This document shows, in pieces, positions 1-21,113 of a DNA stretch of 21,113 nucleotides. Location of the stretch: positions 1-21,113 of IMG/VR virus record IMGVR_UViG_3300007708_000031. The stretch is one strand, 5' to 3'. The position numbers and the translations under genes were made by a program. This DNA is from a virus. The notes under the pieces were generated by a model that made no database searches, was not told the origin of the DNA, and was given only the letters and a program-made list of their open reading frames with translations. Position 1 is the stretch's first letter; each line of letters starts with the position of its first letter.

Positions 1-155
1 ACATCAAATATAATAGGTACAAAATCCGTGTAAAGACCTTGGCCTGGATTGTTCTCTATTTCTTCTTCGCTATTCCACACTACACAATATGTGCTACAAA
101 GAACAGGTAGTGGAGCTAATTCCTCTTCTTTTTTCTTTTTGGATTTGAAAAACAT
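1..155 (-). CDS. Unrecognised gene, 5' part only (cut by window edge)
   Basis: An open frame runs leftward from an ATG at 153-155 to the window edge without a stop (51 codons). The product begins MFFKSKKKKEEELAPLPVLC, a charged Lys/Glu-rich N-terminus followed by a more hydrophobic stretch with two cysteines and aromatic residues. I do not recognise a family. It lies on the same strand as the DUF3127 gene but is separated from it by a hairpin terminator, so it is probably transcribed separately or by readthrough. The start is the only ATG in this frame near the edge; no clear ribosome-binding site precedes it, which is usual in Bacteroidota. Confidence 0.5.
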   Translation of the reverse strand, partial: MFFKSKKKKEEELAPLPVLCSTYCVVWNSEEEIENNPGQGLYTDFVPIIFD

Positions 156-183
156 AGATTTTATTTTATCCAAAAATACGAAA

Positions 184-204
184 ATCCCCCTAAATAAGGG
201 GGAC
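184..204 (-). terminator. Hairpin terminator after the DUF3127 gene
   Basis: On the minus strand a perfect 5-bp CCCCC/GGGGG stem with a 7-nt A/T loop (arms 198-202 and 186-190) is followed by ATTTTCG. It begins about 15 bp after the stop codon at 217-219. The U-tract is short, so termination may be partial. Confidence 0.6.
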
Positions 205-216
205 TTTCTTTTCGAC

Positions 217-561
217 TCAGAACGGGAGGTCGCTTTCGTCTTTATTTTGGTCTGTGGTCTGGGGGGCGTCTTCTGTTGGTGCTGTTTCATTATTGTTTGA
301 TTTAGATTCACCCTCAATCTTCCATGCCTGTAAGGAATTGTATACTCTTCCGTTATACTCTCTTCCTTTAAGATTGAAGTGAATGTCCACTTCATCACCT
401 GGTTTAAAAGGATCAATAATAAGTGTATTGTTGTTTACAAGTTGAAACTCAATAAGCTCAGGGTACTTACCCTCAATCTCAACAACAAATGTTCTAATTG
501 CAAATTTGGCACTCTTCTGTTCGGTGTTGCCTACCGATTTGATTCTTCCTTTGATATTCAT
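217..561 (-). CDS. DUF3127 family protein, SSB-like
   Basis: A 114-aa protein matching the DUF3127 pattern: an N-terminal 'I.G.I' strand, then VVEIEGKYPELIEFQLV, GDEVDIHFNLKGREYNGRVYN and AWKIEG in the first ~80 residues, a polar low-complexity tail, and a C-terminal DESDLPF. The acidic tip ending in DLPF resembles the C-terminal protein-interaction tip of bacterial SSB (DDIPF). This fits an OB-fold single-strand DNA binding role, which is inferred. It is transcribed away from the replication operon and shares the divergent promoter region 562-730 with it. The start codon follows an A/T-rich leader behind a TATATTTG promoter element. Confidence 0.85.
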   Translation of the reverse strand: MNIKGRIKSVGNTEQKSAKFAIRTFVVEIEGKYPELIEFQLVNNNTLIIDPFKPGDEVDIHFNLKGREYNGRVYNSLQAWKIEGESKSNNNETAPTEDAPQTTDQNKDESDLPF

Positions 562-581
562 TTTTATATAATTTTGTTTTG

Positions 582-589
582 CAAATATA
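582..589 (-). promoter_or_regulatory. Promoter -7 element for the DUF3127 gene
   Basis: The minus strand reads TATATTTG here, a perfect match to the Bacteroidota -7 consensus TAnnTTTG, about 20 bp before the start codon at 561. No good -33 TTTG is seen at the usual distance. Confidence 0.6.
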
Positions 590-666
590 CTTGCATATGT
601 TTTAAATGATCTATATTCGTTTACACACTTTTCAACAAATCGGTGTTTACTTGTTATTAAAATTTA

Positions 667-699
667 TTTGGAATATTTGTAAGAATGACATTACATTTG
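667..699 (+). promoter_or_regulatory. Bacteroidota-type promoter for the gene at 731
   Basis: TTTG at 667-670, a 21-bp gap, then TACATTTG at 692-699. Both boxes match the Bacteroidota primary sigma consensus. Between this and the divergent minus-strand promoter, GTTTAC occurs twice (620-625 and 647-652), a possible operator pair; that is inference only. Confidence 0.7.
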
Positions 700-730
700 C
701 AAAAGTAAAAACACACATAATAGAAAAACC

Positions 731-949
731 ATGTTACACATTGACAAAAACATTCCGATTCCAGATAGTAGTGGACGAGGACGCAAGACTGAATACATCT
801 TGCCAGAACTAGAGGTAGGAGATTCTTTCTTCGTAAAAGGAGAGACCTCAAAGTACCTAGCTAAATTGTTCTACCAAAAGAAGAAAAGAAACTACGAGCT
901 AACCGCAAGAACTATGGATGGCGGTGTTCGTATTTGGAGAGCAGCGTAA
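731..949 (+). CDS. Small conserved phage protein (DUF7303-like)
   Basis: 72 aa. The N-terminus (MLHIDKNIPIP), the central LEVGDSFFV and the C-terminal DGGVRIWRAA match a small phage family I recall as DUF7303; similar proteins end in 'EGGVRVWR'. The family has no established function to my knowledge. The middle is basic (Lys/Arg/Tyr-rich, residues 45-60), which would suit nucleic-acid contact, an inference. The start is the first ATG after a strong promoter and an A-rich leader. It is alone in its unit: the next promoter begins inside its 3' end and the structured leader of the replication operon follows directly. Confidence 0.75.
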   Translation: MLHIDKNIPIPDSSGRGRKTEYILPELEVGDSFFVKGETSKYLAKLFYQKKKRNYELTARTMDGGVRIWRAA

Positions 950-964
950 TTTTCATTATCTTTG
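933..964 (+). promoter_or_regulatory. Promoter of the replication operon
   Basis: TTTG at 933-936, inside the end of the preceding gene, and TATCTTTG at 957-964 with a 20-bp gap. Transcription would begin near 971, at the first base of the structured leader. Confidence 0.7.
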
Positions 965-971
965 TTTCGTT

Positions 972-1066
972 GGAGTCGAGGCCAGCAAAATAAACAAAAA
1001 ATATTAGCCCTGTTGAATGGTGTGAGACCTCGACCTCCCCATTCTTCGGGGCATTTTTATCTCACA
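972..1066 (+). promoter_or_regulatory. Structured leader with terminator-like hairpin before the replication genes
   Basis: The leader can form four helices. (a) GGAGTCGAGG at 972-981 pairs with CCTCGACCTCC at 1028-1038, one base bulged. (b) Inside that, CAGCA 983-987 pairs with TGTTG 1011-1015, closing an A-rich loop. (c) CCCC 1037-1040 pairs with GGGG 1048-1051, followed by CATTTTTAT, which looks like an intrinsic terminator. (d) TGTGAGA 1021-1027 pairs with TCTCACA 1060-1066, ending two bases before the start codon at 1069. Helix (a) shares C bases with hairpin (c), and GCCC at 1007-1010 could pair with the 3' arm of (c). The helices are therefore partly exclusive, as in an attenuator or riboswitch. 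No known riboswitch class is recognised; alternatively it is a short sRNA ending at the terminator. Confidence 0.55.
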
Positions 1067-1068
1067 TT

Positions 1069-1806
1069 ATGAACACAGGACAAATTGTAAGAGCAAGATC
1101 TGAAATAAATTTTACTCAGATTAAAAATGACATTCTTAGGTCAAAAAGTTTAACAATAGAGGAGAGAGGTCTTCTTGTCTATCTTTTATCTCTTCCTTTG
1201 GATTGGGCAATATATAAATCAAAATTACATGAAAACATCCCTGACTCTAAAGGGACTATTGATCGTGTATTTAAAAACTTACAGGATAAAGGGTATATAA
1301 TATCAGTAAGGGTTATTGATGCAAAAACTAAGGTTTTTAAAGGATGGAATCATATTGTTTATGAAACCCCGATATTAGAAAACTCCGACATTGGGGAAAA
1401 GCCGACATCGGCGTTTGCCGACATCGGTCAAAGTATGCCTATACAAAGACAGAGTATTAATACAAATACAGAAGTTAATACAAATACAAATAATATATTG
1501 GCAAAATCGAAGAAGAAAAGTTTTTTGCCGCCAACTGAAGAAGAAGTAAAGGCATTCTTCAAAGAGAATAAATATACTGAGGAAGTTGCAATAAAAGCTT
1601 TTCATCACTACGCAGGAAATGATTGGTGTGATACCTACGGCAACAAAGTCTTAAACTGGAAGAGCAAGATGAGGAACAATTGGTTTAAGGATCAATACAA
1701 GATTCAGGAGGGGAAGATTAAGGTGAGAGATATGTGGGGAGGAATGCATTTAAAAACAAGAGAAGAAATAAGTAAAGCAGAACCTGGATTTTTTAAAGAA
1801 ATATGA
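1069..1806 (+). CDS. Replisome organiser / helicase-loader-like protein with N-terminal HTH
   Basis: 245 aa. Residues ~10-85 (LTIEERGLLVYLLSLP, then GTIDRVFKNLQDKGYI) form a winged-helix domain of the kind found at the N-terminus of phage replication initiators and DnaD-like proteins. A polar Asn/Thr linker (~125-145) follows. The C-terminal PPTEEEVKAFF...YAGNDWCDTYGNKVLNWKSKMRNNWF resembles the C-terminal domain of phage helicase loaders/replisome organisers. The likely role is binding the phage origin and bringing in the replicative helicase, whose gene follows with a 4-bp ATGA overlap. The start is the first ATG after the structured leader, so expression may be controlled by it. Confidence 0.7.
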   Translation: MNTGQIVRARSEINFTQIKNDILRSKSLTIEERGLLVYLLSLPLDWAIYKSKLHENIPDSKGTIDRVFKNLQDKGYIISVRVIDAKTKVFKGWNHIVYETPILENSDIGEKPTSAFADIGQSMPIQRQSINTNTEVNTNTNNILAKSKKKSFLPPTEEEVKAFFKENKYTEEVAIKAFHHYAGNDWCDTYGNKVLNWKSKMRNNWFKDQYKIQEGKIKVRDMWGGMHLKTREEISKAEPGFFKEI

Positions 1807-3551
1807 GCAACTACCAAAAAATAACAGCACTAGGAATCAAGTGCAAGGACATCTCAGGACAACAGAAGGTTAATTGCCCGTTCTGTGTAGATGGAAGATC
1901 AAACAAGAAGGACAAGAGTCTATCCGTTAACGTGGAGATGGGAGTGTACAAGTGCCACTACCCATCATGCTCTGCCTCAGATGGCAAGAGTGTAAATGTT
2001 AATGAGAGGAAAGTGGAATACGTAAGACCTGTCTCTCGATTACAGAAGGTAAGTGATAAGGTTGTTTCTTGGTTTGAGTCAAGAGGCATATCTAATAACA
2101 CTCTGCTCCAATTCAAAGTTACAGAGGAGGAGCAGTTCTTCCCTCAAGCTCAGAAGAAACGAAATGCTATCTGCTTTAATTACTATAAAAACGATCTTTT
2201 AGTCAATGTAAAGTACCGTGATGCAGAGAAGAATTTCAGAATGGTTTCTGGAGCGGAATTGATCATGTACAATTTGAACTCATTAGAGGGCTATAAATGG
2301 TGTGTAATCGTTGAAGGTGAAATGGACTGCCTCTCGATGCACGAAAGCGGAATCTACCCTGTTGTAAGCGTCCCAAATGGAGCCTCTAAAGGTAATCAGA
2401 ATCTTAAATATTTAGATAACTGTATTGATGAGTTTGCTGACAAGGATAAAATCATCATTTTTACTGATAATGATTCAGCAGGACTTTCTCTACGCGATGA
2501 GTTGACAAGGAGACTTGGAAGAGAGAGAATATGGTATGTAAATTCAATTGATGGCTGTAAGGATGCTAATGAGATACTTCTCACATACGGTCCTGAGATG
2601 TTACAAAAAGTAATAGCTGAGGCTTATCAAATACCGATAGAAGGAATAGAGAAAGTAAATGATGTAAAGGATAAGATAAATGATATATATCTCAACGGTT
2701 TTCCAACAGGTCTTAAGGCTGGATATCCAATGCTTGATGAACATATTTCTTTTAGAGGTTCAGAGTTTACAATAATTACAGGTACTCCCAACGCTGGTAA
2801 GTCTACATTCCTGAGTAATATCATTGTTAGACTCGCTGCAAAGCACTCGTGGAAGATAGCAATGTTTTCTCCAGAAAAACAACCTACAGAGATTTTATTT
2901 ACAGAATTAGCTGAATTATTTATAGGCAAGTCTTTCTTCTCTTACAATCCGATTAATAAGATGACTGAGAAAGAAGTTGATGTGGCCCGTGAATTTGTTG
3001 AGGATATGTTCTTCTTCATGAAGATAGATGAGATGGACGTAACCATAGATGGTATTCTCGATAAGGCTGCCGAATTAGTAAAGAGAAACGGAATCAATTG
3101 CCTTGTAATAGATCCGTGGAATTACGTAGAGCATCAGGTCCCTAAGGGGATGAGCGAAACACAATATATATCAGAGGCATTAACAAAAGTAAAAAGATTC
3201 AAAGATCGTTATGGAGTACACGTTTTCATTGTGGCACATCCGACAAAAATTAGAAAAGAAAATGGATCTTATGTTGTGCCTACTTTGTATGATATTAGTG
3301 GTAGTGCGAATTTCTTCAACAAATGTGACAATGGTTTTGTGGTCTATCGAGATTACGCAACTGGAGAGACACAGGTCCACATTCAGAAAATCAGGTGGTC
3401 TTTTGTGGGAAGAGTTGGAGAAGTTAGATTTGTATACGATGTGAAGTGTAAGCGTTTCACTGAGATCGGAAGCGAGGAAAGATTTAGTCCTATAAATGAT
3501 TACGAACAAAAAAATGATGAGATTTATGGAAACGAAGACATACCATTCTGA
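1803..3551 (+). CDS. DNA primase-helicase (TOPRIM plus DnaB/Twinkle-like helicase)
   Basis: 582 aa, the size and order of T7 gp4/Twinkle-type bifunctional enzymes. A zinc-binding primase domain has C25-P-F-C28 and C51-x4-C56. A TOPRIM domain follows: VIVEGEMDCLS near residue 170 supplies the catalytic Glu and FTDNDSAG near 220 the DxD. After a linker comes a RecA-type helicase with Walker A GTPNAGKST near 327-335 and Walker B CLVIDPW near 433; FIVAHPTK and DISGSANFFNKCDNGFVV are typical of the later DnaB motifs. It would unwind the fork and lay primers. The C-terminus NEDIPF resembles an SSB-type tip. The start overlaps the upstream stop by ATGA. Confidence 0.93.
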   Translation: MSNYQKITALGIKCKDISGQQKVNCPFCVDGRSNKKDKSLSVNVEMGVYKCHYPSCSASDGKSVNVNERKVEYVRPVSRLQKVSDKVVSWFESRGISNNTLLQFKVTEEEQFFPQAQKKRNAICFNYYKNDLLVNVKYRDAEKNFRMVSGAELIMYNLNSLEGYKWCVIVEGEMDCLSMHESGIYPVVSVPNGASKGNQNLKYLDNCIDEFADKDKIIIFTDNDSAGLSLRDELTRRLGRERIWYVNSIDGCKDANEILLTYGPEMLQKVIAEAYQIPIEGIEKVNDVKDKINDIYLNGFPTGLKAGYPMLDEHISFRGSEFTIITGTPNAGKSTFLSNIIVRLAAKHSWKIAMFSPEKQPTEILFTELAELFIGKSFFSYNPINKMTEKEVDVAREFVEDMFFFMKIDEMDVTIDGILDKAAELVKRNGINCLVIDPWNYVEHQVPKGMSETQYISEALTKVKRFKDRYGVHVFIVAHPTKIRKENGSYVVPTLYDISGSANFFNKCDNGFVVYRDYATGETQVHIQKIRWSFVGRVGEVRFVYDVKCKRFTEIGSEERFSPINDYEQKNDEIYGNEDIPF

Positions 3552-3948
3552 TCCAACTTTCCAGTACGGACTCAGACAAGTGGCAATAACATCATATAAA
3601 GATGGAGAGCTAATTGGTTCAAAGGAAGCATTTTACGAAAACATAGAGGCTGTTTATATCTGTGTTGATAAAAAATATGTTGAAATAATTGAAGTTTTAT
3701 TTGCATTTTGTGAGAAAAATGTTAGATATTTGCGAAAGAATAATTTAATACCAAAGGAAGTAAATGAAAAACTCAAAGCCAACGCAGGTAATAGAACTTG
3801 TAAAGAGCTTGGTATTGCCAAGCCAAATGGTACAAAAAAGTACCAGGAAAAATATCTACATAATTTATACAAATTCGTCTACTGGGATTTTATTCAAAAT
3901 CACTCAATAGACCAGGTGAAAGAAATGTTTAACAAGATAAATCAATAA
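3526..3948 (+). CDS. Unrecognised protein in replication operon
   Basis: 140 aa from the ATG at 3526. In-frame ATGs at 3496, 3514 and 3517 would give slightly longer forms, and all overlap the helicase gene. The N-terminal third is polar (METKTYHSDPTFQYGLRQVA), the middle is helical and hydrophobic (YVEIIEVLFAFCEKNVRYLRK) and the C-terminal half is rich in Lys/Asn/Tyr. I recognise no family or catalytic motif. Translation is probably coupled to the primase-helicase gene. The start choice is uncertain because no ribosome-binding site stands out. Confidence 0.7.
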   Translation: METKTYHSDPTFQYGLRQVAITSYKDGELIGSKEAFYENIEAVYICVDKKYVEIIEVLFAFCEKNVRYLRKNNLIPKEVNEKLKANAGNRTCKELGIAKPNGTKKYQEKYLHNLYKFVYWDFIQNHSIDQVKEMFNKINQ

Positions 3949-3952
3949 TAAA

Positions 3953-4465
3953 ATGACAACAGAAAAAGAAGAAAAGAAAATTCATTTTGGAGACATCCTA
4001 GAGTATGTGCCAAATGATCGTAAGGAAAGATTTATTCATGACCTTATTGTATATGTCCCTCACTTAAAAGAAGAGGCAGACAAGTTTAGCCATGTGATTC
4101 ACAATGTTGCTATAGGTACTAATATGAGAAACTATATAGACCTTATGAAAGATGTGGCTAAGAAGGTGTATAACGCATCAGGTGAAGAAAACAGAAAGAG
4201 AGAAAATGTAGTCTATAGACAATTGGTTTTCTGGATGATGCATAAAACACTCCCTGTAACATTAGGCGGCATCGGGAGCGAGTTTAAAAACAAAAACCAC
4301 GCAACAGTCCTCTATGGAATCAAAACATTCGAGGATACAATTTTGACCTCTTGGAAGGATAGAATGTTAGTTCAATATTTTACTGAGAGAATGGAAGAAA
4401 GTGGGTATCAACAACCTAAACAGGCATACAAGCAACTATTATATAAATTAAAAATAGAAGAATAA
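3953..4465 (+). CDS. Protein with DnaA domain IV-like DNA-binding HTH
   Basis: 170 aa. Residues ~87-126 (VVYRQLVFWMMHKT, then LGGIGSEFKNKNHATVLYGI) align by eye with the DnaA domain IV signature (R-Q-x-A-x-Y-L ... S-L-x-x-I-G-x-x-F-G-x-R-D-H-x-T-V-L-x-A). The invariant-type His-x-Thr-Val-Leu core is kept, while the usual 'GGRDHTT' is changed to 'KNKNHAT'. There is no AAA+ ATPase domain; the first ~80 residues are helical and unassigned. It probably binds a DnaA-box-like site, either as a phage initiator or to divert host initiation; both roles are inferred. It lies just after the primase-helicase block, which supports a replication role. Confidence 0.75.
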   Translation: MTTEKEEKKIHFGDILEYVPNDRKERFIHDLIVYVPHLKEEADKFSHVIHNVAIGTNMRNYIDLMKDVAKKVYNASGEENRKRENVVYRQLVFWMMHKTLPVTLGGIGSEFKNKNHATVLYGIKTFEDTILTSWKDRMLVQYFTERMEESGYQQPKQAYKQLLYKLKIEE

Positions 4466-4469
4466 AGTT

Positions 4470-4706
4470 ATGGAAATTACAATTGAGAAGCCGCATCAAA
4501 CCGTTTACACTTTTAACGGTGAAGTTATTTTAGATATGAAGTACTCATATGTTTTAACTAAGATTGTAAACTTTGCAGGAACAGCATATGAAGTAGATGC
4601 TCATCCATCTTCAAGCGAAACAAATTGGGGCAACTGGAATGAGATAAAAAAACAATTTGTTGAGGATATAATCGTTAAACACTATGAGACACATGGAGCA
4701 GAGTAA
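4470..4706 (+). CDS. Unrecognised small protein
   Basis: 78 aa, starting 4 bp after the preceding stop. It looks like a small mixed alpha/beta protein: an alternating hydrophobic N-terminal half (TVYTFNGEVILDMKYSYVLTKIV) and a helical C-terminus (NEIKKQFVEDIIVKHYE). I recognise no family. Its 3' end overlaps the next gene by about 20 bp in another frame, so the two are likely co-translated. Confidence 0.65.
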   Translation: MEITIEKPHQTVYTFNGEVILDMKYSYVLTKIVNFAGTAYEVDAHPSSSETNWGNWNEIKKQFVEDIIVKHYETHGAE

Positions 4707-4932
4707 GACAATATTAAGTCAGATAAAGTACACTTTTGTAGAAGAAAAAAAATATTCAACTGTACTAGAAAATGTTATATCTGATCTTCGCAAGAGAGAG
4801 GAAAAAGGTTTGAAAGAATATGGAACCACAGTTGACCGAAAAGATTTAACTTTGAAGGATTGGTTAAATGAAGCATATGAAGAAGCACTCGACCTTGCCG
4901 TCTACCTACGAAGAGCTATGGATGACTTATAA
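4684..4932 (+). CDS. MazG-like / dNTP pyrophosphohydrolase-like small protein
   Basis: 82 aa. The core RKREEKGLKEYGTTVDRKDL followed by WLNEAYEEALDLAVYLRRAM matches small phage proteins of the all-alpha NTP pyrophosphohydrolase (MazG) type. A Glu-rich helix (E-x2-E-E-x3-D) would bind Mg2+. Such enzymes hydrolyse (d)NTPs to monophosphates and may adjust the nucleotide pool or remove host signals; the exact substrate cannot be read. ATGs at 4684 and 4693 are both possible starts, giving 82 or 79 aa. A second, different MazG-like gene follows at 5224. Confidence 0.7.
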   Translation: MRHMEQSKTILSQIKYTFVEEKKYSTVLENVISDLRKREEKGLKEYGTTVDRKDLTLKDWLNEAYEEALDLAVYLRRAMDDL

Positions 4933-5014
4933 TGAAGAAACAGACACTTACACTCCAGTAATTGTCACGCTAATGGATTACGAATACGAAGAAGATAAAA
5001 AATATGGAAAATAA
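4922..5014 (+). CDS. Tiny acidic ORF
   Basis: 30 aa: MTYNEETDTYTPVIVTLMDY followed by EYEEDKKYGK. It overlaps the end of the MazG-like gene by 11 bp and the start of the next small gene by 11 bp, so it forms part of an overlapping chain. The regular overlaps and lack of wasted bases support it as a real gene, though at this length it could be chance. No function is recognised. Confidence 0.5.
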   Translation: MTYNEETDTYTPVIVTLMDYEYEEDKKYGK

Positions 5015-5147
5015 CTTGCTTTTTTTAAAACACCTAATTAAGAATATGCATCCAGATTGGACAGATGCTCAAGTAGAAATGGAGGCTGTTCGCGTATCTA
5101 CAAATACAGAGGAAGAGGACGAAGGCTGTCTTTACTGCGGATCATAA
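5004..5147 (+). CDS. Small protein with C-terminal CLYCGS
   Basis: 47 aa. The N-terminal helix MENNLLFLKHLIKNMHPDW is followed by an acidic linker and the ending DEGCLYCGS. The C-x2-C pair at the very C-terminus recalls half of a zinc site or a redox pair; similar 'CLYCGS' endings occur in small phage proteins. It overlaps the preceding tiny ORF by 11 bp. It is the last gene before a promoter at 5194. Confidence 0.6.
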   Translation: MENNLLFLKHLIKNMHPDWTDAQVEMEAVRVSTNTEEEDEGCLYCGS

Positions 5148-5193
5148 CAAAGTCTTGTTAATATAATTCAATCGACTTTTCAAAATTCTTTTG

Positions 5194-5201
5194 TATCTTT
5201 G
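5194..5201 (+). promoter_or_regulatory. Promoter -7 element for the MazG-like gene
   Basis: TATCTTTG matches TAnnTTTG, about 22 bp before the start at 5224. The -33 region is T-rich but lacks an exact TTTG. Confidence 0.55.
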
Positions 5202-5223
5202 TAAAAGAAAATAAAAACACACA

Positions 5224-5598
5224 ATGAAAAATTTAATTGATAAGGTAGAGGAGTTTAACACGGCCTTTAATCTACCTATTAGAAAGGAAACTACAAATTT
5301 AGATCGCAACGAGATTGTTCTTCAGTACCGTCTTTTATTAGAGGAGCTTGAGGAATATGCAGACGCCGCGGCTGATGGTAATTTAGTGGAGGTTGCTGAT
5401 GCAATTGGTGATATGTTATACGTACTAATTGGAACTGCAATACGTCATGGCATTCAGGATAAATTAGAGGATATCTTTAATGAGATACACAGATCTAATA
5501 TGTCAAAACTAGAGGATGGTAAACCTATCTACAATGATTATGGAAAAGTAGTAAAATCCTCTTCATATTCACCTCCAAACATTAAATTTTTACTATGA
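5224..5598 (+). CDS. MazG/HisE-like nucleoside triphosphate pyrophosphohydrolase
   Basis: 124 aa. LLLEELEEYADA at ~38-49 and VEVADAIGDMLYVLIGTAIRHG at ~56-77 give the EExxE...ExxD metal-binding pattern of all-alpha NTP pyrophosphohydrolases. IFNEIHRSNMSKLEDGKPIY at ~85-104 and the later YSPPNI are hallmarks of the phage phosphoribosyl-ATP-pyrophosphohydrolase-like group. It would convert NTPs or dNTPs to NMP plus pyrophosphate. It starts a new transcription unit with its own promoter and overlaps the next gene by ATGA. Confidence 0.88.
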   Translation: MKNLIDKVEEFNTAFNLPIRKETTNLDRNEIVLQYRLLLEELEEYADAAADGNLVEVADAIGDMLYVLIGTAIRHGIQDKLEDIFNEIHRSNMSKLEDGKPIYNDYGKVVKSSSYSPPNIKFLL

Positions 5599-5693
5599 AC
5601 AACTGGCTGCTACTTGCATTAGCTATTTCATGTTTAATAGTTATTGCAGCTTATCTTGACGGGAATGATAATCAAAACGGATTCTCTGCATGA
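5595..5693 (+). CDS. Small single-pass membrane protein
   Basis: 32 aa. Residues 3-21 (NWLLLALAISCLIVIAAYL) form one hydrophobic helix followed by a short polar tail (DGNDNQNGFSA), suggesting a one-pass inner-membrane peptide with an exposed C-terminus. The start overlaps the upstream stop by ATGA and the stop overlaps the next start the same way, which strongly supports it as a real gene. Its function is unknown; a role in lysis or superinfection exclusion would be guesswork. Confidence 0.7.
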   Translation: MNNWLLLALAISCLIVIAAYLDGNDNQNGFSA

Positions 5694-6178
5694 TAATAAA
5701 ATTAAACGAATCGGAGGTACACTTCCTAAGGACACTAGCCTCTACAAGATCTTTCTTCAGTAGAAAGAAAAATGTGGTGGACCAAAAGTTTGCCTCAGAC
5801 AAGTCGGGTTTTGAAATTGACTTTGACGGATGCCTATCTGAGTACGCCTTCTGCAAGTGGCACAATATCCACTTTAGCCTATCCTTTGGAGACGATACAG
5901 CAGGCCAGCCAGATTGTGTATATAAGAATTTAACGATAGACATAAAAAGCACTCGCCTTCCAAAGGGACGTATGATTGTCAAGTTAAACCCTCAGCCGAT
6001 GGATATGTATGTCCTCGCTATAGTGGAGAATGACTACACCATTCGCTTTGCTGGATACGCTCGTTCAGAGGATATTAAAAAAGAAGAGAACATTCGCAAC
6101 TTGGGAACAGGCGACTCGTATGTACTCGAACAAGATCAATTATTAAGATTTAAAGAAAATGCATACAAAAAAAATTAA
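5690..6178 (+). CDS. PD-(D/E)XK nuclease-like protein
   Basis: 162 aa. A Glu in FDGCLSEYAFCKW (~50), an Asp in AGQPDCVY (~74) and the DIKST strand (~84-88) give the E-PD-DxK spacing of PD-(D/E)XK nucleases, followed by the beta strand GRMIVKL. The C-terminal half (MYVLAIVENDYTIRFAGYA) is a typical core-fold continuation. It may be a small exonuclease or recombination-type nuclease; the exact family is not recognised and catalysis is inferred. It overlaps neighbours by ATGA (5') and 20 bp (3'). Confidence 0.65.
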   Translation: MIIKLNESEVHFLRTLASTRSFFSRKKNVVDQKFASDKSGFEIDFDGCLSEYAFCKWHNIHFSLSFGDDTAGQPDCVYKNLTIDIKSTRLPKGRMIVKLNPQPMDMYVLAIVENDYTIRFAGYARSEDIKKEENIRNLGTGDSYVLEQDQLLRFKENAYKKN

Positions 6179-6362
6179 GGTAGCATACTTCCATGATCAA
6201 GAGGAAGGAAAATTGCTAGAAGTAACGGAATGGGCTAATGGTGCAGGTGTGGACGTTGCCATAACAGATGACACTGGTAGACAATTAATCCCACTCTCCT
6301 ATAGAGACGCAAAAAACCTACGCAGACTCATTAGATATATCCTAAGACCAAATGTTGATTAA
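6159..6362 (+). CDS. Unrecognised small protein
   Basis: 67 aa, with an alternating hydrophobic front (KIKVAYFHDQEEGKLLEVTEW, VDVAITDDTGRQLIPLSYRD) and a basic C-terminal helix (AKNLRRLIRYILRPNVD). It is probably a compact beta-alpha domain; the basic helix could contact nucleic acid. It overlaps the upstream gene by 20 bp and the next by 11 bp. No family is recognised. Confidence 0.65.
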   Translation: MHTKKIKVAYFHDQEEGKLLEVTEWANGAGVDVAITDDTGRQLIPLSYRDAKNLRRLIRYILRPNVD

Positions 6363-6606
6363 AGGCTATTATATCGAGGCTGAGGAGGTTTTAACCAATA
6401 GTGGGGGAGTAGACTTTTTTGATATCACTCCAACAGAGCAATTGGTAAGAACTATGTTCGACATTCGTGACGTGATGTCTATTCGTCAAGTTGACGAGTT
6501 GGTTCCAGAATATGCTGTAATAGAAATAGGCATGGGAAACCCACGCCTATTCAAATTATCTTACGAGTCAATAAAGTCTATCTTTATGAGCAGAGACTCT
6601 ATTTAG
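6352..6606 (+). CDS. Unrecognised small protein, end of replication-side operon
   Basis: 84 aa, mixed alpha/beta (YYIEAEEVLTNSG, then VRTMFDIRDVMSIRQVDELV). Its last 8 bp overlap the convergent minus-strand gene ending at 6599, so this is the tail-to-tail boundary between the plus-strand replication block and the minus-strand basic-protein block. No obvious terminator hairpin lies at the boundary. Confidence 0.65.
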   Translation: MLIKGYYIEAEEVLTNSGGVDFFDITPTEQLVRTMFDIRDVMSIRQVDELVPEYAVIEIGMGNPRLFKLSYESIKSIFMSRDSI

Positions 6607-6940
6607 GCTTCTTACAAGACTCGTCCATTTTTTTGTAATTTACTCGTCCGCCTTTACCACCTTTTACAACCAATCCTTTTTTCCCACCCTTATCTGCCTT
6701 AGCCTTGTCTCTCCAATCTTTTGTTTTTGGAGTATTTGCAGTCTCTTCAACAGGGATGCCTTTGTAGTATTGCTTTAAACCTTTACCCTGCTTTTTAATT
6801 CCCTCATTAAGACTTTTGTTTAAAGCTCTCTCATCTCTTCTCATCTGTCTTTTTTCTTGACGAGCCTCCTTTTTAGGATTATTGTCAGTGGTCATCCCTG
6901 TTAGAGGGTTAACCTTTGCGGTGGTATACATTGTTGCCAT
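6599..6940 (-). CDS. Lysine-rich basic protein
   Basis: 113 aa. Residues ~20-60 are packed with Lys/Arg (KKEARQEKRQMRRDERALNK) and the C-terminal third is a Lys/Gly-rich, probably disordered segment (DKGGKKGLVVKGGKGGRVNY). Such highly basic short proteins recur in phages infecting Bacteroidota; nucleic-acid binding or packaging into the virion is inferred, not shown. It is the last gene of the minus-strand cluster, 10 bp after its upstream neighbour. Confidence 0.7.
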   Translation of the reverse strand: MATMYTTAKVNPLTGMTTDNNPKKEARQEKRQMRRDERALNKSLNEGIKKQGKGLKQYYKGIPVEETANTPKTKDWRDKAKADKGGKKGLVVKGGKGGRVNYKKMDESCKKPK

Positions 6941-6950
6941 ATTAATTTAA

Positions 6951-7286
6951 TTAAAGATCACGTCCATCCATAGCGTATACATTCACCTTTGCGTATGGAA
7001 TGTTAACATTTGTAGTGCTATTCAAAACACCCATTTCCGCAATGTAGCAGGCGTAACCATTTCCATCATTGTATATTTCAGAACAGTACTGAGATGCGTT
7101 AGTAATTAAATTATCATTTGAACCATTAATTGTAGATGAATCATAAACCGTAGGTAAAAATTTAGCTACATCAGCTGTAATGACAAAAGAAGTCAAAAAA
7201 TTAACTTTTTTAAACTGAGTCAAATCTCCTTCACTGTTGTTATTAACTCGGATATATTCCTTTTTATTTAAGTCGAATGCGTTCAT
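6951..7286 (-). CDS. Unrecognised, non-basic protein with own promoter
   Basis: 111 aa. Unlike its neighbours it is not Lys-rich; it is rich in Asn, Ser, Thr, Tyr and beta-branched residues (NFLTSFVITADVAKFLP, YACYIAEMGVLNS, PYAKVNVYAMDGRDL). This composition suits a beta-rich domain such as a small virion or decoration protein, an inference. A TATATTTG element lies about 20 bp upstream, so it may be transcribed apart from the other cluster genes. Confidence 0.7.
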   Translation of the reverse strand: MNAFDLNKKEYIRVNNNSEGDLTQFKKVNFLTSFVITADVAKFLPTVYDSSTINGSNDNLITNASQYCSEIYNDGNGYACYIAEMGVLNSTTNVNIPYAKVNVYAMDGRDL

Positions 7287-7303
7287 GGTATAAAATATTT
7301 AAG

Positions 7304-7311
7304 CAAATATA
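7304..7311 (-). promoter_or_regulatory. Promoter -7 element on the minus strand
   Basis: The minus strand reads TATATTTG, 17 bp before the start codon at 7286. It matches the TAnnTTTG consensus; the -33 box is poor. Confidence 0.55.
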
Positions 7312-7320
7312 CTATTTTTT

Positions 7321-7596
7321 TTAAGAGCAATTCCATTTTTTTAGAGATAATGCCTTTCTTGTCGGCTTACCCTTTTCATCCTTCATCGGACCTGGCATAC
7401 CAGACATTCTTGCACAAAAGGATTTGCGTCTCTTATCATCCTTACTTCCCTTCTTTATTTCAGAAGGTTTCTTGGTTACAGCAGTTTGCAACTTCGATCC
7501 TGGATTAGCCTTTCTATAAGAAGCAACTCCTTTTGCATTGAGGCCGCCTTTCGGATCCTTCCCCTCCTTACGAGTCCAAGCTGGTGTTTTAGCCAT
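7321..7596 (-). CDS. DUF6321-like small basic protein
   Basis: 91 aa. The pattern TRKEGKDPKGGLNAKGVASY, NPGSKLQTAV, KGSKDDKRRKSFCARMSGMP and the ending KALSLKKWNC matches a phage family I recall as DUF6321, also seen in cyanophages and other aquatic phages. The 'SFCARMSGM' segment and the terminal Cys are its most conserved parts. The function is not established; the charge suggests nucleic-acid or virion association. The leader is an A/T-only run of about 25 bp shared with the end of the next gene. Confidence 0.8.
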   Translation of the reverse strand: MAKTPAWTRKEGKDPKGGLNAKGVASYRKANPGSKLQTAVTKKPSEIKKGSKDDKRRKSFCARMSGMPGPMKDEKGKPTRKALSLKKWNCS

Positions 7597-7619
7597 TTTA
7601 TTTCTTATTTATTTTTTAT

Positions 7620-7772
7620 TTATTTTTTTTTAACCTTGGATTTTATAGCCTTCTCCTGCTTTAACATAGCGGCAGTAGGTTTCTTACCAGATCCTTTATT
7701 GGCTCTTATATTATCCCAAAGTCCTCTTGGAGACACGCTGCCATCTTTTCTCTTAAGCATTTGTTTTTTCAT
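7620..7772 (-). CDS. Small basic phage protein (GLWDNIRANKGSGKKPT type)
   Basis: 50 aa: MKKQMLKRKDGSVSPRGLWD, then NIRANKGSGKKPTAAMLKQE and a poly-Lys tail. 'RGLWDNIRANKGSGKKPT.EMLKQE' is a conserved small protein of many tailed phages, function unknown to me. The stop lies within a T-rich stretch at 7620-7622. A TATATTTG promoter element lies just upstream at 7799-7806, after the GIY-YIG stop codon. Confidence 0.75.
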   Translation of the reverse strand: MKKQMLKRKDGSVSPRGLWDNIRANKGSGKKPTAAMLKQEKAIKSKVKKK

Positions 7773-7798
7773 ACTATTTCTTAATTAAGAATATTAAA

Positions 7799-7806
7799 CA
7801 AATATA
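7799..7806 (-). promoter_or_regulatory. Promoter -7 element between the GIY-YIG gene and the next basic gene
   Basis: The minus strand reads TATATTTG, 26 bp before the start at 7772. It would let the downstream basic genes be expressed regardless of the endonuclease gene upstream. Confidence 0.5.
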
Positions 7807-7818
7807 TTGTTTTTTGTG

Positions 7819-8487
7819 TTAACAATCCAATTTCCATCCTGATTTAGTACATGAGGATCTTCCCTTTTTTATGTGATGAAAAGTTGAAGCTGTTAAACCA
7901 GTGTGTTTAGCCATTTCAGTACAAGATAAATACTGTTTTTCTTCTGTATTAACATTAAACCAACTTAATGCATTTTTTTTATTTTTTGACTCAGACATTT
8001 TGTTCCGACTATCTGAAGACATTTTATAGCCTTTTATTGCCTTGTATCCATTTTTATTTTTAGTATCCCAAGCTTTTTTAGCCCGAGCCTTTCTATCTTC
8101 TTTTGTAAGGTTTGCAAAACAATGATGTCCATTTTTTTTATAATACTCTTTTAAAGAGTTAGATATCTTTTCTTTTACTTCATTAGACTGAACACCTCCA
8201 TTACCTCCCTCAGTTAAATTGTAACCATTTGGTGAAATCGTGTTTAGCGTCTTAATGTAATACTTTTCTTTTTCAAAACACTCTTCAATAGAATTGCAAT
8301 ATTCAAGAATTTCCCAAGAAAAAGATTCAGGTCCGTATTTACGCAAAGCGTTTTTAAAAAGATAAAAATATTGAGACTTAGAATGAGATTTGTAAACATG
8401 CGTTCTAATCCTTTTCTCTAAAGTAAGAGTAGTGTAACCAACATATTTTTTACCGTTGATTTTGTTAGTTGATAAGTATATAAGCAT
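7819..8487 (-). CDS. GIY-YIG homing endonuclease (freestanding, SegA-like)
   Basis: 222 aa. The GIY-YIG nuclease core lies at residues ~2-90: IYLSTNKINGKKYVGYTT, an Arg helix LEKRIRTHV, and the catalytic Glu region FEKEKYYI followed by SPNGYNLTEGGNGG. Next come NUMOD3-like repeats (VKEKISNSLKEYY, RNKMSESKNKKN) and a C-terminal NUMOD1-like HTH (CTEMAKHTGLTASTFHHIKKG). It would nick or cut a homing site in a phage genome lacking the gene. It sits between two basic-protein genes with no intron flanks visible, so it appears to be a freestanding selfish element. Confidence 0.92.
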   Translation of the reverse strand: MLIYLSTNKINGKKYVGYTTLTLEKRIRTHVYKSHSKSQYFYLFKNALRKYGPESFSWEILEYCNSIEECFEKEKYYIKTLNTISPNGYNLTEGGNGGVQSNEVKEKISNSLKEYYKKNGHHCFANLTKEDRKARAKKAWDTKNKNGYKAIKGYKMSSDSRNKMSESKNKKNALSWFNVNTEEKQYLSCTEMAKHTGLTASTFHHIKKGRSSCTKSGWKLDC

Positions 8488-8504
8488 AGTAATTTGTTAT
8501 ACCT

Positions 8505-8535
8505 GCAATATACAACTAAAAAATAAAATTACAAA
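8505..8535 (-). promoter_or_regulatory. Probable promoter of the GIY-YIG gene
   Basis: On the minus strand, TTTG (complement of 8532-8535), a 19-bp gap, then TATATTGC (complement of 8505-8512), close to TAnnTTTG. It is about 18 bp before the start at 8487. Confidence 0.45.
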
Positions 8536-8543
8536 AAAACTTA

Positions 8544-8684
8544 CTAAGGTTTACCTTGCGACCTGTAAGGTTTAACATAGTTTTTAGAGTTCTTTGAGCA
8601 AGAACACTTTGTCTTTGCAATTACTCCTGGTCTTTTCACCTTAGGCTTCTTCTTAAAGTTAGAAGTTGTTTGAACCTTTGCCAT
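8544..8684 (-). CDS. Small basic phage protein (MAKVQTTSNFKKKP type)
   Basis: 46 aa: MAKVQTTSNFKKKPKVKRPG, then VIAKTKCSCSKNSKNYVKPY and RSQGKP. 'MAKVQTT.NFKKKP..KRPG..AKTK.S..K.SKNY...YRGQG' is a widespread small phage protein; its function is unknown to me. It carries a C-x-C pair, where I recall other members having Ser or Thr. It lies 3 bp after the upstream basic gene, so the two are co-transcribed. Confidence 0.75.
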   Translation of the reverse strand: MAKVQTTSNFKKKPKVKRPGVIAKTKCSCSKNSKNYVKPYRSQGKP

Positions 8685-8687
8685 ATC

Positions 8688-9110
8688 TTATGATCTCTTT
8701 AATTTATTAACTTTCTTATTAGCTGCTATTACATTCTTAGCGGAGTACTTTCTACCTGTATTAGAATCGGTAATAGAAATACGAGAGTTTCCTCCGGCCT
8801 TCTTAGTCTTGGTCATGGTAACATTTCCATCAACCTTAGTCTTAACTTTATTACCCTTATTATCTACCTTAACCTCTCTAGACTTGAGAACCTTCTTCTC
8901 TCCTCCAGCAAGTGAGCTAACTTCCTTCATACTGTAGAAACGATTCTTACCATTACCCTTCTTACCAGGCATGGCAATAGATAAGTTTTTCTTTACCTGC
9001 TCTCCAGTATCTGTATTTAAAGTAGTCTTACCTTTTGTAAGAACTCCAGTCTTCTTATTATAGCTGAGTGGATTCTTTACACTCTCTTTATTTTTACGTG
9101 GCTTATCCAT
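8688..9110 (-). CDS. Lysine-rich basic protein, first of the minus-strand cluster
   Basis: 140 aa, with Lys, Asn, Ser and Gly dominant and almost no large hydrophobic core. Repeating short beta-like segments (LTKGKTTLNTDTGEQVKKNL, KVDNKGNKVKTKVDGNVTMT, SRISITDSNTGRKYSAKNV) suggest an extended basic protein. DNA or virion association is inferred. A TATCTTTG promoter element lies about 20 bp upstream, so this is the head of the minus-strand unit. Confidence 0.7.
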   Translation of the reverse strand: MDKPRKNKESVKNPLSYNKKTGVLTKGKTTLNTDTGEQVKKNLSIAMPGKKGNGKNRFYSMKEVSSLAGGEKKVLKSREVKVDNKGNKVKTKVDGNVTMTKTKKAGGNSRISITDSNTGRKYSAKNVIAANKKVNKLKRS

Positions 9111-9130
9111 TTATTTTTTATTTATACAAA

Positions 9131-9138
9131 CAAAGATA
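9131..9138 (-). promoter_or_regulatory. Promoter -7 element of the basic-protein cluster
   Basis: The minus strand reads TATCTTTG, 20 bp before the start at 9110. It lies in the short divergent gap facing the plus-strand gene at 9164. Confidence 0.6.
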
Positions 9139-9163
9139 TTGAAAAAAATAGTACCTTGCATCT

Positions 9164-9325
9164 ATGAAAAAGCAAAAAAGTAAATGCCCTGAATGTGGGT
9201 ACTATAACGCTCATCAATTGGGCTGCTCTCAGATCGGCAAAAAGCCACTCCTATGCGACATAATCAAGGATTATAAGTCGAGTCTCAACTCTGGAGAGGA
9301 ATACAAACTTCCTAATAATATTTAA
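9164..9325 (+). CDS. Small Cys-containing protein with zinc-ribbon-like start
   Basis: 53 aa: MKKQKSKCPECGYYNAHQLG, then CSQIGKKPLLCDIIKDYKSS and a polar tail. Cysteines at 8, 11, 21 and 31 plus a His at 17 could bind one zinc (CPEC ... C ... C). It is divergent from the basic cluster and has only a weak promoter-like TACCTTGC directly before it. It ends about 65 bp before the next gene, in a gap that carries a good promoter. The function is unknown. Confidence 0.6.
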   Translation: MKKQKSKCPECGYYNAHQLGCSQIGKKPLLCDIIKDYKSSLNSGEEYKLPNNI

Positions 9326-9342
9326 AATTGTTAATAACTTAA

Positions 9343-9375
9343 TTTGCATATTGTTTTCCGTTATTCGTACATTTG
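9343..9375 (+). promoter_or_regulatory. Bacteroidota-type promoter for the gene at 9391
   Basis: TTTG at 9343-9346, a 21-bp gap, then TACATTTG at 9368-9375. The spacing and -7 octamer are the same as in the promoter at 667-699. The start codon is 15 bp downstream. Confidence 0.7.
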
Positions 9376-9390
9376 TGAAAACAATACAAA

Positions 9391-9663
9391 ATGAGTCAAT
9401 TAAATTTAACAAGCAGTGGAGTAGAAGCCTTTGCTGAAGCATTTGAAAAATTGCTAATGGAGCTTTTAGCTCTCAACATGGATGCAAGCAATGAAGAGAT
9501 CGTAGGATCCGCAGTAAAGTTAATCGCTGGATTTGAAGGTATCTCACTTGAACCTCTCACAGAAATGAGAAACGATCCTGAGTTTCAAAACTACGCAAGA
9601 TTATTCCGTGCCTCATTAGAAGAAAAAGATACAGATGAAGATAGTGAAGCAGCTGGTGTATGA
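9391..9663 (+). CDS. Unrecognised helical acidic protein
   Basis: 90 aa, strongly helical and acidic: FAEAFEKLLMELLALNMDAS, EEIVGSAVKLIAGFEG and the acidic tail EEKDTDEDSEAAGV. No family is recognised. The last 29 bp overlap the start of a small basic gene in another frame (start 9635), implying coupled translation. Its own promoter makes it the head of a short unit that runs into the structured RNA at 9764. Confidence 0.65.
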   Translation: MSQLNLTSSGVEAFAEAFEKLLMELLALNMDASNEEIVGSAVKLIAGFEGISLEPLTEMRNDPEFQNYARLFRASLEEKDTDEDSEAAGV

Positions 9664-9763
9664 GCGTATGCTCCGAAAGACCTTTAGTGAGGATCTCTCC
9701 GATGAGTTAAAGTTAGAGGTCTTGACGTGGGTACTCTCTCAAATGAATAAGAAAGAAAAATAA
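9635..9763 (+). CDS. Small overlapping ORF
   Basis: 42 aa: MKIVKQLVYERMLRKTFSED, then LSDELKLEVLTWVLSQMNKK. The sequence is amphipathic and helical, unlike random out-of-frame translation, and it starts inside the 3' end of the gene at 9391. An internal ATG at 9668 would give a 31-aa form. It stops one base before the first paired element of the structured RNA region. The function is unknown. Confidence 0.6.
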   Translation: MKIVKQLVYERMLRKTFSEDLSDELKLEVLTWVLSQMNKKEK

Positions 9764-9975
9764 ACAGCCCTGCTCGCGAGGGGATCGTAAAACACAGTAA
9801 GCCTCTGACACAAGCTCAAGTAACTGTTCTCATCGTATAGGAGATAGAGTTAGCCTTCTCGATGTCGTTTAAAAAGGCAAAATGTGTTGTCCCTTGAGAA
9901 AGGAACTAATAGCAGTAGCTCTGCACGTTTAGGCTACCAACACAGAGGGGTTCTCTCCCTCCACCTTCGGGTGTA
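9764..9975 (+). ncRNA. Candidate structured RNA (sRNA or leader) of about 210 nt
   Basis: The gap holds a run of consecutive hairpins: CCCT/AGGG (9768-9771 with 9779-9782); ACAGT/ACTGT (9794-9798 with 9823-9827); TCTC/GAGA (9828-9831 with 9841-9844); GCCTT/AAGGC (9853-9857 with 9874-9878). A three-way junction closed by TGTGTTG 9883-9889 with CAACACA 9938-9944 encloses CCTT-GAGA-AAGG (a GNRA tetraloop) and GTAGC/GCTAC (9915-9919 with 9933-9937). GAGGG/CCCTC (9945-9949 with 9957-9961) and CACC-TTCG-GGTG (9962-9973) follow, then TAAATTTT. No known RNA family is recognised. It may be a 5' leader of the gene at 9995 or a processed sRNA. Confidence 0.5.
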
Positions 9976-9994
9976 AATTTTAAAAATAAATACA

Positions 9995-10384
9995 ATGAGT
10001 AAGAGATACACGATTGAATTATCAGAGGAGCAAATGAGATTAGTCGCTCAATGCCTTGAAGATGTTTCTCGCTTCGCTTCTGGTCAATGGGAATTACAAA
10101 ACACTATTGAAGCAATGGTAAAAGGGTTTCCGTTTACTGATCAAATTCAAAGACGAGATGATGCTGAGGAGCATTTAAGAAAAGCTAAACAAATCTTAAT
10201 CCCTCAATTTGCAGACAATCAAAGCTATGGGTACAATAGCACCGAGTTTATCGGGAATACCTATCAGATCTATAGAACCATCTGGCATCAACTTGCAAAA
10301 GACAATGACTGGGATAATGTCTATTCCTCTCCTGCCTTGGCAAGTGGAACTTTAGGGACAATTAAAATAAACAGCAATGAGTAA
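9995..10384 (+). CDS. Conserved phage protein of unknown function
   Basis: 129 aa. The order YTIELSEEQMRLVAQCLEDV, RFASGQWELQNTIE, then IYRTIWHQLAKDN and NVYSSPAL follows a small protein family I have seen in phages of Bacteroidota; no activity is known to me. It is predicted helical, with no membrane segment. It follows the structured RNA after about 20 bp of A/T leader and overlaps the next gene by 8 bp. Confidence 0.7.
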   Translation: MSKRYTIELSEEQMRLVAQCLEDVSRFASGQWELQNTIEAMVKGFPFTDQIQRRDDAEEHLRKAKQILIPQFADNQSYGYNSTEFIGNTYQIYRTIWHQLAKDNDWDNVYSSPALASGTLGTIKINSNE

Positions 10385-10604
10385 CATAGATACTTTAAAA
10401 ATCATCAATTTAATAGCACTTATCATCATGTGTGTAATTACTTGCGCCTCTTTCAAAGAGGTGTGGCATGACAAAAAATCTTGGCTGTTTGGGCTGATAG
10501 AAGTAGAAGCAGGATTTGCACCCACCAAATGGTGGTTTATCTCTCTATTTATAACGGTTTCCTTATTTGTTTTTGGAGTGGGTTTAGGAGGTAATCTTGA
10601 GTAA
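10377..10604 (+). CDS. Small two-pass membrane protein
   Basis: 75 aa. Hydrophobic helices lie at ~8-25 (KIINLIALIIMCVITCAS) and ~52-70 (WWFISLFITVSLFVFGVGLG), joined by a polar loop with Trp/Lys. This predicts two membrane spans with both termini on the same side. The C-terminus GLGGNLE is dictated by the junction cassette: its two Gly codons are the GGAGGT ribosome-binding site of the next gene. The function is unknown; a holin-like role is possible but not supported by context. Confidence 0.65.
   Translation: MSNIDTLKIINLIALIIMCVITCASFKEVWHDKKSWLFGLIEVEAGFAPTKWWFISLFITVSLFVFGVGLGGNLE
10587..10604 (+). promoter_or_regulatory. Shine-Dalgarno/start/stop junction cassette with TTG start
   Basis: GGAGGT at 10587-10592, four bases, then TTGAGTAA: the upstream gene reads Gly-Gly-Asn-Leu-Glu-stop while the downstream gene starts TTG AGT AAC. 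The strong, well-spaced ribosome-binding site decides the unusual TTG start. Confidence 0.65.
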
Positions 10605-10815
10605 CAAGAAGCAAACCTCGGTAGATGTCCTCTTCGAAAAACTATGGGACACTCCAAAAGATAAATGGGAGTGGAATGCGGCACTCAAGGAGGTTAGAGA
10701 GATGCATAAGCAGGAGATGAAAGATTTGTATCTTGCTCATGTGACCAAAGCCCCTCGCCTGAGAGAAATCTTCGAGAAGCAATTTGAGGAATACTACACG
10801 AATACATTTGAGTAA
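10597..10815 (+). CDS. MHK-motif small paralog family member, TTG start
   Basis: 72 aa: VDVLFEKLWDTPKDKWEWNA, then ALKEVREMHKQEMKDLYLAH and the ending EEYYTNTFE. It belongs to the same family as the proteins at 12073 and 12305: an N-terminal 'x-V-x-x-L/W' helix, a central 'A...MHK.E' helix and a C-terminal 'YY...(T/F)' motif. The function is unknown. The start is TTG, supported by GGAGGT 4 bp upstream and by the cassette geometry shared with the other members. It ends 2 bp before the next gene. Confidence 0.65.
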   Translation: MSNKKQTSVDVLFEKLWDTPKDKWEWNAALKEVREMHKQEMKDLYLAHVTKAPRLREIFEKQFEEYYTNTFE

Positions 10816-10817
10816 TC

Positions 10818-11054
10818 ATGACACCTAAATTAAAGGCTAAGGAACTAGTCGACAAGTATTGGATCTATCTACGAGCAGGACTGCTTTATGACGAGGAGGC
10901 AAAAGACGATGCAAAGCATTGTGCCTTGATAGCAGTAGCTGAAATAGAAGATGCACTTACCGATTATGGTAGAGGCGACTCATTTCAACTTCAAAACATG
11001 GATTCTGAATTTAGATTTTGGGAACAAGTAAAAACAGAAATAGAAAAGCTATGA
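10818..11054 (+). CDS. Conserved small phage protein (KAKELVDKY type)
   Basis: 78 aa: MTPKLKAKELVDKYWIYLRA, HCALIAVAEIEDAL and the ending FWEQVKTEIEKL. 'KAKELVDKY...AK.CALIAVDEI......YW.EVK.EI' is a recurrent small protein of Bacteroidota phages. It looks like a short helical bundle; no activity is known to me. It overlaps the next start by ATGA. Confidence 0.7.
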   Translation: MTPKLKAKELVDKYWIYLRAGLLYDEEAKDDAKHCALIAVAEIEDALTDYGRGDSFQLQNMDSEFRFWEQVKTEIEKL

Positions 11055-11263
11055 AGGAAACAAAAATTGAGCATATTAAGTTCCACACAGGAACTCAAGA
11101 AATGGCAGAGCATGAACAATTTATAAAGTCATGTAATGAAAAAGATATTGAGATAATCGGTTTTTGGGTAACTTATAATGATCGCCCTCACCAACATATT
11201 CCTCACTACCTTCATTATGTTATAAAAACTACAAGCTATGAGCAAGGTGACAATAGAATTTGA
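11051..11263 (+). CDS. Unrecognised small protein
   Basis: 70 aa from the ATG at 11051, chosen because it overlaps the upstream stop by ATGA; a longer frame opening at 11018 would sit inside the previous gene. The product has a His-rich stretch (DRPHQHIPHYLHYV) and beta-like segments (IIGFWVTYND). The His cluster could bind metal, an inference. Its last 26 bp overlap the next gene. Confidence 0.6.
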   Translation: MKETKIEHIKFHTGTQEMAEHEQFIKSCNEKDIEIIGFWVTYNDRPHQHIPHYLHYVIKTTSYEQGDNRI

Positions 11264-11480
11264 CCGGGTAGAAGAGGCGGATGAACTGCGTACTGCTCTC
11301 GATGGGATTAAGTATAAAATGCTCCTCTGGGAACTCGACCAGAAGCTTCGCAGCGTGCATAAATACGGAGCCGCCATAGAAGGATCAGGAGAAGCCACTC
11401 CAGAAGAAATGGACGTATGCTACAGGATAAGAGAGTACATCCGCCAGGAACTACAGGACAGTAATCTGACAATAGAATGA
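11238..11480 (+). CDS. Conserved small phage protein (KYKMLLWELDQKLR type)
   Basis: 80 aa: VTIEFDRVEEADELRTALDG, then YKMLLWELDQKLRSVHKYG and a helical acidic C-terminus. The 'LWELDQ.LR...KY' core is a familiar small phage family of unknown function. It overlaps the upstream gene by 26 bp. An inverted repeat, AATACGC/GCGTATT, lies 25 bp after its stop. Confidence 0.7.
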   Translation: MSKVTIEFDRVEEADELRTALDGIKYKMLLWELDQKLRSVHKYGAAIEGSGEATPEEMDVCYRIREYIRQELQDSNLTIE

Positions 11481-11504
11481 TCGGTTTCTGGATATGGGCA
11501 GATT

Positions 11505-11524
11505 AATACGCACAAAGGCGTATT
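11505..11524 (+). promoter_or_regulatory. 7-bp inverted repeat ahead of a promoter
   Basis: AATACGC 11505-11511 and GCGTATT 11518-11524, separated by 6 bases. No T-run follows, so it is a poor terminator. It overlaps the -33 position of the promoter at 11547 and could be an operator. Confidence 0.4.
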
Positions 11525-11554
11525 GCAATAATTCCAAAAATGTTAATATATTTG
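11522..11554 (+). promoter_or_regulatory. Promoter for the gene cluster at 11589
   Basis: ATTG at 11522-11525 (one mismatch to TTTG), 21 bp, then TATATTTG at 11547-11554. The start codon is 34 bp downstream after an A/T-rich leader. Confidence 0.6.
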
Positions 11555-11588
11555 CAAAACACATAATAACTAAATAAAAAAATAATTT

Positions 11589-11873
11589 ATGAAAACAAAA
11601 AGAACGGTGTTCATCTACAACACCAAAGAAACAACAGAGCAAGAAGCAAAGTACATTGTCGACATTCTGAACTGTGATGACTCAATGCTATGGGATGAAT
11701 CAGACCATGACGGAGTAGAAGTCTTTGAAGTACCAGTTGAATCAACAACTCAAGAAACATTTCAAGAATTTTTAGAAAGAGAAGGCTACGATGAAGGTAG
11801 AACCCAAGAGATATGGGAAGACGGTGCTAGAAGAGGTGCTGAATGGCAAAGAGAACAATTTAAAACTAAATAA
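11589..11873 (+). CDS. Unrecognised acidic small protein
   Basis: 94 aa. A short basic start (MKTKRTVFIYNTKET) leads into a strongly acidic middle (CDDSMLWDESDHDGVEVFEV) and a helical, Glu-rich C-terminus (FLEREGYDEGRTQEIW, RRGAEWQREQFKTK). Strong negative charge in a small early-type phage protein can mean DNA mimicry or host-protein inhibition, but nothing specific is recognised. It is the head of the unit with the promoter at 11522-11554. Confidence 0.6.
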   Translation: MKTKRTVFIYNTKETTEQEAKYIVDILNCDDSMLWDESDHDGVEVFEVPVESTTQETFQEFLEREGYDEGRTQEIWEDGARRGAEWQREQFKTK

Positions 11874-11875
11874 CT

Positions 11876-12076
11876 ATGGAAAACGGAGAAAAATGCGCAT
11901 TCGGATTTGAAGGTTTAACAAGCCTTGCGGAAGGTCTAACTAAACGCGAATACTTTGCCGCTATGGCATTGCAAGGTATTTGCTCAAATATTGACGCTTG
12001 GATAGGTCAATCGTTTGCAGTAAGCGCGGTTAAAATGGCTGAAAATCTATTAGAAGAACTTGATAAAACTAAATGA
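11876..12076 (+). CDS. Conserved small phage protein (GLTKREYFAAMALQG type)
   Basis: 66 aa. 'GLTKREYFAAMALQGICSN' followed by 'AVSAVKMAENLLEEL' is a very common short phage and prophage protein, usually annotated hypothetical; the 'REYFAAMALQGL' phrase is its signature. It is helical, cytosolic and of unknown role. It sits 2 bp after the upstream gene and overlaps the next start by ATGA. Confidence 0.8.
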   Translation: MENGEKCAFGFEGLTSLAEGLTKREYFAAMALQGICSNIDAWIGQSFAVSAVKMAENLLEELDKTK

Positions 12077-12312
12077 TTATGAAAAAACAAACTGCGGTTG
12101 AATGGTACATTGAACAAAATTTTAATAACATAGTTCAGCGTGAAACACAACAAATATCACAAGATGAATATGTTATAGCTTATAATAATTTACTTAACCA
12201 AGCCAAACAAATGCACAAGGAGGAAATTATGAAAGTTGTAATGGATTTTGGATGGTCAAAAGAAAAAGCAGATAAATATTATAACGATACTTATGGAGGT
12301 AACAATGAGTAA
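12073..12312 (+). CDS. MHK-motif small paralog family member
   Basis: 79 aa from the ATG at 12073 (ATGA overlap) or 77 aa from 12079. Pattern: KKQTAVEWYIEQNFNNI, then LNQAKQMHKEEIMKVVM, ending KYYNDTYGGNNE. The same K-Q-T-A-V-E-W-Y start and YYNxTYGG end occur in the next gene, so these are tandem paralogs. The two C-terminal Gly codons (GGA GGT) are also the ribosome-binding site of that next gene. The function is unknown. Confidence 0.75.
   Translation: MIMKKQTAVEWYIEQNFNNIVQRETQQISQDEYVIAYNNLLNQAKQMHKEEIMKVVMDFGWSKEKADKYYNDTYGGNNE
12295..12312 (+). promoter_or_regulatory. Junction cassette GGAGGT-N4-ATGAGTAA
   Basis: GGAGGT at 12295-12300, four bases, ATGAGTAA at 12305-12312. Upstream frame: Gly-Gly-Asn-Asn-Glu-stop. 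Downstream frame: Met-Ser-Lys. It sets the start of the next gene at 12305 rather than at the longer in-frame ATG at 12248. Confidence 0.7.
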
Positions 12313-12937
12313 ACAAACTGCGGTTGAATGGTATGCAAATGCCTCACATGAATTAATTGTAAAAAAGAACAACGGTGAAATCACTAACGTTGACTTTCTC
12401 ATTCTGCATCATAACTTGTTTTATGAAGCACAAAAAATGGAGAAGGAGCAAGAGGCTGAGATATTTAAAGAGGCACAGATATGTGCTGTTAAACACGATG
12501 GTGTTTATTTTAAGTATGAGTCTATTGAAGATTATTACAAGAGTAAAGAAGTGGAAGTTGAATCTTCGGATAACAGTAAAGGTCAAGAGTATCAACACGC
12601 ACTTACTTGGGTAAACGCACTTAAGTACGCTATTGAAAAAATGAAAGGCTTAGACAATTCAGAATCTGAAGATGCTTTTAAGAAGTACTACAACGAAACT
12701 TACGGAGGTCAAATGAGTAAAATGTCAGCATTAGATTTTTTGGAATATCGCTATAAACACAACGTCAATTTAACGGAAGGTGATTTTGTTCAAGCCAAAG
12801 CAATGCATAAAGCCGAAATTGAAAAAACCCATTTTGACGGCCAATGTGTTAACGCAAAAACGGGAACGACGTATGAATCGTTAATTGAAAGTTCAAAGAA
12901 GTATTACAATCAAAAATTTGGAGGTCAAGATGAGTGA
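12305..12937 (+). CDS. Fused double-copy member of the MHK-motif paralog family
   Basis: 210 aa. Copy 1 (residues 1-136) starts MSKQTAVEWYANASHELIV and ends KKYYNETYGGQ. Copy 2 (137-210) starts MSKMSALDFLEYRYKHN, has QAKAMHKAEIEKTHF and ends KKYYNQKFGGQDE. Copy 1 is longer than its relatives (an extra acidic middle, ~50-110). The two are joined in frame at 12704-12715, where the junction cassette has a 3-base instead of a 4-base spacer; one more base would create a stop and two separate genes. Copy 2 could also start independently at 12713. Confidence 0.75.
   Translation: MSKQTAVEWYANASHELIVKKNNGEITNVDFLILHHNLFYEAQKMEKEQEAEIFKEAQICAVKHDGVYFKYESIEDYYKSKEVEVESSDNSKGQEYQHALTWVNALKYAIEKMKGLDNSESEDAFKKYYNETYGGQMSKMSALDFLEYRYKHNVNLTEGDFVQAKAMHKAEIEKTHFDGQCVNAKTGTTYESLIESSKKYYNQKFGGQDE
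12704..12720 (+). promoter_or_regulatory. Altered junction cassette (3-base spacer) inside the fused gene
   Basis: GGAGGT at 12704-12709, three bases, ATGAGTAA at 12713-12720. Frame: Gly-Gly-Gln-Met-Ser-Lys with no stop. The ribosome-binding site is still present, so internal initiation of copy 2 is possible. Confidence 0.6.
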
Positions 12938-13139
12938 TATATCCAAGTGCAACCCCCCAGGGACAATCTGTCCCCATAAAGAAAAGTGCTACCGTTTTAC
13001 AGCACCGGCTAACGAGTACGCCCAATCCTATTTTACGGAGCCGCCAATCAAGGCAGACGGAACATGTGATATGTTCTGGGGACAGGCTCAAACAGACATC
13101 CTCTCCCAACTCAAGGAGATCGTCAAGGGGAACTCGTAA
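12930..13139 (+). CDS. Small four-cysteine protein (CP..K..CYR, DGTCDMFW)
   Basis: 69 aa from the ATG at 12930, chosen for GGAGGT at 12920-12925, 4 bp upstream. Cysteines at C7, C14, C20 and C46 sit in KCNPPGTICPHKEKCYRFTA and DGTCDMFW, with QSYFTEPP between. This matches a small phage family with four conserved Cys that may bind zinc or an iron-sulfur cluster (inferred). It is the last gene of the unit; the structured non-coding region starts directly after its stop. Confidence 0.7.
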   Translation: MSDISKCNPPGTICPHKEKCYRFTAPANEYAQSYFTEPPIKADGTCDMFWGQAQTDILSQLKEIVKGNS

Positions 13140-13560
13140 CAAAAACATAGGTAAAAATGTTACGAGAAAAAAAACACGCCTATGTCCGTGTTTCAATTTC
13201 TTATATAACCGATGGAGGGTTTTATGACTGCTATCCCACACAAAAGTATGGTTTAGTAGTCATTTTCTTTCCATAGAGCCTTTTTACATATTAAAATAGT
13301 CCTATAATGTGGTTTTGGTGAAATGGTAAACCTCTCCCTTATAAGAAGCATAGCCGCCTCGTCTTATCCTCCTAATGGGACCTTATGAGCTAGATGTTAT
13401 TTATAACACCTGTCCGATATAAGCGGACAGCCAACAATAGACAGTAGACAACATCTACTGGCAAATGTTTGATTGTGGAAAATAATCCCCAGAATCAGCC
13501 CTTTAGTGGAAAATAATCTACACTAACTCGGAAAATGCCCGAATTACTGCATGAATTTTT
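13140..13560 (+). ncRNA. Candidate large structured RNA with a pseudoknot
   Basis: No credible gene is present, but pairing is dense. AAACACG/CGTGTTT (13172-13178 with 13187-13193) is a 7-bp hairpin whose loop CCTATGT can pair with ACATAGG at 13145-13151, a pseudoknot. ATGACTGCTA 13224-13233 pairs with TAGTAGTCAT 13254-13263 (10 bp), enclosed by ATGGA/TCCAT (13212-13216 with 13270-13274). GGTTT/AAACC lies at 13311-13315 with 13328-13332. TAGATGTT/AACATCTA (13391-13398 with 13450-13457) encloses CTGTCC/GGACAG (13410-13415 with 13425-13430). TAGTG/CACTA (13504-13508 with 13521-13525) and TCGG/CCGA (13528-13531 with 13539-13542) follow. The motif GGAAAAT recurs at 13477, 13508 and 13530. It does not match a family I know. 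Confidence 0.55.
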
Positions 13561-13571
13561 CCATAAATCTC

Positions 13572-14087
13572 ATGTCAAGTTTCCTGCACTACTTATGTTT
13601 ATCTAAATAGGCAATAGCTTTCTTTATAATTCTTGGGTTATCTTTAAAGAAACCTAATCCACAATTACAGTTGTTGCACAATAACGCTCTGACCTTTCCT
13701 GTTTGATGACAATGATCTACTGCAAAGTCTTTAGAATAATCATCTCTATGTATATTACATATAGCACAAGAATAGTTTTGAGAATGTAATTTAGCATCAT
13801 ACTCCTCAGTAGTTAAATTGTATTTTAACTTCCTTTGATATGCTTTATGGTAATCTATGTTTCTGGTAATGTTAGCACAAAACTTACAGGGAGAATTAAA
13901 TCTATACTGCTTGTTATTTTTCACATCTTTATGTATGTGAAATTCAGTAACTGGTAACACTTCGTTACACTTATTACATTTTCTTGTTGCGCCTGATGCT
14001 ATCAGCTCTTCTAACTTTTCTTTTGTCATATCCTTTTTTTTTATAAAGATGCAACTTATTATTCGTAATGTCAAGAAAAATGTCAAG
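13572..14087. repeat. ATGTCAAG direct repeats flanking the HNH gene
   Basis: ATGTCAAG occurs at 13572-13579, 14068-14075 and 14080-14087; the endonuclease gene and its promoter lie between the first and second. The arrangement suggests an insertion boundary or a homing/recombination site, but an 8-mer can recur by chance in A/T-rich DNA. Confidence 0.35.
13589..14029 (-). CDS. Endonuclease VII-type HNH homing endonuclease
   Basis: 146 aa from ATG 14027-14029. The N-terminus has a zinc-like CNKCNEVLPVTEFHIHK...PCKFC segment (residues ~18-51). The C-terminal half has the recombination endonuclease VII signature: YNLTTEEYDAKLHSQNYSCA, then AVDHCHQTGKVRALLCNNCN with the DH-CH catalytic/zinc residues, and GLGFFKDNPRIIKKAIAYL. 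It cleaves DNA, most likely as a selfish homing enzyme, since it lies alone and antisense within the structured non-coding region. A longer in-frame opening up to 14245 exists but lacks family similarity. On the minus strand, TTGAC then ATCTTTAT around 14044-14075 may be its promoter. Confidence 0.88.
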   Translation of the reverse strand: MTKEKLEELIASGATRKCNKCNEVLPVTEFHIHKDVKNNKQYRFNSPCKFCANITRNIDYHKAYQRKLKYNLTTEEYDAKLHSQNYSCAICNIHRDDYSKDFAVDHCHQTGKVRALLCNNCNCGLGFFKDNPRIIKKAIAYLDKHK

Positions 14088-14198
14088 AAGTTTTTAGCGC
14101 AATAAACTTGACTCAAGAACGCCTGTAACCCACACCTCCACAGAGATACACAAGATTCACCTACACCCAAAAGGACCATCAGGTCGACTCCAGCAAGA
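14088..14198 (+). ncRNA. Possible 3' part of the structured RNA region
   Basis: No gene is present. It contains GACC-ATCA-GGTC (14174-14185) and leads into a clear plus-strand terminator at 14199. A plus-strand transcript therefore ends here, consistent with the RNA starting near 13140 and being split by the antisense HNH gene. That continuity is inferred. Confidence 0.35.
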
Positions 14199-14231
14199 TG
14201 GTTAGTAGATGTAACCAACTGATTTTTTTTT
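14199..14231 (+). terminator. Intrinsic terminator
   Basis: TGGTTA 14199-14204 pairs with TAACCA 14212-14217 around a 7-base loop, followed by ACTGA and nine T (14223-14231). It ends the non-coding region just before the promoter at 14229. Confidence 0.65.
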
Positions 14232-14259
14232 GCCGAATAAACCAAGCTTTGTATATTTG
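14229..14259 (+). promoter_or_regulatory. Promoter for the basic gene at 14290
   Basis: TTTG 14229-14232, 19 bp, TATATTTG 14252-14259. The -33 box uses the last T bases of the preceding terminator. The start codon is 30 bp downstream. Confidence 0.7.
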
Positions 14260-14289
14260 TGTATTATTAATAATAAAAACTAAAAAGTC

Positions 14290-14682
14290 ATGGACAAAAT
14301 TCGTAAAAACCTGTTGGGTAGAACAGTAACTAAAACTACTAGAAGAGAGGAAAACGCATACCCAGACGGAAGAGGTGCAGAAATACAAACTAAAACTGTT
14401 CAAACAAAAAGAGGTGGTATTGCTAGAGCGAAAATAAAAACAACAAGCGATGCCACAATGAAGTTTGATGGCAAAAATAAGCCTACTACAACTCGTGATG
14501 TTCGAGTTGAAAAAACAGCTCCAAGAAAACTTACACAAAAAGATTTTAAAGAAAAGCTAAAAACCAAGAAGGTAGCAGATGGTGGTTACGCAGCTGGTAA
14601 TTACGGATCAAAAAAAATTGCTAGTACTTTAACAAAGACAACAGTTAAAAGACAAAAACCAAAAAAATATACTGGAAGATAA
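14290..14682 (+). CDS. Lysine/threonine-rich basic protein
   Basis: 130 aa: MDKIRKNLLGRTVTKTTRRE, then ENAYPDGRGAEIQTKTVQTK and Lys/Thr-rich repeats to the end KRQKPKKYTGR. There is almost no hydrophobic core, so it is probably extended or disordered and may bind nucleic acid. In composition it resembles the minus-strand basic proteins (e.g. 8688-9110), suggesting the same functional group, although it lies 5 kb away on the other strand. It is a single-gene unit with its own promoter and terminator. Confidence 0.7.
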   Translation: MDKIRKNLLGRTVTKTTRREENAYPDGRGAEIQTKTVQTKRGGIARAKIKTTSDATMKFDGKNKPTTTRDVRVEKTAPRKLTQKDFKEKLKTKKVADGGYAAGNYGSKKIASTLTKTTVKRQKPKKYTGR

Positions 14683-14698
14683 ATATCCTACACAAGAG

Positions 14699-14720
14699 AG
14701 CCTCGCAAGAGGCTTTTTTT
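14699..14720 (+). terminator. Intrinsic terminator
   Basis: AGCCTC 14699-14704, loop GCAA (a GNRA tetraloop), GAGGCT 14709-14714, then a run of T to 14720. A textbook Rho-independent terminator. Confidence 0.85.
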
Positions 14721-14733
14721 GTAATTTTACAAC

Positions 14734-15213
14734 ATGAAAGCAAAAGACTACTTCAACCCAAGCCCAAAGAAACCTCGCACCAAGGATGGACTCATCGTCT
14801 CTCGCAAGGTTAAGGCACTCCGAGACATGAGAAAAGGAGTTACTCCTCTAAAAAATCCTGACGGATCTCCATCAACCCATTTATTGGAATCAGGGGAGTC
14901 GGGAAATAAGAGAAGACCATACGAGGTTAACCCTCAAGTATTTCCGAATAACAAAGGAGAGACTTGGACAGACCTAAGAGGTAAGGGCAACGAAGCGTAC
15001 TACGAAGCAAAGAAGAGAGGAGAAGTAGTCGGATTCAAGTCAGCCAAGAGAGCAGAAAAGTTCGCATACGGAAAGAAGTGGAAGGAAGGACAAGATAAAA
15101 AGGATGCTAACGAGGCATACCGAAAGGATAAAAAGGCTGGTAAGCTATACACCCAATCCGAACAATTCAAAGCGGACAAGCAGAGAGTCAAACAAAGCAG
15201 AAAAAATAAATAA
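14734..15213 (+). CDS. Basic phage protein with NPDGS.STH motif
   Basis: 159 aa. LKNPDGSPSTHLLESGE (~39-55), NPQVFPNNKGETW and EAYYEAKKRGEVVGFKSAKR (~87-106) with FAYGKKWKEG match a short module ('L.NPDGS.STH...', 'AY..A..RGEV..F.S...A..FA.G.WK') found in phage virion-associated or lysozyme-linked proteins. Here the module is embedded in a basic protein whose C-terminal 50 residues are Lys-rich and helical. It may be a minor virion protein (inference). The leader is only about 13 bp after the previous terminator's T-run, so the promoter is unclear. Confidence 0.65.
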   Translation: MKAKDYFNPSPKKPRTKDGLIVSRKVKALRDMRKGVTPLKNPDGSPSTHLLESGESGNKRRPYEVNPQVFPNNKGETWTDLRGKGNEAYYEAKKRGEVVGFKSAKRAEKFAYGKKWKEGQDKKDANEAYRKDKKAGKLYTQSEQFKADKQRVKQSRKNK

Positions 15214-15234
15214 CCCTAGAGATAGGGTTTTTTT
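15212..15234 (+). terminator. Intrinsic terminator
   Basis: AACCCTA 15212-15218, loop GAGA (GNRA), TAGGGTT 15223-15229, followed by more T to 15234. It overlaps the stop region of the preceding gene and closes the protein-coding part before the 1.5-kb non-coding stretch. Confidence 0.85.
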
Positions 15235-16315
15235 ATGCCCTCTCATTTTTTACCGCCAAAAATTTTTTTTTACCCTGGTCCCCAAAACAGGATCAGCATT
15301 ATGCAAGAAACGCATTTTACGACACCACCCCCCCCATTCCAAAAATTACAAACCCAATAGAATCAGGATACTCACCGATGGACAAACCGCATTTTGGCCC
15401 ATATTATTATAATCTTTACATTATATTTCGTATCTTTACATAACCACAAAAAGGGAATCAGGGGATAACCAGATTCAAAAGGGGGGATATGCAAGCTGTT
15501 TAAGGAAGGAGGTTTCCCCCATGCTAGGCCACCCCCCTCGCCCACAGGAATCGCGTGTTTACGAACCCACCCCCAACCATGGCCAAGACACCCCAAAAGC
15601 AAACGCCCAAACCTTCTGTAAGCCGCGTCAACACTAGGAAACGTCATAGCCAAGCCACATTCTCTCGGCACCATGAATCGCTACACACCGCGTCAATAGT
15701 GGGATCCCGAAGCTCACTCCTCGGCAAAGCACGACCTCGATACAAGCCCGTAAACGTAATGTATTCACCTCTCGCATACTCACATATAACCCCATGCATG
15801 AACCTCTCTTTATAACCCCTAAATGAAAGCCATAACACAACGTCTCACTCATGCCATGAATTAACATTCAACCTCGGCATAAAATAACCCCTGAAACATT
15901 GCCCGAAATAAACCCCAAATTCAACCCCAAAACCGAACACGTTTCGTGTATCATTATCGGCACAATTCAAATACTATTTTGCCACATGAAATAACCCGAC
16001 CTGAAAAAAAACACGCTCACCTGGTGAAGCTTTTTCTAAAATCAGGCACAATAAAAACATTTCACACCCAATTTCATGAGCTTCTGAACCATGCGCCAAT
16101 ACTACATTTTTTAATCATGTGTTTCTTGTAACCCTTGTCATTGCTACGTTTCTCTTTTCATGCGTATTTTTTGCCTTTTTATATGTTTCTTTACTGCTTC
16201 TGCATCCCTTGTATTCATTGATTTTCTTAAAATGAGGTATTGAATCTATTGGGCTGTAGAGCGAAAATGAAAAAAGTGGGTGCATAAAATGCGGGTTACA
16301 GAGCATATTTTAAAA
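15235..16315. other. Long non-coding, C-rich region; possible origin or cis-acting region
   Basis: I find no convincing gene here: open frames of 60-100 codons exist on both strands but have implausible composition and overlap each other. The plus strand is rich in C-runs (eight or more C near 15327-15336, CCCCC near 15515 and 15531) and poor in G compared with flanking genes. Short words recur: CCGCGTCAA at 15623 and 15688; CTCGGCA at 15664, 15720 and 15873; CATGAA at 15672, 15797, 15855 and 15985. TTTACATTATATTTCGTATCTTTAC near 15417-15440 is A/T-rich and promoter-like. Strand asymmetry plus short repeats between transcription units would suit a replication origin, but no DnaA-box array was found. 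Confidence 0.4.
15786..15998. repeat. Dispersed ATAACCCC repeats with G-tracts on the minus strand
   Basis: ATAACCCC occurs at 15786, 15812 and 15884, with variants at 15908 (ATAAACCCC), 15921 (TCAACCCC) and 15991 (ATAACCCG). Copies 3 and 6 share a wider context, CAT(A/G)AAATAACCC followed by CTGAAA. On the minus strand four G-runs of 3-4 bases with 8-10-base loops between 15888 and 15928 could form a long-loop G-quadruplex. Confidence 0.45.
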
Positions 16316-16676
16316 ATATTTGTAAAATTATTTGGAATGACATTTAGAACGGTTGTAGGTTTGCTCCATCATTCAACGGAATAGATACTGACAAATTGAA
16401 ATAACATTTAGGAGTCACACACTCGAAGTATTCCCCACATGTACTGATGCGATATCAGAACTAAGTGCGGAGAGAAAAGCTAGTAAGTAATACAGCAAGT
16501 GTGCCTAGTGTCACGGGGAAAAGACGCATCCGAGAAAACACGTCAAGGTAGAGTTAACCAATCACCTACACTATAGCTAAGAGCCTAACTGAGTAAGGGT
16601 GGTATCTTAGAGAGATTGGGACACATAACGGGAAAGTGTATAAAGCCTGTAGTTCTTTGAAATATCGGAAATAATC
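16316..16676 (+). ncRNA. Structured non-coding segment before the tRNA-like element
   Basis: No gene is seen. Local pairings include CTGAT-GCGAT-ATCAG (16444-16458), GTGT...ACAC enclosing CGG/CCG around 16508-16543, TAAGA/TCTTA around 16578-16609 and ACAC/GTGT around 16622-16639. These are fewer and weaker than at 13140-13560, so a functional RNA is only a possibility. The segment may be the 5' part of one long leader transcript that ends in the tRNA-like element, or simply untranslated leader. It is not a recognisable tmRNA or RNase P RNA. Confidence 0.3.
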
Positions 16677-16736
16677 TGAAACGCTAGGAGAGGTATCTCG
16701 TGAGAGGTATCTAGGGGTTCGAGTCCCCACGTTTCG
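16677..16736 (+). ncRNA. tRNA-like cloverleaf with miniature D and anticodon arms
   Basis: TGAAACG 16677-16683 pairs with CGTTTCG 16730-16736 (7-bp acceptor-like stem, first pair T-G). GGGG-TTCGAGT-CCCC at 16714-16728 is a canonical T-arm with a 7-nt TTCGAGT loop. Between them are two tiny hairpins built from the direct repeat GAGAGGTATCT: GAGA-GGTA-TCTC and AGA-GGTA-TCT. There is no anticodon arm of normal size, so it is not a working tRNA. If the tRNA 3'-processing enzyme cut after the discriminator position (16737), a 22-nt leader would remain before the start at 16760, matching the 22-24 nt left by the hammerhead ribozymes downstream. It could instead be a degenerate tRNA. Confidence 0.5.
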
Positions 16737-16759
16737 CTAACCAATAAACACATAATATC

Positions 16760-16981
16760 ATGCAACAATTTATCTTGAGAGAAAATGTACTAACGAACAA
16801 TTTCTTACTATTAGCTGATGAGGACAAAGTATTCAAAGGAAATTACATTGCCATCGTAAAGGAATACACCTATGCTAACGAGTGGTCGGACAAGGTGTCG
16901 GTGAAAAGATTCAGGTCACACGATAGACTGAATGAATACTTAGACAAGCACTATCCTGAATTTACTTACGAGGTTTACTGA
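16760..16981 (+). CDS. Unrecognised small protein, first gene of the ribozyme-punctuated operon
   Basis: 73 aa: beta-like start (MQQFILRENVLTNNFLLLAD), then GNYIAIVKEYTYANEW, a basic segment KVSVKRFRSHDRLNEYL, and the end YPEFTYEVY. It is probably a compact alpha/beta fold; no family is recognised. Its last bases are part of the first hammerhead ribozyme: the stem I strand GGTTTA and the stop TGA lie within the ribozyme, and this stop is inside the catalytic CTGATGA. The leader (22 nt) follows the tRNA-like element. Confidence 0.7.
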   Translation: MQQFILRENVLTNNFLLLADEDKVFKGNYIAIVKEYTYANEWSDKVSVKRFRSHDRLNEYLDKHYPEFTYEVY

Positions 16982-17023
16982 TGAGAGTTGAGTACTCGAA
17001 ACGGGGTTCGCCCCGTATAAACC
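16972..17023 (+). ncRNA. Hammerhead ribozyme 1 (type I)
   Basis: A complete catalytic core. Stem I is GGTTTA 16972-16977 with TAAACC 17018-17023. CTGATGA lies at 16978-16984. Stem II is GAGT 16985-16988 / ACTC 16994-16997 with a 5-nt loop. GAAA lies at 16998-17001. Stem III is CGGGG/CCCCG with a TTCG loop (17002-17015), extended by the A17001-T17016 pair. The cleavage base is A17017. Every conserved hammerhead position (C3 U4 G5 A6 N7 G8 A9, G12 A13 A14, A15.1-U16.1, H17) is satisfied. Self-cleavage after 17017 would leave a 23-nt leader before the next start at 17041. Confidence 0.92.
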
Positions 17024-17040
17024 AATTAATAATTAATGCC

Positions 17041-17331
17041 ATGAGCAAAAATGAAATGCATGACGCAATTGAGAACTTCATCAACTATTACACCTCTGAT
17101 GAAGAGACAGCAGTAAGAATGTTTGAAACCCTTAAGGACTACATGGACGAGGTGTACCAAGAGCCACAAGATGTTATGGTCTTCACCTACGGGGTGTACA
17201 AGGGACAGGATATCTTTTGGAAAAAAGCTATGGGAGATATGTCTCCGACAAACGAGTTCATTCCCATTAACGAGTTACACCTTTGGGTGAATAAGTACAG
17301 GAACTTCGGTTGGGAGGTAAAGGTTAACTGA
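17041..17331 (+). CDS. Unrecognised acidic protein, second gene of the operon
   Basis: 96 aa from ATG 17041 (MSKNEMHDAIENFINYYTSD). It is helical in the first half, with EETAVRMFETLKDYMDEVYQ, then a mixed second half (VFTYGVYKGQDIFWKKAMGD, LHLWVNKYRNFGWEVKV). An in-frame ATG at 16981 would add 20 residues encoded by the ribozyme itself. I prefer 17041 because cleaved mRNA begins at 17018. The stop codon TGA 17329-17331 lies inside the core of ribozyme 2. No family is recognised. Confidence 0.7.
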   Translation: MSKNEMHDAIENFINYYTSDEETAVRMFETLKDYMDEVYQEPQDVMVFTYGVYKGQDIFWKKAMGDMSPTNEFIPINELHLWVNKYRNFGWEVKVN

Positions 17332-17375
17332 TGAGTCTTAGAGAGACGAAACACGGGTTCGCCCGTGTATTAACT
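17322..17375 (+). ncRNA. Hammerhead ribozyme 2 (type I)
   Basis: Stem I is GGTTAA 17322-17327 with TTAACT 17370-17375 (outer pair G-T). The core CTGATGA lies at 17328-17334. Stem II is GTCT/AGAC (17335-17338 with 17344-17347, 5-nt loop). GAAA lies at 17348-17351. Stem III is CACGGG-TTCG-CCCGTG (17352-17367), then T17368 and cleavage base A17369. Stems II and III differ in sequence from ribozyme 1 but keep pairing, which is compensatory variation. Cleavage leaves a 24-nt leader before 17394. Confidence 0.92.
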
Positions 17376-17393
17376 AATAAATATTTTTATCTT

Positions 17394-17549
17394 ATGAACA
17401 CAAACGAAAAAACAATTAACGCTCTGTCTCTAATAGGTATTGGAGGAGGGCTTACCCTAGTGGCTTTGAGCATGACCTTCTTCGGAGGGGTATTCATTAC
17501 ACTATTCACCTTATCATTAACAGCTAATTTATTTTTAACTAAAATCTAA
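17394..17549 (+). CDS. Small membrane protein, third gene of the operon
   Basis: 51 aa from ATG 17394 (MNTNEKTINALSLIGIGGGL). Residues ~9-48 are almost wholly hydrophobic (LSLIGIGGGLTLVALSMTFF, then GGVFITLFTLSLTANLFL), best read as two closely spaced membrane helices around a Gly-Gly turn. An in-frame ATG at 17331 would add 21 residues from ribozyme 2; the shorter form fits the cleaved mRNA. The function is unknown. Confidence 0.65.
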   Translation: MNTNEKTINALSLIGIGGGLTLVALSMTFFGGVFITLFTLSLTANLFLTKI

Positions 17550-17560
17550 TCAATAAACAC

Positions 17561-17902
17561 ATGGAAAACATGAACGTATTTCAATTGAACATTGGGTTGA
17601 ACAATAACCCGTACACCTTCGAGAAGATTACTGAGGCCTTGGTTGCCGCATTCGAGGGAGAAATAGTCGCTACCCGTGAACACATGGGAGTGTACGAAGG
17701 TAGACCTGAACCGACCTTGGTAGCTAAGATTATAACCCAAATGGACGAGGAAAGTGCAAGAGTACTTACCACCATGATGTGCATGAAGTTTACTCAGGAG
17801 TGCATAGGAATGAAGTTCAACGAAGAGGGAACGCTAGTGTATAACCCTGACTTCAAAGGGGAACAATACACCTTCGACTCTGATTACTTCATAGAGTTCT
17901 AA
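17561..17902 (+). CDS. Unrecognised protein, fourth gene of the operon
   Basis: 113 aa: MENMNVFQLNIGLNNNPYTF, a helix EKITEALVAAFEGEIVA, then TLVAKIITQMDEESARVLTT and a C-terminal beta-like, acidic part ending in DSDYFIEF. It looks like a ferredoxin-like alpha/beta domain; no family is recognised. It follows the membrane gene after 11 bp without a ribozyme between them. A second in-frame ATG at 17570 is possible. Its TAA stop (17900-17902) directly abuts ribozyme 3. Confidence 0.7.
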   Translation: MENMNVFQLNIGLNNNPYTFEKITEALVAAFEGEIVATREHMGVYEGRPEPTLVAKIITQMDEESARVLTTMMCMKFTQECIGMKFNEEGTLVYNPDFKGEQYTFDSDYFIEF

Positions 17903-17960
17903 GGTTAACTGACGAGGGTTCAATACCCGAAACACAGGACTTCGGTCTTGTGTCTTAACC
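17903..17960 (+). ncRNA. Hammerhead ribozyme 3 (type I)
   Basis: Stem I is GGTTAA 17903-17908 with TTAACC 17955-17960 (perfect). The core CTGACGA lies at 17909-17915 (C at position 7, where any base is allowed). Stem II is GGGT/ACCC (17916-17919 with 17925-17928). GAAA lies at 17929-17932. Stem III is CACAGGAC-TTCG-GTCTTGTG (17933-17952, one G-T pair). T17953 follows and the cleavage base is C17954 (the favoured GUC-type site here reads GTC). Cleavage leaves a 22-nt leader before 17977. Confidence 0.92.
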
Positions 17961-17976
17961 AAATAATTAATAACAC

Positions 17977-18258
17977 ATGGAACGTATTACTAAACTACAG
18001 AAGCAGATTGCCAATGCTCACATGAGAGCAAATCGAGAGGGTTCATTCAGTAACCCCAAGGTATCATCGATGGAGGAAATGAAGGAGGCCATGTTGAAGG
18101 GAGAGACCTTCAATGTGATTTATGAGGAAATCGCATTCCGCTACGCCTCGATGACTAGCCTGATGATGGCTAGCGTGCTAGACCACGAGAGCAAGGCTTA
18201 CACACAGGCTGTGTATAAGGGCTTCAAGAACGTACTTAATTCAATCGACATTAAATAA
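17977..18258 (+). CDS. Unrecognised helical protein
   Basis: 93 aa, mostly helical: MERITKLQKQIANAHMRANR, MEEMKEAMLKGETFNVIYEE, SLMMASVLDHESKAYTQAVY and KGFKNVLNSIDIK. The N-terminal basic-acidic heptad-like stretch could be a short coiled coil. No family is recognised. It is the first gene after ribozyme 3 and is followed 8 bp later by the next gene. Confidence 0.7.
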   Translation: MERITKLQKQIANAHMRANREGSFSNPKVSSMEEMKEAMLKGETFNVIYEEIAFRYASMTSLMMASVLDHESKAYTQAVYKGFKNVLNSIDIK

Positions 18259-18266
18259 CCAAGGCC

Positions 18267-18461
18267 ATGAAAGATTATCATTTCTATTTATTCACCAAGC
18301 TATACGATGCGATAATAGGTGAGGAGTCGGAATACGACTTGATGTTCGACCACTTAGTAGACCTTCACGGAGAGTACGAGATGTCTCATTTCAATGACGG
18401 GAAGCTACCTGAGTACGAATGCATAGTAAATTTCTTAAACCATAAAAAACAAACGCTATGA
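18267..18461 (+). CDS. Unrecognised small acidic protein
   Basis: 64 aa: MKDYHFYLFTKLYDAIIGEE, SEYDLMFDHLVDLHGEYEMS and ending NFLNHKKQTL. It is rich in Asp, Glu, Tyr and His and probably a helical pair. It overlaps the next gene by ATGA (18458-18461). No family is recognised. Confidence 0.65.
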   Translation: MKDYHFYLFTKLYDAIIGEESEYDLMFDHLVDLHGEYEMSHFNDGKLPEYECIVNFLNHKKQTL

Positions 18462-18733
18462 AGCAGATGACAATTTCAAGAGTAAAGACGTGGGAAGATG
18501 ATTCCCACATCGGATTCAACGAGTACACCTTTTGGGGGTTTATGGGACACAAGGAGGGATTCACTGACAAGTGGTTTCAATGCCTCATTCCTTTTTCAGA
18601 TGGAAGACGGGCTTGGCATTTCTTGGGATTCCGATTCACTAAATCCCCCTCCTACGTTGATAAACGCTACCAACAAATAGGCGGTTGGTGGACAAGTGAC
18701 AAAGCCTTAGTTGATAAATTAAGAAACCTATGA
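18458..18733 (+). CDS. Unrecognised Trp-rich protein
   Basis: 91 aa with an unusual number of Trp and Phe residues (FWGFMGHKEGFTDKWFQCLI, RRAWHFLGFRFTKSP, QIGGWWTSDKALVDKL). It is likely a beta-rich fold; the aromatic surface could bind a ligand or partner. It overlaps neighbours by ATGA on both sides (18458-18461 and 18730-18733), which supports the start. No family is recognised. Confidence 0.7.
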   Translation: MKQMTISRVKTWEDDSHIGFNEYTFWGFMGHKEGFTDKWFQCLIPFSDGRRAWHFLGFRFTKSPSYVDKRYQQIGGWWTSDKALVDKLRNL

Positions 18734-18942
18734 AGCCGAGCTACCACAACATGAAACTGCCAATGCTCAAGGGGGTAATAACCTTCCCCTGTAGAGCTAA
18801 GGTAGAACTACGAGTTCAGGTATACGGTAGAGTGGTAGTGAGCGAGGTGACCTTCAACAACGAGGTTCACGTTATGAACTACACGAAACTGATGTATCGA
18901 AAGATGATGGACGTACTAACAATTGAGAAACTTAATAACTAA
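18730..18942 (+). CDS. Unrecognised small basic beta-rich protein
   Basis: 70 aa: MLKGVITFPCRAKVELRVQV, YGRVVVSEVTFNNEVHVMNY and a basic helical end TKLMYRKMMDVLTIEKLNN. The alternating Val pattern suggests a beta sheet followed by one helix. ATGA overlap with the upstream gene. No family is recognised. Confidence 0.65.
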   Translation: MKPSYHNMKLPMLKGVITFPCRAKVELRVQVYGRVVVSEVTFNNEVHVMNYTKLMYRKMMDVLTIEKLNN

Positions 18943-18955
18943 TAAATAAAAACAT

Positions 18956-19420
18956 ATGGAATACACAACAAAGGACGGCTTCACATGGGAAGTTGTAAGC
19001 AAAGAGAAAGCAATTAAGCTAATTGAATCAGGTAAAGAGGTGTACAAGGTATACGAGGACGAGAGCGAGTCTCTGATTCACTTGGAAGACGAACTATGGG
19101 ACACTACGGGACTCGTGTTCTATGCCATAGAGGGTAAGCAATTACCGAGGAAATGGGCAAGAGTTGACACAGCTACTGGCAAAGGAATGAATGAGGGCTT
19201 CTGCGTACAAGACGGGGAGGCTTACTTCGAGAGCGAGACCGACCTGATTAAGTACCTGAGAGAGCAGAACGTAGACGGGAACAAGGAGTTATCTGATGAC
19301 TTCATTCTTGCCGAGGCTTACCAACTTGAAGAGTATTACTACACGGAGTGGAATATTGAAGACAGCGACTACTACTACGAGGAACAGCTGGACGGAACAC
19401 TAATTGAAATTAACCTATAA
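18956..19420 (+). CDS. Unrecognised highly acidic protein
   Basis: 154 aa with a strong excess of Asp/Glu and Tyr, especially at the C-terminus (AYQLEEYYYTEWNIEDSDYY, then YEEQLDGTLIEINL). The N-terminal half (GFTWEVVSKEKAIKLIESGK, EVYKVYEDESESLIHLEDEL) looks like an alpha/beta domain. Acidic phage proteins of this type sometimes mimic DNA or inhibit host enzymes; that is only a possibility. It follows a 13-bp A-rich gap. Confidence 0.7.
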   Translation: MEYTTKDGFTWEVVSKEKAIKLIESGKEVYKVYEDESESLIHLEDELWDTTGLVFYAIEGKQLPRKWARVDTATGKGMNEGFCVQDGEAYFESETDLIKYLREQNVDGNKELSDDFILAEAYQLEEYYYTEWNIEDSDYYYEEQLDGTLIEINL

Positions 19421-19432
19421 AAAATAAACAAC

Positions 19433-19666
19433 ATGAACACACACGAAATAACAATTAAGAAACGCCCGATGCAAGAACATATCGGGGGAAGTCAAGACAT
19501 TATCTTCTACACACGGAACAAGGCTCTCTCTCGCTTCTTCGAAATGACAGACGAGTTAGAATACGAGGTAGAGGTGACGTATCAAAACAACCTTGTTACA
19601 TACGAGGCAGGAGGAATAGGCCATGACTATCGAGTGCAACTAGAACTAACAAACGTACTTGTATGA
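19433..19666 (+). CDS. Unrecognised small beta-rich protein
   Basis: 77 aa: EITIKKRPMQEHIGGSQDII, FYTRNKALSRFFEMTDELEY, then EVEVTYQNNLVTYEAGGIGH and YRVQLELTNVLV. Alternating hydrophobics suggest a beta sheet around one helix. The ATG at 19433 follows an A-rich leader. It overlaps the next gene by ATGA (19663-19666). Confidence 0.65.
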   Translation: MNTHEITIKKRPMQEHIGGSQDIIFYTRNKALSRFFEMTDELEYEVEVTYQNNLVTYEAGGIGHDYRVQLELTNVLV

Positions 19667-19842
19667 ACGAGACGACATTCTTCTTCAATAAGACGGGTGA
19701 GACATATACGCTAGAGGTTCACCAAAATAGGAAGAGAGAGTACAAGAGAGCAAATCTTGTACTATTATCTTTCTCTCATGCCATTGCTGAGTACGAACAA
19801 TGGAAAAAACAACAAGAACAATTTAAAAACATAATGCCATGA
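19663..19842 (+). CDS. Unrecognised small protein
   Basis: 59 aa: MNETTFFFNKTGETYTLEVH, QNRKREYKRANLVLLSFSHA and IAEYEQWKKQQEQFKNIMP. A short beta-like N-terminus is followed by a basic turn and a long Gln/Lys-rich helix. It is linked on both sides by 4-bp ATGA overlaps (19663-19666 and 19839-19842), which supports it as a real gene. Confidence 0.65.
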   Translation: MNETTFFFNKTGETYTLEVHQNRKREYKRANLVLLSFSHAIAEYEQWKKQQEQFKNIMP

Positions 19843-20015
19843 TGAAAGCTAAAATTAACGGAGTAGTTCACGAAATTGCAGACTACTTAAGCGAGAATGT
19901 AGGGACTCGTTCAAACCCTGAAATGTATTTACATTCAGTAACAACTACTGAGGGGAAGAAATTCCTTGCAGAGAATAACAAGATTGAGTTCTTGACTGGA
20001 GGTGCAAATGAATAA
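19839..20015 (+). CDS. Unrecognised small protein
   Basis: 58 aa: MMKAKINGVVHEIADYLSEN, VGTRSNPEMYLHSVTTTEGK and KFLAENNKIEFLTGGANE. The C-terminal Gly-Gly codons (GGA GGT, 19998-20003) are also the ribosome-binding site of the next gene, and the Asn-Glu-stop is written by its ATGAATAA, the same junction design as at 10587, 12295 and 12920. No family is recognised. Confidence 0.65.
   Translation: MMKAKINGVVHEIADYLSENVGTRSNPEMYLHSVTTTEGKKFLAENNKIEFLTGGANE
19998..20015 (+). promoter_or_regulatory. Junction cassette GGAGGT-N4-ATGAATAA
   Basis: GGAGGT at 19998-20003, four bases, ATGAATAA at 20008-20015. Upstream frame: Gly-Gly-Ala-Asn-Glu-stop; downstream: Met-Asn-Asn. Confidence 0.65.
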
Positions 20016-20163
20016 CGAGAGAGTGGCATATGGAATCGCGGCTATCCTGATCATTATCTTGTACACGGGTATCGCCTTGGAATCAATGACTATAACATTA
20101 ATCGGCATCGGCTTGCTCATGAGCATACCCCTTGCTTCATCTATTAAAAACTTATTTAATTAA
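20008..20163 (+). CDS. Small two-pass membrane protein
   Basis: 51 aa: MNNERVAYGIAAILIIILYT, GIALESMTITLIGIGLLMSI and PLASSIKNLFN. Hydrophobic helices at ~6-22 and ~27-43 predict two membrane spans joined by a very short acidic turn. The start is set by the GGAGGT 4 bp upstream. The function is unknown. Confidence 0.7.
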   Translation: MNNERVAYGIAAILIIILYTGIALESMTITLIGIGLLMSIPLASSIKNLFN

Positions 20164-20172
20164 TACACACAT

Positions 20173-20580
20173 ATGAAAACACAAATTGAAAAGCTAATTG
20201 TCATTGCACGTAATGTTGCGGACGCACACATGGGTTATAACCTTGTTGGAGAAATGGTACAGCATACAGCTAATGTGAGAATACACCAAATGAATGCCGA
20301 TAAGGAGAATGAGTTCACCACGGTTTACTTTAAGTCAGGTTACTATGAGTTCAAGGTTAGGTTCTCAAATTACCAAGGGGTTACCTTGGATTTCCAATAC
20401 GCTACAAATATCGAAGAGGTTCTGGATAACCTTATTACCGAAGTAGAAGAGTCTCTCGTTGATTGGTTCGTAACCTATTTGGATGACATGGTTCGAATCA
20501 AGGAGGAAGCTATCGAGAAGAGAAAGCAGTTACTCATTAAATTAACAAACGAAATAAACGAAATGGAGGGCAACAAATGA
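20173..20580 (+). CDS. Unrecognised protein with C-terminal coiled coil
   Basis: 135 aa. The first ~90 residues are mixed (KLIVIARNVADAHMGYNLVG, EFTTVYFKSGYYEFKVRFSN), followed by a long charged helix (MVRIKEEAIEKRKQLLIKLT, NEINEMEG) likely to form a coiled coil. No family is recognised. It overlaps the next start by ATGA (20577-20580). Confidence 0.7.
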   Translation: MKTQIEKLIVIARNVADAHMGYNLVGEMVQHTANVRIHQMNADKENEFTTVYFKSGYYEFKVRFSNYQGVTLDFQYATNIEEVLDNLITEVEESLVDWFVTYLDDMVRIKEEAIEKRKQLLIKLTNEINEMEGNK

Positions 20581-20855
20581 AATACTTTATCAAGGACATA
20601 GCAGACCAAGTACAACTAGACGTGTACCCGTCAGGAAGATTACTAGCATTCGATTCAGTTCATGTTGTGGACTGCGGAAAGAAAGAGATTAAGGTGTACC
20701 TTCAGGGGTATGCCAATATGGATGAGGAGAGCCTGACAATTCAGAACGCATCTTACACGGACAACATGGATGCAGATGATGACGATGTGTCGGACTGGAA
20801 CGAGTTCGATGACAGCGAGATTATCTTCTTAGAGAAACATTTACAATACAATTAG
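20577..20855 (+). CDS. Unrecognised acidic protein, last gene of the operon
   Basis: 92 aa: MKYFIKDIADQVQLDVYPSG, a beta-like middle (VHVVDCGKKEIKVYLQGYAN) and an acidic stretch (DNMDADDDDVSDWNEFDDSE). A possible metal-binding or DNA-mimic surface is not supported further. It ends just before a strong terminator. Confidence 0.7.
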   Translation: MKYFIKDIADQVQLDVYPSGRLLAFDSVHVVDCGKKEIKVYLQGYANMDEESLTIQNASYTDNMDADDDDVSDWNEFDDSEIIFLEKHLQYN

Positions 20856-20881
20856 TTCGTGGTGTTTATTGGTTAACGAAG

Positions 20882-20916
20882 AGGGGAATAGGATTAAGTT
20901 CTTATTCCCCTTTTTT
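20882..20916 (+). terminator. Strong intrinsic terminator of the ribozyme operon
   Basis: AGGGGAATA 20882-20890 pairs with TATTCCCCT 20903-20911 (9 bp, 12-nt loop), followed by TTTTT and ATTTT. It ends the 16760-20855 operon. Confidence 0.88.
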
Positions 20917-20924
20917 ATTTTCAC

Positions 20925-20932
20925 TATATTTG
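20925..20932 (+). promoter_or_regulatory. Promoter -7 element for the gene at 20981
   Basis: TATATTTG, a perfect TAnnTTTG, directly after the terminator and 48 bp before the start codon. Confidence 0.6.
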
Positions 20933-20980
20933 TACAACAATAGGTTAAACACTATTTTACTAATTAAAATACACATACAC

Positions 20981-21109
20981 ATGATTAAGCAAGAAACCGA
21001 TTGGAAATTAGAGCTGATGTACATACGAATCAGGTTGAGTATCTTTTTGCACAACTTCAGAAAACGTCTGGCGTTCAGACCAGCAAACCGAAAAAAAACG
21101 GGCCGATGA
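20981..21109 (+). CDS. Small basic protein at the window end
   Basis: 42 aa: MIKQETDWKLELMYIRIRLS, IFLHNFRKRLAFRPANRKKT and GR. An amphipathic helix is followed by an Arg/Lys-rich tail. It begins a new unit after the terminator and promoter at 20882-20932; its TGA at 21107-21109 is just inside the window. The function is unknown. Confidence 0.55.
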   Translation: MIKQETDWKLELMYIRIRLSIFLHNFRKRLAFRPANRKKTGR

Positions 21110-21113
21110 TGAT

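Follow-up and report, generated by a model that had tools for sequence, protein, structure and literature searches.

Why a viral operon of short genes should carry hammerhead ribozymes at one gene boundary after another is the question raised by this locus, and what hammerheads do in phages and bacteria has been named among the open questions (de la Pena et al. 2017, PMC6155905). We analysed a stretch of viral DNA of 21,113 nucleotides (the window; IMG/VR record IMGVR_UViG_3300007708_000031), in which three complete type I hammerheads are found at 16972–17023, 17322–17375 and 17903–17960, all coordinates being verified base by base. A preliminary description of the sequence had reported these three copies with their cut sites, leaders of 23, 24 and 22 nt before the next start codon and a UUCG loop in every stem III, and the base-by-base check agrees with it on each of these points. 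The elements of the operon are, in order:

16651–16670, plus strand: conserved block AGTTCTTTGA... before the tRNA-like element, with an invariant core in alignments A1 and A3.
16677–16736, plus strand: mini-tRNA-like element before gene 1, with compensatory changes in six relatives (scrambled-T-loop controls, 0–1).
16760–16981, plus strand: gene 1, an ORF of 73 aa with a marginal PHROG match only.
16972–17023, plus strand: hammerhead copy 1, type I with a 6-bp stem I, predicted cleavage after 17017; descriptor, MFE fold, covariance model R1 63.3 bits (in the training set).
17018–17040, plus strand: predicted 23-nt leader of gene 2 after cleavage, from sequence.
17041–17331, plus strand: gene 2, 96 aa, from sequence.
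17322–17375, plus strand: hammerhead copy 2, predicted cleavage after 17369; descriptor, MFE fold, R1 58.3 bits (in the training set).
17394–17549, plus strand: gene 3, 51 aa, hydrophobic by sequence.
17561–17902, plus strand: gene 4, an ORF of 113 aa with six homologous loci.
17903–17960, plus strand: hammerhead copy 3, predicted cleavage after 17954; descriptor, MFE fold (z −3.16), R1 65.9 bits (in the training set).
17977–18258, plus strand: gene 5, an ORF of 93 aa beginning 22 nt past the copy 3 cut site, with eight homologous loci.

Copy 1 is made up of a stem I pairing 16972–16977 with 17018–17023, the core CTGATGA (16978–16984), stem II (16985–16997), the GAAA segment (16998–17001) and stem III (17001–17016, GGGG-UUCG-CCCC); the predicted cut after A17017 would leave 23 nt before the ATG at 17041. 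The core of copy 2 occupies 17328–17334, with a predicted cut after A17369 and the ATG at 17394, and copy 3 has the core CTGACGA (17909–17915), a predicted cut after C17954 and the ATG at 17977. The core C3UGANGA...GAAA...UH is present in all three copies and is adjoined by helices I, II and III, of which helix I is open, with an A15.1–U16.1 pair and H at position 17; the helices measure 6/4/7, 6/5/8 and 6/4/10 bp in copies 1, 2 and 3, respectively, according to the descriptor. For each copy, the MFE fold is the full three-stem hammerhead (z −1.9 to −3.2). By itself, the bare core pattern says little, with seven matches in the window and 2.1 expected; the full descriptor, which asks for the core, GAAA, N-U-H and a minimum of 4 bp per stem, matches the window at exactly these three copies, and 400 dinucleotide-shuffled versions of it not once. 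The stop codons of genes 1 and 2 (TGA at 16979–16981 and 17329–17331) lie within the catalytic cores of copies 1 and 2, and that of gene 4 (TAA, 17900–17902) abuts stem I of copy 3. The ribozyme is absent at the boundary of genes 3 and 4 and at the boundaries past gene 5, so that cutting is not required at every gene.

The primase/helicase of the window is closest to those of phages of Tenacibaculum, Cellulophaga and Flavobacterium, among others, at 35–38% identity, and a BLAST comparison of the operon DNA with known phages gave no match. Gene 2 has no Pfam match, and gene 4 matches a phage S-adenosylmethionine (S-AdoMet) lyase below threshold (18.1 bits, 28 needed). Elsewhere in the window, the minus strand carries a GIY-YIG/NUMOD3 homing-type endonuclease gene (7819–8487) and an endonuclease VII-like (HNH) gene (13589–14245), both probably mobile.

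Homologues of gene 4 were found in six viral contigs, at 82–91% identity, and in all six contigs hammerheads precede homologues of operon genes. The copy 1 site is kept in L229–L234, with similar copies in L477 and L478; copy 2 has orthologues in L229, L233 and L234, and copy 3 has orthologues before gene 5 in L229 and L231–L234, and also in L481. Additional gene 5 homologues give a similar picture. Gene 4 is directly preceded by a ribozyme in L231–L234, this being the copy 2 ribozyme in L233 and L234, relative to which the window has gene 3 inserted downstream of copy 2, ahead of gene 4. Ribozymes at corresponding boundaries in related phages, which the preliminary description had suggested looking for, are thus present in L229–L234, and its observation that stems II and III vary yet stay paired extends to these orthologous boundaries, where the changes are compensated. 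At the copy 1 boundary, GAGU/ACUC and CGGGG/CCCCG in the window correspond to GGUC/GACC and CAGCC/GGCUG in L230, so that stems II and III are changed on both sides and remain paired; at the copy 3 boundary, the two stems differ among L229, L231 and the window, with pairing retained. This comparison is not circular, because its starting point was the genes and not the pairing of the ribozymes. Two of the relatives also carry a hammerhead with a long insert in stem III (L229 3546–3614 and L230 2079–2147; ATGAACCTATTCAGCCCC...GGGGTTCCT), which holds a short possible ORF and scores 38.9 bits.

Two pattern scans of viral contigs, together with the relatives and the window, yielded at least 193 non-redundant full hammerheads in at least 124 loci. 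Judged by their sequences, these copies form a compact subtype with a 6-bp stem I flanked by unpaired A's and a loop II of the form UNANU. Among the matches listed in the scan that left stem I free, this stem is exactly 6 bp long in 66 of 79 copies and has unpaired A's on both sides in 57 of 79, the 79 copies showing 55 distinct stem I sequence pairs. UNANU predominates in loop II; stem I has no internal loop, and the flanking A's and loop II are conserved. In alignment A2, which has 75 rows preselected for pairing, both partners vary in 13 of 15 base pairs. The 100% paired figure is circular and offers no independent proof, since the descriptor requires pairing and the rows were chosen for it; the orthologue and control tests are free of this circularity. 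When the core or tail was altered in the same descriptor, 0–1 matches were obtained, versus 120 with the true core. This result bears on the possibility that the elements have lost their catalytic activity and now act as spacers or as hairpin 3′ ends, a possibility with which the presence of strong hairpins after stop codons would agree. The catalytic core is kept while the stems vary freely, versions with an altered core are essentially absent, and the window copies have no U-tract 3′ of stem III, all of which makes a purely structural role improbable.

The covariance model R1, built from 75 copies of the subtype including the three of the window, scores these three, as members of its training set, at 58–66 bits, and phages outside the training set at 52–67 bits. 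Single copies scoring 52–60 bits were found in cultured phages not used in training, namely Methylophilales phage MEP301, Agrobacterium phage OLIVR1, Flavobacterium phage elemoB and Pelagibacter phages HTVC131P and Jormungand. Only two of about 117 pattern matches listed for prokaryotic genomes (L298 and L337) pass the full descriptor, which points to a mainly viral subtype, the viral and prokaryotic scans being unequal in size; an origin from bacterial genomes was rejected on the same count.

The preliminary description had proposed an Rfam covariance match above threshold as a check, and none was obtained: no family passes the gathering cut-offs in the window, and neither do any in 14 copy-rich loci. 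Hammerhead_1 (RF00163), which shares the core, the three helices and the open stem I with the subtype, scores its copies below the gathering value of 34; with relaxed limits, copies of L013 and L104 reach 20–30 bits (best, 30.2) and those of the window are unreported even at an E value of 10. RAGATH-1-hammerhead (RF03152) resembles the subtype in its core with a short open stem I, and among the window copies it scores only copy 2, weakly (24.9 bits, 56.3 needed), from which the 5′ hairpin part conserved in the model is missing. The failure is probably due to the short stem I without internal loop. As Rfam misses the whole subtype, its null result is not a valid refutation, and existing annotation misses the subtype because the scores fall under the Rfam cut-offs.

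The position of the copies relative to genes is very regular: in many phages they stand over the upstream stop codon or just past it, at a near-constant 20–45 nt from the following start codon. In 161 of the 193 listed copies (83%), the cleavage site is followed at 15–45 nt by an ATG from which 30 or more codons stay open, compared with 17% of positions drawn at random from these loci, and a long ORF spans the ribozyme in only two of the 193 in the sense direction and two in the antisense direction. Leader length is near-constant within most contigs: 23, 24 and 22 nt in both the window and L009, 22, 20, 21, 20 and 22 nt in L104, and 44, 45, 44, 45, 44 and 44 nt in L105. The largest array, in G006, comprises nine ribozymes within 4.3 kb, every one of them at a gene boundary, with leaders of 21, 32, 20, 21, 20, 21, 22, 21 and 34 nt. 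In L105 and L358, six to seven hammerheads with a common leader of 44–45 nt were seen in one 83-kb contig. The downstream genes are short (median, 80 aa), and no common function emerged among 107 of their proteins, which are mostly uncharacterized and short.

We consider it probable (about 0.8) that every copy is catalytically active, as a type I hammerhead of this compact subtype, and would cut the polycistronic phage transcript at the gene boundary; self-cleavage is predicted from the intact core. The arrangement given in the preliminary description, in which one gene boundary after another has a type I hammerhead and the leaders are constant, generalizes to at least 124 viral loci, and the transcript cutting that it proposed is supported by this placement and fits best. 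Against the cutting of transcripts stand the failure of any Rfam family to reach its gathering score, the boundaries that have no ribozyme, and stem I of the subtype, which lacks the internal loop or bulge that serves fast cleavage at low Mg2+ in canonical type I hammerheads. In place of that loop, loop II (UNANU) may make contact with the unpaired A's on the two sides of stem I, as the conservation of both suggests.

The stop codon of the upstream ORF was located within the core (+1) in 38 of 177 listed copies and 8–9 nt before the core (−8/−9) in 42 of 177, and in 33 of 177 it is a TAA in stem I (−3), a position partly favoured by the fixed TTAA of the first scan. Since the stop codon overlaps the core, a coupling to translation termination is suggested. 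Cleavage could then take place with regulation as its main role, a ribosome terminating in the core or initiating at the leader deciding whether cutting occurs, as in a translation-dependent switch and unlike a constitutive cutter, and the stop codon inside or next to the core in most copies, including those of the window, would suit such a switch. However, compact phage operons need a stop near the next start anyway, UGA is intrinsic to the core, and a stop is present in two of the three reading frames of GGUUAACUGA; we regard regulation as an unlikely main role, if one to be kept in mind. The core also holds an ATG (cUGAUGa) that might act as a coupled start and give N-terminally extended proteins from uncut RNA, its frame continuing without a stop into gene 2 from copy 1 and into gene 3 from copy 2. 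Over 122 copies, however, the three frames are equally frequent (44/38/40), just 14 are open through, and copy 3 has no such ATG. The frames being random, extended translation was rejected, and its probability is negligible.

For the cutting of transcripts at gene boundaries, the following course can be envisaged. The ribozyme would fold between the passing polymerase and the trailing ribosome and cut after N-U-H; a terminating ribosome would sit on the core, so that cutting and the translation of the gene upstream may be linked. At its 3′ end the upstream message would carry the hairpins of stems II and III and a 2′,3′-cyclic phosphate, an end that should impede 3′ exonucleases. The message downstream would begin with 5′-OH UUAACC... 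and have a short leader that is free of structure and open to initiation; it would be devoid of the 5′ phosphate that decay of the RNase E/RppH type uses, while the AU-rich stem I of 6 bp should allow the two products to part quickly. The products and chemistry of the cleavage would be those of established hammerhead biochemistry (PMC6155905).

For gene 1, an equivalent leader may come from the tRNA-like element, cut by host tRNA-processing enzymes. The element at 16677–16736 consists of an acceptor helix and a T-arm with GUUCGAGUC, has no D-arm and is not called by ARAGORN. A cut at its 3′ end would leave a 23-nt leader (CUAACCAAU...), matching those of the ribozymes; the element may be a substrate of RNase P/RNase Z and may define where the gene 1 message begins. 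Similar elements of 40–77 nt occur in other ribozyme-bearing loci, mostly 17–39 nt before an ATG, with 0–1 matches in scrambled T-loop controls, and elements from six loci gave no Rfam match at the gathering level. A scan for the minimal form (acceptor, AUGGUNNNA, T-arm) returned 80 candidates outside regular tRNAs, of which 39 lie 12–40 nt before an ATG. These elements may be signals for the processing of mRNA 5′ ends. Individual examples were noted in L229 (2254), L230 (967), L231 (4329), L233 (5306), L214 (684), L017 and L226 (both on the minus strand), L383, L463 and others; they are about 40–60 nt long, with AUGGUNNNA often replacing the D-arm, and often stand about 20 nt before a start codon. 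On the minus strand of L389 (8985–9637), five near-identical elements follow one another about 150 nt apart, most of them with no ORF directly after. Upstream of the first gene, a block CGG...TATAAAGCC.GCAGTTCTTTGAA, common to otherwise different phages (window 16622–16670, L088 3482–3525, L214 506–550), looks like a hairpin with a boxA-like motif. For the part GTTCTTTGA of the upstream block, an antitermination boxA was considered; as the strict pattern did not occur in the draft genomes of four prokaryotes, mostly Bacteroidota, we do not claim this reading.

The preliminary description knew of no described phage operon with several hammerheads at a fixed distance from its start codons. The view that nothing similar had been described has to be corrected: Perreault et al. 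2011 (PMC3088659) proposed the processing of long phage transcripts by clustered prophage hammerheads, and the passages concerned report tandem sets that cleaved in vitro and one set that did so in E. coli, so that the principle is already known. As in the window, those clusters place more than one hammerhead beside consecutive phage genes of the same strand; they flank single genes or short blocks. The clusters as characterized there are of mixed types I–III in prophages, whereas here a single compact type I subtype is found mostly in viral contigs, with few occurrences in genomes of prokaryotes; and neither a fixed distance to the start codon nor an overlap with stop codons belongs to that characterization, in contrast to the near-constant leaders and the arrays of up to nine seen here. 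The same account describes the HHphage hammerhead of haloviruses HF1/HF2, which similarly lies 13 nt before a phage start codon, with a 5′ end mapped to the cleavage site, but which is presented as a single copy at the first gene of the transcript, a high-salt variant with an archaeal host. The theta ribozymes of gut phages (PMC10879173) are likewise self-cleaving phage RNAs that process phage transcripts, but they have an HDV-like fold and act mainly on phage tRNA transcripts, not mRNA leaders.

Tandem copies would also yield matching 5′-OH and 2′,3′-cyclic phosphate ends, from which cleavage and ligation could produce circular RNAs or a mobile RNA element, as the hammerheads of plant retrozymes do. 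The copies here do not share the sequences of stems II and III, the short genes beside them are not the same ones, and their positions follow the start codons; the part of the work of Perreault et al. that deals with such products records a search in which none were detected (PMC3088659). The RtcB ligase was not found in 19 phage records, which may be fragments and whose hosts may supply one; RtcB-linked circularization was rejected, and a retrozyme-like fate appears highly improbable.

The type I hammerhead of this operon is thus, by its sequence, ordinary in kind, yet it belongs to a distinct, widespread and very regularly placed phage subtype. In the open-licence literature of PubMed Central, no account was found of the subtype, the constant leaders or the stop-codon overlap; what is new is the subtype, these fixed leaders and this overlap, the array size of up to nine and the mini-tRNA-like element, which maybe does the same job for gene 1. 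The near-constant distance to the start codon, the built-in stops, the arrays of up to nine and the cultured members make the mRNA-processing hypothesis directly testable by 5′-end mapping, and the subtype would provide a very small natural part for splitting polycistronic RNA. At somewhat less than even odds, we tentatively suggest that a class of phages may use a punctuation code made of RNA only, in which compact hammerheads and mini-tRNA-like elements would be interchangeable at gene boundaries, each setting a short leader of phage-specific length, and by which one long transcript would be converted into separate mRNAs with standardized ends, coupled to termination on the gene upstream.
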